Shown here in pieces: positions 1-64,000 of a stretch of DNA of 64,000 nt. A program made the position numbers and the translations under genes. The notes under the pieces were generated by a model that did not search any database, was not told where the DNA came from, and saw nothing but the letters and a program-made list of their open reading frames with translations. The stretch lies in assembly GCA_027459665.1 (NCBI GenBank), contig DAIDHN010000008.1:1-64000 (forward strand), written 5' to 3'. Numbering within the stretch: the stretch's first letter is position 1; the number at the start of each line of letters is the position of its first letter. Origin of the DNA: Chthonomonadaceae bacterium. Lineage in GTDB: Bacteria; Armatimonadota; Chthonomonadetes; Chthonomonadales; Chthonomonadaceae.

Positions 1-30
1 GCAGAGGACGCAGAGGACGCAGAGGACGCA
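1..30. repeat. 9-bp tandem repeat at window edge
   Basis: The unit GCAGAGGAC occurs three times head to tail and a fourth copy starts and then diverges. The array runs off the left edge, so its full length and any host gene are unknown. The rest of positions 31-318 is AT-rich toward the right and shows no gene I can support. Confidence 0.7.
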
Positions 31-318
31 GGATGCGCGTCCCCGGACCTCCTGGCCCGGCCTGATTGTACAGGCTGATTACAGTGTAACACAGGTCGAG
101 TGCAATGTCAACAGTGCCAGAAAAAAATTAGCAGTAGCAAAAAACTTAACGTTTTCTTAATATAAAAATGATTTCAAAAGCATTTTTGTTTTGAACCAGA
201 GTGCTGGCCGACAGTTGAAAAGTGCCAAAACGGGGGCAGTCTGGGTCGCTGCACTGGCGCAGTCTGAGAGAAAAAGAGATAGCTGTGCAAGGTGAAGCAG
301 AATTTTTTTGCGTTTTAC

Positions 319-348
319 TTGTAAGGAATGCGTCTCATATGATACAAT
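319..348 (+). promoter_or_regulatory. Putative sigma-70 promoter of the tRNA-Ser gene
   Basis: TTGTAA at 319-324 and TACAAT at 343-348 are separated by 18 bp. A transcript would start near 355, just before the mature tRNA 5' end at 360. The assignment rests on consensus match and position. Confidence 0.5.
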
Positions 349-359
349 GATGCCCATGT

Positions 360-453
360 GGAGAGATGGCTGAGTGGTCGAAAGCGGCTGACTGCTAATC
401 AGTTGTAGTGTCCTCTAAAGACGCTACCGCGGGTTCGAATCCCGCTCTCTCCG
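360..453 (+). tRNA. tRNA-Ser (anticodon GCU)
   Basis: A class II tRNA of 94 nt. The acceptor arm GGAGAGA pairs with TCTCTCC at 446-452, followed by discriminator G453. The anticodon stem CTGA/TCAG encloses the loop CTGCTAA, giving anticodon GCU for AGC/AGU serine codons. A long variable arm follows, then a T-arm with GGGTTCGAATCCC. The 3' CCA is not encoded and must be added after transcription. Confidence 0.95.
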
Positions 454-502
454 CTGCTTTCATTGCACACCCGGCGCACTCGCGCTCTGGAGCAAGCTGA
501 CC

Positions 503-1567
503 ATGCGAACCAGCCTGAAATTACTGTGCGGTCTGTTTCTTTTGCCATCCCTGTCGGCACATGCCGACACCGCTGCCCGCTATCTGCATTTGCGTGCTGT
601 TCATCACTGCACCAGCCTCACTCTGGCACAGGTGTGCGCCAACCCCCAGGGGTACAACAGCAAGGTGCTGGAAATTACCGGTACAGTAACGGGCGAGGCC
701 GGGGGAGCATCCAGCCCAATGCTGGTGCTGAATCTGGATGCGGCCGAGGCAACCCCCCTGCTAAACAGCCTCACGCTGCAAAACATCACTCCCTCTCAAA
801 TGGCTGGTCTCAACCCCATCAACAACCCCCGTGTGCGCGTGCTGCTGCAGGCGGTGTACACTGCCGACAGCAATCTGCCCGACTGGAAAACGCTTTCTAT
901 TGCCCTTGATTCGCAGGTAACATCTCTGCAGCAGATAAGGGCGGCAAGAAGCCTGCAGCAAAACAGAGCCAGAGCGCTTCGGCAGGAGCGCGCCCGCCAA
1001 AGCGCCCGTGGCGGGTTTGTGCGCCCGCCCCTCAGCGGTGATGCAATGGCGCAGATGGCGTACTACAGCCAGTATCTTGACAGCAGACTGCAAACCATTT
1101 TCGCCCCGTACTACAGTTTTATCGCTCATGAAAACCCTAAGCTCAGCCCTGCACAGGCAGGCAAGATTACCTACTACCTGCTCTCGTTTTCAGAGCAGTA
1201 CCAGGTAGACCCCCGCCTGGTGGTTGCCATGATTATTGCCGAATCTGATTTTGACCCCAATTCAACTTCCAGCACCGGCGCGGCAGGGCTGGGGCAGCTG
1301 ATGCCCGATACCGGCAAGGAACTGGGGCTTTCCAACCCTTATTCCATAGAGCAAAACCTGCAGGGGTCTATCTACTACCTGCATACCCGCCTCAATATGT
1401 ACTCTTCGCCCGCCAACAACAGCACCTTTGAGCAGATCAGACTGGCAATGGCTGCCTACAATGCAGGAGCGGGAGCAGTGAAAAAATATGGCGGAGTGCC
1501 TCCTTTTCACGAAACCCGGGCATACGTGCGCAAGGTGATCAGCATATACAAAAAACTGCTGCAGTAA
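503..1567 (+). CDS. Exported lytic transglycosylase (SLT domain)
   Basis: A 354-residue exported murein hydrolase predicted to cleave the MurNAc-GlcNAc bond of peptidoglycan and form 1,6-anhydro ends. Residues 1-22 form a signal peptide ending at AHA-DT. The C-terminal ~140 residues are a Slt/MltE-like goose-lysozyme fold: the catalytic Glu is E247 in IIAESDFDP, followed by GAAGLGQLMP and AYNAGAGAV. The central ~180 residues match no family I recognise. A GGAG lies about 10 nt before the ATG. It sits alone between the tRNA gene and a convergent sugar nucleotidyltransferase. Confidence 0.9.
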   Translation: MRTSLKLLCGLFLLPSLSAHADTAARYLHLRAVHHCTSLTLAQVCANPQGYNSKVLEITGTVTGEAGGASSPMLVLNLDAAEATPLLNSLTLQNITPSQMAGLNPINNPRVRVLLQAVYTADSNLPDWKTLSIALDSQVTSLQQIRAARSLQQNRARALRQERARQSARGGFVRPPLSGDAMAQMAYYSQYLDSRLQTIFAPYYSFIAHENPKLSPAQAGKITYYLLSFSEQYQVDPRLVVAMIIAESDFDPNSTSSTGAAGLGQLMPDTGKELGLSNPYSIEQNLQGSIYYLHTRLNMYSSPANNSTFEQIRLAMAAYNAGAGAVKKYGGVPPFHETRAYVRKVISIYKKLLQ

Positions 1568-1576
1568 AGCAGCGCA

Positions 1577-2614
1577 CTAGCTGATGAGGCGGCTGCCCCT
1601 GCCAATCTGCGATCCGCTGGCCACCACAAGCGGCACGCTGCCGCGGCCCTCTATCAGCGTTTCATCCTCTATGCGCGTACCTTCATCTACAATCACATTG
1701 AGCAGGCGTACATGCTCGCCTACCACCACGTTGTCCATCAGAATGCAGTTTTCCAGGCGCGAACCGCTGCCAATGCGGCAGCATTTGCCTATTGCAGTCA
1801 TGCCGTTGATCCAGGCGTTGGGTGCAATGGCGGTTCCTGCCCCCACGGCAAGCCCCGGCGCTGCTGTATGCACCTGCCCGCCCAGAATAGCCTGTGTAGC
1901 GGCTAGCAGCTGTTCTGCCCGCCCTACATCCATCCAGAAACCGCCCGGCGCCAAACCGTATATGGGGGCCTTGCGCGCAAGCAGCGCCGGAAAGGTATCG
2001 CGCTCTACCGACTGGGGTACGCCGTGTGGAATGGCAGCAAGAAAATCGGGATGAAGCAGGTAGAACCCGGCGTTGATAAAGTCTCGCCCGCCCGGAGTCT
2101 GGTCGGGGTCGAGGGCAAGCGCCTTTTTCGTTTCCTCACTGGGTTCGAGCCACTCTTTTATTCTGCCTTCCTTGTCTTTCAAAAGAACTCCAAACGGGTG
2201 AGGGCTGGGAACTTCTGCCAGGGTAATGGTGGCAATTGCCTTGTGCGTATGGTGAAACTCTATCAGACTTGAGAGGTCGAAATCGGTGAGAACATCCCCG
2301 TTGAACACTGCTACCTCTTCACCGGGAAACATATCGGCGGCGTTGCGAATGGCGCCCCCGGTTCCAAGCGGGTGGTCTTCCAGGGCATAGCGCATGCGCA
2401 CGCCGAATGCGCTTCCATCGCCAAAATGGGCCACTATGAGATCGGCCATATAGTTGGTGGCAAACACAATGTCATCTATGCCGTACTGCTTCAAAAGCGC
2501 AACCTGATACTCAAGAAATGGCCTGTTGGCAACCGGAGTAAGCGGCTTGGGGCGCTGGTACGTGAGCGGACGGAGGCGTGTGCCCAGTCCGCCTGCAATA
2601 ATAATTCCTTTCAA
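1577..2614 (-). CDS. NDP-sugar pyrophosphorylase (nucleotidyltransferase + left-handed beta-helix)
   Basis: A 345-residue cytoplasmic enzyme predicted to join NTP and a sugar 1-phosphate to make an NDP-sugar. The N-terminus has the signature AGGLGTRLRPLT with RPKPLTPVANRP, and later FNGDVLTD carries the metal-binding Asp. The last ~100 residues show hexapeptide-like turns (AIAPNAWI, GSRLENCIL) of a left-handed beta-helix, as in GDP-mannose and similar pyrophosphorylases. The substrate cannot be fixed from sequence. The start is TTG, supported by GGGAGGAG about 9 nt upstream. It ends 9 bp from the convergent transglycosylase gene. Confidence 0.85.
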   Translation of the reverse strand: MKGIIIAGGLGTRLRPLTYQRPKPLTPVANRPFLEYQVALLKQYGIDDIVFATNYMADLIVAHFGDGSAFGVRMRYALEDHPLGTGGAIRNAADMFPGEEVAVFNGDVLTDFDLSSLIEFHHTHKAIATITLAEVPSPHPFGVLLKDKEGRIKEWLEPSEETKKALALDPDQTPGGRDFINAGFYLLHPDFLAAIPHGVPQSVERDTFPALLARKAPIYGLAPGGFWMDVGRAEQLLAATQAILGGQVHTAAPGLAVGAGTAIAPNAWINGMTAIGKCCRIGSGSRLENCILMDNVVVGEHVRLLNVIVDEGTRIEDETLIEGRGSVPLVVASGSQIGRGSRLIS

Positions 2615-2768
2615 AAACTGTCTCCTCCCTGATAGATAGTAAAATTGTACCCGCTCTGCAGGTTTCTATTCGGGTAGTTTGCTGCTGTCCTGCCCAAATA
2701 TGCAACAATAGCAAGGGTAATTTGAGTTTTGCCCATGATATTCCATTATTGGAAAGGAACCGATTGAA

Positions 2769-3821
2769 TTGAGCGCTATTTTGCAGGAGCCGGAGCCGAA
2801 GACCCTGCCCCGGGAAAACGGGAGCATTACGGATGTAACCATTATCGGCGGCGGCCCGGTGGGACTTTTCGGCGCGTTTTATGCCGGATTGAGAAAAATG
2901 TCGGTGAAGATTATAGACAGCCTGCCCGAACTGGGCGGCCAGCTGAGTACGCTGTATCCAGAAAAATATGTGTATGACATGCCCGGCTTTCCGCAGGTGC
3001 TGGCTGGCGCGCTGGCCAGGGAAATGACAGAGCAGGCTTTGCGTTTTGAGCCGCAGGTTTGCCTGGGAGAGATGGTGCTGAAGTTTGAGCGCGACCCGGA
3101 AGGCATCATCACCCTGCACACCCAGCGGGCGCAGCACCGCACCCGCACGCTGATCATTGCCACCGGGGCCGGGGCATTCAGCCCAAAACGCCTCAACGCA
3201 ACCGGGGTGGAGCAGTTTGAGGGCAAAGGGGTGTATTATTTTGTGCGCAGCAAGGCGCAGTTTGAGGGCAAGCGGCTGTTGATTGTGGGAGGCGGAGACT
3301 CGGCGGTAGACTGGGCGATGAACCTGGCGGATTCGGCAAAAAGCATTACCCTGATTCACCGCCGCGACAAATTCAGATGCCACGAAGAAAGCCTGGACTG
3401 GCTGATGAACCGTTCACAGGTAGAAACCATTCTCTGGCATGAGCTTGCCGGCGTGATGGGCGGAGAACAGGTAGAATGCGCCGAGATTTTTGACAACCGC
3501 ACCCAGGAAAAGAAAACGCTTCCGGTAGATGCCGTGCTGCTCAACATTGGCTTTTCGGCAGACCTCGGCCCTGTGAAACAGTGGGGGGTTAGGCTGGAAG
3601 GGCAAACCATTCCGGTAAACCAGTACATGCAGGTGAGCGATACCGAAGGGCAGCTTATTCCCGGCGTGTATTGTGCGGGCGATGTGGCTGCCTTTCCCGG
3701 CAAGCTCAAGCTGATTGCCACCGGCTGCGGTGAAATAGCTACGGCCGTGTATCATGCAAAAACTGTGGTAGACCCTTCTGTGCGCTTTACCCAGGTGCAC
3801 AGCAGCAATATGGAGTTGTAG
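2769..3821 (+). CDS. Ferredoxin/flavodoxin-NADP+ reductase, thioredoxin-reductase-like type
   Basis: A 350-residue flavoprotein. FAD binds at TIIGGGPVGLFGAFYAG near the N-terminus, NADPH at LLIVGGGDSAVDWA mid-protein, and the C-terminal FAD contact is GVYCAGDVA. The redox-active CxxC of true thioredoxin reductases is absent, which points to the YumC-type ferredoxin reductase family that feeds or draws electrons from ferredoxin. The start is TTG, with GGAAAGGAAC upstream; the next in-frame ATG would remove the FAD motif. It is followed closely by the deacetylase gene on the same strand. Confidence 0.85.
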   Translation: MSAILQEPEPKTLPRENGSITDVTIIGGGPVGLFGAFYAGLRKMSVKIIDSLPELGGQLSTLYPEKYVYDMPGFPQVLAGALAREMTEQALRFEPQVCLGEMVLKFERDPEGIITLHTQRAQHRTRTLIIATGAGAFSPKRLNATGVEQFEGKGVYYFVRSKAQFEGKRLLIVGGGDSAVDWAMNLADSAKSITLIHRRDKFRCHEESLDWLMNRSQVETILWHELAGVMGGEQVECAEIFDNRTQEKKTLPVDAVLLNIGFSADLGPVKQWGVRLEGQTIPVNQYMQVSDTEGQLIPGVYCAGDVAAFPGKLKLIATGCGEIATAVYHAKTVVDPSVRFTQVHSSNMEL

Positions 3822-3897
3822 GCAGCAGAGGGAGACAATCGTCATCCCTCTGCATTCCCCTGAAGTGCGCGCCCTGCTGCCCGCTGCAGAATACACT

Positions 3898-5016
3898 ATG
3901 AGCAAAGCGCCATTCTTTTTTTCTGAAAAAATGCTGGGCTACAACATGGGGCCAAGCCATCCGCTGAAACCGCGTCGTCTGGAGATGACGCGAGAGCTTT
4001 TGAACAGCTATGGCCTGATGAATACCGTGCTGGAACCGCTGGAACCGCCAGACATGAAGCAGGAGGAGCTGCTGCTTACCCATTCGCCTGCCTATTTGCA
4101 GGCCCTGCAGCAGCTGGAGACCGGGCAGGGCATTGCTCATCCGCTGAAGTTTGGCCTGGGCACGAGCGACAACCCGCTGTTTGAAGGAATTTACTCTACT
4201 TCCCATGCATATGCATCCGGTTCGGCAGCGGCAGCACAGTGCCTGCTGGAGGGCGCTCAGCTTGCTTTCAATATTGCAGGCGGCCTGCACCACGCACACT
4301 ACGGCAGGGCAGCAGGGTTTTGCATACTCAACGACTGTGCGGTGGCCATAAGAAGACTGCGCAGACGCTTTGAAAAGGTTGCGTACATAGATATTGATGT
4401 GCATCACGGAGACGGCGTGCAGGAGCTTTTCTACAACGACCCGCACGTGTTCACCCTCTCGCTGCATGAAAGCGGCAAAACCCTTTTCCCAGGCACTGGC
4501 TTCCCGCAGGAAACAGGCGAAGGCGCCGGCATGTTTTGCAGCGCCAATCTCTGTTTTGCGCCCAGTACAACCGACCGCATCTGGCTGAACGCCTGGCGCG
4601 AGGCAGCGCTGCCTCTGGTTGCTGCCTTTGAACCCGATGCCATTGTGCTGCAAATGGGAACCGATACGCATGCGCTTGACCCGCTTGGGCACCTGATGCT
4701 TAGCACGCGCCCATGGCTGCAGGCAATAGCAGATGTGCAGCAGCTGGGAAAGCCGCTGGTGGCGATAGGCGGCGGCGGGTACAACCTGTGTACGGTGACA
4801 CGCATGTGGACGCTGGCGGTAGCACAGCTGACAGGGGTGGAACTGCCCAATGATGTACCTGTGCAGTGCAGCATAAGCAGTGAAACGCCCCGCTTGCGCG
4901 ATGCTGCCTCGTTTACGGTAGAAACTGCGCGGGAAGAAAGCGCCGAACGTTTTGCACAAGATTGTGTAAAAACTCTGAAAGAACGGTTGTTTCCACATTA
5001 CGGGCTGGCGCTGTAG
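3898..5016 (+). CDS. Histone deacetylase family protein (AcuC-like)
   Basis: A 372-residue zinc-dependent amidohydrolase of the HDAC/AcuC/AphA superfamily, predicted to remove acetyl groups from protein lysines or polyamines. It shows GPSHPLKPRRLE at the N-terminus, LHHAHYGRAAGF (tandem catalytic His), DIDVHHGDGVQELF (zinc ligands Asp and His), GTDTHALDPLGH (second zinc Asp region) and GGGGYN. I chose the ATG at 3898 because family members begin about this far before the GP.HPL motif. A GTG 33 bp upstream is possible. In some bacteria AcuC acts on acetyl-CoA synthetase; no such gene is nearby. Confidence 0.88.
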   Translation: MSKAPFFFSEKMLGYNMGPSHPLKPRRLEMTRELLNSYGLMNTVLEPLEPPDMKQEELLLTHSPAYLQALQQLETGQGIAHPLKFGLGTSDNPLFEGIYSTSHAYASGSAAAAQCLLEGAQLAFNIAGGLHHAHYGRAAGFCILNDCAVAIRRLRRRFEKVAYIDIDVHHGDGVQELFYNDPHVFTLSLHESGKTLFPGTGFPQETGEGAGMFCSANLCFAPSTTDRIWLNAWREAALPLVAAFEPDAIVLQMGTDTHALDPLGHLMLSTRPWLQAIADVQQLGKPLVAIGGGGYNLCTVTRMWTLAVAQLTGVELPNDVPVQCSISSETPRLRDAASFTVETAREESAERFAQDCVKTLKERLFPHYGLAL

Positions 5017-5037
5017 GGGCTGTGTATGGCGCGGCAG

Positions 5038-6189
5038 TCATTCCTCCGCGCTGGCGACTACAAGCACATCGATTTCCCTTACCTGAGCCAGCAGTCTGTT
5101 TACTACTGAGCCATACAGTAATTCATGCCATCTACCACGGCGTGAATGGCCAATTAAAATACTGGTTGCCTGATGGTCAATTGCGTAGTTTGCCAGTACA
5201 TCAGCAACTTGCTTTCCCTGCAGCTTTTCCACGCGCATGTTCAGCCTTTGTGCCAGCGCAAGTGCCTCATCCAGAATCTTCTGCTGCCCAGCAGTTACAT
5301 GTTCGTTTTGCACGTACACGGCTACTATGTCGGCCTGCAGTCGGCGTGCAATGCGCCAGCCGCGGCGCAGCAGAACCTGTGAAGGCATTCCGGGAGATAT
5401 ACAGACCATCACGCGTTCCTGCACACGCCAGGGGGCGGGAGCATCCTGTTCCTGACGGTAGTTTTGCACAGTCAGGTCTACTTCCGAAGCCACTTCCCTC
5501 AGGGCAATCTCGCGCAGCGCCGAAAGATTGACTTCGGTAAAAAAATTGGAGAGAGCCTGAGGCACTTTTTCCAGAGGGTACACGTCTCCCCGCTCCAGGC
5601 GGTGTATCAGGGCGCGGGGAGTAATGTCTATGTTCACAATCTCATCCGCTTCCGCCAATACCCAGTCTGGTACTGTTTCACGCACCTTTACCCCAGTAAT
5701 CTGGCAGATTGTGTTGTTCAGGCTTTCCAAATGCTGCACATTGAGTGTGGAAAGCACATTGATGCCGCTCTCCAGCAGCAGCATAACATCTTCGTAGCGG
5801 TGTTTGAAGCGGCTGCCGGGCACATTGGTGTGTGCCAGCTCGTCTACAGCCACCCACTGCGGCTGGCGTACCAGTATTGCATCGATATCCATTTCTTCAA
5901 ACACAGTGCCGCGGTAGGCCATTTGTTTGCGCGGCACGATTTCCAGGCTGCCAATTTGTGCCGCAGTATCCGGGCGGCCATGGGTTTCTACGTAACCAAT
6001 TACAATGTCCTGGTTCCGTTCTATTTTTCTGCGGTTGGCTTCCTGCAGCATTTCAAATGTTTTGCCTACACCGGCGGCAAAGCCCAGAAAAAGCTTTAGG
6101 CGCCCCCGTCCCGCCCTCAGTTCTTCGCGCTGAAGGCGGGCAAGAAGCTCTTCCGGATCAGGACGCCGCGCAGAATCTCCTGCCTGCAT
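5038..6189 (-). CDS. kdpD: KdpD N-terminal half (KdpD + universal stress domains), separate protein
   Basis: A 383-residue cytoplasmic protein equal to the input half of the K+ sensor KdpD and lacking the membrane and kinase parts. The KdpD domain (about 1-240) has a Walker A, AAGVGKTFEML, and AVDELAHTNVPG. Residues about 250-383 form a universal-stress-protein domain ending in GHSRRGRWHELLYGSV. The gene ends at a normal stop after the Usp fold, so it looks like a designed split rather than a truncation. It is last in the kdp operon, 23 bp after kdpC, with AGGAAAC before its ATG. The kinase half is encoded at 11823-13451. Stand-alone KdpD N-terminal proteins are known, for example in cyanobacteria. 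Confidence 0.9.
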   Translation of the reverse strand: MQAGDSARRPDPEELLARLQREELRAGRGRLKLFLGFAAGVGKTFEMLQEANRRKIERNQDIVIGYVETHGRPDTAAQIGSLEIVPRKQMAYRGTVFEEMDIDAILVRQPQWVAVDELAHTNVPGSRFKHRYEDVMLLLESGINVLSTLNVQHLESLNNTICQITGVKVRETVPDWVLAEADEIVNIDITPRALIHRLERGDVYPLEKVPQALSNFFTEVNLSALREIALREVASEVDLTVQNYRQEQDAPAPWRVQERVMVCISPGMPSQVLLRRGWRIARRLQADIVAVYVQNEHVTAGQQKILDEALALAQRLNMRVEKLQGKQVADVLANYAIDHQATSILIGHSRRGRWHELLYGSVVNRLLAQVREIDVLVVASAEE

Positions 6190-6212
6190 AGAGTTTCCTG
6201 TTTCTTTCTGTA

Positions 6213-6818
6213 TCAGGGATGCAAAGGGTACTGTTTGTCAAGCACCAGATTGAGGCGCAGCACATTGACATAAGGAGCATTGAGAAACCCCAGTGAAGGG
6301 CTGTGGGTGTACTGCCTTATCAGCCGACTGACCTGGGCAAGGGGGATGTGCCGTGCCTGCGCTACCCTGACTGCCTGCAGAAGGCAGTTTGCGAGGCTGA
6401 TGTCGGGGTCGAGACCGGAGGCAGAACGTGTCACGGCATCAACGGGCACCTTTATCCCCGGCGCCAGATTGTTTTCCCGGCGGTAGTCTGCGGCCAGCTG
6501 GCCTGCACCCTCAAATCCTGCAGCGCCATAGATGAGCTTGCGGCTGGCAGGGCCAAGATTTGTGCCGCCGCTCTGGGTGGGGTCATATCCGCTGCCTGCC
6601 GCAGATGGGCGTGGATGAAAGTACCAGGGGCTGGTGAAACCCTGTGCCAGCAGACTGGAGCCGACTATTTTGCCGGCGGCATCTTTTACCAGGCTTCCAT
6701 TTGCCTGGCGAGGGAAGAAAGCCTGTGCCGCCGCCCACACAACCAGCGGGTAAACCACACAGGTAATTACCAGCAGCACCAGCATAATGCGCAGGGAAAT
6801 GAGCAATTGTTTTTTCAT
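6213..6818 (-). CDS. kdpC: K+-transporting ATPase subunit C (KdpC)
   Basis: A 201-residue single-span subunit of the KdpFABC pump, thought to stabilise nucleotide binding by KdpB. One N-terminal transmembrane helix (about 6-31) precedes a periplasmic domain with the family blocks GFTSPWYFHPRPSA, YDPTQSGGTNLGPAS and SGLDPDIS. I chose the ATG at 6818 because AAGGAG lies just before it; a longer form would overlap the end of kdpB. The gap to kdpB is 10 bp. Confidence 0.95.
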   Translation of the reverse strand: MKKQLLISLRIMLVLLVITCVVYPLVVWAAAQAFFPRQANGSLVKDAAGKIVGSSLLAQGFTSPWYFHPRPSAAGSGYDPTQSGGTNLGPASRKLIYGAAGFEGAGQLAADYRRENNLAPGIKVPVDAVTRSASGLDPDISLANCLLQAVRVAQARHIPLAQVSRLIRQYTHSPSLGFLNAPYVNVLRLNLVLDKQYPLHP

Positions 6819-6828
6819 TTTGTTCTCC

Positions 6829-8976
6829 TTAATGTGCCGGTGCAAGGTGCATTAGAACCAGCAGCCAGTCTATGGCCCAAATGCAGGGAAACGGCATTAA
6901 AAGGCCGCCTGCTCCCCATATGGCAAGGTTGCGCTGCAGTATTTTGGAGGCGCTTTGAGGGCGGTAAGGCACACCGCGAAGCGCTACCGGAATGAGCGCG
7001 ATGATGATGAGCGCATTGAAGATTACCGCTGCCAGTACGGCAGAGTAGGGAGAATGCAGGTGCATCAGGTTGAGGCCCCAGAGCGGCCCATGCTTCTGCC
7101 CTTTCAAAACATAGAGGGTTGAGAACATTGCCGGGATGATGGCAAAGTATTTCGAAACGTCGTTTGCAATGGAGAATGTGGTGAGCGCGCCGCGGGTGAT
7201 GAGCAGCTGTTTGCCAATTTCCACAATTTCTATGAGCTTGGTTGGGTTGCTGTCGAGGTCTACCATGTTTCCGGCTTCTTTGGCTGCCTGAGTGCCGGTG
7301 TTCATTGCAACCCCTACATCCGCCTGCGCCAGAGCGGGAGCATCGTTTGTGCCGTCTCCGGTCATGGCAACCAGCCTGCCTTCAGCCTGTTCTTTCTTGA
7401 TCAGGGCCATTTTGTCTTCCGGCTTTGCCTGTGCCAGAAAATCGTCTACCCCGGCTTCCTGCGCAATGGCCGCTGCGGTGAGAGGGTTGTCGCCTGTGAT
7501 CATTACGGTTTTGATTCCCATGGCTCTCAGATGATCGAAGCGTTCTTTCATGCCGCCTTTTACCACATCCTTGAGGTAGATGATTCCCAGCGGGGCGTGG
7601 TTCACCGCTACCGCCAGCGGGGTTCCTCCCTTGCGCGAAATGTCATCTGCGATTTCTGCCAGCGCCCGCGGCACGCTGCCTCCGTTTTGCTTCACGTCGT
7701 CTATTACGGCCTGCACCGCACCCTTGCGTATGGTCATTCCCGGCATATCTACGCCCGACATGCGGGTTTGGGCTGTGAAAGGCACAAACTCTGTGGTTTT
7801 CTCATCAAGGCTTCTGCCCCGTATGCCGTACTGCTCTTTTGCAAGCACAACAATGGAACGGCCTTCGGGCGTTTCATCTGCCAGGCTGGAAAGCTGTGCT
7901 GCATCTGCCAGTTCCATCACATCGGTGCCTGGGAGCGGAATGAACTCTGCCGCCTGTCTGTTTCCCAGCGTTATGGTGCCGGTTTTGTCCAGCAGCAGTA
8001 CATCTACATCTCCTGCGGCTTCCACTGCCTTGCCCGACATGGCCAGCACATTGTATTGCATTACCCGGTCCATGCCGGCTATGCCGATAGCCGAGAGCAG
8101 GCCGCCAATGGTGGTGGGAATGAGGCAGACCAGCAGTGCAGTAAGTACCACAATGCCGGGCGCCTGCCCTCCGCCGGCCTGGTTCACTGCGTACACCCCA
8201 AACGGCATGAGTGTGACAGTAGCGAACAGAAATACCAGCGTGAGGCCGGCAATAAGAATGTTGAGAGCGATTTCGTTGGGCGTTTTCTGTCGTGCCGCAC
8301 CCTCTACCAGCCCTATCATTCTGTCTATGAATGTTTCACCAGGGTTTGCAGTGATTTCTACCACAATGCGGTCTGAAATAACCTTTGTCCCGCCGGTCAC
8401 GGCTGAGCGGTCGCCTCCCGCTTCTCTGATCACAGGGGCAGATTCGCCTGTGATTGCGCTTTCATCTACGCTGGCTATCCCCTCTGTTACCGTGCCGTCG
8501 CTGGGAATGATGTCGCCTGTCTCGCACACGACCACATCTCCCTTGCGCAGCAGCGATGCCGCAATATCTTCCAGCCCGTTTTTTGTTTTGCGGCGCGCCA
8601 TGGTGGTGGTGCGTGTTTTTCGCAGTTCATCCGCCTGCGCCTTGCCGCGCCCTTCGGCAATGGCTTCGGCAAAGTTTGCAAACAGAACGGTGAACCATAA
8701 CCACAGGGCTATCTGGCCAGAGAACGGAGTGATCCAGCCTTTTGTTGCTTCCAGCAGGTTTTGCAAAAAGGCCAGCGTGGTAACCAGGCTTCCTGTCCAC
8801 ACCACAAACATAACCGGGTTGCGCGCCTGCACGGCCGGGTTCATTTTGATAAAGGCATCGCGCAGTGCGCGTTTTACAATGGGCGGGTCTAGCAGAGGGC
8901 GCGCCTTTCTGGGGCCGTTCTGCCTGTTTTTCGTTTCCGGCGCAGTGTGAAGCGGTGAGTTTTGTTGTGCAATCAT
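6829..8976 (-). CDS. kdpB: K+-transporting ATPase subunit B (KdpB), P-type ATPase
   Basis: A 715-residue catalytic subunit of the high-affinity K+ pump in the inner membrane. The phosphorylated Asp is D330 in [10 protein letters not shown]. The actuator loop carries TGES, the nucleotide domain follows, and the hinge is [18 protein letters not shown]. The N-terminal ~25 residues are Pro/Lys/Arg-rich. The start ATG follows AGGAGG by 9 nt. It sits between kdpA (13 bp gap) and kdpC (10 bp gap). The length is close to that of family members. Confidence 0.97.
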
Positions 8977-8989
8977 GATGCAATTCCTC

Positions 8990-10795
8990 CTAGAAAGTGC
9001 GGCCAGCGTGCATCAGCACATTTTCTACAATAGGGCCAAGCGATACGGCAGGGAAGTAGGCCAGTGCGCCCACTATGATCACTGTGCTTAGCAGCAGCCC
9101 TGCGAAGAGGGGTGTGCAGGTGGGGAAAGTGCCTGCACTGGCTGGCACTTTTTTCTTTGCCGCCATGCTGCCTGCTATAGCCAGCAGCGGAATCATCATC
9201 AAAAAGCGCCCTGCCAGCATGGAAATGCCCAGGGCAAGGTTCCAGAATGGGGTGTTGACATTGATGCCCGCGAAGGCGCTGCCGTTGTTGCCGGTAGTCG
9301 AATCGAATGCATATAGAATTTCAGAGAAGCCGTGCGGGCCAGAGTTATTGGTATTTGCGCTCACCAGCGATGTCGATGTGCCCCCGGGGGCATTCCAGTA
9401 GGCGGCATGCGGCACATGCATCACGCAGGCGGCGGCTGTAAACACCAGCACATCTGCGGTGAGAATCAGGGTGGCCAGCATAGCCATCTTCACCTCGTAG
9501 GCTTCTATTTTTTTCCCCAGGTATTCGGGCGTTCTGCCTACCATCAGGCCGGCTATGAATACAGCGAGAATGGCGTACATCAGCATTCCGTAGAGGCCTG
9601 CGCCTACTCCGCCGAAAATCACTTCTCCTGTAAGAATGTTGGCCATGGGAACCAGTCCGCCAAGTGGTGTGTAGGAATCGTGCATAGAGTTGACTGCGCC
9701 GCACGAGGCATCGGTTGTGATGGTGGCAAACAGGGTGGAGGCCGCTTCTCCAAAGCGTACTTCCTTACCCTCCATGTTGCCGCCCAGATCACCCAGCGAG
9801 CGGCTGCTCTGGTTTATGCCAAACTGTGAAAAAAGCGGGTTGCCTCGCGCTTCCTGGGTGTATGCCACGGCAGCCCCAATAAAAAAGAGTACTGCCATTG
9901 TGCCAAACAGCGCCCAGCCCTGGCGTGTATCTCCTGCATAAATGCCGAAAGTGTACACCAGCCCTGCCCCAAGCAGAAAAATAGTAAGCATCTCTACGAA
10001 GTTGCACAGAGGGGTGGGGTTTTCAAATGGGTGGGCAGAGTTAGCGTTGAAAAACCCGCCTCCGTTTGTTCCCAGTTCCTTGATGGCTTCCATGGAGGCT
10101 ACCGGCCCGCCGGGAATAATCTGCACACTTCCCTGCACGGTATGTACTGTGCGGTAGGGCAGGAAGTTCATAATCACACCCTGGTCTACATAAAAGAGAG
10201 CCAGCACCAGAGAAAGGGGCAGCAGTACATACACTGTGCTGCGTGTGATGTCTGCCCAGAAATTACCCAGGCTTTTGGCATTGCGGCGGGTAAGCCCCCT
10301 CACCAGGGCGATGGCGACGGCCATGCCACATGCCGCCGAGAAAAACATGTGCGAGGCAAGCCCTGCCATCTGGCTGAAATAAGAGAGGGTAGATTCGCCG
10401 CCGTACGCCTGCCAGTTTGTATTTGTGGTGAAGCTGACTGCGGTATTGAACCCCAGATCGGGCGTTACCGCAGCAGCCCAGGCGGGTGCATGTTTGGTAC
10501 CGAAATGTTCGGGGTTGAGCGGCAGATACTGCTGCAGGCGCAGCACTATGTAAGTGAAAGCCGCTGTGACTACGCTGAACGCCAGCATGGCTGCCGAGTA
10601 GATTTTCCAATCCATTTCTTCCTGCGGCGAAACGCCAGATAGTTTGTAAATGAATTGTTCCAGCGGCCCCAGAAAAGGCGTGAGCCAGGTGCGTTCTCCT
10701 TCAAATACCTTGTGCATAAAACGTCCGGTGGGGCGTGTGAACACTAGAATGAGAAGGGCAAAGAGTGCAATTTGCATCCATCCAATGGTAGTCAT
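8990..10795 (-). CDS. kdpA: K+-transporting ATPase subunit A (KdpA)
   Basis: A 601-residue K+-selective membrane subunit related to SKT-type channels. All four selectivity-filter repeats are visible: [46 protein letters not shown] and [12 protein letters not shown]. About ten membrane segments are spread along the chain. I chose the ATG at 10795 because the mature family start (MTTIGWMQ) lies there. It is 4 nt after the kdpF stop, so translation is probably coupled. An upstream extension would overlap kdpF. Confidence 0.97.
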
Positions 10796-10799
10796 GAGC

Positions 10800-10886
10800 T
10801 TAGAACCTTTCTGGCTTGAGCAGGGCAAACAGAAGGTAAAAAAAGAGCATTGCAATCGACAGGATAACAATGATATTGAGCAGCAT
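10800..10886 (-). CDS. kdpF: K+-transporting ATPase small subunit KdpF
   Basis: A 28-codon membrane peptide directly before kdpA. It is almost entirely hydrophobic (NIIVILSIAMLFFYLLFALL) with a short KPERF tail, the usual KdpF layout that stabilises the KdpABC complex. A good site, AAAGGAG, precedes the ATG. Size and position match KdpF of other bacteria (about 29 residues). Confidence 0.88.
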   Translation of the reverse strand: MLLNIIVILSIAMLFFYLLFALLKPERF

Positions 10887-10897
10887 TTGTTTCTCCT

Positions 10898-10981
10898 TTA
10901 CAGCTTCGCGCAGGCTTGTGTCATGGCTGCTGCCAGAACAAAGAATACGACTAGAACTGAGAGATAGAAAAGGTCGATCAT
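10898..10981 (-). CDS. 27-residue membrane peptide, first gene of the kdp operon
   Basis: An ATG with a strong site (GGAGG 7 nt upstream) opens a 27-codon reading frame ending 11 nt before kdpF. The peptide is one hydrophobic helix (FYLSVLVVFFVLAAAM) followed by TQACAKL, so it carries one Cys near the C-terminus. It is distinct from KdpF, which follows. It lies directly after the predicted promoter and operator and would be the first translated product of the operon. A role as a Kdp accessory peptide or as a translational leader is inference. Confidence 0.65.
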   Translation of the reverse strand: MIDLFYLSVLVVFFVLAAAMTQACAKL

Positions 10982-11013
10982 ATGGCGCCTCCGTTATAAA
11001 TTGCTTTCAGTGC

Positions 11014-11083
11014 ATTTTATAGCAATAAATATATAAAGAAAGCATAAAGAAACATGGCGTGCATATAAAGAAACTGTAAAGAA
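11014..11083 (-). promoter_or_regulatory. kdp promoter and KdpE-type operator with 11-bp phased repeats
   Basis: Four direct copies of a nonamer, read on the minus strand as TTCTTTATA, TTCTTTATG, TTCTTTATA and TTCTTTACA, lie at 11032-11040, 11043-11051, 11064-11072 and 11075-11083. Copies are 11 bp apart within each pair and the pairs are 32 bp apart, three helical turns. OmpR-family regulators bind such tandem half-sites, and E. coli KdpE uses a similar T-rich site. A -10-like TATAAA lies at about 11017-11022, immediately downstream, so the nearest repeat overlaps the -35 position. Confidence 0.65.
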
Positions 11084-11118
11084 TTTCTGCAAACGGAGGG
11101 GAGTATGCGCTGTGCTGG

Positions 11119-11826
11119 TTAGCGGGTGGTTTTGAAGCGGTACCCTACGCCTGGTTCAGTGACAATGAGGCGTGGGCGGGCGGGGTTTTCCTCGATTTTC
11201 TGGCGCAAGTGCCCTATGTGCACCCGCAGCAGCTGGATGTCTTCTGAATACTCAATTCCCCATACGTCATTGAGAATGGCGCGGTGGGTTACCACTCTGT
11301 CTGCATTGCGGGTGAGAAAGCGTAGAATGTCGTATTCAAGCGGAGTGAGTTTTAGTTCCTGTCGGCTGCGGAAGGCAAGGCGGCGCACATAGTCAATTTT
11401 GAGGTTTTCCCATTCAAACAAAGGTGCTTCGGTTTGCGGCGTGCCTGCATGCGTTCTGCGCAGCGCCGCGCGCACCCGTGCAGTCAACTCATCCATGCCA
11501 AAGGGTTTGGTAAGGTAATCATCTGCTCCCAGGTCAAGAGCGGCCACTTTTTGCCTTTCCTGCCCAAGTGCAGAAAGTATCAGAATAGGCATCTGGCTCC
11601 ATTCTCTCAGTCTTCGGCATACTTCCAGCCCATCCATGCCATCGGGCAGCACCATATCCAGAATGATCATGTCTGGCACATGTGCGGTTGCTTTCTGCAG
11701 GGCTTCGGTTCCGCTCACAGCGGTTTCCACCTCGTAGCCCTGTGCCATAAGCCCGGCACGCAGGGCGCGCAGTATCTCCGGTTCGTCGTCTACCACCAGT
11801 ATGCATTGTTTTGCATGTGTGCTCAA
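11119..11826 (-). CDS. kdpE: Response regulator KdpE (OmpR family)
   Basis: A 235-residue two-component regulator. The receiver domain has the acidic pair D13/D14, phospho-acceptor D57 in IILDMVLPDG, and K107 in YLTKPFG. The C-terminal ~100 residues are a winged helix (KLTPLEYDILRFL, DVWGIEY, HIGHLRQKIEENP). It overlaps the kinase gene by 4 nt (ATGA), so the two are translationally coupled. It stands upstream of the phased repeats that head kdpFABC and is the obvious ligand for them. Confidence 0.93.
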   Translation of the reverse strand: MSTHAKQCILVVDDEPEILRALRAGLMAQGYEVETAVSGTEALQKATAHVPDMIILDMVLPDGMDGLEVCRRLREWSQMPILILSALGQERQKVAALDLGADDYLTKPFGMDELTARVRAALRRTHAGTPQTEAPLFEWENLKIDYVRRLAFRSRQELKLTPLEYDILRFLTRNADRVVTHRAILNDVWGIEYSEDIQLLRVHIGHLRQKIEENPARPRLIVTEPGVGYRFKTTR

Positions 11827-13451
11827 TGGGGCTGCTCCCTGGGTAGAAAGAGGGTGAACAGGGCGCCTCTCTGCTGTTCCGGCGGCATATTTTCTGCCTT
11901 TATTCTGCCATGGTGCGCCTGCACGATGGCCATACAGAGTGCAAGCCCAAGCCCGGTGCCATGCACAGGGCCTTGCTTCTGGTTTTTGCCTCTGTAAAAC
12001 TTCTCAAAAATCGGTTTCTCTTCTCCGGGGCTTATGCCCGGGCCGCAGTCGCGCACCTGGGCAGATACGCCAGCGTATTCTTTCTCTCCCTCCTTGTGCT
12101 CTGCTTTGAGTATAAGGTACACAGGGGAAGCTGGCGGGGAATATTTGAGTGCATTTTCCAGCAGATTGGAAAGCACCAGCACAATTTGCAGATAATCTGC
12201 CTGCACAAATGGCAGCTCTCCTTCTGTGTGAAAGACAACTCTTTCTGCTTCTTCCTCAGAGAGCCTGTCGAGGGCAGAGGCAGCTATTTCTGCTAGGTCG
12301 CACCAGTCGCATACGGGTTTCCATGCACCCGACTCCAGGCGGGAGAGATCGAGAAGATTGTTTACAAGCCGGCTGAGCCGCACTGCCTCCCGGTTGATGC
12401 TGCGCAGGCTGTTTTGCTGTTCTTCCGGTTTCCATTTTTTGCCGTGCAAAAGCAGGCTTTCTGCAGAAACACGTATGGCTGCCAGTGGAGAGCGCAGTTC
12501 ATGGGAGACCAGGGAGAGCAGTGAGTTTTTGAAAGCATCTGCCTCGCGCAGCGCCTCTGCTTCTGCGGCTTCCTGCGCCAGCACATCTCGCGCCAGTGCT
12601 ACGGCCGCATAGTTGGCAAGCGTTAGAATCACTCTTTCGTGCTGACTGCTAAACGGGAGGCCGTCGGGACGTGCGCCAACATGCAGCACGCCGGCAGCGC
12701 GTTTGTCTGCGTAAAGCGGCACATACACCCCGGTTTTTTGCTCCGACTGCAAACTGCCTTGCTGCAGCATATGCAGAGCGTTGTTCCAGAGCGTGCTGCT
12801 TTCTCCAAATCCGATGGGGGTTCCGTGCTGCAGGGCAGTTTTGGCGAGCTGCAGGCTGCAGTCGGGCAGCGGTGCTGCGGCTCCTAGCGCCAGTTCCAGT
12901 GAGAGCGCCGCAGGGCTGCCTCTGCTCTCAAACACTATGCAGTGTGAGGCTCCGCACAGATTTTGCAGTTGTTTGGCAAGCTGGGCAAGCAGGTCTTTCG
13001 CAGTTACTTCCTGGCTTAGGGCTTCGCTTGCTGCTGCAAGGGTAGTGAGTTCGGCCTCTCGCGCCAGGGCGAGCTGGGTGTTTTTATGCGCTTGCGCCGT
13101 GGTCCATGCGGTGAGCAGTGCAACCAGCATGAAGATGAGCAGGGTAACGGCGTCGTGCCAGTGATAGAGACGGAAGGTGTAGTAGGGAGGGAGGAAAAAA
13201 AAGTCCCAGCACATCAGGCAGAGTATGCTGCAGGCGGCAGCGGCACGAAAGCCTCGCAGGTGCGCGCATACGATGACCACAGGCAGGTAAAGCAGGGAAG
13301 CATCCTCGCCGTTGAGAATGCTTCTCAGCAGCCGAAAAAGGAGGGTAGCGCCTGCTGCCAGCAGAGGCGGATAGCACCATTCTGCTGCTTTGTGCAGTGA
13401 GGAAGGAGCGAGAAGCAGGGCTGCGCCCTGCTTCTGCTGGGTGAAAGCCAC
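11823..13451 (-). CDS. kdpD: KdpD C-terminal half: DUF4118-GAF-histidine kinase
   Basis: A 542-residue sensor kinase matching the output half of KdpD. Residues about 25-115 hold the DUF4118 membrane block with several helices and FFFLPPYYTFRLY. A GAF-like region spans about 135-285. The dimerisation/phosphotransfer domain has H317 in SLVSHELRSPLAAI, and the ATPase domain shows NLLENALKYSPP and GTGLGLALCMAIV. The N-terminal KdpD and Usp domains are missing here and are encoded at 5038-6189. It starts 9 nt after the upstream thioredoxin-like gene, so it is probably co-transcribed with it. Confidence 0.9.
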   Translation of the reverse strand: MAFTQQKQGAALLLAPSSLHKAAEWCYPPLLAAGATLLFRLLRSILNGEDASLLYLPVVIVCAHLRGFRAAAACSILCLMCWDFFFLPPYYTFRLYHWHDAVTLLIFMLVALLTAWTTAQAHKNTQLALAREAELTTLAAASEALSQEVTAKDLLAQLAKQLQNLCGASHCIVFESRGSPAALSLELALGAAAPLPDCSLQLAKTALQHGTPIGFGESSTLWNNALHMLQQGSLQSEQKTGVYVPLYADKRAAGVLHVGARPDGLPFSSQHERVILTLANYAAVALARDVLAQEAAEAEALREADAFKNSLLSLVSHELRSPLAAIRVSAESLLLHGKKWKPEEQQNSLRSINREAVRLSRLVNNLLDLSRLESGAWKPVCDWCDLAEIAASALDRLSEEEAERVVFHTEGELPFVQADYLQIVLVLSNLLENALKYSPPASPVYLILKAEHKEGEKEYAGVSAQVRDCGPGISPGEEKPIFEKFYRGKNQKQGPVHGTGLGLALCMAIVQAHHGRIKAENMPPEQQRGALFTLFLPREQPH

Positions 13452-13460
13452 AGAACAGCC

Positions 13461-14303
13461 TCAGTGAGAGATTTGCTTGAGAGCCAGTTGTGCGTTTTGC
13501 AGTATGTCTGGCGGGCAGTTGGGCACGGCGGCGGTTGCCTTGAGCTGCGGCACCGCTTTGTCTGGCTGGTTTTGCTGCAGGTAGCAGGAGGCTATACTGA
13601 TGTGCGCATATGCTTTTTCGTAGGGAGTGTTTGCCACCGCAAGAGATTTCTGAAAGAGAGCGATGGCTTCGCTGTACTGGCCGGCAGATTGATGTGCATC
13701 GGCAATTTTTTGCAGCAGGGGCGCCTGCATGCCGGTTTTGTTGTGCGGGTCTGTTTTTTCAAGACGTGCCAGCAGTGCAGAAGCTGCGGAAAGCTGGTTG
13801 GTTTTTGCATAGAGCATGGCCATGCGGGAAATAAGCCCTGCATTGGAAGGCTGCTTTGCCAGTTCTGCCCGCAGCGCAGGCATCTGCTGCAGCTGCTGGT
13901 AGTTTTTGCTGAACCGGTTTACGTCGGCAATGAAGGCAGGGGCAGGTTCAAAGCCGCCGATTTGCCCTACCACCGTGCCGCGGCTGTTGAGAAACAGAAC
14001 ATCGGGATAGCCGGTTACATTGTATTTTTTTGCGTAGGCAATGCCATCTTTTTCTGCATTCAGTTTCACCGGGATAACCTGCTGCAGGGTGCGTTCTACA
14101 CTGGGGAGCGGATATACCTTTGCATCCAGCTGCTTGCACCAGTAGCACCAGCCGGTGTAGAAATCGACCATTACCAGTTTGTGCCGGGCCTTCGACTGTC
14201 TGAATGCCGCTGGCAGCGAGTGTCCCCAGTGTATGGAAGCGTGCGCTGCTGCAGCGGGAAACAGCGCGACAGAAGCTGAGAGAAGCGCTAGAATTTTACG
14301 CAT
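13461..14303 (-). CDS. Exported thioredoxin-fold protein with TPR tail (paralogue 1)
   Basis: A 280-residue periplasmic protein. Residues 1-22 are a signal peptide. A thioredoxin-like domain follows with VMVDFYTGWCYWCKQLDAK, an active CxxC (WCYWCK) of the thiol:disulfide reductase type. The C-terminal ~140 residues form TPR-like helices. It is probably a redox partner or chaperone acting outside the cytoplasm. The neighbouring gene at 14324-15151 encodes a homologue with the same layout, and kdpD (kinase half) begins 9 nt downstream. Confidence 0.8.
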   Translation of the reverse strand: MRKILALLSASVALFPAAAAHASIHWGHSLPAAFRQSKARHKLVMVDFYTGWCYWCKQLDAKVYPLPSVERTLQQVIPVKLNAEKDGIAYAKKYNVTGYPDVLFLNSRGTVVGQIGGFEPAPAFIADVNRFSKNYQQLQQMPALRAELAKQPSNAGLISRMAMLYAKTNQLSAASALLARLEKTDPHNKTGMQAPLLQKIADAHQSAGQYSEAIALFQKSLAVANTPYEKAYAHISIASCYLQQNQPDKAVPQLKATAAVPNCPPDILQNAQLALKQISH

Positions 14304-14323
14304 GGTTTGTTGTCTCCAGGGTA

Positions 14324-15151
14324 TTACAGGCGTGATATTTGCTGTTGCAGGGCTTCTGCCTGCTGATGCAGGCCGGGGTTTACGTTTTGCATGGCAATGC
14401 CCGTGTGAAGCTGGCTGAGCGCCGCCTGTTTCTGATGCAGTGATGCATCGCAGATAGCGATGAGCATATGGGCCAGAAGTTTGTCGTTGGGCAAGGCAGC
14501 AGCCTGCAGCGCCCGCACAAATACCGGGCGGGCTTTTGCAAACTGGTTGTGCTGGGCATACAGGCGGCCCATTTCAAAGCAGGCAGAGCAGACCTTGCCA
14601 GAATGGTTGTGCGGGTCGGCATGCAGCAGGCTGTGCAGTGCGGTAAGTGCCTGTGTGCTGTTGCCCTGCATGGCGTAAATGTTTACCAGGCGTGCAGCCG
14701 TAGAGGTATCGGAAGGATGCTGGCGGAGCCGCTGCTGCAAAAGCGGGAGTGTGTGGTAGGAAGTAAGCGAGTGCTGCATGATCTGCATGAACTGAGGTGC
14801 GTCTACATAGCCGGTAATGCGCCCAAACGGGGAGCCGCTGCTATCTAGAAACAGCACAGTGGGGAAGCCCTGTACCTGGTAGTGCATGGCCGCTGCCTCG
14901 CCGCCATGTTCGGCGTCAAGTTTTACGGGTACTACCTGGCGCGCTTTTTGTATCATTTGCGGGTTGGAGTATACGTTTGCATCAAGCAGTTTGCAGTACT
15001 GGCACCACGATGTATAGAAATCTACCATGACCAGCTTGTGGGTGCGGCGCGCCTCGGCTTCGGCCTGTTTGAGCGAATGGCCCCACGGTATAGTGGATGC
15101 AAATGCTGTTGATGGCAAAAAAAGAAGGGCGATGAATAAAAGTTTTCGCAC
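14324..15151 (-). CDS. Exported thioredoxin-fold protein with TPR tail (paralogue 2)
   Basis: A 275-residue homologue of the next gene, sharing a signal peptide, the IPWGHSL block, VMVDFYTSWCQYCKLLDANVY with an active CxxC, and TPR-like C-terminal helices. I chose the GTG at 15151 because AGGAG lies 9 nt upstream and a signal peptide (KLLFIALLFLPSTAFA) begins there. Only 20 bp separate it from paralogue 1, so the pair looks like a tandem duplication at the head of the kdpDE transcript. Confidence 0.78.
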   Translation of the reverse strand: MRKLLFIALLFLPSTAFASTIPWGHSLKQAEAEARRTHKLVMVDFYTSWCQYCKLLDANVYSNPQMIQKARQVVPVKLDAEHGGEAAAMHYQVQGFPTVLFLDSSGSPFGRITGYVDAPQFMQIMQHSLTSYHTLPLLQQRLRQHPSDTSTAARLVNIYAMQGNSTQALTALHSLLHADPHNHSGKVCSACFEMGRLYAQHNQFAKARPVFVRALQAAALPNDKLLAHMLIAICDASLHQKQAALSQLHTGIAMQNVNPGLHQQAEALQQQISRL

Positions 15152-15450
15152 TTTGTTTGTCTCCTGTAAATACCTTTGCAGATTCATACGTTTTGCAGGC
15201 AGATACTTGTGCCTTTGGTATTGATGATTACATTGTACCGCAGGTTGAGGAAGGATGCCTGCTGAGAGGAGGGGAGAAAACCTGCCGTCTGCCGCTATGC
15301 ACCTTGAAACGGCAGGCGGCGGGAAGTGCGTGCTGCGGTTTTGGCAGGGGCCGGATGACAGCCGCACCGGGAACCTGTGTGGAATATCTTTGCGTATTTT
15401 AAGAAAACTGTACTGCAGACACTTTTTTTCGTTTTAGAAAGCGCCCGCCG
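15152..15450. other. Intergenic region upstream of divergent units
   Basis: About 300 bp between the minus-strand thioredoxin gene and the plus-strand Cys/His protein. I looked for a cobalamin riboswitch because a TonB system follows, but saw no GCCACTG box or related pattern. It probably holds the divergent promoters; I cannot place them with confidence. Confidence 0.5.
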
Positions 15451-15834
15451 TTGATACGTTACAGCATTTCAGCATGCAAACCCAGCCGCACATTCGCCAG
15501 GTTGATATTTTCACTCTACCTGACTATTTGTACGGTTGGGTTTATAACGCACCAGCATGAAGGCCAGGCACTGAATGGAATGCCCATTCAGTGCGCTTCC
15601 CGCGGGGTGGGCGGCATTCCCGTGCAGCTCTGTTCTCCTCATGTGTCGGCTGTAGATGCCTGCCCCTGCCCCTTTTGCAACTGGCTTGCAAACATTGTCT
15701 CTCCGGCGCTGCCGGTGCAGTGCATACGTATACCTGTGCAGCAGAAAGTGCTGCTGCACAGCCCGCTTACCTTCCATGCCGCTCCGTTTTCTCTTGTTAT
15801 TCCTTCCTCACGCGCGCCTCCAACCTGCTCATAA
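15451..15834 (+). CDS. Small exported Cys/His protein, DUF2946-like
   Basis: A frame of 127 codons. It has a hydrophobic stretch (LIFSLYLTICTVGFI), then THQHE, a Cys-rich core CPCPFCNWL and a C-terminal SSRAPPTCS. The order of signal-like segment, a CPFC motif and a terminal R-A-P-P resembles DUF2946-type small periplasmic proteins, which often neighbour TonB receptors or copper genes. The start is uncertain: TTG at 15451 lacks a strong ribosome-binding site. It precedes exbB on the same strand. The gene is plausible, not certain. Confidence 0.4.
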   Translation: MIRYSISACKPSRTFARLIFSLYLTICTVGFITHQHEGQALNGMPIQCASRGVGGIPVQLCSPHVSAVDACPCPFCNWLANIVSPALPVQCIRIPVQQKVLLHSPLTFHAAPFSLVIPSSRAPPTCS

Positions 15835-15983
15835 GAATTTCTCATTCTCACCATTCCCTTTTTATAATCTGGTTTGTGCTGCCTGCACGCATGCCTGGCG
15901 CATTTATGTGCGCTGCGAGCATGCGTGAGCGCATTGCGCATGCCTTGCCCTGCATTGATGATTTTCTGGAGATAAAGAATACT

Positions 15984-16610
15984 ATGAGCGCAGTTTTTCA
16001 GTTTGTACACGAAGGCGGGTTTATGATGTATCCGCTTATTTTCTGCTCTGTTTTGCTGATTGCCCTGGTGGTAGAGCGCATTATTGCCATGCGCAAGGCA
16101 AATGTGGATGGCGATGCCCTTCTGGATGAAATTCGTACAGCAACAGGCAACCAGCCTGATGCCAATCTGGACAAGGCCCTGGCGGTTTGTGAAGCTGAAC
16201 GCGGGCCGCTGCCGCGCATGCTCGCCCGCGGCATTAAAAACGCCAAGCGCAGCGCAGATGCTATTGAAATGGCAATGGAACAGGAAGCCTCTAATGAAGT
16301 GCCTGCACTGGAAGCCAATTTGCCAGTGATCAAAACCATTGTCAACATTGCACCGCTGCTGGGCCTGCTGGGCACTATTGCGGGTATGATCAGCGCATTT
16401 CGCGCTGCATCAGAAAAAGGGCTGAGCAACCCTACGCAGATACTGGGCGGGGTAGGCGAGGCGCTGGTCTCTACTGCCACAGGCATTGTGCTTGCGGTAA
16501 TCGGCTTCATTGCCTACAACTACTTTGCCAACCAGTCGCGCAAAATTATTGAAGACATGGAATATTACGGCGCCGAGCTGGTGAACTACCTCACTGGCCG
16601 CATAGAATAG
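15984..16610 (+). CDS. exbB: ExbB / TolQ-type proton-channel protein
   Basis: A 208-residue inner-membrane protein that with ExbD uses proton flow to energise TonB. Three membrane segments are visible at about 15-33, 117-140 and 155-178. The family core NIAPLLGLLGTIAGMISAF and the region ALVSTATGIVLAV are intact. I chose the ATG at 15984 (GGAG 12 nt upstream), which places the first membrane helix as usual; a longer form would add an unlike N-terminal tail. It starts the exbB-exbD-tonB-receptor operon. Confidence 0.92.
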   Translation: MSAVFQFVHEGGFMMYPLIFCSVLLIALVVERIIAMRKANVDGDALLDEIRTATGNQPDANLDKALAVCEAERGPLPRMLARGIKNAKRSADAIEMAMEQEASNEVPALEANLPVIKTIVNIAPLLGLLGTIAGMISAFRAASEKGLSNPTQILGGVGEALVSTATGIVLAVIGFIAYNYFANQSRKIIEDMEYYGAELVNYLTGRIE

Positions 16611-16620
16611 GAGCAAGCCA

Positions 16621-17052
16621 ATGTCTATGCGCCGACGCGTTAAGATAGGCGCCAGAAAGCCCATTGAAGAAGCGGAGATCATTGTTATCCCCATGATAGA
16701 CACCATGATGTTTCTCCTCTTTTTCTTTATGGTTTCATCTCTGGCCATGGTGGTGCAGGCCGGGCTGCCGGTGAATCTGCCCAAGGCATCTACTGCCTCC
16801 GATCACTCTTCACAAAACATCACGATTACCATTCAGCCTGCCCCGGGCGGGGCCGCCCGCTACTATCTCAACACAACGCCCACCACCGTGCCCGGTCTGG
16901 TAACCTCCCTGCAAAACCTGCATGTGACTGCGCAGGACCTGGTGATAATCAATGCCGACAAGGATGTGCTGCATGGCGATGTGGTTTCTGCCATGAATGC
17001 AGCGCGCGAGGCCGGGGTGACTCAGTTTGCCATAGCAACCACGAAAGGATAG
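16621..17052 (+). CDS. exbD: ExbD / TolR-type biopolymer transport protein
   Basis: A 143-residue single-span protein. The short basic N-terminus is followed by EIIVIPMIDTMMFLLFFFMV, whose Asp in the membrane helix is the conserved proton-relay residue, and then by a periplasmic domain ending in FAIATTKG. It starts 10 bp after exbB with AGGAG 7 nt before the ATG. Confidence 0.92.
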   Translation: MSMRRRVKIGARKPIEEAEIIVIPMIDTMMFLLFFFMVSSLAMVVQAGLPVNLPKASTASDHSSQNITITIQPAPGGAARYYLNTTPTTVPGLVTSLQNLHVTAQDLVIINADKDVLHGDVVSAMNAAREAGVTQFAIATTKG

Positions 17053-17060
17053 GTGCTGCC

Positions 17061-17894
17061 ATGAGCAGGCGAAGAAGACAGCGCAATCCGCTGCTAATGC
17101 GCATTTTGGTGGTTTCGGTGGCTGCGCATATTATTATTCTGCCTATACTGGCGCATTTTGGGGCATTTAAGCATGTACAGCAGGAGCTTGTGAAAGTAGA
17201 CCTCATCAAGCTTCCGTCCCGCCCAAAGCCGCCCCCGCCCCCGCCTAAAAAGCAGGCAAAACCAAAGGCAAAAGCAAAGCCGCGCAATACGGCGCATGCC
17301 GTGCATCATGCCGCCCCGGTGCATGCCCAGGCGCATCATTCCAACTTTACTCAGCCCAAAGTCATTGCCGGCAGCGGCACAGGAGCAGGCGGAGGAGGAG
17401 CGACGGTGGACAACAGCGGCACGGGGGCGGCTGGTCAGCTGCCCACGAAAATAGCTCAGAAACCTGCCCCGATTAAGCAGGCTGCGCCTCCGGTAAAAAC
17501 CATATCAAAACCGGCTCCTCAAAAAACAGCCCCGCCCCCTGCGCCGATGAAACGCAGGCACGTGCAGATAGCTGCTGCTCCGCCTACTGTGCCAGCACCG
17601 CACATTCCGGTAGTACTGGCAGCCAAGCCTGCCCTGCCTGCCGCAAGCGAACCGCAGCCGGATATACCTGATTCGCTGCGCTTTGAGGCAATGAACAGCA
17701 CCTGCGTGGTGGAAGTAACCATAGATGCCGGCGGCATGCCGGCCGATGCGCACATACTGCAAAGCAGCGGCAGCAGCCGCCTTGACAAAAGGGCGGAAGA
17801 AGCAGTGCTGAAATGGAAGTTTTTGCCTGCTACTTCAGACGGCCAGCCCATCGTTTCGCAGGTGCGCGTGCACATACACTTTGAGGTGAACTGA
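17061..17894 (+). CDS. tonB: Energy transducer TonB
   Basis: A 277-residue protein that spans the periplasm to open TonB-dependent receptors. One N-terminal membrane helix (RILVVSVAAHIIILPILAHF) contains the His typical of TonB helices. A long Pro/Lys/Ala linker follows (KPPPPPPKK and KPKAKAKP). The C-terminal ~85 residues are the TonB fold, with VEVTIDAGGMPADAHILQSS and a final VRVHIHFEVN. It starts 8 bp after exbD and ends 1 nt before the receptor start. Confidence 0.9.
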   Translation: MSRRRRQRNPLLMRILVVSVAAHIIILPILAHFGAFKHVQQELVKVDLIKLPSRPKPPPPPPKKQAKPKAKAKPRNTAHAVHHAAPVHAQAHHSNFTQPKVIAGSGTGAGGGGATVDNSGTGAAGQLPTKIAQKPAPIKQAAPPVKTISKPAPQKTAPPPAPMKRRHVQIAAAPPTVPAPHIPVVLAAKPALPAASEPQPDIPDSLRFEAMNSTCVVEVTIDAGGMPADAHILQSSGSSRLDKRAEEAVLKWKFLPATSDGQPIVSQVRVHIHFEVN

Positions 17895-17895
17895 A

Positions 17896-20424
17896 TTGAA
17901 AAAACGATACAGCCCATTGATGCGGGGAAAACGAAAGTGGAAGCGCGGCGGAATACTGGCGGCAGGCGCCGGCATGCTGCTGGGCGGAAAAGCCGCCCGG
18001 GCGGCCAGCCTGCCGATTTTGCCCGACCAGGTAGCCTTTGTAGTGGTGAACCCCCTTACCCGCCAGCCGGATACTCATGCATACATTACCATTTCAGAGC
18101 CGGGCAGCAAGCATTCTCCCCTCATAGTTTCTTCTGCGCGGGCCACTGTAAGCCTGTCGCATTGGCAGGTAAGCAAACATACTCCCCACATGCTGATAGC
18201 GCTTCTGCCTGGCCAGAGTGTGCGCCTGCCGCTGCCTGCACCGCATGGCAAACCGCCTACATCGGATATTTACATTGTGGTGCGCGCCTCACTGCTGCTG
18301 CGCAATCAGACTGCTCCCGGAGTGGTTACTACCCGCGCCCAGATCAAAAACAGCGCAGGCGCTACGGTAGGAGGCGATGTTACGCAGGTAATACAAAACA
18401 ACGCTGGCGTGGCCAAAGACTCGAGCGGACAGGAGCATGTGCGCGGCGAACATGCAGAAATAGCCTATGTGATCGACGGGGTGCCTCTTCCCGACACTTT
18501 GTCTGGCCGGCAGGGCAGCATTGTGGTGCTTTCTACCATAGAAGGTCTGCAGTTTCTTACCGGCTCTTTTCCGCCTGAATACGGCGGCCAAACCGCTGCT
18601 GTACTCAACATCACCACTCTGCCCTCTGCCCGCCATCCGCATACCGATCTAGCCCTGCAAACCGGCTCTTATGATACGCAGAATGGTGAACTTACCCTGC
18701 AAGGCCCCATTGGAAAAAAAGCGGGCTATGTGCTGGATGTAGGCGCATCGCGCACCAGCAATATAGAAGACCCGCAGCAGCCTGATTTTCAGACTGCGCA
18801 CAACACGGGGGCCAGCATCAACGAATTCGCCAAGTTTCGCTACCGCCCTACTTCGCAAGATACGTTTACCCTCACTTTCAGCCAGGCTCCCAGTACCATG
18901 CAGCTCAACAACCGGGCCGGCATGCCGGCTTCGTTTGCCCAGTCGGGGCAGGGATACGGCCTGCTGGGTGAGCGCGACCAGAATGGAGCCATTCCGGCGC
19001 TCAATCAGGTCAATCCGGGGGGGCTTGGCAGCGCGCAGCTGGTTCTGCCCAGCCAGCAGGCAGAGAATATGAATATCAACCAGTACGAAATAGATGAGTT
19101 TGGCGTGCTGGAATGGCAGCATCGCTTTGCACATCAGGAGCGCCTGGTGCTTGCCGCCACGCTGCTGCACTCAGGGCAGCAGCTGTACAACAGCAACCCG
19201 GCTGTCAATCTGTTTCAGCTGCCCATAGACAATTCAATAGAGTACAACCCCACGGTGGCCCGCAATGTGCATCAGGCACAGGTAGTGGGCAGCCTTACTA
19301 TGCCTGTGGGAGCGCATCAGCTCAAAACCGGTTTTCTGATAGATAGTGAAAGCGGCAATGAGTCGTACAACATTATTCCGGCCAGCCAGCTGGCGCTGGA
19401 TGCACTGGCGGCGGCCTCACCCAACCTTGCCCCCCCGGGTACTGTTCAAACTGCTGTGGGAAGCACAACTCCGGTTACCGATGTATATGGAAATCCGGTG
19501 TATACTCCCACAGGCACATCGCCTACCCTCAATGTTCACCGTTCCGGGTTTTACCGGGCGGCTTATGCACAGGATACATGGAAAGAGTCGCACCGGTTCA
19601 CCATCAACTACGGTCTTCGCTTCGACTGGTTTCGGTCTACCCAGAATTTGAAGCAGCCTGTGGTAAACACCAGTTTTCTTTCTCCCCGGTTCAATTTTGC
19701 CTATACGCCAGACCATCTGACTTCCATTCGATGGGCATATGGCAGGCTGTTCAACTACCCTCCGCTTGCACAGGGTTCGGTGGTAGGCGCTCCGATTAAG
19801 CCCGAGACGCTGGATCAGTATGATTTGAGCGTGCAGCGCGAAATTGCCCCCGGGCAGAGCGTGGAACTGGCTTACTATGTGAAAAACATTCGCAATCAGG
19901 TAGATACAGGGCTGCTTATACCGGGCAGCGACATTGGTCTTTATTCTGCTGTAAACTTTCAGCATGGCCATGTACACGGGGTGGAACTTTCGTATGATCT
20001 TACCCCTGTGAGCGGACGAGGAATGAATGGGTTTCTCAACTGGAGTTACTCTTTAGCGCAGCCTTCCGGGCTGGACAATGCCGGGCAGCCAGCTCCTGCT
20101 TTTAATGACCACGACCAGCGCAATACAGTAGGGTTAGGCATGGGATATACCTGGAAGAACAATGCCAATGTGAACTTTGTGTTTTCGTATGGCAGCGGCC
20201 TGGCAAGCAGCCAGGTAATACCTTCTCCGTTTCGTACCCAAAACAGCCAGGTAAATCTGCACCTTGCCACCAGCCCTCACTTTCTCTGGAAGCATGGCAG
20301 CCTGAGTCTGGATGTGCTCAACCTGTTCGATTCGCGCAGTGTGATCAACTTTCTGTCGGGTTTCAGCGGCACCCGTTTTCAGCAGGGCAGACGCATACTG
20401 TTTTCAATATCAGGCAGTTTTTAA
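17896..20424 (+). CDS. TonB-dependent receptor
   Basis: An 842-residue outer-membrane receptor. Residues 1-36 are a basic, Gly-rich signal peptide. An N-terminal accessory region of ~110 residues precedes the plug (VIDGVPLPDT, TGSFPPEYGGQTAAVLNI), and the rest is a 22-strand-type barrel ending in an aromatic residue (FSISGSF). The start is TTG, one base after the tonB stop, so translation is probably coupled. The substrate is unknown; no transporter is encoded beside it. The dedicated exbBD-tonB set argues for one specific import function. Confidence 0.88.
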   Translation: MKKRYSPLMRGKRKWKRGGILAAGAGMLLGGKAARAASLPILPDQVAFVVVNPLTRQPDTHAYITISEPGSKHSPLIVSSARATVSLSHWQVSKHTPHMLIALLPGQSVRLPLPAPHGKPPTSDIYIVVRASLLLRNQTAPGVVTTRAQIKNSAGATVGGDVTQVIQNNAGVAKDSSGQEHVRGEHAEIAYVIDGVPLPDTLSGRQGSIVVLSTIEGLQFLTGSFPPEYGGQTAAVLNITTLPSARHPHTDLALQTGSYDTQNGELTLQGPIGKKAGYVLDVGASRTSNIEDPQQPDFQTAHNTGASINEFAKFRYRPTSQDTFTLTFSQAPSTMQLNNRAGMPASFAQSGQGYGLLGERDQNGAIPALNQVNPGGLGSAQLVLPSQQAENMNINQYEIDEFGVLEWQHRFAHQERLVLAATLLHSGQQLYNSNPAVNLFQLPIDNSIEYNPTVARNVHQAQVVGSLTMPVGAHQLKTGFLIDSESGNESYNIIPASQLALDALAAASPNLAPPGTVQTAVGSTTPVTDVYGNPVYTPTGTSPTLNVHRSGFYRAAYAQDTWKESHRFTINYGLRFDWFRSTQNLKQPVVNTSFLSPRFNFAYTPDHLTSIRWAYGRLFNYPPLAQGSVVGAPIKPETLDQYDLSVQREIAPGQSVELAYYVKNIRNQVDTGLLIPGSDIGLYSAVNFQHGHVHGVELSYDLTPVSGRGMNGFLNWSYSLAQPSGLDNAGQPAPAFNDHDQRNTVGLGMGYTWKNNANVNFVFSYGSGLASSQVIPSPFRTQNSQVNLHLATSPHFLWKHGSLSLDVLNLFDSRSVINFLSGFSGTRFQQGRRILFSISGSF

Positions 20425-20451
20425 CCCTATCGGCATCACGTGGGGTTTTGC

Positions 20452-20484
20452 AAAGGCAGGTTCCCGGCGAACCTGCCTTTTTAT
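20452..20484 (+). terminator. Intrinsic terminator of the TonB operon
   Basis: A perfect 12-bp stem (AAAGGCAGGTTC / GAACCTGCCTTT at 20452-20463 and 20469-20480) with a 5-nt loop is followed by a T-rich tail. It lies 27 bp after the receptor stop. Confidence 0.92.
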
Positions 20485-20609
20485 TGCAGCTGCACACGCT
20501 GTATTGCACACTACCGATAATTTGGAAAATACTCCGGCCTGTATCTTCCGGCTTCGCTTCTTTTGTTTCTTGCCTCACTTTCTCCTGTTGTCGGGAGTTT
20601 TGCCGCTTT

Positions 20610-21218
20610 CTATGGGGTGTGCGATTCGCCAAACAGGTATCTAAGCCGGGCAATGATATTCTCAGATGCAAATTCGGCCGCTCTGGCTTCATCTTTGCCA
20701 TAAGCCCATGCCTCGTTGGAATACCAAAGAATTTGCCTGGTGTGAGTATCAAGCAGGAATATTCTCAAAGAGATCATGCCGCCTAAAGGCGGTGTGCCCA
20801 GATCTATAGTAGAATTGGTGCTATTCGTCAACTGTGTGCCTCCCATCCATGTCTCTCCATTGCCATAGACCATAATCACAATTCTTAAGCGGGCACTGCT
20901 TGTGACGCGGTACTTTTGTGCCAGATATTTGCTAATCGAGCGTGTAATTTTTGCTGTCATTCGTGCTCGCGTCTTGTCACTCACTGCACTTATTGGAGGT
21001 ACTAAACCTGAATTACCGGTTTCTGAAAACTTATGCAGATTATTTATTACTGTGACAGCTATGCTTGACTCGTTGATTTTTTTCTGCACATGAGCGAATT
21101 GGTATGTCTGATATTCCTTCGCTGATGTGTGCAGGGCCGTAAGGAACTTATTCGAATCACCTGATGATGCGGGAGGTGTGAATGAGTATGATTTTATTGT
21201 TTGTTCTGCATTCGGCAC
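20610..21218 (-). CDS. C-terminal part of a frame-broken exported protein
   Basis: A 202-codon frame beginning at a GTG with no clear ribosome-binding site and no signal peptide. It overlaps the end of the upstream frame by 25 bp. The frame stays open upstream of the GTG through KNSTWFVKIRKGRAV to an A7 run at 21256-21262, where it would join the upstream frame after a -1 shift. Visible parts are an alpha/beta segment (SLRIFLLDTHTRQILWYSNE) and a C-terminal helix (NIIARLRYLF). I do not recognise a family. It is probably the second half of one gene rather than an independent one. Confidence 0.6.
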   Translation of the reverse strand: MPNAEQTIKSYSFTPPASSGDSNKFLTALHTSAKEYQTYQFAHVQKKINESSIAVTVINNLHKFSETGNSGLVPPISAVSDKTRARMTAKITRSISKYLAQKYRVTSSARLRIVIMVYGNGETWMGGTQLTNSTNSTIDLGTPPLGGMISLRIFLLDTHTRQILWYSNEAWAYGKDEARAAEFASENIIARLRYLFGESHTP

Positions 21219-21691
21219 CGCTCTGCCTTTTCTAATTTTGACAAACCACGTTGAATTTTTTTGTGTATCCCTGCTGCCCTGGTTCGCTTCGTTGATGTGT
21301 GGGAAGGAATGCTGGCATCCTTCATTTTGCCATACATCGAGCTCTTCAGATCGTAAATCACATAAACATGGTGATTCGCTGTTGTAAGCAGGAGCCTTCC
21401 GTTGCTGAGTCTGGATTTGAGTATCTTTGTTGTCTTGCCAAATAGCCAGCTCATGGATTTTACGAGGCCGGTTAAGTTTTTGATCTTTCCAGCACTGTCT
21501 ACCTCGATAGACGAAACCTGGATTTGCGCCTGTGTGAGTTGACCACTTGGCTTTTTGTACAAGACCACTACCGGTATTTTATGGTGACCGATTGACTGAA
21601 AAACCATCTGACCACTCTGGCCCAAAACGCAAGTATTCAACGCCATGAGAATTACTGCTGCCATAGAAAGCACCGACACTATTCTGCTCAT
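21194..21691 (-). CDS. N-terminal part of a frame-broken exported protein
   Basis: A 165-codon frame with a strong AAGGAG before the ATG and a signal peptide of about 25 residues ending near VLG-Q. The mature part is beta-rich (IPVVVLYKKPSGQ, RLLLTTANHHVYVIYDL), then degenerates into basic sequence after the A7 run at 21256-21262. With one more A, or a -1 slip, it continues into the downstream frame and yields a single secreted protein of about 360 residues. The function is unknown. Base composition is more AT-rich than in the flanking operons. Confidence 0.65.
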   Translation of the reverse strand: MSRIVSVLSMAAVILMALNTCVLGQSGQMVFQSIGHHKIPVVVLYKKPSGQLTQAQIQVSSIEVDSAGKIKNLTGLVKSMSWLFGKTTKILKSRLSNGRLLLTTANHHVYVIYDLKSSMYGKMKDASIPSHTSTKRTRAAGIHKKIQRGLSKLEKAERCRMQNKQ

Positions 21692-21830
21692 CGTATTCTC
21701 CTTCTGAAAAATTGTTGCGGGGCATCATCTGTCTTAACTTCAGCACCACAGCAATAAACGCCAGGGTAGATGTGGTGCGGGCGCTAGATGCTAACGCCCG
21801 CACGATGCACGCAAACACAAAGTTGTCTAG

Positions 21831-22514
21831 TTAAAACCGGAACCCGAGTGCCACTTCGGGCAAGAACGATTCAGCACCGCCGCCAAAAGGTGCCAGCACA
21901 CCGAATCTGCCGCAGATCATGCCTTTGGGCCGGGAAACATAGAAAATGCCCGGTGCAACATAAATACCATTCGCCGAGCCAACGCGCAGATCGAAGGCAA
22001 GCCCGCTGGCCTTGCCTCTTGGGAAGTAGAAAAGGTCTCCCATGGGGCCAATATTCACCCCCCCGCCTGTGCTGAGCACTGAGCTGCTGTTTGACGAGTT
22101 GTTTACCAGGACTCCTGCGACGCCTAGGCCCACCGTAAAATTCCCTGATGCGCTGATGCGATAATCCAGCTGGATGGTGCCGAATATCCACAGCGTGAAA
22201 CGCCGGTTGTCACTGCTGCCGGCAGTACCGCCATTCGGCACAGTTCCAGCTAGAGTGAGCGAATTCGAGAAATTCGAGGCGATCTGGGTTGCCAGGCCAA
22301 TTTCTGAAGCCGATGCTTTGACGGCGGTCTGATAGGCACATTTGCTGACTCGCGCATGATTTTGAAAGACACTGCTGCGAATCATCGCGGGCATATCTCG
22401 CGCGGTGCTGCCTGCATACCCGGCTGCTGCCGGGAGAGGCATTGTCTGCGCCTTTGCGCCAGAAACGGCGCAGGCAAAAAGCAAAGCAATCACGTTGATG
22501 TAATTCACCTTCAT
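21831..22514 (-). CDS. Exported beta-barrel-like protein of unknown function
   Basis: A 227-residue protein with a signal peptide of about 23 residues (ending KAQ). The mature part alternates hydrophobic and polar residues (FTLWIFGTIQLDYRIS, FTVGLGVAGVLV) and ends in VALGFRF; a terminal Phe after a beta strand is typical of outer-membrane barrels. I do not recognise the family. It is divergent from the STAND regulator, whose predicted start is 272 bp away, and is oriented like the frame-broken exported gene downstream. Confidence 0.6.
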   Translation of the reverse strand: MKVNYINVIALLFACAVSGAKAQTMPLPAAAGYAGSTARDMPAMIRSSVFQNHARVSKCAYQTAVKASASEIGLATQIASNFSNSLTLAGTVPNGGTAGSSDNRRFTLWIFGTIQLDYRISASGNFTVGLGVAGVLVNNSSNSSSVLSTGGGVNIGPMGDLFYFPRGKASGLAFDLRVGSANGIYVAPGIFYVSRPKGMICGRFGVLAPFGGGAESFLPEVALGFRF

Positions 22515-22786
22515 CAGAGGTCTCTTGTGGCAGTAAGATACTGCGGTTGATTTGTGTTGCAAACTCGGCAGACTGAATCTGCCCGTTTTAGGGTATGCTT
22601 GGCCAGAAGAATGATCTGTTATTACAGGACGTAATGCAGATGCACAACTACACATATCAGATGCTTCTGGAAGCAGCAGCTGAGCTTGTGCTCGTATATA
22701 CTCAACCCGCTGCGAAGCGTGATCAAAATGGAAGATACGCGGAAGATTGGAGGAAGATTACAATTAGTTTACGAGGATGTGAATTT

Positions 22787-25255
22787 ATGAATACTAACGA
22801 CGGTACCAAGACTACGCGACAACGTGCAAGGTGTTTAACGGATGAAGCGCTTAAAATGCTCAAAGATGCGATACTTGAAAAGTACTGTGCTGGGAATAAT
22901 GGCGGCGTGACCAATCTAATATCGTTCTCCCAAATACCGCTCACCGTTTTAGTTGTTATTATGAGTGGCGATAGAACGAATCTTGATGTGAAAACAGTTG
23001 AAAAGATACTAGACAGGGCTGGGAATGATCTGTCTAAACTGAAGGGTGTGTTTAAGAACTTGGGCTTGACCTGGAAGGCGCACTACTCGGTGTTACTGCC
23101 TAATAGAGTACCAAATAATCTGCCGCCGCCGAGAGAGATCATCGGACGTACCAATGAGATTAATCAGGTTGTTTCTTTTCTGAATAAGCATCGCATTGTA
23201 ACGCTCACAGGTGCTGGAGGTATTGGAAAGACACATCTTGCATTGTCTACAGCAAACGTTCTCAGCATGGATTCCAGACTATTCCCTGATGGCATATGGC
23301 TGGTTAATCTTGCGTCGGTTAATTCAGATCAGGCTAACAAGGTAACTCATCCTATTCATCAATTGATCGCTGAGGCACTTGGCATACGCTTGAATAAAAA
23401 TACCCGAGAGTGTCTTATACAATGGCTGTCAAACAAAAACCTGCTTTTAATATTGGATAATTGTGAGCACCTGCTTGATGAGTGCAAAACTCTGGTAGAG
23501 TCATTCATAAGGCCCTGCCCAAATGTGAAAGTAATCGCAACCAGTCTTCGGTTACTCAACATTCAGGGCGAGCAACTTTACAATGTACCGCCGCTCGGTC
23601 AGCCGATTTCGCCCGAGGCCATCCTCGCATCAACTTCTGGCCAGTACTTCATTGATCAAGCGCGTTTGAAGTCTCCAGATTTTACAGTAACAGAAGCAAA
23701 TGCAAATGATTTGTATAACCTTCTAGCCCTCCTGGGTGGAAATCCATTATGGATTCAACTGGCTGCAGCACATGTTCGGCATATGCCTGTGAGCCAGTTA
23801 CTGGTTAATATCAATACAGCATTAGCAGGCGGCTCAAGTACTGAGCAGCGCCAGATTAGCCTGGACGAATTGATGAAATGGGTGCTTGGCTGCTTAACTC
23901 AACCTCAAATTGTCTTACTGTATGCGCTGGCGGAGTTTCGGGGAGGCTGGACCATTCAAGCTGCAGTGGCAGCATGCAGCGACCTGAAAATTGGGACTGG
24001 GGTGAATGAGCAATCAATGAGCGAGCAAACCTCTGTAGTGGAGATGCTGACTTCGCTCGTGGATTGGAATCTTGTTGTACGCCCCAGTGCAGCTCAGCGC
24101 TATAGCATGCTTGAGCCAATTCGCCTTTATGCCCATGGCAAACTTGACGAAGCCAGTAGAAATCAACTTCAGCAAAGTCTGATCAGCTATTTCGTCACGT
24201 GGACACGCGAGACAGTAGCGAAGCTGGAGAGCAGGCAGCCTGAATTGCTGCAACTGATAGGGGCAGAGATATACAATCTTACAGCTTGCCTAGATTGGGC
24301 TACAATACAATGCCCGAAAGCTGCCCTCCAACTGGCCTGTAGTCTAACACCCTTCTGGGATATTAGCTGCTATTGGGCAGAAGCATATAATAGGTTGAGT
24401 AATCTTCTGACCCTGAACCAAGAGGCAGATAAAGTATTGCTGGCTACAGCCTATCTGTCTGCTGGAATATTTGCCAAGCAGCTTGGAAAGTTTGATGAGG
24501 CAAAGGCAATGATGCTCACAAGCGAAAAACTGCTTGGCGAATACGTTGCAGAGAATCCGCCTGGCAATGATATCTCTCTTCAACGTAAATATGGTTCTTT
24601 TCTTTCAAAGATATACAACAATCTCGCCATAGTTGCTCAGGAGTCTGGTAACTTTACTCAGGAAATAGAGATGCTTGGCAAGTCAATCGATATTAAGAGA
24701 AGGCAGAATTTAACAACAGAATTAGCCATATCGCTTGCGAACAGAGGCTATACATATTATATCAATAACGAACTGGATAATGCCAAAGCCGACCTGCTGG
24801 AGGCGATTTCAGTGTTAAAGCCGCTTGGAGACTCCGTAGCTTATGCGAATGCTCTGAATAACCTTGGGGGCGTACTGCGGCTGCAAAATCAGTCACCAGA
24901 TAGAGTATTCGACAATCTGAAAAGCAGTCTGCTTATTCGCGAGAGACTAAATGATCGCCGCGGCATTATTTACTCGCTCTACGAATTCGCCCATTTGCTT
25001 CGTGTGATTGGGGGACAGGAACAGTCGGTTCAGTTGATTGCACAAGTCGATAAGCTAAACAATGAGCTTAACTACTCATTTCCCCATCAAGAAGAGTGTC
25101 GCAAGGAGGAATTAATAGCATTATTGAAGCAGAACCTGAGTATTGAGGAATACACCAGCGTACTAACAAAAGGGTGTGAGATGACTGTAGAGCAAGCTGT
25201 TCATATTGCTTATGAGGCTGCATCGCAATACCGGGTGAGGCATCAGAATACCTAA
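22787..25255 (+). CDS. STAND NTPase regulator: N-terminal helical domain, NB-ARC, TPR
   Basis: An 822-residue signal-integration ATPase. Residues about 1-105 resemble the helix-turn-helix-like leader of cyanobacterial NB-ARC proteins (RCLTDEALKMLKDAI, then TVLVVIMSG and LDVKTVEKIL). The NB-ARC core has Walker A LTGAGGIGKTHLAL (about 140), Walker B LLLILDNCEHL (about 220) and the sensor VIATSLRLL. Winged-helix-like and TPR repeats fill residues about 400-800. The architecture matches AfsR/LuxR-type regulators lacking a C-terminal output domain. I chose the ATG at 22787 because GAGG precedes it; an ATG at 22595 has no good site. Codon use is more AT-rich than in neighbours, suggesting transfer. 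Confidence 0.75.
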   Translation: MNTNDGTKTTRQRARCLTDEALKMLKDAILEKYCAGNNGGVTNLISFSQIPLTVLVVIMSGDRTNLDVKTVEKILDRAGNDLSKLKGVFKNLGLTWKAHYSVLLPNRVPNNLPPPREIIGRTNEINQVVSFLNKHRIVTLTGAGGIGKTHLALSTANVLSMDSRLFPDGIWLVNLASVNSDQANKVTHPIHQLIAEALGIRLNKNTRECLIQWLSNKNLLLILDNCEHLLDECKTLVESFIRPCPNVKVIATSLRLLNIQGEQLYNVPPLGQPISPEAILASTSGQYFIDQARLKSPDFTVTEANANDLYNLLALLGGNPLWIQLAAAHVRHMPVSQLLVNINTALAGGSSTEQRQISLDELMKWVLGCLTQPQIVLLYALAEFRGGWTIQAAVAACSDLKIGTGVNEQSMSEQTSVVEMLTSLVDWNLVVRPSAAQRYSMLEPIRLYAHGKLDEASRNQLQQSLISYFVTWTRETVAKLESRQPELLQLIGAEIYNLTACLDWATIQCPKAALQLACSLTPFWDISCYWAEAYNRLSNLLTLNQEADKVLLATAYLSAGIFAKQLGKFDEAKAMMLTSEKLLGEYVAENPPGNDISLQRKYGSFLSKIYNNLAIVAQESGNFTQEIEMLGKSIDIKRRQNLTTELAISLANRGYTYYINNELDNAKADLLEAISVLKPLGDSVAYANALNNLGGVLRLQNQSPDRVFDNLKSSLLIRERLNDRRGIIYSLYEFAHLLRVIGGQEQSVQLIAQVDKLNNELNYSFPHQEECRKEELIALLKQNLSIEEYTSVLTKGCEMTVEQAVHIAYEAASQYRVRHQNT

Positions 25256-25705
25256 ATGTAGCGTAAGCATCTCAGTTGTCGATACACAGTTGAGCAGTAC
25301 ACTACGACTGCCTGTGCCGGGTCGCTGCTTAGAAACCGCCCTGTGCCGGGGTCGTAGTACCGGTGCCCTAACGGTACCCGCTGCCGCCTGCAAACAGCAC
25401 GGGCGTGGGCGTGCTGCCTGTGCGAGTGAGCGTACTGCCAAACGCGTCGTACTCTACTGCATCGGTAGCTGCACCCGCTGCCGTTGTACTGGCAACTGTT
25501 CACTGTACCGTTCGGAAGAGTAATGCCGGTGACGCGGTTCAAACTATCGTAGCGAAGGGTGGTCACGCTCGTGCCGCTCACATTGCTTGCCTCGCTCAAA
25601 CGGTTCCCATTGCCGTCGCAGCTGAAGCTCTCGGTGCAGCCGTCTAAGCCTGTGCGAATGCCGGCATTTGCTGCACCATGCGTATTTGTGAGATGGTGTC
25701 AGCGC
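25252..25705 (-). pseudogene. RHS/YD-repeat gene remnant
   Basis: On the minus strand three frames carry consecutive pieces of an RHS core: GNRLSEASNVSG and TLRYDSLNRVTGITLPNGT; then, in another frame, VEYDAFGSTLTRTG and LFAGGSGYR; then, in the first frame, HRYYDPGTGRFLSSDP. The last motif is the hallmark RHS core end. At least two frame changes separate the pieces and no start is present, so this is a decayed tail of a much longer polymorphic-toxin or wall-associated RHS gene. Its end touches the stop of the STAND gene. Confidence 0.82.
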
Positions 25706-26017
25706 CTGCTATACTGCAGTAAAATGGGGGGGGTAAATTGTCTTCGTATTGCCTGCATGTATGGTTTACCCAGTGTTTGTATTGCCTTGCAAGAATACTT
25801 CAACACGCTTTTGCCAATAACGCAAGCATTTTTTACAGCAAAATGCAGTTTTTTTCAAAAAAAGTGCAGATGAAGCAAGTTTTTCCATTTTTGGCAGACA
25901 TGCGCAGTGCATTTGCTGCAGGCAGGGCTGAATGTTTGCCTGCTGCCCAATTTGTACATACCGGTAAAATAAGGCTATAATGATGGAACAAAAAGGTGTT
26001 TTTATGAGGAGAGCGTT
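25706..26017. other. Intergenic region before the Kbl/BioF-type gene
   Basis: About 310 bp without a supportable gene. It contains a G8 run at 25726-25733 and a promoter-like pair close to the downstream gene, listed separately. A second possible promoter, TTGTGA (25686-25691) with TATACT (25710-25715) at 18 bp spacing, lies at the edge of the RHS remnant. Confidence 0.45.
25952..25981 (+). promoter_or_regulatory. Putative sigma-70 promoter of the Kbl/BioF-type gene
   Basis: TTGTAC at 25952-25957 and a perfect TATAAT at 25976-25981 are 18 bp apart. Transcription would start near 25988, giving a ~30-nt leader with GGAGAG before the TTG start at 26018. Confidence 0.6.
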
Positions 26018-27199
26018 TTGAACGGTAATTTGCAAAACTGGCTGCAAGAACAATTGAACAACCTGCATGAACAAAATCTCTACAAGCAGCAGGTTGTGAT
26101 GGATACCCCTTCGGGAGCAAGAATCTCGGTGAATGACCGTGACAATGTAATCAATCTGGCTTCCAACAATTATCTTGGCCTTGCGAATCACCCTGCTCTC
26201 AAGCAGGCTGCCATAGAGGCCGTAGAGCGCTGGGGGGCAGGAGCCGGGGCAGTGCGCCCCATTATTGGCACCATGCGGCTTCATGTAGAGCTGGAACAAA
26301 AGCTGGCAGCCTTTAAGCATGTAGAAGCCGCACTGGTATTTCAATCGGGTTTTACCTCCAACGCCGGCGCCATTCCCACTGTAATGGAAGCAGGGGACGC
26401 CATTCTTACCGATGAATTGAACCATGCCTCCATCATAGACGGCGTTCGTCTCTCCAGGGCCGAGAGAAAGATATACCGGCACAGCGATATGAACTCGCTG
26501 GAGGATGCGCTGCGCGATACCTCTGCTGCGCGAAAACGTCTCATTATTACCGACGGCGTATTCAGCATGGATGGAGACATTGCACCCCTGCCAGAGATTG
26601 TGGCGCTGGCCGAGCAGTACAATGCAGCAGTGATGGTAGACGATGCCCACGGTTCGGGAGTGATGGGAGGCGGGCGTGGCACAGCCTATCATTTTGGCGT
26701 ACATGAAAAAGTGGATATACAGCTGGGCACTCTTTCAAAAGCAGTGGGGGTGATGGGCGGGTACATTGCAGGCAGCAAACCGCTGATTGACTGGCTTACA
26801 CAGCGTGCGCGCCCCTATCTGTTCAGCACAGCGCAGCCGCCAGCCGCGGCCGCGGCAGTTGCCGCCGCCATAGATTTGATGGAGAAAGATGATTCTCTTA
26901 CCAGCCGCCTCTGGGAAAACACCCGATTCTGGAAAGAAGGGCTGCACAAACTGGGGTACGACACAGGGGTATCGCAGACGCCGATTACCCCAGTGATGAC
27001 TGAAGACGAGGGGCGCGCTGCACACATGCAGCAGCTGCTGCTGGAAGAAGGAGTGCTTGCACTTGCCATTGTATATCCTACCGTTGCCAGGGGAAAGGCA
27101 CGTATACGCACCATGCCGTCTGCTATGCACAGCCGTGCTGATCTGGAAGAGGCTCTGGCAGCATTTGAGAAGGCAGGCAGAAGGATCGGTTTGATCTAG
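26018..27199 (+). CDS. kbl: Glycine C-acetyltransferase / 8-amino-7-oxononanoate synthase family
   Basis: A 393-residue PLP-dependent alpha-oxoamine synthase. The PLP lysine is K241 in GTLSKAVGVMGG, with DDAHGSGVMG for cofactor contacts. The block GTMRLHVELEQKLAAFKH is closer to glycine C-acetyltransferase (acetyl-CoA + glycine to 2-amino-3-oxobutyrate) of the Bacillus/Thermus type than to BioF, but the two are hard to tell apart by eye. No threonine dehydrogenase or bio gene is adjacent. The start is TTG with GGAGAG upstream. A role in making an acyl-amino precursor for the polysaccharide operon cannot be excluded. Confidence 0.75.
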   Translation: MNGNLQNWLQEQLNNLHEQNLYKQQVVMDTPSGARISVNDRDNVINLASNNYLGLANHPALKQAAIEAVERWGAGAGAVRPIIGTMRLHVELEQKLAAFKHVEAALVFQSGFTSNAGAIPTVMEAGDAILTDELNHASIIDGVRLSRAERKIYRHSDMNSLEDALRDTSAARKRLIITDGVFSMDGDIAPLPEIVALAEQYNAAVMVDDAHGSGVMGGGRGTAYHFGVHEKVDIQLGTLSKAVGVMGGYIAGSKPLIDWLTQRARPYLFSTAQPPAAAAAVAAAIDLMEKDDSLTSRLWENTRFWKEGLHKLGYDTGVSQTPITPVMTEDEGRAAHMQQLLLEEGVLALAIVYPTVARGKARIRTMPSAMHSRADLEEALAAFEKAGRRIGLI

Positions 27200-27444
27200 C
27201 AGGGCAAGGAAGCAGGTAATTCTACTATTATGAAAATTGCTCTCGTTTCCGAAAATTCTGCAATATTACTTTAGAAAACAGCATTGATGGAACGAAAATT
27301 GCCATGTATATTGTGTATGATACTGGCAAAACCTTTATGCAGGCCATGAAACCCTGTTTTGAAGGTGTTACATCTAAAGAATAATTTGCGGCCTGTGGCC
27401 ACATCGCTGTGCGGCTGTTATACCGCAGGGAGATAAAACAAATA

Positions 27445-29628
27445 ATGAGTTCCTATCCTTCCATGGAGCAGGCGCCTTCAACAGGTGCGCGAGATATTGG
27501 CGGACTGATTTGGAGGCGTGGCTGGGTAGTGCTGGTAATCGTATTGATCGCACTTGCGATCGCTTACCTGATTACCATAAAAACACCCAAAACATGGACT
27601 GCCAAGGCGATGCTGATTACTTCTGGCAGCGCATACCAGAATACTACCGGAATCGCGCAGGCGCAGAGTACGGCCAGCAACGAACTGCAGATGCTGCAGT
27701 CGGACGACATTGCCCAGCTCACCCTGGCGTGGCTGAAACAAGACTCGCTCAGGCAGGGTGTACCGTTTACATTCGGCGACCTTACTGCGCAGCAGTTTAT
27801 GAACAAGCTCACGGTAGACAACCCCAGCGGCACCAGCCTAATCAATGTGAGCATGAGCGACCAAAGCCCTGAAAAAGCCCAGCAGCTTGCAAACGGAGTG
27901 TGTAAAGCCTTTGTTGCATGGAACCACTCTCTGTTGGTCAACAGCACCAGCCAGAACATACATGACCTTGAACATCAGCTGAGTGTTGCAAAAGAGAAAG
28001 CCCTGAGTGCAGATATTGCATTGAGAAACTTTAAAGATCAGCATCATCTGGTAGATTTGCCTACACAGGATGGCGCTGCCTTGCAGCGTTACGAAGAAGC
28101 CGCAAACAATGTAACCCAGCTGCAGGCATCTGTAGCGGCACAGCAGACCAAGGTAAAGGCGCTTAAGGCGCAGCTTAGCACCATGGACAAACAGGTGCTG
28201 GCGCAGAATGGTTTTCGAGACGACATGGTTTATTCCTCATTGATGTCTGAACTAACCCAGGCCAAGCAGGAATATGCCCAGAAACTTGAAAAGTACCAGC
28301 CGGATTTCCCTGGCATGCCTGCCAAACTGAGCTATATTCAGAAGCTGCAGCAGCAGGTAGATGCGCTTCGCAAAAAAACTGTCACCAGCGTACTGCCTAC
28401 CGCAACAGAACAGGATACCCAGCTGCAGGATTTGCAGAAAGCAGAAACCACTTTGCTGGTGGAACAAAAGCAGCTGCTGGATGCGCAAAACCAGGCAGCA
28501 CAATTTAATTCGAACCTGCAGGGAATACCGCAGCTGGAGATGCAGTACAACCAGCTGTCGGAGCGTGACAAAAACCTGAGAAAAGTTGAACAGGAAGTAC
28601 AGAAAAACCTCACCCTGGCACAGGTAGGCACCAGTACGCAGCGTGTGAATGTGCAGATTGCGCAGGATGCCCTTCTGCCTGAACAGCCATCCAGCCCCAA
28701 TATGACCAATAACCTGCTTTTTGGCGGTGTGCTTGGGCTGGTGCTTGGAATTGCTACCCTGATGCTGCTGGAAAATACCGATCAGCGCCTGCGCACCACA
28801 GGACGTGCCCGCGCCATGCTTCCAGGCAGTGTGATTGGAGCGCTGCCCAGCGTGAAAAATACGCAGATACAGGCCCTGCTGCAGGGCAACAGTGCAGGCA
28901 GAACCGCCGAAGCCTACAGCCTGGCACGGGCCAATCTGTCGCTGGCCCTGCGCAATCTGGGGCAGGGATGCCATGTGGTTATGGTAACCAGTGCGCTGCC
29001 CGGCGAGGGTAAGTCGCTTACTGCTGTTGCCCTGGCGCGCTCTTCTGCACGTGCCGGTAAACGCGTAATTCTGGTAGAGGCCGATATGCGCCGACCTAGC
29101 ATGAACGCGCTCTTCAATACCAGCGAACCCACTGGACTTGCGGAGGTGCTGAATGGTGAAATGCAGTTGGATGATGTGCTGGTAGGGTCTGACGTAGAAA
29201 ACCTTACCCTGCTCTACAGTGGGGCGCCTAGCTGCAATCCTTCCGACCTGATTGCACGGCCGCAAATGACAGAACTGATTCAGGCTCTAAGGCAGGAGGC
29301 AGACATCATTTATGTAGATACTCCGCCTTGCTCTGTAGTGGCAGATGCGCTGGTTATGGCACCTCTGGCAGACTGTATTCTGCAAGTTGTCAGTCTGGAT
29401 ATGGCAGATCAGCCCACTACCCTGGAGACTACTGCTGCACTTCGGGCAGCCGACCCGAGGTCAATGGTATACTTCATCAATCGCGCTCCGGATGAGCCGA
29501 ATAAAAGCTACTCCAGCTACTATACAAAGCACGACAGCTCTGCCAGTCAGGCTGCGCCTGCAAATCCACCCCGCGCATTGTTGAATGCACCTGAAGAAAA
29601 ACAGGATAACTCTGCAGACCGGCAGTAA
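27445..29628 (+). CDS. Polysaccharide co-polymerase / tyrosine autokinase (Wzz + BY-kinase)
   Basis: A 727-residue inner-membrane protein controlling exopolysaccharide chain length and export. Residues about 17-45 hold the first membrane helix after a Wzz start, followed by a long periplasmic coiled-coil region rich in Gln/Lys (about 180-420). The second helix (LLFGGVLGLVLGIATLML) leads to a cytosolic kinase with Walker A' VTSALPGEGKSLTA, RVILVEADMRRPS and IIYVDTPP. A C-terminal tyrosine cluster, SYSSYYTKHD, is the likely autophosphorylation site. It is the first gene of the operon; GGGAG lies before the ATG. Confidence 0.9.
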   Translation: MSSYPSMEQAPSTGARDIGGLIWRRGWVVLVIVLIALAIAYLITIKTPKTWTAKAMLITSGSAYQNTTGIAQAQSTASNELQMLQSDDIAQLTLAWLKQDSLRQGVPFTFGDLTAQQFMNKLTVDNPSGTSLINVSMSDQSPEKAQQLANGVCKAFVAWNHSLLVNSTSQNIHDLEHQLSVAKEKALSADIALRNFKDQHHLVDLPTQDGAALQRYEEAANNVTQLQASVAAQQTKVKALKAQLSTMDKQVLAQNGFRDDMVYSSLMSELTQAKQEYAQKLEKYQPDFPGMPAKLSYIQKLQQQVDALRKKTVTSVLPTATEQDTQLQDLQKAETTLLVEQKQLLDAQNQAAQFNSNLQGIPQLEMQYNQLSERDKNLRKVEQEVQKNLTLAQVGTSTQRVNVQIAQDALLPEQPSSPNMTNNLLFGGVLGLVLGIATLMLLENTDQRLRTTGRARAMLPGSVIGALPSVKNTQIQALLQGNSAGRTAEAYSLARANLSLALRNLGQGCHVVMVTSALPGEGKSLTAVALARSSARAGKRVILVEADMRRPSMNALFNTSEPTGLAEVLNGEMQLDDVLVGSDVENLTLLYSGAPSCNPSDLIARPQMTELIQALRQEADIIYVDTPPCSVVADALVMAPLADCILQVVSLDMADQPTTLETTAALRAADPRSMVYFINRAPDEPNKSYSSYYTKHDSSASQAAPANPPRALLNAPEEKQDNSADRQ

Positions 29629-29644
29629 TCTGCTGCCCTACAGC

Positions 29645-29671
29645 GCCCCGAAGATAACATTTCTTCGGGGC
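29645..29671 (+). promoter_or_regulatory. Stem-loop in the leader of the export gene
   Basis: A perfect 10-bp stem (GCCCCGAAGA / TCTTCGGGGC) with a 7-nt loop lies between the kinase stop and the export-protein start. No T-tract follows, so it is not a simple terminator. Its 3' arm ends just before the GGGAG ribosome-binding site, so it may tune translation or mRNA stability. Confidence 0.55.
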
Positions 29672-29683
29672 GGGAGAAGTATT

Positions 29684-30913
29684 ATGAAAGCGAAAGTTTT
29701 GTTCAGCATGTTTGTACTGCTTGCAGTCAACTCTGTTGCTGGTGCACAAACTACCCCTGCCAAGCCAAATCCCGTCTCGCAGCCTGCAGCCGGTGCGCCA
29801 TCTGGTACCATCCTGCCTCCAGACAGCATGGTGACAGGGCCGTACCTGCTGGGGCCGGGAGATGTGATCTCGGTCGCCTCCATTGGTTTTCCTCAGTTCA
29901 ACAGCCAGATTGCAATACCGCCCGATGGTTTTATTACTCCCATACTTATCAAAAAGCATATCAATGTGGTGGGAATGACAACCGATCAGCTTGCCGCACA
30001 ACTGGTGCAGGAATACTCCAAGTACGTGGTAAGCCCGGACTTCACTGTGTCGCTGGTGCAAAAACGCCCCATACAGCCCATTTCCGTTTTTGGAGCAATA
30101 AGCGGCAATCTCAATTGGCAGCCCGGTCTGCACCTCATAGATGCGCTGGCTCGTTTGGGAGGCAGCCAAACAGGGGCGAACCTCAGCCGGGTTGTTCTGA
30201 CGCACCCCAATGGAGAATCGGTTACGCTGGATGTGAGTCACCCGGAAACCAAGGCAAATTCTCCCGAAAATGTGCTGCTGGGCGAAGGAGATACCATTTA
30301 CATTCCGCTCAAGCATGAAATGATCTCTGTTACCGGTGAAGTGGGCGCACCTGGTGCTTACGCATACACCCATAAAATGACTGTGATGGAGGCAATCTCC
30401 GATGCGGCAGGCTTGCGCATGGAAAACGCCGACCTGGCCAATGCGGTGCTTACCAGAGATGGAAAACAGACTCCGCTTGACCTTTATGCCCTGTATAAAG
30501 AAAATAAAATACAGAACAACATGCCACTGGAACCCGGCGACAGCATCTTTGTTCCTAAAGTGAGAAACCGGGTCTACTTCCTCGGGGCTGTTTCCAAAAT
30601 AGGCTGGTACAACCTGCGTCCGGGCGATAAGCTGATGGATGCGCTTACACAGATGGGGCCGGAAAAAGATGCCGACCTGGCGCACATTCGCGTCATAGAA
30701 ATATCGGGAGACAAGAAAGCGTACAAACCGCTTATTGTAAACTTCCAGAAAATCGAGAACGGCGATGTTTCAGGCAATATTCCACTGCATGCCGGTGAAG
30801 TGATCTTTGTACCCAAACGCGGGCACAAGTTCGGCCTGAGCGACGTTCTGGGAGCCTTGTATCCACTGAACTTGCTGGATGGCGCAGCACGCCTCTTCAG
30901 CGGTAATTTCTAA
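29684..30913 (+). CDS. Polysaccharide export protein (Wza-like, SLBB domains)
   Basis: A 409-residue exported protein that forms or gates the outer-membrane channel for the polymer. A signal peptide of about 23 residues ends at AGA-Q. The polysaccharide-export domain contains YLLGPGDVISV. Three SLBB-like repeats follow (ISVFGAISGNLNWQPG, ISVTGEVGAPGAY and VYFLGAVSKIGWYNLRPG). There is no lipobox Cys, unlike E. coli Wza. I chose the ATG at 29684 because GGGAG precedes it and the signal peptide begins there. Confidence 0.88.
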   Translation: MKAKVLFSMFVLLAVNSVAGAQTTPAKPNPVSQPAAGAPSGTILPPDSMVTGPYLLGPGDVISVASIGFPQFNSQIAIPPDGFITPILIKKHINVVGMTTDQLAAQLVQEYSKYVVSPDFTVSLVQKRPIQPISVFGAISGNLNWQPGLHLIDALARLGGSQTGANLSRVVLTHPNGESVTLDVSHPETKANSPENVLLGEGDTIYIPLKHEMISVTGEVGAPGAYAYTHKMTVMEAISDAAGLRMENADLANAVLTRDGKQTPLDLYALYKENKIQNNMPLEPGDSIFVPKVRNRVYFLGAVSKIGWYNLRPGDKLMDALTQMGPEKDADLAHIRVIEISGDKKAYKPLIVNFQKIENGDVSGNIPLHAGEVIFVPKRGHKFGLSDVLGALYPLNLLDGAARLFSGNF

Positions 30914-30968
30914 ACTCTACGCTCCTCCCTGCGCATGGCAGCAGGGAGGAGCAAGGAATACACTCTTT

Positions 30969-32102
30969 ATGCGAATAGCTCTTGTTCATGATTTCCTTGT
31001 GCAAAATGGCGGGGCGGAAAAAGTGCTGGAAGAACTTCATTCCATCTTTCCTGAAGCGCCGATCTATACCTCAATTTATGAGGCGGAGATCATGCCAAAG
31101 AATTATAGACACTGGGATATACAAACAAGCTTCCTGCAAAAAATTCCTGCCAAAAAACGCACACACCGTTTCTTTCTCCCGTGGTACCCCATGGCTTTTG
31201 AAAGCTTCGATCTGAGTGAGTATGAGCTGGTGATAAGTAGCTCATCTGCCTTTGCACACGGTGTGATTACGCACCCGGAAGCCCTGCATATCTGTTACAG
31301 CCATACACCTATGCGCTATGCATGGATGTCTTCTTCGTACCTTGAACGGGAAAATATGCCAGCCTCTGTCCGTACCCTGCTGGCTCCTACCCTGCATAAA
31401 CTGCGCGGCTGGGATGCAAATGCGAGTATGCGGGTTGATCACTATATCGCAAACTCGCGGATAGTGGCGGGCAGAATAGAGAAGTACTACCGCCGCAAAT
31501 GCGATATAGTATTTCCTCCCATAGACACAGAAGCATTTGCACTCGCAGAAGATGCAGAAGATTACTATCTGATAGCAGCACGCTTTGCCCCGTACAAACG
31601 CCTTGATCTTGCTATAGAAGCATGCAACAAAATGCGCAGAAAACTGGTGGTGGTTGGCAGCGGGAGGCAGGAAAAGCACCTGCGCGAACTGGCCGGGCCA
31701 ACAGTAGAATTTCAGGGCAGAGTGGATTTTGGCACGCTGGTGAACATTATGAGCCGATGCAAGGCGTATATAATGCCTGGGCAGGAAGACTTTGGCATTT
31801 CACCCGTGGAGGCAAATGCATGTGGAAGACCTGTTATTGCCTATGATGCAGGCGGCGCCCGTGACAGTCAGAGAGAGGGAGTAACCGGCGTGCTGTTTGA
31901 ACAGCAGACAGTAGAAAGCCTTTGTGAGGCGATAGAGCGGCTGGAAACAATGAACTTCGACCCGCATCGCATACGTGAACACGCCATGCAGTTTGATAAA
32001 GAGGTGTTTCGAGAATCCATTCTGAGAATAGTGGACGAACAGTGGAATAAAAGAAAAGAAAGCAAGCTTCATCCTCCTGGAGAACCAGCATACATTCCAT
32101 GA
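30969..32102 (+). CDS. Glycosyltransferase family 4
   Basis: A 377-residue GT-B glycosyltransferase of the exopolysaccharide operon, adding a sugar from an NDP-donor to the lipid-linked repeat. The N-terminus MRIALVHDFLVQNGGAEKV is typical of this group. The C-terminal donor site shows RFAPYKRLDLAIEA and GQEDFGISPVEANACGRPV with the E-x7-E-like motif. Its stop overlaps the exosortase start by 4 nt (ATGA). Sugar specificity is not evident. Confidence 0.88.
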   Translation: MRIALVHDFLVQNGGAEKVLEELHSIFPEAPIYTSIYEAEIMPKNYRHWDIQTSFLQKIPAKKRTHRFFLPWYPMAFESFDLSEYELVISSSSAFAHGVITHPEALHICYSHTPMRYAWMSSSYLERENMPASVRTLLAPTLHKLRGWDANASMRVDHYIANSRIVAGRIEKYYRRKCDIVFPPIDTEAFALAEDAEDYYLIAARFAPYKRLDLAIEACNKMRRKLVVVGSGRQEKHLRELAGPTVEFQGRVDFGTLVNIMSRCKAYIMPGQEDFGISPVEANACGRPVIAYDAGGARDSQREGVTGVLFEQQTVESLCEAIERLETMNFDPHRIREHAMQFDKEVFRESILRIVDEQWNKRKESKLHPPGEPAYIP

Positions 32103-33022
32103 CACAGAGTACTATATCGCATAATACAGATGCCATGCAGCCTGATATACGGCAGGAGAGCATGAAAGAGGCTTTTGCTTCTATTGTTTCAGACTTGAAG
32201 CGCTGGCCTGCACAGGCATGGCTGCTCAGTGCAATGATACTGCTGCTTTACATACCAGTAATAGCAGAAACGCTTCCATACTGGCTAGACAACGGCACCT
32301 ACTCTTTTTGTGCGCTTATCATACCCATCAGTCTGGGGCTGCTGTTTTTGATGCGGCACGATCTGCGTGGAATAGAGCGTAACCCCAGTTTAACAGGCAT
32401 ATGGTGGATAGCTGCCGGGGTGCTGATAGAGCAGCTGGGCTGGTTTACTCATATTCGCTTCCTTGCGGTAGGATCGCTGCCCCTGGTGCTTATCGGCGCC
32501 ATTTTAGTAATGCATGGCCCAAAAATGCTGCGGGTTATACGCTTTCCTATTCTGTTTCTGGTTTTTGCAGCGCCATTTCCAGAACCTATCCTCACGAAAG
32601 TGGATGTGGAAGCGCAGTTCATCAGCACGATCAGCACAGAGCACATTATGCAGTTTTTTGGGTTTGCCATTGTGCGCCAGGGCAGCGTGCTTCAGGTGCC
32701 AACCATGTCGCTCAATGTAGCAGAAGCATGCAGCGGATTTAAGAAAATGACCTCGTTTTTCTGCTTCGCTGTGCTGTATGGCTGGGTGTTTCGCATGCAA
32801 ATATCCAAATGGCTTGCGCTGATATGCCTCAGCATGCCCCTTGCCATGATTGCTAACATTGTGCGTATCTGCGGCCTGGTGGCCATTGCCTCATGGTACG
32901 GCCCCAGGCCGGAAGCGATTGCACACGAATATGCCGACTATTTTGTAATTGCTCTCTCCAGCGTACTGCTGGTTTGGGCGGGAGGTAAACTGGGATGCGA
33001 AAAGACACGATTTACACAATAG
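32099..33022 (+). CDS. Exosortase (EpsH/Xrt family)
   Basis: A 307-residue multi-spanning transpeptidase-like enzyme that cleaves PEP-CTERM sorting signals. About eight membrane helices are visible. The catalytic triad is in place: C211 in VAEACSGFKK, R256 in NIVRICG and H276 in AHEYADYF. It is followed by epsI with a 28-bp overlap and lies inside the polysaccharide operon, the EpsH-type arrangement known from proteobacteria. A likely substrate is encoded at 41946-43760. Confidence 0.93.
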   Translation: MTQSTISHNTDAMQPDIRQESMKEAFASIVSDLKRWPAQAWLLSAMILLLYIPVIAETLPYWLDNGTYSFCALIIPISLGLLFLMRHDLRGIERNPSLTGIWWIAAGVLIEQLGWFTHIRFLAVGSLPLVLIGAILVMHGPKMLRVIRFPILFLVFAAPFPEPILTKVDVEAQFISTISTEHIMQFFGFAIVRQGSVLQVPTMSLNVAEACSGFKKMTSFFCFAVLYGWVFRMQISKWLALICLSMPLAMIANIVRICGLVAIASWYGPRPEAIAHEYADYFVIALSSVLLVWAGGKLGCEKTRFTQ

Positions 33023-33633
33023 CGGCCTGTGCAGTACTGCTGACTGGCATAGTCGCTCAGCATGCACTGGCAAGAATGAAGTATGCACACCCTACTCCAC
33101 TCCCTATAAACACTTTTCCCAGGCAGATAGGCAACTGGAAAGCAGGCAAAGACCTGCCCAACGATCCGCTGATTCTGGAGGCGCTTCCCGGTGCTACCCT
33201 GGTGAGCCGCGACTACGCCAACGTGAAACACCCACAGGAAACCGTGAACCTCATGCTGGTCACCGGAAACTCGTACCAGGATTTTCATGACCCAAGAGGC
33301 TGCTTTCCCACCCACGGTTTCAGAGTGTCTCACCTGGAAAACTGGGTGCAGGATGGCAACAGAATTCAGTACATGCAGGCCGAGCAGAATGGAAATACCA
33401 TCGATTTTCTGTTTTATGTGCCTGGCGGGCTGGGGTTTGCTTCTGAGCAAGGGGATTTGTTTTTGCGCAAAATGTTTGCCCTGAGAGAAATGCTCACCGG
33501 TGCGTCGGGCGGGTCGGTTGTGGTGCGCCTTACTGTAGATGACGGGCCAAACAGCCAACAATTGATGCGACATTTTATTGATGTGATTCAGCCTGCAGTT
33601 ACTGCACTGGTAGCAAAAGGAAAAAAGAAATAG
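32995..33633 (+). CDS. epsI: Exosortase-associated protein EpsI
   Basis: A 212-residue exported or anchored protein of the EpsI family (DUF3485). An N-terminal hydrophobic segment (TIYTIAACAVLLTGIVAQ) is followed by FPRQIGNWKAG and the family block YQDFHDPRGCFPTHGF, whose Cys is conserved. It usually travels with or is fused to exosortase; its exact role is not settled. It overlaps the exosortase gene by 28 bp in another frame and ends at the TAGTG junction with the permease gene. Confidence 0.88.
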   Translation: MRKDTIYTIAACAVLLTGIVAQHALARMKYAHPTPLPINTFPRQIGNWKAGKDLPNDPLILEALPGATLVSRDYANVKHPQETVNLMLVTGNSYQDFHDPRGCFPTHGFRVSHLENWVQDGNRIQYMQAEQNGNTIDFLFYVPGGLGFASEQGDLFLRKMFALREMLTGASGGSVVVRLTVDDGPNSQQLMRHFIDVIQPAVTALVAKGKKK

Positions 33634-34511
33634 TGAGCGCAAATACCATTCAATCTTCACGTACGCCTCTGGTAGTGCTGAAACCGCCCAGCGGGTGGGC
33701 ACATATTAACCTGGCAGAGATGTGGCATTTTAGAGACCTGCTGTACACCTTTGCCTATCGTGATGTAAAACTGCGCTATAGGCAAACTGCCCTGGGAGCC
33801 ATCTGGGTGCTGCTTCAGCCGCTGATGGCAGCAGGAATTATGTCGTTTGTTTTTGGCAAGGTGGCAGGCTTGAAAAGCCCGAACGGCATTCCCTATTTTG
33901 CGTTTGCGTTTGCAGGGCAGCTTGGCTGGAATCTCTTTTCAAGCATTTTTACGCGCGCCAACAGCAGCCTGCTGCAAAATGCACAACTGGTTTCCAAGGT
34001 CTACTTTCCGCGTATGCTGATGCCTCTTTCTACCGTATGTTCTGCCTGTATCGACTTTCTTATTTCGCTGGGCATGATGGTGGCAATGATGTTTGCATAC
34101 CATATTGCACCCCATGCCAATGTGCTGCTGCTTCCCCTTTGGGTTGCCTGTTTTGCTATGCTGGCGCTGGGCGCAGGGTTTGTTACCTCTGCACTTATGG
34201 TTTCTTACAGAGATGTACAGTATGTGGTGCCTGTTCTGGTAAACTTTCTTATGTTTGCAAGCCCCGTGGCTTATTCTTTGCAACAGGTGCATGAAAAAGT
34301 GCTGCATCATTCGCTGTCTGCTACAAGCTATATCTTCTACACCATCAACCCGCTTTCAGGGCTGCTGGAAGGTTTGCGCTGGTCTTTGCTGGGAACCGGC
34401 ACACTTGCTTTAGGGCAGGCGCTCTATTCTGTGGCCTGGTGCGCATTTGTGTTTTTTGCCGGTGCGCTTGCATTCAGGCGCATGGAGGCAAAATTTGCCG
34501 ACGTTATCTGA
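33633..34511 (+). CDS. ABC-2 type polysaccharide export permease (Wzm-like)
   Basis: A 292-residue inner-membrane permease with six predicted helices. The cytoplasmic start [23 protein letters not shown] is the family signature, and [21 protein letters not shown] matches the conserved loop. It would move a lipid-linked glycan across the membrane with an ATP-binding partner (Wzt/TagH), which is not encoded next to it. The GTG start overlaps the epsI stop by one base. The 3' end carries the GGAGG for rfbA. Confidence 0.87.
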
Positions 34512-35385
34512 AAGACGCGGTATTGTGCTGGCGGGGGGGAGCGGCACTCGGCTTTACCCCGCCACACTGGCGCTTTCTAAACAGCTGCTGCCGGTATACG
34601 ACAAACCAATGATCTACTACCCGCTTTCCACCCTGATGCTGGCGGGTATTCGGCATATTCTGCTCATATCCACTCCTCATGACCTGCCCCTGTTTCAAAG
34701 GCTTTTGGGCGATGGCTCTGCATTTGGCATAGAACTGGAATACGCAGAGCAGCCGCGCCCGGAAGGGCTGGCACAGGCTTTTTTGATAGGGAAACAGTTT
34801 CTTCAGCAGAAACCTGCCTGCCTTGTACTGGGAGACAACCTGTTTTATGGCCATGGTCTGCCTGAACTGATGTATGCTGCAGACCAGCGCACTGATGGGG
34901 CAACAGTATTTGGGTACCGAGTGAGTGACCCGCAGAGATATGGTGTAATGGAACGCGATGCCAGGGGGCGCGTGGTATCGCTGGAAGAAAAACCACTGAA
35001 CCCGCGTTCTAATTACGCAGTGGTAGGACTGTATTTTTATGATGCAGCCGTAACAGAAATGGCTGAAAGCCTGCGACCCTCTGTGCGGGGCGAACTGGAA
35101 ATTACCGACCTGAATAATTTGTATCTGCAGCAGGGAAAACTTTATGCTGAAATGATGGGGCGCGGGTTTGCCTGGCTGGATACCGGTACGCATGATTCGC
35201 TGGTGGAAGCCTCCAATTTTATTCAGGCAATAGAACTCAGGCAGGGTCTGAAAGTTGCCTGCCTGGAAGAAATTGCGCTGGAAATGGGTTATATTACACC
35301 AGAGCAGCTGCTGGAGCGTGCTGAAGCGATGGGGAAAACAGGCTATGGCCACTACTTGAGGGGCCTGATAAAGGAGAATGCATGA
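34495..35385 (+). CDS. rfbA: Glucose-1-phosphate thymidylyltransferase
   Basis: A 296-residue enzyme making dTDP-glucose from dTTP and glucose 1-phosphate, the first step to dTDP-deoxysugars. It has [47 protein letters not shown] and the C-terminal [16 protein letters not shown] chose the TTG at 34495 because a perfect GGAGG lies 6 nt upstream, inside the permease gene; an ATG at 34447 would add an unlike 16-residue tail. It overlaps the next gene by 4 nt. Confidence 0.93.
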
Positions 35386-35834
35386 CTCAGGAGATACCGG
35401 GGGTAGTTATAAAACCGCTCGGAAAGTACAAAGACAGCCGCGGATGGCTGATAGAATTGTTTAGGGAAGATGAACTGCCAAACGGATTTATGCCCGTGAT
35501 GGGCTATATTTCGCTGACACACCCAGGAATAGCGCGCGGCCCGCACGAACACAGAGACCAGACCGACGGCTTCGCTTTTCTTTCGGGGGCATTTGAAGTA
35601 ACCTTGTGGGAAAACCGCTCCGGCTATGAGCCATGTAAGGTCGTTGTGCAGGCCGGGGAAAACAATCCTCTCTTTTTAGTTGTGCCGCCCGGAGTGGTGC
35701 ATGCCTACAAGAACGTTGGAAGCGATGATGCTACCGTGCTCAATTTTCCCGACAGGCTGTATGCAGGCAAAGGCAAAGCCGAACCCGTAGATGAGATACG
35801 GCATGAAGAAATAGACTCGGAGTTCAAACTGTGA
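35382..35834 (+). CDS. dTDP-4-dehydrorhamnose 3,5-epimerase-like cupin protein
   Basis: A 150-residue RmlC-type cupin, shorter than the usual ~180. It keeps [17 protein letters not shown], the His-containing [13 protein letters not shown] and [12 protein letters not shown]. The normal RGLHYQ is replaced by RGPHEH, so the exact reaction (3,5-epimerase or a related sugar isomerase such as FdtA) is open. It sits between rfbA and rfbB with 4-nt overlaps on both sides, which ties it to dTDP-sugar synthesis. No rmlD reductase is seen in the window. Confidence 0.8.
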
Positions 35835-36862
35835 AAACTCTGCTGGTCACAGGGTGCGCCGGGTTTATTGGCAGCAACTACTGCCGCTATGTGCTGCAAA
35901 AAGATGCCGATGCCAGAGTGATTGGTTTAGATGCTCTTACGTATGCAGGCAATCTTTCTACTATGCATGACCTGAAACAGAACACAAGGTTCTGCTTTTA
36001 CCCGGGCAAAATACAGGATGATACAGTGGTGAGCGGCATTATACAGGCCGAAAAAGTAGACTATATCGTCAATTTTGCAGCTGAAAGCCACAACGACAGG
36101 TCTCTGCTGAACCCGGCAGAGTTTATACAAACCGATGTTGCCGGCGTATTTACCCTGCTTGATGCAACCCGAAAATTTGGCCTGAGGCGCATGCTGCATG
36201 TCTCGACCGATGAGGTGTATGGTTCTACCATAGACGGCAGGTTTACAGAGCAAACCCCGCTGGAACCGAATACACCGTATTCGGCAAGCAAGGCAGGGGG
36301 AGACCTGCAGTGCAGGGCGCACCACATTGCCTACAATACACCGGTGGTAGTTACCCGCTGCGGCAACAATTTCGGCCCGTGGCAGTACCCTGAAAAACTG
36401 CTGCCGTTTTTTATTACCCGCCTCATAGACAACCGCAGGGTGCCCCTGTATGGCGATGGAAGCCAGGTAAGAGACTGGGTGTTTGTAGAAGATCACTGCA
36501 GCGGAATACACCACGTGCTGGAACATGGCGAGCCAGGGCAGGTTTACAACATCGGCGCAGACGGAGAACAGACGAACATAGCTGTAACCAGAATGCTGCT
36601 GGAACTGCTTGGAAAGCCTGAAAGCCTGATCAAGCACATACCAGACCCGCGCGGAAACGCACACGACAGGCGCTACAGCATAGATGCTTCACGCCTGAAA
36701 AGCCTGGGCTGGCAGCCTGAGCATGAGTTTTCTGCTTCTCTTGAATGCACTGTGAAGTGGTACAGCAGCAGACAGAACTGGTGGAGGGAAATACTGGCCA
36801 AGCCAGACTACCAGGCGTTTATAAAGCGCTTTTACGGCAAATACCTCGGAGAAGACCTGTAG
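35831..36862 (+). CDS. rfbB: dTDP-glucose 4,6-dehydratase
   Basis: A 343-residue extended SDR enzyme converting dTDP-glucose to dTDP-4-keto-6-deoxyglucose. NAD binds at LVTGCAGFIGSNYCRYV; the active site has STDEVYGS and YSASKAGGD (Tyr-x3-Lys), followed by RCGNNFGPWQYPEKLLP and GDGSQVRDWVFVEDHC. Small departures from the E. coli type (NDRS for VDRS, GPWQYP for GPYQFP) suggest a divergent branch. The GTG start overlaps the preceding stop. Confidence 0.93.
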   Translation: MKTLLVTGCAGFIGSNYCRYVLQKDADARVIGLDALTYAGNLSTMHDLKQNTRFCFYPGKIQDDTVVSGIIQAEKVDYIVNFAAESHNDRSLLNPAEFIQTDVAGVFTLLDATRKFGLRRMLHVSTDEVYGSTIDGRFTEQTPLEPNTPYSASKAGGDLQCRAHHIAYNTPVVVTRCGNNFGPWQYPEKLLPFFITRLIDNRRVPLYGDGSQVRDWVFVEDHCSGIHHVLEHGEPGQVYNIGADGEQTNIAVTRMLLELLGKPESLIKHIPDPRGNAHDRRYSIDASRLKSLGWQPEHEFSASLECTVKWYSSRQNWWREILAKPDYQAFIKRFYGKYLGEDL

Positions 36863-36888
36863 TTTTTGCAGAAAAAGGAGAGTTTTGA

Positions 36889-37461
36889 ATGAACCCGGCA
36901 GATACATTGAGCTATATTGTTGGCAGAAGAAGCCTGCGCGCGATGGAACCCGGAGCAAAGATACCGCAAGAAGCAGTATCTAGAATGCTGGAAGCAGCAA
37001 GATGGGCGCCATCCTGTTCAAATACGCAGCCGTGGCGCTTTGTGGTGGTGCAGGAACCTGAAGCATTTCAGAAAGCCTTGCAGGCCCTGAAACCAGGAAA
37101 CCGCACCTGGGCACAGCATGCAGGGGCGCTGATAGTTCTCTGTGCCAACCCTGCCGATGACTACGAAATGGCGGGGCAGCCTGCTTACCTGTTTGACTGC
37201 GGTCTCGCCGCTCAAAACCTGATGCTGCAGGGGGTGGCAGAGGGACTGGTAATGCACCCAATGGCCGGATGGGAAGAAGAGCCGATGCGTTTGGCTATTG
37301 GTTTACCCATGCCCTACCGGGTAGTGTGCGTGATTGCTGCAGGGCAGACGGGAAAGCTGGAAAATCTGCCAGAAGACCTGCAAAAGCGAGAGGCTGGCGA
37401 AAGGGTTCGCAAACCTCTCGCCAACCTCGTTTATTTCGACGCCTGGCCAAATGAAGGCTGA
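36889..37461 (+). CDS. Nitroreductase family protein
   Basis: A 190-residue FMN-dependent oxidoreductase of the compact nitroreductase type. It shows GRRSLRAMEPG, EAARWAPSCSNTQPWRFVVV (FMN contacts) and DCGLAAQNLMLQGVAEGL, with PMAGWEEEPMR near the C-terminus. The natural substrate is unknown. It has a clear AAAGGAG and follows rfbB by 26 bp, so it may be the last gene of the operon. It converges with the sigma factor gene, 14 bp apart. Confidence 0.88.
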   Translation: MNPADTLSYIVGRRSLRAMEPGAKIPQEAVSRMLEAARWAPSCSNTQPWRFVVVQEPEAFQKALQALKPGNRTWAQHAGALIVLCANPADDYEMAGQPAYLFDCGLAAQNLMLQGVAEGLVMHPMAGWEEEPMRLAIGLPMPYRVVCVIAAGQTGKLENLPEDLQKREAGERVRKPLANLVYFDAWPNEG

Positions 37462-37475
37462 GCGGTAAGAGAAGT

Positions 37476-38141
37476 TCAGGCTGCCAGCGCCGGCAGTTTC
37501 AGGTGGTTTTCACCCACTGCTGCCAGAGCAGGCAGTTTGCTGCGGCTGCTTGCGCGGCGGCTTCTGCCGCTGTTGCCGGTTTCCATATGGCGCCGCAGCA
37601 TTACGCGAGCGCGATGAATGCGAGAACGCACCGTTCCAATAGCGCAGCCCATTTCTTCAGCAATTTCCTGGTAAGAGCGCTGTTCTACATCGCACAACAG
37701 AATAGCAATTCTGTAGTCATCCGGCAGGTTGTCCAGGGCTAACTGCAGCCTGCCGTCCATCACCTGGTTCATCACCAGTTCTTCGGGGTTGCTGTCTGGT
37801 GCAGCAAATTCATGCGACATTGGCTGCCCCTCATCATCGCTGTACACAGGGGTATCAAGTGAAAACATTGGCACGCGTTTCTGGCGTCGGCGCATGTCTA
37901 TTACGCGGTTGGTGATGATTCTGAACAGCCATCCCTCAAAAGGCCTGGTTTCATCGTAGCTGGTAAAGTTTTTCCATGCCCGTACGTAGGCATCCTGTAC
38001 TACGTCTTCTGCATCTGTGGCATTTTCTGTTAGTCTGTAGGCAAGATTGTATGCTCTGCGCCGGGAAGATTGGAAGAGAGACTCGAACTTTGTACGGGCA
38101 ATGTATTCGCTTCTGCTTTCCTGTACTGCGGTTGCAACCAT
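37476..38141 (-). CDS. ECF-type RNA polymerase sigma factor
   Basis: A 221-residue sigma factor. Region 2 is RAYNLAYRLTENATDAEDVV with WLFRIITNRVIDMRRR, and region 4 is LPDDYRIAILLCDVEQRSYQ followed by GCAIGTVRSRIHRARVMLRR. The last ~30 residues contain the octamer KLPALAAV and a near-copy KLPALAA, an unusual tail. I chose the ATG at 38141 because GAGGAG precedes it. No anti-sigma gene is adjacent; a degenerate receiver protein lies 68 bp upstream on the same strand. Confidence 0.9.
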   Translation of the reverse strand: MVATAVQESRSEYIARTKFESLFQSSRRRAYNLAYRLTENATDAEDVVQDAYVRAWKNFTSYDETRPFEGWLFRIITNRVIDMRRRQKRVPMFSLDTPVYSDDEGQPMSHEFAAPDSNPEELVMNQVMDGRLQLALDNLPDDYRIAILLCDVEQRSYQEIAEEMGCAIGTVRSRIHRARVMLRRHMETGNSGRSRRASSRSKLPALAAVGENHLKLPALAA

Positions 38142-38209
38142 CTTTTTTTCTCCTCGCCGGTAATACCGGCAGCTTTGCACGTTGACGATATATGAAGCGA
38201 CGGGCTTTC

Positions 38210-38614
38210 TCAGGCCGCGCTTGTATCACTGGTTACTGTGCTGGCTTCTGACTGAGCCAGTACATTCAGAATAGTTGTTCGTATCACTTCACATCCACTG
38301 TCTGCCAGAATTACAGCATTGGCACCGGCATCCAGAGCAGATTTCTTATGCTCTTCCAGCGAAACCAAAACTACAATCCTTGCACAAATCCCTTCCTTGC
38401 GCAGTGCATGCGCCGTCTCACAACCATTTAGGTAGGGCATATGCGCTTCCAAAAGAATAAAATCAGGGTGGTGTTTGCGGGCTTTGATCAATGCCTTCAG
38501 GCCGTCTTCGGCCTCCCATGCGACCTCCAGGCCAGGGGCGCTTTCCATAATTCTGCGCAGACACTGGCGTATAGACGCATCCTTGTTAGCCAGTAGTATT
38601 TTTACATGCTGCAT
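38210..38614 (-). CDS. Stand-alone receiver-like protein lacking the phospho-acceptor Asp
   Basis: A 134-residue protein with the CheY/NarL receiver fold only. The phospho-acceptor position is Glu (E56 in FILLEAHMPYLNG), the invariant Lys is replaced by Ala (A104 in AVILADSG), and the first-strand acidic pair is reduced (LLANKDASIR). The Ser/Thr switch residue is present (S85). Phosphorylation by a kinase is therefore unlikely; Glu can mimic phospho-Asp in some receivers. It is directly upstream of the ECF sigma gene. GAGG precedes the chosen ATG at 38614. Confidence 0.78.
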   Translation of the reverse strand: MQHVKILLANKDASIRQCLRRIMESAPGLEVAWEAEDGLKALIKARKHHPDFILLEAHMPYLNGCETAHALRKEGICARIVVLVSLEEHKKSALDAGANAVILADSGCEVIRTTILNVLAQSEASTVTSDTSAA

Positions 38615-38721
38615 TGCCTGCACCGCCTCTCGCTGCCCCGCTGTTACTTGAGCAGCCTGCATTTACTTACAGGTTAATTATCCTATTTTTTTCTTTTTGA
38701 TAACACCGTGATATGCCTGAA

Positions 38722-38763
38722 AATAAAGGAGGGAAATCCCTTGTTTTCTACAAGGGTTTTCCC
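38722..38763 (-). terminator. Putative terminator downstream of the aldehyde dehydrogenase gene
   Basis: An inverted repeat (GGGAAATCCCTTG at 38731-38743 and CAAGGGTTTTCCC at 38751-38763, one mismatch) with a 7-nt loop is followed on the minus strand by TCCTTTATTTTC. It lies between the aldehyde dehydrogenase stop and the receiver gene, so it separates the two units. Confidence 0.6.
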
Positions 38764-38843
38764 TTGCCCTATGCCGGGGGGCTTACACACAGGGGGAATG
38801 AGGTGGAAAAAGCAGAAAGCGTGCTGCGAATATGCGGTGAGAA

Positions 38844-38894
38844 GCAATACAGGCAGGGCGGAGAGCTGCTGCCTCTGCACCCTGCCTGTATTGC
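38844..38894. repeat. 15-bp perfect inverted repeat after the aldehyde dehydrogenase gene
   Basis: GCAATACAGGCAGGG at 38844-38858 and its exact complement at 38880-38894 enclose 21 bp that can itself pair (AGAG/CTCT). It starts 11 bp beyond the aldehyde dehydrogenase stop. There is no T-tract, so it may be a 3'-end stabilising hairpin or a protein site rather than a terminator. Confidence 0.7.
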
Positions 38895-38904
38895 GTACAC
38901 TGCG

Positions 38905-40404
38905 CTATTGCGGGCAGGTATCTATCTGGGCGCGCACCAGGTCTGAACCGGCGCTGTAGTTTACGTACACCGATTTCCATTCGGTGCAGTAATCCATGGC
39001 AGCCATCCCGGCTTCGCGGTGCCCGTTTCCGGTGTTCTTTATGCCTCCAAACGGCAGCTGTATTTCGGCGCCGCTGGTGGGCAGGTTGATGTATACCAGA
39101 CCAGCATGCAGCTCTTGCACTGCGTGAAACGCGCGGCTTACATTCTGGGTGTAGAGCGACAGTGAAAGACCGTACCGGGTGGCATTGGCCATTTGTACGG
39201 CATCTTCCATAGTATGCGCTTCCATAAGGGCGGTTACCGGGCCGAAAATTTCCTCTTGTGCAATGCGCATGCCTGGCGCCGCATTGTCCAGCAGGGTGGG
39301 CAGATAGAAGCAGCCTTCTGCAAACGGCCCTTCCTGCATTATTTTGCCTCCTGCAAGCAAACGCGCCCCCTCATGCCGGCCAAGCTCTACATATTCATGA
39401 ATGCGCTGCAGCTGCTTTCGGTTGATCACCGGCCCAATCTCCACACCAGGGTCGGCGCCGTCGCCCATACGCAGCGCAAGTGTTTGGTGCAGCAGTTTTT
39501 CTCTAAATGCGGGCAGTATGCTTTTCTGCACTATAAGGCGGCTGGCGGCAGTGCATCGCTGCCCTGCAGTGCCAAAAGCGCTCCAGAGTGCGCCTTTTAC
39601 CGCCAGGTCGATGTCTGCATCTTCCAGAACTACAATGGCATTTTTGCCGCCCAGTTCACAGCTGATGCGCTTCAGCATGCCTCCGCACTGTGCGGCGATG
39701 CGGCGGCCAATTTCTGTGCTTCCGGTAAACGAAATCACATCAACTCCCTCTGCTTCTACCAGTGCGGCTCCTGCTTCCTCCCCCAGTCCGGTTACCAGGT
39801 TTACCACACCGGGGGGTAAGCCGGCTTCTTCAAGCATCTGCACAAAGGTTACAGCCAAACCGGGTGTATCTTCGGCGGGCTTGAATACAATGGCGTTGCC
39901 TGCCAGCAGGGCAGGAAACATTTTCCAGCTGGGTATGGCAATCGGAAAATTCCAGGGTGTAATCATGCCAACTACGCCTGCTGCAACGCGTTCAGCGGCG
40001 CAGTACACTTCCGGGCGCTCGCTGGGCGCAATATGGCCTGTAGGCATTCTGCCAAATGCCGCCATGTAATGCGCCATATCAATGGCTTCCTGCACATCTC
40101 CTCGCGCTTCCACCAGCACCTTTCCCATTTCGCGCGTCATTTGCAAAGCCAGCGCTTCCTTGCGCTCTTCCATCAGGCGGCCCATGCGTGTGAGAACTGC
40201 GGCGCGTTGGGGGGCTGGGGTTTTGCGCCATGCCTGAAATGCTGTGCGCGCGGCAGCAACAGCCAGGGCGACCTCTGCATGACCAGAGCGTGAATATGCG
40301 CCAAGTACCTCGGTGGTGCGCGCAGGGTTGCATGAGGTAAATTCGCTGCACGAATCTGCAGAAAGCCACCTGCCTGCAATGTAATTGGTTTTTGCGGGCG
40401 CCAT
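38905..40404 (-). CDS. NAD(P)+-dependent aldehyde dehydrogenase
   Basis: A 499-residue enzyme oxidising an aldehyde to its acid. The cofactor region has GMITPWNFPIAIPSWKM and SFTGSTEIGRRIA, the general base Glu lies in SCELGGKNAI, and the nucleophile is C284 in FGTAGQRCTAASRL. The length is normal. It falls among the semialdehyde/aminoadipate-semialdehyde-like group by eye; the substrate is unknown. I chose the ATG at 40404, which has CAGGAG upstream. It begins one base after the VOC-like gene ends, so the two are coupled and probably share a pathway. Confidence 0.92.
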   Translation of the reverse strand: MAPAKTNYIAGRWLSADSCSEFTSCNPARTTEVLGAYSRSGHAEVALAVAAARTAFQAWRKTPAPQRAAVLTRMGRLMEERKEALALQMTREMGKVLVEARGDVQEAIDMAHYMAAFGRMPTGHIAPSERPEVYCAAERVAAGVVGMITPWNFPIAIPSWKMFPALLAGNAIVFKPAEDTPGLAVTFVQMLEEAGLPPGVVNLVTGLGEEAGAALVEAEGVDVISFTGSTEIGRRIAAQCGGMLKRISCELGGKNAIVVLEDADIDLAVKGALWSAFGTAGQRCTAASRLIVQKSILPAFREKLLHQTLALRMGDGADPGVEIGPVINRKQLQRIHEYVELGRHEGARLLAGGKIMQEGPFAEGCFYLPTLLDNAAPGMRIAQEEIFGPVTALMEAHTMEDAVQMANATRYGLSLSLYTQNVSRAFHAVQELHAGLVYINLPTSGAEIQLPFGGIKNTGNGHREAGMAAMDYCTEWKSVYVNYSAGSDLVRAQIDTCPQ

Positions 40405-40405
40405 G

Positions 40406-41749
40406 CTAGTTTTCTCCTGCTGCCAGTATGCGTGCATCGGTAGCACGTATGATAGCACTTACACCGGTCTGGTTGAAGCCCTTGAAACCTTCCCAGCGCT
40501 GCAGTATTTCCAGATGGCTGCCTGCTGCACCTTGCTGAATAAAGCGCTGTGCCTGTTCGGGGGTAAGCACGCCTTTGTTTACAAGAACCTCTGCCCGTGC
40601 AGGCTCTACCGGCCACAGCTCTGCAGCAGTAAATGCCTGTTTCAGCATAGGCAGGCTGGTAAAGGGCGCCATTACCTTCTGCCCGGCAGCGGTGTGCAGC
40701 GCTTCGCACTGCTCAAAGTCAAACTCTGCTTCCAGGTGGTGCATTCCTGCCCTGCCAATGCTGTCGCCATGAAGCGCGCACCAGAGGCCAATGGTTTCGG
40801 GGTCGGGGGTATCTGGCAGGCTGTTTTCTGCATAATTAATGTCCAGCTCTTCGGGAGCCATGTCAACATCGCAAAAAATGATGATGCGGCACACCGGGTG
40901 TTCCAGCACCTGCGCTCCCCATCCTGCTTCTGCACCGGCATAAAACTTTTCGCGTATTTCAAAGCCCATGCTGAGCCACAGGGCAAGAATGGTGCGAAAC
41001 TGGCTGCGCGAGCAGCGGTAGGTATGATGATCGTGATTTGCCCAGCCCAGCCCCAGCGACTGCTGCCATGCATACTGTCTGCGGGCCGCGGTATTGCGCG
41101 ACATATAATAATCGCGCTCCACTGCAAAAAACTCATGGACAGTTCTGTTTTGGCCGATCAGTTCTATTGCCTGTGCCACTGCGGAAGCTGCGGCCTTCAG
41201 CGCCTCTGCTTCTGAACCGCTGCGAGCACGGCTGCGCAGCAGCTGTGATGCCTGCCGTATGCGCTCGGCTTCTTTTTGAGAGAGCGCTTCCGGGGTAAAA
41301 CCATCGGTTCCGCAGCGTGTAAGCACAGCCAGTTCTCCGTATGGCAGAGTGCACAGCGCCTGGTAATATGAGCTGCCTGGTTCACCCTGTCTCTCTCTGG
41401 CATCAAGCTGATTGATCTTGAGAAACATGTCGGTGTTTTCCACCTGCAGCGCCAGGCGCTCAATGGCATTGGCCTGCAGACGCACACGGGGCAGCCTCGC
41501 ACCCATATGCTTCCATACGGTTTCAGATGCTTTGCTAATGGGTGTCATTCCAAATAACTCAAGCTGCCTGCGCAGAGAAGGGCTGTCTGGCAGCAGCCAG
41601 TGGTCTACCAGGTTTTCCATGCGCACGCCTGCGCGAGTTAAAAAACGACGCTGCATTTCCTGCAAACGAGGGTTTTGGGCTGTAAACTGCTGCAGCTGCT
41701 GTTCAAACCAGTTTGCCGCCTCAGGACAGCGGGGCCAATTCTCATTCAT
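40406..41749 (-). CDS. Uncharacterised protein with two possible VOC (glyoxalase-like) modules
   Basis: A 446-residue cytoplasmic protein whose family I do not recognise. Two stretches resemble VOC half-sites: residues about 42-72 (RMENLVDHWLLP then LRRQLELFGMTPIS) and about 232-300 (GLGWANHDHHTYRCSRS, LSMGFEIREKF, VCRIIIFCDVDMAPE). The paired His in NHDHH and later Glu residues could bind a metal. This pattern, and a coupled semialdehyde-type dehydrogenase 1 nt downstream, recall DUF1338/HglS-like 2-oxoacid dioxygenases of lysine breakdown, but I see no firm sequence match. GAGGAA precedes the ATG at 41749. Confidence 0.6.
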   Translation of the reverse strand: MNENWPRCPEAANWFEQQLQQFTAQNPRLQEMQRRFLTRAGVRMENLVDHWLLPDSPSLRRQLELFGMTPISKASETVWKHMGARLPRVRLQANAIERLALQVENTDMFLKINQLDARERQGEPGSSYYQALCTLPYGELAVLTRCGTDGFTPEALSQKEAERIRQASQLLRSRARSGSEAEALKAAASAVAQAIELIGQNRTVHEFFAVERDYYMSRNTAARRQYAWQQSLGLGWANHDHHTYRCSRSQFRTILALWLSMGFEIREKFYAGAEAGWGAQVLEHPVCRIIIFCDVDMAPEELDINYAENSLPDTPDPETIGLWCALHGDSIGRAGMHHLEAEFDFEQCEALHTAAGQKVMAPFTSLPMLKQAFTAAELWPVEPARAEVLVNKGVLTPEQAQRFIQQGAAGSHLEILQRWEGFKGFNQTGVSAIIRATDARILAAGEN

Positions 41750-41873
41750 AATCGGTTCCTCATTTCCAGCCTGCCGCGCCACGCTGCGCTTGCAAGGCCA
41801 GGTGATGAAGGTAGTTTACCCGAAGGCAATGCCGTGCAATGCAGGGCAGCCGAGTTCTCTTGCTCTGCAGCGA

Positions 41874-41915
41874 AATGCAAAACAGAGAGCCAGAGGCAGG
41901 GGCGCCTCCGGCTCT
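41874..41915 (-). terminator. Intrinsic terminator of the PEP-CTERM-like gene
   Basis: A 12-bp stem (AGAGCCAGAGGC at 41886-41897 with GCCTCCGGCTCT at 41904-41915; the single mismatch is a G-U pair in the minus-strand RNA) is followed on the minus strand by CTGTTTTGC. It lies 31 bp beyond the stop at 41946. Confidence 0.7.
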
Positions 41916-41945
41916 ATGCAATGTGCTGTCAACGGGGTATTTGCG

Positions 41946-43760
41946 TTATGGCCGGCGTGTGCGGCGCTGCTTTTTACTCTTGCTGCATCCCGCCAGCAAA
42001 GAGGCAGCTATCAGGGAACTCAACCCTGCTGCACTACCTGATTCGGGGGTGGGCGGCGGCGGTGTGCCGTAATACAGAGTGCCGCTGGATGCATTGAACT
42101 GAAAGTTGTAGCCGGTAAGGTTGCTGGCTATAGAACCAAAGGAACCTGTGATGCCGCTGCCGGCTGTGAGAAACTGCCAGTGTGAGCCGAGCACTGGAGT
42201 GTAGCCATTGAGAAAGTCAAGTGAAAGCGTGCCGCCGTTGAGGGCGGCAGAACCGGTGATGTTCAAGGTATCAAAACTGGTGAGGCTGGCAATGTCTATC
42301 TGCAAATTGGCTTGCTTGCTTTCGGTGTAACTGCCAGTTATGTTGAAGGAAGAAGGGTCTTCGCCAGGGTTGAACACCCCTCCTGTCTGCACAAGATTCG
42401 ATGTGAGCGTGCCGCCGCCGCTCCCATTGAGAGTGCCGCCCTGCAGGTAAAAAGTGCCCGATACGCTCATGCTGCCGTCTACTTTTGTAAGACCTGCCGT
42501 TTGCTGCACATCACCGGTTACATACATGGTGCCGCCCGTGTATGTTATGATGGTTCCGGTGTTCATCAGAGGGCCATGAAGACTGGATATGTCTATCTCG
42601 CCTGCTGATCCAAACTGGCCGCCGGCTGTAATGGATCCGGCGTTGGTGAACTGGAATGAACCAGGATATCCTTGTATTTGGGTATAACCCCCATCTTCTG
42701 CAGAGATGACTCCGTTTTGATTGTTCTGCAGAGAAGATGAGAGATTAAGTTTCATATACGAATTGGTGCCTATGCTGCCCATACCATTGTTGCAGTCTAT
42801 GGTGCCTCTGTTTGTTAGGGTAGCAGCTGACAAATTGAAACTGCACCCCTGTATAGACTGCATGGTGCCGGTATTGTTTACCGAGCTGGAAGCTATATAC
42901 ACCTGGCCATTGTCGTTAAAGCCGGACAACTGGTCCCCATTGCCGGCCGAGATTGTGCCCATGTTGCTAGTGGTGCTGCTGGTAATCTGAAGGGTGGTAG
43001 GGGTGCTTGTGCCGTCTGCATACATATCGCCGTAGTTGTTGAGGGTACTGCCTTCTACATAGGTGCCTGAATTCAGGTAGTCATTGCTGGCATCAATCGT
43101 GCCGTAGTTGTTTGTAGTGCCCGAATTAATGTTCAGCGTACCCATGTTTTCACCCTGCATGTAACCATGGTTGGTAAGCGTGCTGTTTGCATTTGCAGTA
43201 TCCAGATTTACAGTTCCGCCATAGGCTGATATGCCGTTGTATGATGTGGTTACCTGAATAACGTTTGCATTGGAGGTGAATATGCCGGCACCAGAAGAGT
43301 CGCTGTTAGCGGTTATCTCCCCTCCAGCATTGTCTGAGCCTACCGTTAGCGTGCCCGACTGCTGTGTGAACTGACTGGCAACAGTTGGAAACAGGTTATT
43401 GGTGCCGGTTACATTGATTGCATCTGCGCTGTTTACCGTAACATCGCCCGCCACTGTCAGGCTGGCGCCATTGCTTACTGTCAGGCTGCCGTTTGTGAAA
43501 CGGCTGGTACTTGTTGTGCCGGTGGTAAAGTTGGCAATATTGTACGCCTGCGTGTTGTTGTTCAGGGTGATCTGACCGCCAATGTTGTTGACAACGCTGT
43601 TTGCTGCACCCGGAACGCCATACGGGTTCCAGTTGGAGGCATTGGTGTACAAACCGTCTCCTGCGAAGCCAGTCCAGTTTACGGTTTGGGCAGAGGCAGA
43701 GAGAGCGGAGAGTGGCGCCAGCAAAGCCACCCACATAAAAATGCCCTTGCAAGTATGCAT
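41946..43760 (-). CDS. Surface protein with PEP-CTERM-like sorting signal
   Basis: A 604-residue exported protein of Gly/Ser/Thr/Asn-rich beta-helix repeats (NNYGTIDASN, NNGVISAEDG and similar), like autotransporter passenger domains. Residues 1-25 are a signal peptide. Near the C-terminus LDFLNGYTPVLG leads to PPPPTPESGSAAG, a short hydrophobic stretch (LSSLIAASLLAGC) and a basic tail (KSKKQRRTRRP). This is the layout of an exosortase sorting signal with PES in place of PEP and a Cys at the membrane end. The exosortase at 32099 is the likely processing enzyme. AAAGGAG precedes the ATG at 43760. Confidence 0.78.
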   Translation of the reverse strand: MHTCKGIFMWVALLAPLSALSASAQTVNWTGFAGDGLYTNASNWNPYGVPGAANSVVNNIGGQITLNNNTQAYNIANFTTGTTSTSRFTNGSLTVSNGASLTVAGDVTVNSADAINVTGTNNLFPTVASQFTQQSGTLTVGSDNAGGEITANSDSSGAGIFTSNANVIQVTTSYNGISAYGGTVNLDTANANSTLTNHGYMQGENMGTLNINSGTTNNYGTIDASNDYLNSGTYVEGSTLNNYGDMYADGTSTPTTLQITSSTTSNMGTISAGNGDQLSGFNDNGQVYIASSSVNNTGTMQSIQGCSFNLSAATLTNRGTIDCNNGMGSIGTNSYMKLNLSSSLQNNQNGVISAEDGGYTQIQGYPGSFQFTNAGSITAGGQFGSAGEIDISSLHGPLMNTGTIITYTGGTMYVTGDVQQTAGLTKVDGSMSVSGTFYLQGGTLNGSGGGTLTSNLVQTGGVFNPGEDPSSFNITGSYTESKQANLQIDIASLTSFDTLNITGSAALNGGTLSLDFLNGYTPVLGSHWQFLTAGSGITGSFGSIASNLTGYNFQFNASSGTLYYGTPPPPTPESGSAAGLSSLIAASLLAGCSKSKKQRRTRRP

Positions 43761-44007
43761 TCTCTTATCTCCTTTGTATACATTGAAGTGCTGCTTCAAT
43801 AATCGGCGAATACATTTTAACGCAGCTACCGTTGCGAAAGCGTATGCAAAATGAAGATAAAAACGCTGCGAACAGCAGGCAGGGCATTTTTTTTGCAACT
43901 ATACCTTTGCTGCAATAAGCAGAGCATTCATCAGGGTGCTGCCAGAGTACTCAACAGACTTTTTGTGGTGTACAATAGTCAACAAGCATACAGATAAGGA
44001 ACATTCT

Positions 44008-45162
44008 TTGAAACAGGAAAAAGTAATTGCAGCATTGCGGGCGGCCTGGCAGCGGGAAATGGAGGCGGCGCGCCTGTATCAGGTGCTGGCTGATCAGGAA
44101 GAGGCAAATCAGGGCAGAAGCCGCATATTTCAGCAGCTTGCAGAAATCGAGCGCGGCCACGCCGGCCAGTTTGCAGCGCGCATTCTTCAGCTGGGCGGCA
44201 TACCGCCCCGCGAGGAAGAAAAGCCTGCGGGAGCCTACCGGTTTTTGGCGGCTACCCTGGGCACCGATGCCATGCTGAGGCGCCTGGAAGCGGCAGAAGA
44301 GAGAAACATGGCGGAGTTTGGCAAATATGCCAGCGATCTTGTTGAGGACGCAGAATCGAATGAACTGTTTTTGAAAATTGAAGAGGAAGAAAGACAGCAT
44401 GCCACTCTGCTGCAGGGGCTGAAAACCCAGGAAGAGCCGCGCACCCGTCTGGAAGCCATGTTGAAAGGAGAAAAGTGGCATGGAAATACAGGCAGCTGGA
44501 TTGGCGATGCAATCTATGGCCTCAACGATGGTCTGGGCGCAGTATTCGGGGTGGTGAGCGGTATGGCAGGGGCGGCTGCCAATACCCCCGATGGCGCCCG
44601 CGTGGTGCTTACCGCCGGTTTGGTAGCTACGGTTGCGTCTGCATTTTCCATGGGGTCAAGCGCATTTATGGCGGGCAAGTCTGAACGGGAAGTGTATGAG
44701 GCGGAAATTGAGCGGGAACGTTTGGAAATCGAACAGTCTCCTGAACATGAACGCGAGGAACTGCAGCTGATTTACCAGCTGAAGGGGCTAAGCGAAGGGG
44801 AAGCACAGCTCATAACAAATCGCATTGCCACCGACCCCCAGCAGTTTCTGAAAACCATGGCGCAGGAGGAACTGGGGCTGAGCGAACGCCATTTCCCCAA
44901 CCCCTGGAAGGCATCGCTTTCTGCGGCTGTTTCCACTGCTGCAGGCGGGTTCATCCCGGTGCTGCCATTTTTCTTTATTCGCGGCCTGCCGGCTGTTGCC
45001 GCTGCCGCCCTCATCGGCATGGCGGCACACTTTGCAGTGGGGGCGGCTAAAAGCCTCATTACCGCCCGTTCCTGGTGGAAAAGCGGCCTGGAGATGACGC
45101 TGATTGGTTTTTTGTGCGGCATTGTTACCTATGGCGTGGGGGTGCTTTTGCACATTGGGTAA
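44008..45162 (+). CDS. Ferritin-like/VIT1 fusion, Fe(II)/Mn(II) transporter (MbfA-like)
   Basis: A 384-residue protein joining two iron modules. Residues about 1-145 are a rubrerythrin-like four-helix bundle with di-iron ligands in REMEAARLY, AEIERGHAGQF, AEERNMAEF and IEEEERQHATLL. Residues about 160-384 are a CCC1/VIT1 transporter (GDAIYGLNDGLGAVFGVVSG) with five membrane helices and a cytosolic Glu-rich insert. Proteins of this type (MbfA) export iron and protect against peroxide. I chose the TTG at 44008 with AAGGA 7 nt upstream. Confidence 0.88.
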   Translation: MKQEKVIAALRAAWQREMEAARLYQVLADQEEANQGRSRIFQQLAEIERGHAGQFAARILQLGGIPPREEEKPAGAYRFLAATLGTDAMLRRLEAAEERNMAEFGKYASDLVEDAESNELFLKIEEEERQHATLLQGLKTQEEPRTRLEAMLKGEKWHGNTGSWIGDAIYGLNDGLGAVFGVVSGMAGAAANTPDGARVVLTAGLVATVASAFSMGSSAFMAGKSEREVYEAEIERERLEIEQSPEHEREELQLIYQLKGLSEGEAQLITNRIATDPQQFLKTMAQEELGLSERHFPNPWKASLSAAVSTAAGGFIPVLPFFFIRGLPAVAAAALIGMAAHFAVGAAKSLITARSWWKSGLEMTLIGFLCGIVTYGVGVLLHIG

Positions 45163-45297
45163 GCCGCCCTGCTGTACAACCCATACCGAATGCAGTAAAG
45201 AAAACAGCGAAACTGGTACAATACGGTAAAAGCGCTTTTAATGCTCAGCATGCACCCGGCATGCAGTCTGCCTGTTGATAGAAGGTATTGAATAATT

Positions 45298-47190
45298 ATG
45301 CTGCAAACCAATGTGCTGGTAATAGGGGGCGGTCATGCCGGCTGCGAAGCGGCGCTTGCGGCAGCTCGCATGGGGTGCGATACGCTGCTGGTTACCCTGA
45401 ACCTTGACCGCATAGCTCACCTGCCCTGCAACTGCTCTATTGGCGGCCCTGCCAAGGGGCACCTGGTGCGTGAAATAGATGCACTGGGCGGTGAAATGGG
45501 CTGCTGCATAGACCAGTCGCTCACACACATCCGCCCGTCGGGCACTAGCAAAGGCCCTGCAGTGCAGACCCTGCGCGCACACGCCTGCAAAGAACTCTAC
45601 CCACAGGTAATGCGCGACACGCTGCAGCGCCAGCCCCGGCTTACCCTGCTGGCTGCCGCTGTAGAAAACCTCATTGTACAGGGGGGCAGGGCAGCAGGGG
45701 CAGTGACCGCAGAAGGAATGGAAATTGCTGCCGATGCTGTGGTGCTTACCACGGGCACTTTTCTCAATGGGCTGATGCACTGCGGCCACGCCCGCACACC
45801 GGGGGGCAGACACGGTGAAGAGGCAAGCAGCGGACTGAGCGCGGCTCTGAGGCAGCAGGGACTGCGCATGGGCCGCTTCAAAACAGGCACCACTCCCCGC
45901 ATTCACAAAGACAGCGTAGATTACGAGGCCCTGCAGGAACTGCCTTCTGAACCAGATGCGCCTTTTTCATATCTCAACGATGCCCTGCATGCGCCATTGC
46001 CGCTGCTGCCATGCTGGCAGATGCATACCAACGCACACACCCATGAGATAATTCGTCAAAACCTGCATCTCTCTGCCATGTACGGCGGCCAGATTGAAGG
46101 CATAGGGCCACGCTACTGCCCCAGTATTGAAGACAAGATAGTGCGTTTTGCGCAAAAAGAAGCCCACCCTGTTTTTCTGGAACAGGAAACCTGGCACGGC
46201 CCCTCGCTGTATGTGCAGGGAATGTCTACCAGCCTGCCTGCAGAAGTGCAGCAGAGTTTTCTGGAGACTCTGCCGGGGCTGAGCAAAGTAGAAATGCTGC
46301 GCCCAGGGTATGCAGTAGAGTACGACATGGTTTTTCCCGATCAGCTTCGCCCCACGCTTGAAACGCGCAGCGTGCAGGCGCTCTATCTCGCCGGGCAGAT
46401 CAACGGCACCAGCGGCTACGAGGAAGCAGCCGCACAGGGGCTGACTGCAGGCATAAATGCTGCGCTTCAGGTGCAAAAACGTCCGCCGCTTGTGCTCGCC
46501 AGGCGCAGCAGCTACATTGGCGTGCTGATAGATGACCTGATTACCCGCGGAGTAAGTGACCCCTATCGCATGCTTACCTCTCGCGCAGAGTACCGCCTGC
46601 TGCTGCGCCACGACAACGCAGACCAGCGCCTTACTCCTGCTGGTATAAACATAGGGCTTGTGAGCAGCGAGCGAAAAGAGCGCTACCTGCAAAAAATGGA
46701 ACAGCTGGAGACCGAGCGTCGGCGTTTTGCGGGCGTTTGGGTGCTAGACAGGCACAACGCACTGCTGCAGCAGCTGAATACCGCCCCGGTAGGCGAAGGG
46801 CGCGCCTCGCTGATGGAACTGCTGAGCAGACCGGAACTGAACTACGCTTTGGTTGACGGGCTGGCGCGCAGCATCTACCCGGAACAGGCAGCGCTGCCCC
46901 CTGCCGCCGCCCCTATAGCAGAACAGCTGGAAATAGAGGCGCGCTACCAGGGCTATCTGAAACGGCAGGAGGCACAGGCCAATGCTGCCGCCAGGCTGGA
47001 AGAATATCCTGTTCCTGCCGGCATAGATTATGATCTGGTGCGCGGCATATCGCACGAAGGCAGGGAAAAACTGCAGCGCATTCAACCTGAAACCCTGGGC
47101 CAGGCCAGCCGGATACCTGGGCTGCGCCCTGGCGACATACAGCTGCTGGCGCTGCATATTGAGCGTATAAAACAGCGCAAAACCGCATAA
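45298..47190 (+). CDS. mnmG: tRNA uridine-5-carboxymethylaminomethyl modification enzyme MnmG
   Basis: A 630-residue FAD enzyme that with MnmE installs the cmnm5 group at U34 of certain tRNAs. FAD binding is at [60 protein letters not shown] and the C-terminal [21 protein letters not shown] are all intact. The length is standard. It is not next to mnmE here. Start ATG with GAAGGT upstream. Confidence 0.97.
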
Positions 47191-47353
47191 ACCTGTCTGC
47201 AGGCAGATGCATGCCCTGTTTCAGAGAGGCAGCAATGCCCTCGGCAGTAAAAAAGCACGCGCCTGCAGAGCATGCTGAAACTCTGTTCTCTGTCTGATGC
47301 ATAATAGATCAGAGCATTTCTGAAAAATACAACTTGCAACAAGGAGATATGCA

Positions 47354-48346
47354 ATGACTGCTTCGTTTTCTCCACAGCGCTACGATTCCATGCAGTACCG
47401 CCGCTGCGGTCGTACCGGTCTGCTGCTGCCTGCCATCTCGCTGGGGGCATGGGAAACCTTTGGCGGCTACCGCGATGCAGAAGTAGCGCGCGCCTGCCTC
47501 TACCGTGCGTTTGACCTCGGCATTACGCACTTTGACCTGGCAAACAACTACGGAACCCCGCCTGGCAATGCCGAAATTGTGTGCGGCCATATTATACGCG
47601 ATATGCCCAGAGATGAACTGATTATCTCTAGCAAGGCCGGCTACCGAATGTGGCCAGGCCCTTACGGAGAATGGGGATCGCGAAAATACATTATCGCCAG
47701 CTGCGACCAGTCGCTGAAGCGAATGGGGCTGGAGTACTTTGATATTTTCTATTCTCACCGCCCCGACCCCGATACCCCGCTGGAGGAGACCCTGGGCGCA
47801 CTTGACCAGCTGGTAAAACAGGGCAAGGCGTTGTATGTGGGCGTTAGCAGCTACAGCGGCAGGCAGTTTAGAGAGGCGGTAAAGGTGACTGAAAGCAAAA
47901 ATCTGGCTCCTGTCACCATTCATCAGCCCTACTACAATATGCTGGGGCGCGGCATAGAGCAAGACCTGCTTCCGTTTACAGAGGCGGCCGGTACAGGCGT
48001 CATTCCATTTTGTCCGCTTGCCTCCGGCCTGCTTACCAGCAAATACCTGGGCGGCGATATACCAGCCGAAAGCCGTGCCGCAGAAAAATGGGGAAAAGAG
48101 TGGGTAGCCAACAACCTGACCCCCAAAAAGAAGGAAGCGCTGCTGCAGTTGAACCGCATGGCCGAACAGCGCGGCCAAACGCTGGCGCAAATGGCGCTGG
48201 CATGGATACTGCGGCTGCCTGCTGTTACCAGTGCGCTGATAGGCGCTTCCAGTGTACGCCAGGTGGAAGAGAACGTTGCTGCCCTGCAGAACCTTGAGTT
48301 CGGCCGGGAAGAACTGCAGCAGATCGACTCGCTGGCGCCTGCCTGA
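47354..48346 (+). CDS. gpr: Aldo/keto reductase, YghZ/Gpr-like (L-glyceraldehyde 3-phosphate reductase type)
   Basis: A 330-residue NADPH-dependent reductase with strong likeness to E. coli YghZ: FDLGITHFDLANNYGTPPG (catalytic Asp and Tyr), ISSKAGYRMWPGPYGEWGSRKY (Lys), GLEYFDIFYSHRPD (His), and ALIGASSVRQVEENVAAL near the C-terminus. It probably detoxifies aldehydes such as methylglyoxal or L-glyceraldehyde 3-phosphate. AAGGAG precedes the ATG by 8 nt. Confidence 0.92.
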   Translation: MTASFSPQRYDSMQYRRCGRTGLLLPAISLGAWETFGGYRDAEVARACLYRAFDLGITHFDLANNYGTPPGNAEIVCGHIIRDMPRDELIISSKAGYRMWPGPYGEWGSRKYIIASCDQSLKRMGLEYFDIFYSHRPDPDTPLEETLGALDQLVKQGKALYVGVSSYSGRQFREAVKVTESKNLAPVTIHQPYYNMLGRGIEQDLLPFTEAAGTGVIPFCPLASGLLTSKYLGGDIPAESRAAEKWGKEWVANNLTPKKKEALLQLNRMAEQRGQTLAQMALAWILRLPAVTSALIGASSVRQVEENVAALQNLEFGREELQQIDSLAPA

Positions 48347-48358
48347 CCGGTAATCTGA

Positions 48359-48720
48359 TTAGGGCCACTGCCCTGTGCCCGAAACAGACCAGAGGGCTGT
48401 GTCTGTTTCGGGCTGGCTTGTGAGTAGAGCCTTGGCGTGCCCATCGCAAAACAGAGTAACGTTGCGTGAATGCGGGTCTGCCGCCTGCATCATTTCTTTT
48501 TTCGTGCTCTTCAACCCAGTTCCCCCGCAGCAAGAGCGGGCAGCAAGAGTGCGAGCAGCACAAGTACTTCTGTGAATTGAGAACCGCTCGCAGATGCCAA
48601 AAACGCTGTTTTCTCATACACATAGTTGACCGCTCTTTGTGTGCCGGGCAGGGGAGATGTAGTAAAGTCAGACTGCGGAAATACATGGTTGATATTGCTG
48701 ATTGTTAATTGAATCAAATC
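48359..48720 (-). pseudogene. Possible remnant of a prepilin-like (H-X-DG) protein
   Basis: Two adjoining minus-strand frames carry pieces reminiscent of the DUF1559-type pilins common in Armatimonadota and Planctomycetes. One (to 48511) ends with a hydrophobic run, SQFTEVLVLLALLLPALAA, like a degenerate prepilin N-terminus. The other (48514 to 48359, TTG start) has PHSRNVTLFCDGHAKALL, close to the H-X9-DG C-terminal motif. The normal ~200 residues between them are missing and the frames differ. This is a tentative reading. Confidence 0.3.
48377..48413 (+). terminator. Stem-loop after the aldo/keto reductase gene
   Basis: A perfect 13-bp stem (GCCCGAAACAGAC / GTCTGTTTCGGGC) with an 11-nt loop lies 30 bp past the aldo/keto reductase stop. 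The T-tract is poor on both strands, so termination may be weak. It also falls in the 3' end of the putative pilin remnant. Confidence 0.5.
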
Positions 48721-48942
48721 ATACCGAACCTATTGTTGTTCTGCAGTATATAAGACGTTTTTGCAATGCAAAAGCGGACAAACAGCCACTGTATTTTCAT
48801 GCAGATATGTTTGCAGCAGTGACGGGCTGCCTGCTGCCGAGTTTTATTTCGGCATGACCCGGGTAGTGGCTAAAATCACTCTGCTGCAGGCAGTTTAGTA
48901 ATGAGAGAGGTAAAACATTTCATTCTGTTCTCTCAATGCTGT

Positions 48943-48985
48943 GCAGGCTTTGTTCCTGCAGATGCGCAGGCTTTGTTCCTGCAGA
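48943..48985 (+). repeat. Two tandem 20-bp hairpin-forming repeats
   Basis: GCAGGCTTTGTTCCTGCAGA occurs at 48943-48962 and 48966-48985, a 23-bp period. Each copy can fold on itself (GCAGG/CCTGC). They end directly before the GAAAGGA ribosome-binding site of the small zinc-ribbon gene. The surrounding 48721-48942 holds no gene I can support. Confidence 0.8.
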
Positions 48986-48996
48986 AAGGAAATAGT

Positions 48997-49203
48997 ATGC
49001 GCAGCAACTTTTTTGATGACGATGATCAAAACTTTTTTGATTTATCCAGGCACAGCCAAGGGGTGGTGTATGAGTGTATGCACTGTCGCAGCACCATTGT
49101 GCGCCGCTCTTCCGACTCGGCGCCTTTTTCATGTGACGGCGGACCCTGTGTAGACTGGACTGGCCGCGACAACCACGGGCATATGTGGATGAGACGCAGT
49201 TAG
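48997..49203 (+). CDS. 68-residue zinc-ribbon-like protein
   Basis: A small acidic-to-basic protein with a good AAAGGA site 7 nt before the ATG. It starts SNFFDDDDQNFFDL and carries YECMHCRSTIVRR and, after 15 residues, SCDGGPC. Two pairs of cysteines with this spacing suggest a zinc ribbon. The C-terminus DNHGHMWMRRS is His/Trp-rich. The function is unknown. The leader contains two tandem hairpin repeats. Confidence 0.7.
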   Translation: MRSNFFDDDDQNFFDLSRHSQGVVYECMHCRSTIVRRSSDSAPFSCDGGPCVDWTGRDNHGHMWMRRS

Positions 49204-49326
49204 CCTGTGTGCCAGGCAAAAGCCGTGCTGAAACGCTGTGCCGGCAGCGGTGCGCGTTTGCATGCGGCACTGCAATAACCTGCAAAAAGGGGGGGCAATA
49301 CTGGCAGATCGCCTCCCCTGCGCCCA

Positions 49327-51681
49327 CTACTGATGTTTGCTTAGCATGGTGCGGCCATACGCGGCTATGTCTGGCCGGGAAGTGTTGTTTGCGCACAGCT
49401 GCCAGTATTTTCGCGCATTGAGAATATCTCCTGCATTGAAGCAGATATTGGCATACTGCATATAGAAATAGGGTGTTTGCTCGCCATGAGCCAGGGCAGT
49501 GCGGCCCTCTTTTTCTGCTTCTGCATACTTGTGCAGCCCTGCCAGCGAAGCGGCAATAACTGCATACGACTCACCGGTGTTGGGGAAGTAAACGTTGTCT
49601 TGTGTGCATGCCGTAATCGCTTTCTGGTACTGCCTGGCCTGGTAATAGGCCAAGCCCAGGTTGAACCAGGCGTTGGATTGGGGCATCAGTTTCAACGATG
49701 CCTTCAGTACAGCAATCGCTTCTTTAGAGTTGTGGTATTGCAGATCAGTAAAACCCAGATTCTGCTCTGTCAGCCAGTCAAATGGATCATCTTTCAGGCG
49801 TGCTCGCATGTATCTGGCTGCCAGCGCCCCCTGCCCGCACATTCTCAGCGCTTTGCTCAGCCTGACGTAGATTTTATGGTTATCCGGGCACAGTGCAAGC
49901 GACTGTTCGTAGTAATGTGCTGCAGTGAGGCAGCTTTTGTGTTTATAGGCAATGGTACCCAGATCGTACGCTGCATTGTATGCGTACGGCGAACCATTCA
50001 GCAGCTGCCTGAGAATGGGTTCTGCCTTCAAGTCATGGCCGTCATGTTCCAAAGCCCTGGCGTAGCTTAAGGCATACAGCGGGTTTTGTGGATTGTTTTT
50101 GTAACTGGTTCGGTTTGCTGTCAGTATGGCATGCGCAAGATTTTGGGCATCCAGATTCATGCCGTCGTTTTTCAGGGCCGTTACTGCATCCCATGATGTC
50201 TCATCGTAATCTGCGGCGGCGGCATAGTGCCTTGCATTCCAGATCATCTCTGCAGTCTCGCCCGTAGACCATTTTGTCTGGTAAAGCTGCAAGCCCCAGT
50301 AGTAGTTGTCTTCGTCGGCAGGGTCGAGCTTCTGTGCTTGCTGCAGCGCTTTCACGGCCCCGTTTGTATCGTTGTTGAACGTATCGGCCTCAGAAAGATT
50401 GGCCCATGCCGAAGCGTCAAGGGGGTCGGTTTCAACGGCACGCTTGGCAATTCTTGCGGTGCGCCGGTATATTTTATTCAGGTTTTGCCAATCGGCTGTG
50501 CTTATGTCGCGCGCATATCTTCCCTTGCGAATAATGCGTGCTGTTTTAGACAGCACATAGCTCAGCTGCAGCCATGCCTGCGGATTGCCCGGATCGAGAA
50601 GCGCTGCCTGCCGTGACAGTTTCACCTGTATACCGCCTGGAGACATGCTGACATGAGAGAGCTTGCTGTACTGAGCCAGCAGGGCGGCGAAAGTATAGTT
50701 GTGTTTCCACTGTTGGTGCAGTTTGAGAATCTGCGGCTCTCTTTTTATTACCTCGCGGCTACCTAGCGAATTTACAATGCCTTCCGCCTCCGCATTGTTC
50801 GGCAGCGCATTGAACAGCTTATCAGGCAGTGAAACCATAGAAGAACGCAAGGGGTGAGAGGTGTTGCCCAGCGCAATGGCCGCTGCAAGAGGAGACCTGT
50901 CAGCTATACTGACCAGGCGATGTACTGCGGCAGTTGATGAGGGGGAAAAAGGGTTGAAGTCAACGGGAATGCTGCCAAGAAATTCCATATCTGCGCTGGA
51001 AAGCCCTGTTGCTGTCGGTATTGAACCGGCATTTCGTGCCCTGAGTTCTGTGGCAAGCGCTTTCGCAAGCGCTGGAAGCCGGCTTGTCAGCTGATCGGGC
51101 GTCCCTGTGATGGCCAGCGGAGCGGCAGCAGGTTTTGCACTGGGCAGACTGTAGATGACAGCTGTGAGCTGATAGCCTGTTCCATGTTGGCTCAGCGATG
51201 TGATGATTGCATTGGTGCAACCGGTAGCCTGGGCCACCACAGGCAGGCTGGCAGGTGTAAGATGAAGAGAAGGCTGACCAGTTTCCCTGCTGAGCCGTAC
51301 CTGGCATGACCAGAACGGAGACCTGGAAAAGCAGGGCAGGCCGGCCAGGTAAAGCTGCATCCACCGGGAAAAACCATCCCCCAGTTCCTGCACCGTCAGC
51401 GGGAGCAGAGTGGAGCAGGTAGGGGGGCAGACGAAAATGCCGGGGTGGTCAGGAATGCCGGCAACAGGCTTCACATGCTGCAAATTGGTATCTATGGCAG
51501 AGGGTGAAGCAGCAAATTGGGCAACGGTTACCGTATCTTGTACTGCATGAATCTGCTGGTATGCAATGGGCTTTCGTTCTTTGCGTCTCAGGTTGTGATA
51601 GAAGATGAACGCTGCTGCCAGCAGGATGCCGGCGCAAAACAAGGGCAGTAGGCAGCAGCCGCAGGCAGATCGGGGTTTCAA
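49327..51681 (-). CDS. Membrane-anchored TPR protein
   Basis: A 784-residue protein with one N-terminal membrane helix (LLPLFCAGILLAAAFIFYH) and a large outer domain. Residues about 300-770 hold TPR repeats (AWANLSEADTFNNDTNGAVKAL, then NAWFNLGLAYYQARQYQKAI and others). The region before them (about 60-260) is a beta-rich segment, including HLTPASLPVVAQATGC, that I do not recognise. The TTG start at 51681 is chosen for AGGAG upstream and for placing the helix at the N-terminus. It is divergent from the MacB-type gene. It may be a scaffold or a sensor partner. Confidence 0.72.
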   Translation of the reverse strand: MKPRSACGCCLLPLFCAGILLAAAFIFYHNLRRKERKPIAYQQIHAVQDTVTVAQFAASPSAIDTNLQHVKPVAGIPDHPGIFVCPPTCSTLLPLTVQELGDGFSRWMQLYLAGLPCFSRSPFWSCQVRLSRETGQPSLHLTPASLPVVAQATGCTNAIITSLSQHGTGYQLTAVIYSLPSAKPAAAPLAITGTPDQLTSRLPALAKALATELRARNAGSIPTATGLSSADMEFLGSIPVDFNPFSPSSTAAVHRLVSIADRSPLAAAIALGNTSHPLRSSMVSLPDKLFNALPNNAEAEGIVNSLGSREVIKREPQILKLHQQWKHNYTFAALLAQYSKLSHVSMSPGGIQVKLSRQAALLDPGNPQAWLQLSYVLSKTARIIRKGRYARDISTADWQNLNKIYRRTARIAKRAVETDPLDASAWANLSEADTFNNDTNGAVKALQQAQKLDPADEDNYYWGLQLYQTKWSTGETAEMIWNARHYAAAADYDETSWDAVTALKNDGMNLDAQNLAHAILTANRTSYKNNPQNPLYALSYARALEHDGHDLKAEPILRQLLNGSPYAYNAAYDLGTIAYKHKSCLTAAHYYEQSLALCPDNHKIYVRLSKALRMCGQGALAARYMRARLKDDPFDWLTEQNLGFTDLQYHNSKEAIAVLKASLKLMPQSNAWFNLGLAYYQARQYQKAITACTQDNVYFPNTGESYAVIAASLAGLHKYAEAEKEGRTALAHGEQTPYFYMQYANICFNAGDILNARKYWQLCANNTSRPDIAAYGRTMLSKHQ

Positions 51682-51917
51682 AAAATCACCTCTCCTATTC
51701 AACAGTTCATGCGTTGTGCAACTATTGCAGCAATTCGCACAAATGTTATAAATATCCTTCATTCCTCTGCCGGCTCTGCGCAGATTACCCGGCTGCGTCA
51801 TCTGTGCTGGGGCTGAACAAGCAAAACAGCGACATAAAATCAGGCCATGCCTGCTGCAGTGGAAAATTATTCGCTTCTCAATCGTACAGAATTCTGGAGA
51901 GAGTTTACAGACCGCCT

Positions 51918-53195
51918 ATGACAGAAACGCGCGCACAAATTGAACAAAAAAGCAGCCAGACAGTTTCTCTGCCTGTTCGACCTTTGCGGCAGATGCTGGC
52001 AGACAATTTCACAGCGGCCTTTGCTGCCATTGCCGAAAACCGCCTGCGCTCGCTGCTTACCCTCTCTGGCATTGTAGTAGGCGTGCTTGCCATTACCACC
52101 CTTATTGCAATTTTGCAGGGGGTGAAAGCGCAAATTGCCTCGCAGGTAAAAGGGCTGGGAGCCAATCTCATTGTGATTGTGCCATCCCGCCTCAACGACA
52201 ACGGGCAGCCCGATTTTGCATCGCTGGCGGGTATCTCCACCCTTACCCCTGCAGACGTACAGGCTCTGAAGCATGTACCGGGTGTAAAACATGTTTCGCC
52301 TGTTTATTTCATATCGGGCACGGTAGGTGTGAACAAGGCAAACACTACTTCGGCTTTTGTGGTAGCCACCAACCTGGCCGGGGTGCAGATGAACCCTACA
52401 CGCCTGCAGGAGGGCAGGTACTTTCAGAATTCAGAATCGGGCGTCTGCATCCTCGGCTACAAGCCTGCCCACAAGCTTTTCGGAAATGTTTCTCCTGTTG
52501 GACGCAGTGTAGATATTCTTGGCAAAACCTGGAAAGTGGCAGGCGAGCTGGCCAAGCCGCCAAACGATGGCACGCTGGGCAGCCAGATTATGGCGCTGGA
52601 TACGCTGGTCTACCTGCCTGCTGCTGCTGCCAAACAGATACCGGGCTGCCAGATCAACCGCATTGCTTTGCAAACAGATTACAAACATCCTGCCAGCCGC
52701 ATCATCGGCGCACTCAAAGCTGCTCTCTTAAAAAGCCACCACGGGGCAGACAATTTTGGCATTATTACCCAGAAAAAGGGGCTGGAACTGGTAGACCGCA
52801 TGATCAATCTTGCCCAGGAACTGCTGGTGCTGATAGCCACCATATCACTTTTTGTGGCCGGCATAGGCATTATGAACATCATGCTGGTTACTGTAACCGA
52901 ACGCACACGTGAAATAGGCATTCGGAAGACAGTGGGCGCGCGACGCCATGACATTTTTGTGCAGTTTCTCACCGAGGCGCTTACCCTCTCGCTGCTGGGA
53001 GGCGCTGCAGGCCTGCTGCTTTCAGCAGCGCTCTGCACGCTGATTGCGCACTTTTCTCTGCTGCACCCCATCATCACCTTTCGGCTTATTGCCCTCGCCC
53101 TGCTGGTTTGCAGCGTGGTGGGCGTTGTTTTTGGGGTAACCCCTGCAGCACGCGCAGCACGCCTCGACCCCATTGCAGCACTGCGCCATGAGTGA
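51918..53195 (+). CDS. MacB-type ABC transporter permease
   Basis: A 425-residue permease with the MacB layout: a first membrane helix (LRSLLTLSGIVVGVLAITTLI), a ~230-residue periplasmic MacB-PCD domain, then three C-terminal helices around GIMNIMLVTVTERTREIGIRKTVGAR and the end AARLDPIAALRHE. These proteins work as dimers with an ATPase (MacB/LolD type) and often an adaptor; neither lies next to it here. GGAGAG precedes the ATG at 51918. Confidence 0.88.
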   Translation: MTETRAQIEQKSSQTVSLPVRPLRQMLADNFTAAFAAIAENRLRSLLTLSGIVVGVLAITTLIAILQGVKAQIASQVKGLGANLIVIVPSRLNDNGQPDFASLAGISTLTPADVQALKHVPGVKHVSPVYFISGTVGVNKANTTSAFVVATNLAGVQMNPTRLQEGRYFQNSESGVCILGYKPAHKLFGNVSPVGRSVDILGKTWKVAGELAKPPNDGTLGSQIMALDTLVYLPAAAAKQIPGCQINRIALQTDYKHPASRIIGALKAALLKSHHGADNFGIITQKKGLELVDRMINLAQELLVLIATISLFVAGIGIMNIMLVTVTERTREIGIRKTVGARRHDIFVQFLTEALTLSLLGGAAGLLLSAALCTLIAHFSLLHPIITFRLIALALLVCSVVGVVFGVTPAARAARLDPIAALRHE

Positions 53196-53331
53196 ACTGC
53201 CTGGGCGTGCGCTGCACGCTCGTTTTCGCTTTGCACCCGAGGCAGCAGTGAAGCATTGTCTGAAACAGAGGCAAATCAGCAGTCTGTTTCTCCAGGCTGT
53301 GCCCGCAGGTTGAAAAAAAGCGCCATGTAAA

Positions 53332-53880
53332 TCAGCGTGGCAGATGCAGTGGATAAAAAACTGGCAGCGTAGCCATCATGATTGACGAGTTGGAAACGTT
53401 ATACCCAGGAAGGTAGGAACGCTGTATTGTAAACATCAAAACATTAAGTGTGGCGATCTGGTAGTATGCCCATACCACAATACTGATCCAGAACGCGGGG
53501 CGCAGCGCTATGCCTGTGATAAGACCCAGCGCCCCCAGAAGAGAGCAGTAAGCGGCAAAATGCACCAGGGGGTTTGTGCTTTGCATAGGCTGCAAAAATG
53601 GGTACGTATTTTGCATGGCAAAGAGATGCAATACTGCAGGTACGACAGCAGACAGGCCGACTGCCATGCGCAGCAGCATGAGTGTTTTGTTTGGCTGGGC
53701 GGTGTTTGTCTGCCATGTCCTGTTTTGCAGAGGTGCTGCCGTATTGACAGAAGTGCCGGCAGACTGTATGGGGACAAGCTGACTTGCTCCGCACTGGCTG
53801 CAATAGAGGCTGTTTTGCGCTATCACTGCGCTACAACTGGTGCATTGTTTGGTGTGTGAAAAAGAAGAAGTGACCATCAT
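53332..53880 (-). CDS. Zinc-ribbon membrane protein of unknown function
   Basis: A 182-residue protein. Residues 1-30 form a zinc ribbon (CTSCSAVI and YCSQCGAS, two CxxC pairs), followed by a ~40-residue polar linker and four predicted membrane helices (MAVGLSAVVPAVLHLFAM, AYCSLLGALGLITGIAL, FWISIVVWAYYQIATLNVL, IMMATLPVFYPL). Its job is unknown. AGGGACAATG lies before the ATG at 53880. It converges with the MacB-type gene. Confidence 0.72.
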   Translation of the reverse strand: MMVTSSFSHTKQCTSCSAVIAQNSLYCSQCGASQLVPIQSAGTSVNTAAPLQNRTWQTNTAQPNKTLMLLRMAVGLSAVVPAVLHLFAMQNTYPFLQPMQSTNPLVHFAAYCSLLGALGLITGIALRPAFWISIVVWAYYQIATLNVLMFTIQRSYLPGYNVSNSSIMMATLPVFYPLHLPR

Positions 53881-54300
53881 GTGTACATTGTCCCTTTTTA
53901 TGCCGGTTTTATACTTAAATCTGCTTTTACTGCGAAAATAAAGGCATGTATTCAACACATCGTGTTGTTGCTGCCCCAGCGGTTCACACATGCCGCATAC
54001 CGACCCCGTGTTTGCAGAGAGCGCCATACAGGCACATTCTGCATAATTTCTAAAAACCATTCTGCACGCTGCAGATTGCAATATATGCTTGTATTATATC
54101 ACAGTATCGAAAGAGTATGCATGGGTTTGATGCGGCAGTACCCTGGCTGCCAAACGTTTTTTGTGCGTATCGGGCACAAAAATTTTCATTTTGTGGCAGA
54201 TAAAAAACTGATTAATGAATTTATATTAAAATTTATAAAACAAAGCAATAAAATACTGCATTAAAAAATGCATGAGATATTAAAAGCAGATATTTTTGTA
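53881..54300. other. AT-rich intergenic region
   Basis: About 420 bp between the zinc-ribbon gene and the next promoter. Positions 54170-54300 are markedly AT-rich, with TTTATATTAAAATTTATAAA and similar. I see no supportable gene. AT-rich curvature upstream of the strong promoter at 54301 could act as an UP-element or a nucleoid-protein target. Confidence 0.5.
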
Positions 54301-54330
54301 TTGACAATTATTATTTTTTCGTGTTAATAT
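54301..54330 (+). promoter_or_regulatory. Strong sigma-70-type promoter of the exported-protein locus
   Basis: A perfect TTGACA at 54301-54306 and TAATAT at 54325-54330 are 18 bp apart, inside a very AT-rich stretch. Transcription would start near 54337, giving an ~80-nt leader with AGGAGG before the ATG at 54416. Confidence 0.75.
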
Positions 54331-54415
54331 TCATTGTTCCTGATGCATATGCAAGCGCAGGAAGTTCTGCGAAATGTCTTGACTGCTATTCAACGATTTC
54401 AGGAGGAAACAACAA

Positions 54416-55176
54416 ATGAAACACCTTTCGTCCCCCCCCCGCGCACGGCCCGCTGCCTGACTGCAGGCAGGTGCTGTCTCTTTATCGGCAATGATGCAAT
54501 GAAGCACAGCATGGCTGCATCTGTCTGGGTAGTTCTATGCATCGCCCTGTTGATCACTGCAAGCCCAAAAAAAGTATATGGGCAGATAACATACACCGTA
54601 ACAGTAGAAACTACGGGGATTGTGTATTATGGCGGACCGTCTGGCACAGGCCCGGGTGAAATTGGAACGGGCAGTCAGAATGAGCCTGCCAGCGGCCCGG
54701 TCACCACTTTTGGAGATAATGTTACAGAGAGCATGAGCGCAGCCGGAACCAGGCAGGAGATATCAGCAGCATATATAAAATGTGATACCACTGTGAATGT
54801 TTCGTACCTGGCGCCCACTGCACAAAACGGCGGGGGATATGGCTCTGGGGATGTGCTGATGGACACCATGGCGCTTAAGCTTTCTGCAAACATTGCAAAT
54901 GCCAACGGCGGGGATTCATGGATTAAAAACGATAGCACAAGCAGTTTTAATGGTATGTCACCGCTATTGAGTACCTGGGGATCAGACTTGAGCCTGCTCA
55001 GAGTGACTGGAGCAACCCAGGCAAATCCCCAGATAGAGGCATTTTTCCCTATTGGCCAGAACGTTTCAGGCTCCGCCATGATGGAGGGTTATATGATGGT
55101 TAGCCCGAATGTGAACGGCCCGCAAACTGCCAATCTCTCATTCACGATTTCTTTTCAGCCGCAGTCTCCCAACTAG
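54416..55176 (+). CDS. Exported beta-rich protein, start frame interrupted by a C9 tract
   Basis: The best start is the ATG at 54416 behind AGGAGG, but that frame stops after 14 codons (TGA at 54458) because of a run of nine C at 54432-54440. With ten C it would enter the long frame and encode about 254 residues. An in-frame ATG at 54499 (KHSMAASVWVVLCIALLITA, a signal peptide) gives 225 residues but lacks a clear site. The mature protein is Gly/Ser/Thr-rich and all-beta (TYTVTVETTGIVYYGG; LSFTISFQPQ), with one Cys. I do not recognise the family. It heads a run of exported genes. Confidence 0.6.
54432..54440 (+). repeat. Homopolymeric C9 tract
   Basis: Nine consecutive C lie six codons into the frame opened by the strong ribosome-binding site. 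Tracts of this length are prone to slipped-strand change and could switch the gene on and off. A sequencing length error is the alternative. Confidence 0.75.
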
Positions 55177-55200
55177 CCAGATATCATCAGGAGAAGACTC

Positions 55201-56127
55201 ATGAAGCGTACCAGCCATGCTGTTGTCTTGTTTTTGGCGCTGCAGTTACTTTGCCTTGCAGCGCCCTGTTCGGCCCAGCAGTACTACTCTGCGAAGGCAA
55301 AACATCTTCTTGCCCGTCCTGTTCACCTCATGCTTGGTCAAACTACCATAGACAAGCTGCTGGTTGAAATCTCCCGGCAAACTGGCTTGCATATGCAAAT
55401 GGTTCCCTGGCTGCGCGGACACCGCATGCTGTGCGAACTGCAGGGCATTTCAGCTCTGGATGCGCTGAATGCACTTGCCGCACTCAACCGCTGGAGATGG
55501 TATGAAAGCACCCATGCCGGCACTCTGGTGCTGCAGAGCAAACCCGCGGTGATGCCCCAAAACCTGATGCAGCTGTCACATGCGCTCATGCAGGATATGC
55601 CGCAAGACTTCTACACCTATATGCACACATACCACGATGGGAAAAGTGGACAATTTGCAGGCATCATCAATGCCGGAAAGAAAATGATGCGTCATTCGCT
55701 CAAGGAGTATCGTCTGACCCACAATCAGGCATACCTGGCCGACTACTATATTTTTAGTGATGGATCTGATGAGGCGATGGCCAACAGGTGGCTGATCAAC
55801 AATAACCTGCTTACGCCTCAGCACCAGTACCGAGGCGGCCCCATTCCTGCAGAGGCAGACGGCCTGCAAATAACAGATGAGCAGCGCAGGCAGGGTCTGC
55901 TCTCCCTGCTGGCACTCAAACTGGAGGGACTGCGGGTGTTTGCCACCAATCAATACCTGTTATTTAGCCATCCAGTTTTTCTACACACACTGCCGCAAAC
56001 CACCATTGTTTCTCTAGGGATTGAAAAGACTGTGACCCTGTATGCCAAATTCAGCCTCAAGGGAGCATCGCAAAGCTATATGGGGTATGACATTCCATTT
56101 TGCATGAATTTGCATCTGCCTTTTTGA
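55201..56127 (+). CDS. Exported STN-like domain protein (family member 1)
   Basis: A 308-residue exported protein. Residues 1-25 are a signal peptide (ending CSAQ). Residues about 35-105 resemble the secretin/TonB short N-terminal (STN) fold: PVHLMLGQTTIDKLLVEISR, TGLHMQMVPWL, and ALDALNALAALNRWRWYEST. The C-terminal ~200 residues are unknown and end KFSLKGASQSYMGYDIPF and LHLPF. There is no barrel, so it is not itself a receptor. Codons 194-266 lie in a 219-bp patch nearly identical to the next paralogue. AGGAG precedes the ATG. Confidence 0.7.
   Translation: MKRTSHAVVLFLALQLLCLAAPCSAQQYYSAKAKHLLARPVHLMLGQTTIDKLLVEISRQTGLHMQMVPWLRGHRMLCELQGISALDALNALAALNRWRWYESTHAGTLVLQSKPAVMPQNLMQLSHALMQDMPQDFYTYMHTYHDGKSGQFAGIINAGKKMMRHSLKEYRLTHNQAYLADYYIFSDGSDEAMANRWLINNNLLTPQHQYRGGPIPAEADGLQITDEQRRQGLLSLLALKLEGLRVFATNQYLLFSHPVFLHTLPQTTIVSLGIEKTVTLYAKFSLKGASQSYMGYDIPFCMNLHLPF
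55779..55997 (+). repeat. 219-bp near-identical direct repeat, copy 1
   Basis: Copy 1 of a direct repeat whose second copy is at 56919-57137, exactly 1140 bp away. By eye there are about ten mismatches, mostly in one 30-bp stretch, and blocks of more than 55 bp are identical. Homology continues past both ends only as weak protein similarity, which marks a recent conversion patch. Confidence 0.9.
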
Positions 56128-56168
56128 GTTCGCATAAAACAAGGCATTACCGTGAAAAGGAGAAGGCG

Positions 56169-56912
56169 ATGACAAAAAGATATTCTGTTTTGCTTTTTGC
56201 CCTGCTTTTATGGGTTGTTCGGCCAGCCAGTGCGCAAACGGGCGCTGCCGGCACAACGTCTGAAGGGCGCCTGCCTGCCCTGTTCAAGCAATCGGTACAC
56301 CTGCAGTTGAGCAATGCATCGCTGGCTGAAACGCTTGCAGCATTGCAGAAGATGACGCATCTCAGTTTTGTATGCGACAACTGGCCGCCGGTGAAACAGG
56401 CAGATATGAAGCTGAACGGTTCAGTTGTGCAGGCTCTTAATCAGATCGAGAGCGCTTTTCACTGCAGCTGGCGCTTGCTTGCAAATACTCATGTTGTGCT
56501 GATGGCGCGTGACTTTACAAACAAGCAATCCGAGTTCCCGCAGGTTGACCCTCCCGAAATACTGCATATGGCACAGCTCTTTGTGCGTGCTCTTTCGACC
56601 ATCTCACCCTACTACGCACCAAAGCAGCGTCATGCACTTGTTAAAAATGCTCTTATGCTGTTCAACCCTGCCCAATTAAACCAGTTGGAGCACAAAGGCA
56701 TACTGTTTCGAGATATGCCTCTGGGTGCGCAGAGGCTGATGAAACAGGATTTGCTGGCACGCATGATTTCGAGGCCGCTGCGGCGCTGGCAGCAGCTGGT
56801 GTACATTCTGCAACACCAGGATCAGTGGAAACTCCAGTATGTGTACACCCCACAGTATTCCAACAAAGTCTTCACCAACTATATCTACCCCGCAGAACCA
56901 GGTGGAAAGTAA
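56169..56912 (+). CDS. Exported STN-like domain protein (family member 2, N-terminal part)
   Basis: A 247-codon frame with AAGGAG before the ATG and a signal peptide (MTKRYSVLLFALLLWVV, ending ASA-Q). An STN-like domain follows: SVHLQLSNASLAETLAALQK, THLSFVCDNWPP, and LNQIESAFHCSWRLL. The frame stops at TAA (56910) just before a segment matching the C-terminal part of member 1, which stays open in the +1 frame. The gene is probably a full-length paralogue (about 366 residues) with a frame break near 56890-56910. Confidence 0.65.
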   Translation: MTKRYSVLLFALLLWVVRPASAQTGAAGTTSEGRLPALFKQSVHLQLSNASLAETLAALQKMTHLSFVCDNWPPVKQADMKLNGSVVQALNQIESAFHCSWRLLANTHVVLMARDFTNKQSEFPQVDPPEILHMAQLFVRALSTISPYYAPKQRHALVKNALMLFNPAQLNQLEHKGILFRDMPLGAQRLMKQDLLARMISRPLRRWQQLVYILQHQDQWKLQYVYTPQYSNKVFTNYIYPAEPGGK

Positions 56913-57270
56913 GTCGCAGGCCAACAGGTGGCTTATCAACAATAACCTGCTTACGCCTCAGCACCAGTACCGAGGCGGCCCCATTCCTGCAGAGGCAGAC
57001 GGCTTGCAAATAACAGATGAGCAGCGCAGGCAGGGCTTGCTTTCTTTGCTGGCAAACAAGCTGGAGGGACTGCGGGTGTTTGCCACCAATCAATACCTGT
57101 TATTTAGCCATCCAGTTTTTCTACACACACTGCCGCAGATAGCAGTCAGTTTTCAAAAAGGGTTTGGAAAACAGGTAGATCTGTTTGCCAGGTTCAGGAT
57201 CAAGGGATCGCAGAACAGCGGCATGGAATCTGATTTTATTTGCTGCAGGAATCTTAATCTGTACTTTTGA
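56913..57270 (+). pseudogene. C-terminal part of STN-like member 2, out of frame
   Basis: In the +1 frame relative to the upstream part, this segment encodes SQANRWLINNNLLTPQHQYR onward, as in member 1, and ends with LFARFRIKGSQ and RNLNLYF, a diverged version of the member 1 tail. The first 219 bp are the conversion patch; the last ~130 bp are only distantly alike at protein level. It lacks its own start. The end at 57270 is a normal stop. Confidence 0.7.
56919..57137 (+). repeat. 219-bp near-identical direct repeat, copy 2
   Basis: Second copy of the 55779-55997 repeat. It begins 7 bp after the in-frame stop of the member 2 N-terminal part. Both copies encode the same peptide with only two or three changes, so the peptide sequence itself may be under selection. 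Confidence 0.9.
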
Positions 57271-57289
57271 AGCAGGTTTGTGTTGCAGA

Positions 57290-57405
57290 GGGCGCTTTGC
57301 TTTGAAAAAGAGAAGGCATTTGGCAGGCGGCTCTGCAGTATTTGGCACCCCCTGGTTTTGTATATGACAAACTGCCACCGATAAAACAGGCAGCCACTTC
57401 CCCTT
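57290..57405 (+). pseudogene. Fragment of a third STN-like family member
   Basis: After member 2, the string TTTGAAAAAGAGAAGGC recalls the leader of member 2 (GTGAAAAGGAGAAGGC). Within 57340-57400 one frame reads LQYLAPPGFVYDKLPPIKQA, matching LQKMTHLSFVCDNWPPVKQA of member 2. The start codon, signal peptide and C-terminus are gone. It shows the locus once had at least three copies. Confidence 0.55.
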
Positions 57406-57418
57406 TCAAAAGAGGCAC

Positions 57419-57447
57419 TTGCACGAAATTTCTCTACATGTTATAAT
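57419..57447 (+). promoter_or_regulatory. Near-consensus sigma-70 promoter
   Basis: TTGCAC at 57419-57424 and a perfect TATAAT at 57442-57447 are exactly 17 bp apart. Transcription would begin near 57454. The unit it drives is either a short RNA or the leader of the diguanylate cyclase gene. Confidence 0.75.
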
Positions 57448-57453
57448 ACATCA

Positions 57454-57650
57454 TCCTGGTTTCCAAAAGTTGTACAAGTACGTGCCGCAGTACTGTCCGC
57501 TTTCCCCCCCTGAGAGCAGACTGATGGCGCGGTGGCTTGTTTCTGGCGACCCGGCGTGGGGAATGGCTCGTAGGAATTGCCTGCGCAGCGGCCCTCATTT
57601 CCGCTGTCGTAGAGATTATTATAGGCGCAAAGCGCCCTTTTTGTTTTTTC
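57454..57650 (+). ncRNA. Candidate small RNA or attenuated leader before the diguanylate cyclase gene
   Basis: A near-consensus promoter starts transcription at about 57454 and a terminator-like element (GGCGC AAA GCGCC followed by CTTTTTGTTTTTT) ends at about 57650, giving a transcript of roughly 195 nt. No convincing short ORF with a ribosome-binding site is inside. The size fits 6S-like or regulatory RNAs, but I could not fold the ends together, and no c-di-GMP riboswitch motif is visible. The terminator ends 16 bp before the cyclase ATG, so it could also be an attenuator. Confidence 0.35.
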
Positions 57651-57665
57651 TCGCGACACCACGCT

Positions 57666-59165
57666 ATGGGAAACGATACTCTTCGGGACTTGCTCAACAG
57701 AATTGAAGAACTGGGTCGTGAAAACCTGCATTTGAAGGTTCAGATGCAGGATAAGTGGCTTGCACTAGAGCAAAACGCCCCGTACCACAGTTTATTTGAC
57801 AAAAGCCGCATACCCCGCCTCATTCTCAATGGCTCGGATGGAAGCATTCTCGACGCAAACGAGGCAGCGGTCTGTTTTTACGGGCATGAACGGGAAGCCC
57901 TGCTGCGCATTCCTGTGGTAGAACTCGACCTCTCTCTTCATTCCGGGGTGTGGATGCAGCCTTTGCCAGAGCGCCGCAATGCCAGGCACCGCATTGCTTC
58001 TGGAGAAATCAAGGAAGTAGAAGTACTTTGCAGTACGATTTTCCTGCCCGACCGCCCTCTGCTGCAGTGGGATATTTTGGAGACAGCGCCTGTTAACCCA
58101 GCGCCGCAAGCGCTGCAGCGCAGTGAAAACGCATTCAGGCAGCTGGTGGAAACCGCCGCCGACCTCATTTACCGTACCGACAGCAAAGGATACTTCACCT
58201 ATGCAAACCCGTCCTGCCTGCGGCTGACCAACTGCACATTGGAAGAAATGCGCTCACTGCATTTTAGTGATCTGGTGCGCCCGGATTATCATTACACAGT
58301 ACATACTTTTTACCTTTCACAGGCTATGAGGCGCGTGCCAACCACCTACTGTGAAATGCCCCTGCTTACGAGGGATGGTTCAGAGCTGTGGATAGGGCAG
58401 AACGTGCAGCTGATGCGCAGGGGAAGAAGACTGATTGGGTTTCAGGCTGTGGCACGAGACATTACAGAGAGAAAACGGCTGGAACAGCCTCTGGCAGACC
58501 ATATTTCTCACCTGCACAGGCGCAACCGAAAACTGCTTTCTACCCTCAACCGGCTGCAAAACCACAACACTACCCTGGAAGACCTGGCGCTTACCGACTA
58601 TATGACGGGTTTGCTGAATCACCGCGCTTTTCAGGATGAGCTGGAGAAAATTTACCAAAGCGCAGTAGAAAACAGCACCGACCTATCTCTGCTGCTCATT
58701 GACCTCGACGGTTTCAAAATGGTGAACGATACGAAGGGGCATCCGGCCGGCGATGCGCTTTTGCAGGCAGTAGGCAGTCTGCTGCTCAACCGTGTACGCT
58801 CAAGCGATGTACTGGCGCGCTATGGAGGAGAGGAGTTTGCCATTATTTTGCCCGGTGCAGACCAGAATGGCGCCATGGCGCAGGCAGAACGTTTTCGCAG
58901 ACTGGTAGAGACTACGTTTGAGGCAGAGCAGATCACCGCCAGTTTTGGCGTAGCTACCCTGAATGAAGAAATTACCAACAGAAGACATCTAATACACTCA
59001 GCAGATGCAGCGCTGTATGCCGCCAAGCAGTCTGGCAAGAATTGTGTGCGTCACTACGACCTGCTTGCTCCCGATGTACGCACCTCTATTTTTGCCGTAG
59101 TTGCGCAGCAGCCTGCAGCCGAAGGAATTTCCAGCCAGCCCGAGCTGGAAGAAAACCCTGTTTAA
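57666..59165 (+). CDS. Diguanylate cyclase with PAS domains (GGDEF)
   Basis: A 499-residue cytoplasmic enzyme making c-di-GMP from two GTP. An N-terminal helix (RIEELGRENLHLK) leads to a first PAS-like domain (about 35-120), a second PAS (about 165-290; ETAADLIYRTDSKGYFTYAN), a coiled-coil linker and the GGDEF domain with active-site GGEEF at 387-391. An RxxD (RSSD) lies five residues before it, the product-inhibition I-site. I chose the ATG at 57666; a TTG at 57537 would add a possible membrane helix but runs through the terminator-like element. The last 4 nt overlap the minE stop tail to tail. Confidence 0.88.
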   Translation: MGNDTLRDLLNRIEELGRENLHLKVQMQDKWLALEQNAPYHSLFDKSRIPRLILNGSDGSILDANEAAVCFYGHEREALLRIPVVELDLSLHSGVWMQPLPERRNARHRIASGEIKEVEVLCSTIFLPDRPLLQWDILETAPVNPAPQALQRSENAFRQLVETAADLIYRTDSKGYFTYANPSCLRLTNCTLEEMRSLHFSDLVRPDYHYTVHTFYLSQAMRRVPTTYCEMPLLTRDGSELWIGQNVQLMRRGRRLIGFQAVARDITERKRLEQPLADHISHLHRRNRKLLSTLNRLQNHNTTLEDLALTDYMTGLLNHRAFQDELEKIYQSAVENSTDLSLLLIDLDGFKMVNDTKGHPAGDALLQAVGSLLLNRVRSSDVLARYGGEEFAIILPGADQNGAMAQAERFRRLVETTFEAEQITASFGVATLNEEITNRRHLIHSADAALYAAKQSGKNCVRHYDLLAPDVRTSIFAVVAQQPAAEGISSQPELEENPV

Positions 59166-59422
59166 GAAAGCACCCGGCGTATCGGTATATTGGCCACCAG
59201 TGCCACCGCTCCGTCGCCGCGCTCTATTTTCATATCCAGTTCGTCTTCTTCTATTTCCACGTATTTTTGCAGCACCTGCAGTATTTCCAGCCGCATATTC
59301 TCCATTTGCTCCGGTGGTATGGAGGCGCGATCCTGCAGCAATACAAGTCGAAGACGGTCTTTCGCTATGCCACGCGTACTTGCGTCTGTTCTTCCCAACA
59401 GGCGTTCCAGAAAGCTCTTCAT
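59162..59422 (-). CDS. minE: Cell division topological specificity factor MinE
   Basis: An 86-residue protein that activates MinD ATPase and drives Min oscillation so that the Z-ring forms at mid-cell. The N-terminal MKSFLERLLGR is the membrane/MinD-binding helix, then AKDRLRLVLLQDRA and the dimer domain ending VANIPIRRV. It is the last gene of minCDE. Its stop codon overlaps the diguanylate cyclase stop in the shared tetranucleotide TTAA. Confidence 0.93.
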   Translation of the reverse strand: MKSFLERLLGRTDASTRGIAKDRLRLVLLQDRASIPPEQMENMRLEILQVLQKYVEIEEDELDMKIERGDGAVALVANIPIRRVLS

Positions 59423-59452
59423 GGTATTGCCCCCTTCATAAAAAAATAAAGT

Positions 59453-60268
59453 CTATCTTCTTACTGCGAACAGTTTTTTCAGATTCTCCAGAAAACTGGT
59501 GCGTACCTCCAGATCGAGGAAGGGCACCTCTTCACCGAGCAGGCGGTGAGCAATATTGCGGTATGCCTGCCCTGCCATGCTTTCTTTTACCAGTGCGGCC
59601 GGTTCGCCGCGGTTGGTAGAGGTAATAATGTCTTTGTCGTCTGGCACAATACCAAGCAGTTTCACTCCGCTGCCCAGCACATCCTGCACATCCTGTACGC
59701 TGAGCATTTCCTGGTTTTTCACCATTTCAGGCCTAAGCCGGTTTACCACGAGCTGCGGGCTGTGCAGCCCCTGTGCCTCCAGCAGCCCTATAATACGGTC
59801 GGCATCCCGCACAGAGGCCATTTCAGGGTTGGTAACCACAATTGCTTCGGTTGCACCGGCAGTAGCATTTTTAAAGCCCTGTTCAATACCGGCTGGGCAG
59901 TCGATGAAAATAAAATCGAAGCCTTCCTCTTTCAGTTCCTGCACTACCTGCTGCATTTGCGCCACGCTTACGGCGCTTTTATCTCGAGTTTGAGCGGCAG
60001 GCAGCAGAGCAAGGTTTTGTGTGTGCTTGTCACGTATCAGCGCCTGGCGCAGCTTTGCTCTGCCCTCCACCACATCTACCATATCGTATACGATGCGGTT
60101 CTCCAGGCCCAGTGCAAGGTCAAGGTTGCGCAGGCCGATATCGGCATCGACCAGTGCAATTTTTTTATCCAGTGCAGCCAGCGCCGTGCCTACATTGGCA
60201 GTAGTAGTGGTTTTACCTACCCCTCCCTTGCCAGATGTAACCACAATTACGCGTGCGTTTTCCGCCAT
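59453..60268 (-). CDS. minD: Septum site-determining ATPase MinD
   Basis: A 271-residue ParA-family ATPase that recruits MinC to the membrane. The deviant Walker A is VVTSGKGGVGKTTTTANVG, followed by LVDADIGLRNLDLALG and FIFIDCPAGIEQGF. The C-terminal amphipathic helix, SFLENLKKLFAVRR, is the membrane-targeting sequence. It lies 40 bp after minC and 30 bp before minE. Confidence 0.96.
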   Translation of the reverse strand: MAENARVIVVTSGKGGVGKTTTTANVGTALAALDKKIALVDADIGLRNLDLALGLENRIVYDMVDVVEGRAKLRQALIRDKHTQNLALLPAAQTRDKSAVSVAQMQQVVQELKEEGFDFIFIDCPAGIEQGFKNATAGATEAIVVTNPEMASVRDADRIIGLLEAQGLHSPQLVVNRLRPEMVKNQEMLSVQDVQDVLGSGVKLLGIVPDDKDIITSTNRGEPAALVKESMAGQAYRNIAHRLLGEEVPFLDLEVRTSFLENLKKLFAVRR

Positions 60269-60308
60269 ATACTCTCCGTCCCCTTCCTGAGAAATCTTTA
60301 CTTGCTGT

Positions 60309-60992
60309 TTATACCGGAAAAACCTGTATGTTTCCGTGTTCTATACGTGCCACTTCCGGCCGGCGGGCATCTTTTTCATTGTTTTCCGGTGCCTGGGCAA
60401 TGCAGCCTGCAATGCGCAGCTGGGGCGGGCAGAGCCTTCCAGCAATAATGCGCGCTTCCGTGTCTCCCTGGCAGCCGGCATGCGCCAGACCGCGGAGTGC
60501 GCCAAATACCACCACATCTCCCACCGCAATCACCTCTGCACCTGCGTTGACATCGCCTCCAATGGTAATGTGCCCGCTGTGCACCACTCTCTGCCCCGAT
60601 CGCACAGTGCCCGGCACATAGAGAGCGTTGCCCCCTCCAACTACTCGATGGGCGCTGTCTACTTTTGAACCGGGCGGAAGCATGTAGTTGGTAAGCAAAA
60701 GAGATCGTGCCGCTGCCTGGGTAGTAAGATCGGTGCCCACCAGCGCTACTGTCTGCAGGCCAAAACTGTGCTTGGCCGTGTCTATCAGGCTGCTGAGGGA
60801 GGCTGCATCCAGCATACGATTGGCCACATCGACCGTAAGCAGAGCGCCCTTGCCGGCAAACTGGCTGCGCTGGGCTTCCAGGCATCCCACTGCCTGCGAG
60901 ACTATCTCTTCCCAGTCTCCTTCAGGCGGCAGCGTCAGCAATAATTCCAGCAGCAAACCGTTGTGCCATGGCGTACATTCTACCTGTTGCAA
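60309..60992 (-). CDS. minC: Septum site-determining protein MinC
   Basis: A 227-residue FtsZ polymerisation inhibitor. The N-terminal ~100 residues are the FtsZ-binding domain. The C-terminal beta-helix has the family core IGGDVNAGAEVIAVGDVVVF and RGLAHAGCQGD, then PPQLRIAGCIA, which binds MinD. The start is TTG with GAGGAG upstream; no in-frame ATG fits. The first gene of minCDE. Confidence 0.92.
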   Translation of the reverse strand: MQQVECTPWHNGLLLELLLTLPPEGDWEEIVSQAVGCLEAQRSQFAGKGALLTVDVANRMLDAASLSSLIDTAKHSFGLQTVALVGTDLTTQAAARSLLLTNYMLPPGSKVDSAHRVVGGGNALYVPGTVRSGQRVVHSGHITIGGDVNAGAEVIAVGDVVVFGALRGLAHAGCQGDTEARIIAGRLCPPQLRIAGCIAQAPENNEKDARRPEVARIEHGNIQVFPV

Positions 60993-61111
60993 TCCATCTT
61001 CTCCTCAATTCTTGCGGGGAATTTGAGCATCTTTGCAAATCTGCTCTTTTCAGGCTTCTATTCTACGCGCATGTTGAATAATCCTGCCAGATTGGCAGCT
61101 GCAGGCATGCC

Positions 61112-61147
61112 AAAACAAAACAGGGATGAGCATATACTCATCCCTGT
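61112..61147 (-). terminator. Intrinsic terminator of the GloVer-repeat gene
   Basis: A perfect 11-bp stem (ACAGGGATGAG / CTCATCCCTGT) with a 6-nt loop is followed on the minus strand by TTTGTTTTGG. It lies 39 bp past the stop at 61187. Confidence 0.88.
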
Positions 61148-61186
61148 CTGTCTGCACCCGTATTCTGGCGGGCGTTTCAGAAGGTA

Positions 61187-62971
61187 TCAGGGCAGAAAAC
61201 AGAACTCTGTGCCCTGAAAACCACCCTGGTTAAAGCCCAGGTGTACCAGCACTCTGCCCAGCACGTGCGAGGGCGCTGAGGCAGGGAAAGTAATAGAGAG
61301 AGTTGTACTTGCCCCGGGGGCAAGGCTGCCCCCTGTGAACAGGTAAGACATCGGTAGGAACTGTTTTCCACCTGCAATCAGCGAGCCGCCGGTCATTACT
61401 ATGCTGCTGGCAGAAATTGTGCCCAGGTTGCTAATGGCACAGTGAATGGTTAAGGTGCCGTCTGGATTGCGTGATGCCGAGAAAGGAGTCATGAGCAGGC
61501 GCACATACCCGGCAAGAAACACCTTGTTGTTTGAGTTGTTGGTAATGTTGGGGTCGTACACTGTGATCGGCATAGCGGTTTGGCCTGCAATGTATGAAGG
61601 CGGAAGCACTGCCTGTATGCTTGTGCTGCTGAGAACAGTGGTGGCAAGCGGGGTGCTGCCCCACATTACTATCGAGTTGCTTGCATAGCCGTTGCCTGTG
61701 AGGCTCAGTGTAAGCGGCCCTTTGCCGCCGTTGTTAATGGGCGCCTGGTTTGGGCTGAGCAGCTGGGTATAGGGACCAACGCGAAAAACCATTCCCTTGC
61801 CTGCACCGCCGTATTCGGTTACGCCAAACAGGTTGCCATTGTTCGAGCGCACCAGCGTGGCGGTAGGGCTGTTGCCATCTCCGTTGCTGCTGGTGAACGA
61901 GTAGAGAGAGTTGAACTGCCATGCGCCGGGCGTAATGCTGGAGGGAACCATGTTCCATACGGTTCCTGCTCCATATTTGCCGCCCTGGTTGGTGGTGCCC
62001 ACCAGAATGCCTGAGGGCAAAACTACTACTCCTCCGGTGGGGGTTGCTCCATCCTGGTTGTCGAAGTTGTGCAGGGTGGTGAATGCAGCAGTAGAGGTGG
62101 AATATTCGTAAACGGTTCCGTAGTAATGGCTGCCACCGCTGTAGGTAGTGCCGTACAAATTTCCCTGTGCATCCAGTGTGGGCTGCACATACGGATAGGC
62201 CCCATCCGAAAAGTTGAATTGGTGGAGGGTGGTGAAATCGTAGTGAGGTTGGTGCGGTATCAATTCGTACAGGGTGCCGGCATCCGAGCTTCCGCCATAG
62301 TAGGCAGTGCCGAAAAGATCGCCTGCGGCATCTATGCAAAGACCGCCTTCAGGGTTTGCCCCGTCCTGGTTGCCAGTAAAGTCGTACAGGTCTATAGGCA
62401 TGTAGCCAGAAGCGCTTTTTTGCAGTTTGTAAACGGTGCCAAGCTGGTTGCCTCCCCCATTGTAAGTGGTTCCAAAAATATCGCCCTGCGCGTCGAGAAC
62501 CACTCCAGAGTAGGGATTGGCCCCCACCGAGCCATCGAAACTGTACAGCGCCTGAAAAGTGTAAGGCCCGCCTGCGGTGGGAGAAAGCTCAAAAACCGTC
62601 CCCGATCCGCCCGACCCGGCAGTGTAGGTAGTGCCGTACAGGTTGCCGCTGGCATCTATCGTGAGAGTGCCATATGGTATGGCGCCATCGTTTTGGGCGG
62701 TGAAATTGTAGAGTACCGTGAAATCTCCCAGCGGATCCAGTTTGTATACAGTGCCATCTTTATGCGAGCCGCCATACATGGTAGTGCCATATAGATTGCC
62801 CTTGTTGTCTGCGGCCAGGCCCCCGTAAGGCTGTGAAGGAACAGTGTAATACCCAAAAGTATGCACAGACTCGGCCGGGTCGGAGATTGGGGCGGTAGTC
62901 GCTTTTGCTAATACCGATATGCCAGCCAGCGTGCAGCACGCCAGCAGTGTTGTTAAGGTTTTGCCATTCAT
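61187..62971 (-). CDS. Exported GloVer-repeat protein with IPT/TIG-like domain
   Basis: A 594-residue exported protein. A signal peptide of about 24 residues is followed by about eight ~45-residue repeats of the GloVer type (GNLYGTTMYGGSHKDGTVYKL, spaced by LYNFTAQNDGA and similar), predicted to make a beta-propeller. Residues about 400-480 look like an IPT/TIG immunoglobulin-like domain (LSLTGNGYASNSIVMWG), and the last ~100 are another beta sandwich. No PEP-CTERM or other anchor is visible at the C-terminus (TEFCFLP). It is probably secreted; the ligand is unknown. The ribosome-binding site is weak. Confidence 0.85.
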   Translation of the reverse strand: MNGKTLTTLLACCTLAGISVLAKATTAPISDPAESVHTFGYYTVPSQPYGGLAADNKGNLYGTTMYGGSHKDGTVYKLDPLGDFTVLYNFTAQNDGAIPYGTLTIDASGNLYGTTYTAGSGGSGTVFELSPTAGGPYTFQALYSFDGSVGANPYSGVVLDAQGDIFGTTYNGGGNQLGTVYKLQKSASGYMPIDLYDFTGNQDGANPEGGLCIDAAGDLFGTAYYGGSSDAGTLYELIPHQPHYDFTTLHQFNFSDGAYPYVQPTLDAQGNLYGTTYSGGSHYYGTVYEYSTSTAAFTTLHNFDNQDGATPTGGVVVLPSGILVGTTNQGGKYGAGTVWNMVPSSITPGAWQFNSLYSFTSSNGDGNSPTATLVRSNNGNLFGVTEYGGAGKGMVFRVGPYTQLLSPNQAPINNGGKGPLTLSLTGNGYASNSIVMWGSTPLATTVLSSTSIQAVLPPSYIAGQTAMPITVYDPNITNNSNNKVFLAGYVRLLMTPFSASRNPDGTLTIHCAISNLGTISASSIVMTGGSLIAGGKQFLPMSYLFTGGSLAPGASTTLSITFPASAPSHVLGRVLVHLGFNQGGFQGTEFCFLP

Positions 62972-63185
62972 CTGGTATACCAGCCGTACAAAAACAGGCT
63001 AGGGTACTGCAGAGTTAGTTTTTGCAATAGCTGGTTCCCTCCTTTCTTACCGTACTGTAAAGAAAAATGCGGAGTGCATTATGCTGTGTGTTCCGCATGG
63101 TGTATATTCGGTAGAAATTGGGAGGGCTTTACTGAGGGATATACCGGAAATAGTGCCCCTGACTGCTGCCTTGCACTGCAGTCGG

Positions 63186-64000
63186 CTACTGGTGCGAGGC
63201 AGGAAAGTGGTGCGTTTGGTTTGGGGCAAAATAGACAGTGCAGGCAACCAGCAGCCCTGCAATAAGCAGGTACTGCAGCCGCACGCCGCGCCAGCCCATG
63301 AGTAGACGTGTAACGAGATAGAAGCCATACAGCAGCCAAACAATAAATGCGATGAGGTTGTGCGGGTCTAATGCCCATTGCTGAGGCGTAATGCGGGGGT
63401 TGGCGCGCGCCATATCGATCATGCCCAGCATCAGCCCGGCTGAAAGCAGGGGAAGCGCGAAGATAACCGCCCTGTAGGCTACATTGTCGAGAGTGATCAG
63501 AGGGGGCAGCCTGCGCAGCAAACCGTTTACGCTGCGGGCCTTGAGCAGGTGATTTTGAAGCAGGTAGCAGCAGGCGCAGCCAAATGAGACTACAAAGAGG
63601 GCGAAACTTGAGAGTATGCAGAGTACATGTATGCTGATGAGCTGTGTTTCGAGCAGACGGGTTTCATCCGGCGGCCTGTGCGCATGCAGCAGACCTACAA
63701 AAAGCGCCATGCAGGCAATGGGCAGGGCCACAACTCCTACGGCAGGCAGATGAAATTTCAGGTCGGTGACTGCGAATGCGATCGCTGCGATCCATGCGAA
63801 AACAGAAAGCGTGCCGTAGAGGCTTGCAAACGGTGAGAGGTGTGTGCTAACGCACCATGAGCCGGTGGCGGCTACCTGCACTCCAATGCCTGCCAGCAGA
63901 AAGGGGCGCGCCAGGGCAATGAGTTTGTTGCGGCTGTATGCGATGGGAGCATTGCGCGCTTCCAGAAATATACTGGCGGTGTAGCCTACTGCCGAGAAAA
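63186..64000 (-). CDS. CcsA/HemX-type cytochrome c assembly protein (5' end outside window)
   Basis: A multi-spanning membrane protein of the CcsA/CcmC/HemX superfamily, handling heme for cytochrome c assembly or acting as HemX. The frame is open to the window edge (it begins FSAVGYTASIFLEARNAP), so the N-terminus is missing; the visible part is 271 residues. About seven membrane helices are present, with a conserved His in QLISIHVLCILSSFALF and, near the end, QQWALDPHNLIAFIVWLLYG, matching the W-x-DP region of the family although the full WGxxWxWDPKE motif is reduced. A GTG at 63881 would give a shorter form and is less likely. Confidence 0.8.
   Translation of the reverse strand, partial: FSAVGYTASIFLEARNAPIAYSRNKLIALARPFLLAGIGVQVAATGSWCVSTHLSPFASLYGTLSVFAWIAAIAFAVTDLKFHLPAVGVVALPIACMALFVGLLHAHRPPDETRLLETQLISIHVLCILSSFALFVVSFGCACCYLLQNHLLKARSVNGLLRRLPPLITLDNVAYRAVIFALPLLSAGLMLGMIDMARANPRITPQQWALDPHNLIAFIVWLLYGFYLVTRLLMGWRGVRLQYLLIAGLLVACTVYFAPNQTHHFPASHQ

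Follow-up and report, generated by a model that had tools for sequence, protein, structure and literature searches.

A three-gene cassette of a putatively phase-variable exported protein and two stand-alone STN-domain proteins in part of the Chthonomonadaceae

STN domains are known as parts of secretins, of TonB receptors and of their regulators. Phase-variable genes with homopolymeric tracts are known from Neisseria, Campylobacter, Helicobacter and Bordetella. Free-standing exported proteins with an N0 domain have been described, namely DotD (PMC2951367) and the VirB7 of Xanthomonadaceae (PMC3093366), both of them type IV secretion lipoproteins. PupB and PupR interact through their STN domains (PMC7186176). 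Here we compare these systems with a locus found in the window, a 64-kb stretch (positions 1 to 64,000 of contig DAIDHN010000008.1) of a Chthonomonadaceae genome, which we refer to as G000.

The locus lies on the forward strand and starts with gene X (54334..55176), an open frame for an exported beta-rich protein with a signal peptide and a mature part from about 54583. Gene A (55201..56127), preceded by a Shine-Dalgarno GGAG just upstream, encodes an exported STN-domain protein of 308 amino acids, and gene B (56169..56912), with its stop TAA at 56910-56912, is an intact gene for an exported STN-domain protein of 247 amino acids. Behind B, on the same strand, lie remnants of a second A and a second B. 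The former, A' (56912..57270), is a C-terminal third only, made up of one copy of a repeat block (56919-57137) and a diverged tail; it is in a frame other than that of B and lacks a start, an N-terminus and a signal peptide. The latter, B'' (57327..57393), recognized by its similarity to B, is a scrap of 22 amino acids, 12 of them identical to B (E 7e-5; 39 bp at 79%). This anatomy, with cassette, two-copy block and remnants, is secure.

A preliminary description of the locus had taken two adjacent exported STN-like proteins for members of a single tandem family with a shared domain order, the second of them frame-broken just before the block and followed by a third fragment. The STN-like character stands, for A by fold and for B by profile, but A and B are different genes of a three-gene cassette, and the third fragment is present as the B remnant B''. 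One frame-broken gene spanning ~56161-57270 is ruled out. B (56169-56912) aligns from its signal peptide to its C-terminus with the B proteins of seven other loci. Several of these stop shortly past a P-x-P-G-E-like stretch, which the window B also approaches, so that a natural end is the best reading of its stop. The block behind B belongs to A'. Elsewhere in the window, a large exported protein encoded on the reverse strand (61187-62971) has repeated 'GNLYGTTYYGG'-like units and a weak IPT/TIG match.

The structural model of A contains a confident STN/N0 domain at residues 38-112, arranged beta-alpha-beta-beta-alpha-beta, with pLDDT of about 80-91 over residues 31-110; based on predicted structure and fold search together, the domain extends over about residues 38-116 (55312..55548). 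The remainder of the protein, mainly helical with a short beta stretch at its end, was modelled poorly (mostly pLDDT < 50), and structure searches with this C-terminal part were uninformative. Foldseek and VIA group the A domain with secretin N0 domains, PupR, FpvA, PupA, FecA and DotD, the VIA matches including the EscC periplasmic domain (Z 10.8), PupR (9.3), InvG (8.9) and DotD (8.2). The fold of A alone names no function because phage and contractile-injection baseplate proteins score alike against it (Z 8-9). The Pfam STN family (PF07660) matched neither A nor B of the window, reached E 0.066 for the better of two weak A members, and was over the cut-off in none of the seven genomes tested. 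Because Pfam does not recognize the domain, A is an STN protein by fold and not a Pfam member, and the earlier STN assignment is right in the former sense (VIA Z up to 10.8). In an hhalign comparison B matches A at 96.9% (E 1.6e-10, 141 columns), with the match limited to the signal peptide and the STN part, and on this profile match B is predicted to carry the same STN domain. A search of PDB sequences with the A and X profiles returned no relative.

A shares with secretins (EscC, InvG, PilQ) and with transducers and regulators (FecA, FpvA, PupR) the predicted fold at residues 38-116 (VIA Z 7-10.8), export, and the position of the domain beside the signal peptide. In contrast to secretins and TonB-dependent transducers, the A and B proteins (247-311 amino acids) contain no recognizable secretin or TonB-receptor barrel domain, and A has in its place a small, fast-changing and mainly helical C-terminus without a family. 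DotD and VirB7 are likewise small exported proteins whose folded part is the N0 domain, and they provide precedents for what the preliminary description had called an unfamiliar kind of free-standing exported STN protein. Whereas those two belong to type IV secretion systems as lipoproteins, the signal peptides of A and B look ordinary, both proteins have a C-terminal extension, and no secretion genes lie nearby.

The model of X is all-beta (pTM 0.63). Its best fold match, Bdellovibrio Bd1399, is a single outstanding one (Z 11.1, 145 aligned residues, 3.3 Å, 9% identity), with the next match at Z 7.0. Bd1399 is a secreted beta-sandwich with two conserved disulfides and a function that is not established (PMC10792529). 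X resembles the elongated beta-sandwich of Bd1399 and DUF4360 in its modelled fold and in secretion, but differs in that the mature part of the window X has one cysteine, too few for the two conserved disulfides of Bd1399, that neither DUF4360 nor DUF2846 of Pfam gives it a score, and that sequence identity is low. A promoter scan upstream of X gave a 10/12 match at 54301-54330, in a region where matches are no more numerous than in shuffles.

A run of nine C (C9, 54432..54440, forward strand), the longest C/G run in the window and the proposed slip site, sits between the signal peptide of X and the only ATG that follows a Shine-Dalgarno sequence, AGGAGG (54402..54419, with the ATG at 54417-54419). 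At C9 this start is out of frame with X and gives a 14-codon peptide, and the in-frame ATG of X at 54502 is without a Shine-Dalgarno sequence. The X gene on contig C54 of the same genome also has C9 (L006:7461-7469), and its Shine-Dalgarno ATG is likewise out of frame. In the related genome G001, the X gene on contig C106 has C8 (L019:7830-7837), an out-of-frame Shine-Dalgarno ATG and, ahead of the signal peptide, no further start that could be used; that on contig C9 has (GA)9 (L021:7950-7968) and is in frame. The X gene of G004 has a 20-bp repeat in 2.8 copies just before its start (L023:1939-1995) and no homopolymer, and that of G011 has a short homopolymer, C6. Based on one assembly per species, a simple repeat lies between the start and the signal peptide or beside the start in five of the six X genes, and in the window, on contig C54 and in both G001 genes it is placed so that a change of length would switch the frame. 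Known phase-variable genes of Neisseria, Campylobacter, Helicobacter and Bordetella have the same build, with a poly-C or dinucleotide tract in the 5' end of a gene for an exported protein and a Shine-Dalgarno start out of frame. X differs from them in that it comes from the Armatimonadota and not from a host-adapted pathogen and is coupled to two STN genes. X is probably switched ON and OFF by tract length. Its translation would be switched by slipped-strand mispairing at C9, and the assembled state, with the Shine-Dalgarno ATG out of frame, would be OFF. The simple-sequence repeats, absent from the preliminary description, lend support to its suggestion of a surface or periplasmic variation locus. 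In the library searched, no paper mentions both Armatimonadota and phase variation.

A chance homopolymer is the alternative to consider here. Based on searches and sampled stretches, from which all genome-wide counts derive, the genome has 20 C/G runs of at least 9, two of them in its two X genes. Runs of 9 are no commoner than its base composition (53% GC) allows, and these data come from one genome. Against chance, tracts recur at the same position of X across loci as different repeat types, and there are 13 runs of at least 10, about five times the roughly 2.7 that a geometric extrapolation from 324 kb predicts (P 5e-6). In addition, 7 of the 20 runs lie at most 200 bp upstream of a signal-peptide-like segment, defined by a home-made criterion and not by SignalP, compared with 5.7% of random positions (P 8e-5). 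In relatives this association is weak and only suggestive (4/20, P 0.06).

Similar tracts occur elsewhere. In the same genome they lie in the N-terminal regions of three further exported, beta-looking proteins with no A or B alongside (L138:3622, C10; L139:6162, G11; L121:1513, G11), possibly a set of phase-variable exported proteins. By eye, a tract was seen in the N-terminal region of an exported protein on contig C16, and a C12 just before the Tat-type signal of an Rhs-repeat-like protein on contig C1 (L141:2232). On contig C22, a G9 (L144:4243) lies close to the C-terminus of an exported protein whose tail is PEP-CTERM-like, and a change in tract length there would alter or remove the C-terminal anchor. 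Very long or paired C/G tracts, some at contig ends, were observed in relatives from the family (L150, G002:C1:2146850-2146936; L154, G011:C21:10604, a run of 24).

A, B and the upstream X form a conserved three-gene cassette in the order X-B-A. An intact set is present on contig C54 of the window's own genome, and the three genes lie side by side at two loci each of G000 and G001 as well as in G011 and G004. A second G004 locus has B-A without X, and in G006 B-A follows a divergent exported protein, so that this cassette lacks both X proper and a tract. The B and A genes share 4 bp (ATGA) where they meet in four loci (L006, L022, L023 and L024). Out of 291 Armatimonadota genomes searched, full-length A was found in five, all of them Chthonomonadaceae (the window genome and four others), and in none of the other 286; X (E below 1e-70) was found in four of the 291. 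The remaining hits to A in the phylum are to the STN domain only, mostly inside larger proteins. The X-(B-A)n cassette is confined to part of the Chthonomonadaceae. With regard to a mobile-element origin, the cassette had no match in phages, plasmids or IMG/VR contigs, and a scan of a contig database returned only the G001 and G011 records. Searches of Pfam, NCBIfam and PHROGs gave nothing useful. The cassette is without a named family in the libraries searched, whereas its elements, an STN fold, a phase-variable tract and gene conversion, are each of a known kind. A role as a defence system was rejected, as the PADLOC profile PDC-M40A matched only one of nine A proteins, at 17.9 bits. Dependence on a particular secretin was rejected as well, as each of the seven genomes tested has two or three secretins, whether or not it carries the cassette.

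The near-identical 219-bp block of the preliminary description is real. It occurs in A at 55779-55997 (forward strand, residues about 194-265) and in A' at 56919-57137, with a spacing of 1140 bp and a gapless identity of 95.4% (blastn), and there are exactly two copies in the whole 3.67-Mb genome and none elsewhere. The copies differ at 10 sites (11 mismatches when counted over 55780-55998). Their flanks had been described as alike at the protein level only. To the left there is no similarity between the two places (identity of 1-2 in 10 bases), and to the right a weak, gapped similarity continues down to the common stop (85 of 137 aligned columns identical). In this tail, dS between A and A' is 1.2 and dN 0.5 (42 codons), compared with a dS of 0.185 in the block, a sixfold difference in synonymous divergence.

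These features could have come about through ordinary duplication and decay, an explanation that we consider possible but rather unlikely. Unequal crossing over would have produced extra copies that became pseudogenes, the block would be a recent short duplication or a chance conversion without a role in variation, and the C tract would be a chance homopolymer. The loss of the N-terminus from A' and the reduction of B'' to 22 residues agree with this, as does G001, in which the first B-A pair is followed by a ruined second one, whose B'A' remnants carry many stops. The pattern of differences within the block does not. Of the 11 mismatches counted over 55780-55998, eight are confined to 25 bp (P 6e-5 under random placement), forming an old-looking island with near-perfect stretches on both sides. 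Because the mismatches are clustered and the block has diverged far less than the tail, conversion is favoured, and the block fits conversion better than a single recent duplication, as judged in the window from the paralogue pair only (sharp borders, clustered mismatches).

Also against ordinary decay, the same kind of mosaic arose independently in G011, which is a stronger case of conversion than the window. The N-terminal halves of its A1 and A2 are separated from each other by dS 0.18 and from the G001 orthologue by 0.62-0.68. Between their C-terminal halves dS is saturated, and one of these halves matches the G001 orthologue at dS 0.53. Along the B genes of this pair identity drops from 95-100% to about 60% and returns, and along the A genes it drops from about 97% to about 55%. 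Gene conversion between paralogues is well supported in G011, where paralogues are more alike in the tract than orthologues and the borders are abrupt. This tandem pair spans a contig break (L018:1-400 and L020:6006-6475, contig ends sharing 36 bp inside B genes). The two contigs, which come from one thin metagenome assembly (coverage 1.3-1.4), probably join as X-B-A-B-A. The homogenization by recombination that had been proposed is therefore supported both by the clustered mismatches and by the clearer case of G011. Expansion and decay of the locus, also proposed, is borne out by B-A pairs that are duplicated and partly destroyed in three genomes (the window genome, G001 and G011). A single intact gene in relatives would have spoken against it; most cassettes do consist of a single A and a single B, but these three genomes also have a second pair, which in most cases is decaying.

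The two parts of A diverge at different rates. In comparisons of most loci, identity is 33-55% for the STN part (18-28% against G006) and 17-29% for the C-terminal part, and within the close G001/G011 group the values are 87-94% and 45-68%. In the fast halves synonymous sites are saturated where the comparisons differ most, and dN/dS > 1 was not obtained. Hypervariable C-terminal parts would suit a silent cassette, in which A' would be retained without a promoter to supply A with C-terminal sequence, like pilS for pilE. A' has neither a start nor a signal yet keeps an open frame to a natural stop, and eight of nine codon differences between the block copies are synonymous. We nevertheless regard this explanation as improbable, given that there is a single remnant, that the block is here homogenized and not diversified, and that the remnant in G001 is destroyed by stops.

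The reading that we prefer, to which as a whole we give a probability of roughly 0.45, is that X is probably a phase-variable exported protein and that B and A are dedicated periplasmic STN helpers with diversifying C-terminal parts. By analogy with PupR and PupB (PMC7186176), A and B probably pair via their STN domains. Their variable C-terminal parts may hold X or an envelope partner, and the two proteins would be putative dedicated helpers for the export or display of X. B-A pairs would undergo tandem duplication, exchange stretches by gene conversion, and decay. In the window, the array X-A-B-A'-B'' would derive from an ancestral X-B-A-B-A-B through loss of the first B and of the larger parts of the last two genes, which is the simplest path to this array and fits it.

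The binding of PupB and PupR to each other through their STN domains (PMC7186176), together with the match of the A model to the STN domains of PupR, FpvA and PupA, would also agree with a cell-surface signalling relay, in which A and B would use STN contacts to relay a signal to an anti-sigma factor, in the manner of TonB-dependent transducers. This we think quite improbable, since no sigma, anti-sigma or TonB-receptor gene was recognized next to the cassette at those loci where the neighbouring genes were read, and Pfam STN is over its cut-off in none of seven genomes. Duplication of the block by the assembler, which the preliminary description had named as a possible objection and which might be suspected because the repeat is short and near-identical and the genome is in 118 contigs, is very improbable because the copies differ at ten sites, have a diverged homologous tail and lie well inside an 85-kb contig, and matching duplications exist in other assemblies.

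Returning to the preferred reading of a switched X with STN helpers, we tentatively extend it to a proposal that is possible but somewhat speculative: X-(B-A)n may be a contingency system of the Chthonomonadaceae, in which a tract-switched exported protein has an STN pair as its specificity-determining partner and conversion between tandem copies and remnants shuffles the variable halves of that pair. The system would then belong to a set of phase-variable exported proteins in this genome and, by the library searched, would be the first described in Armatimonadota. With a pair of stand-alone exported STN proteins linked to a single exported protein, the cassette offers a new setting for asking what STN-STN contacts serve. 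The tracts predict that X and several other exported proteins of this genome would be ON in some cells and OFF in others. Because phase variation has been described mostly in host-adapted pathogens, phase-variable loci in a free-living phylum would broaden the range of selecting forces to consider, such as phages, predators or neighbours. The cassette suggests an unexplored way for this bacterial group to vary its cell envelope.
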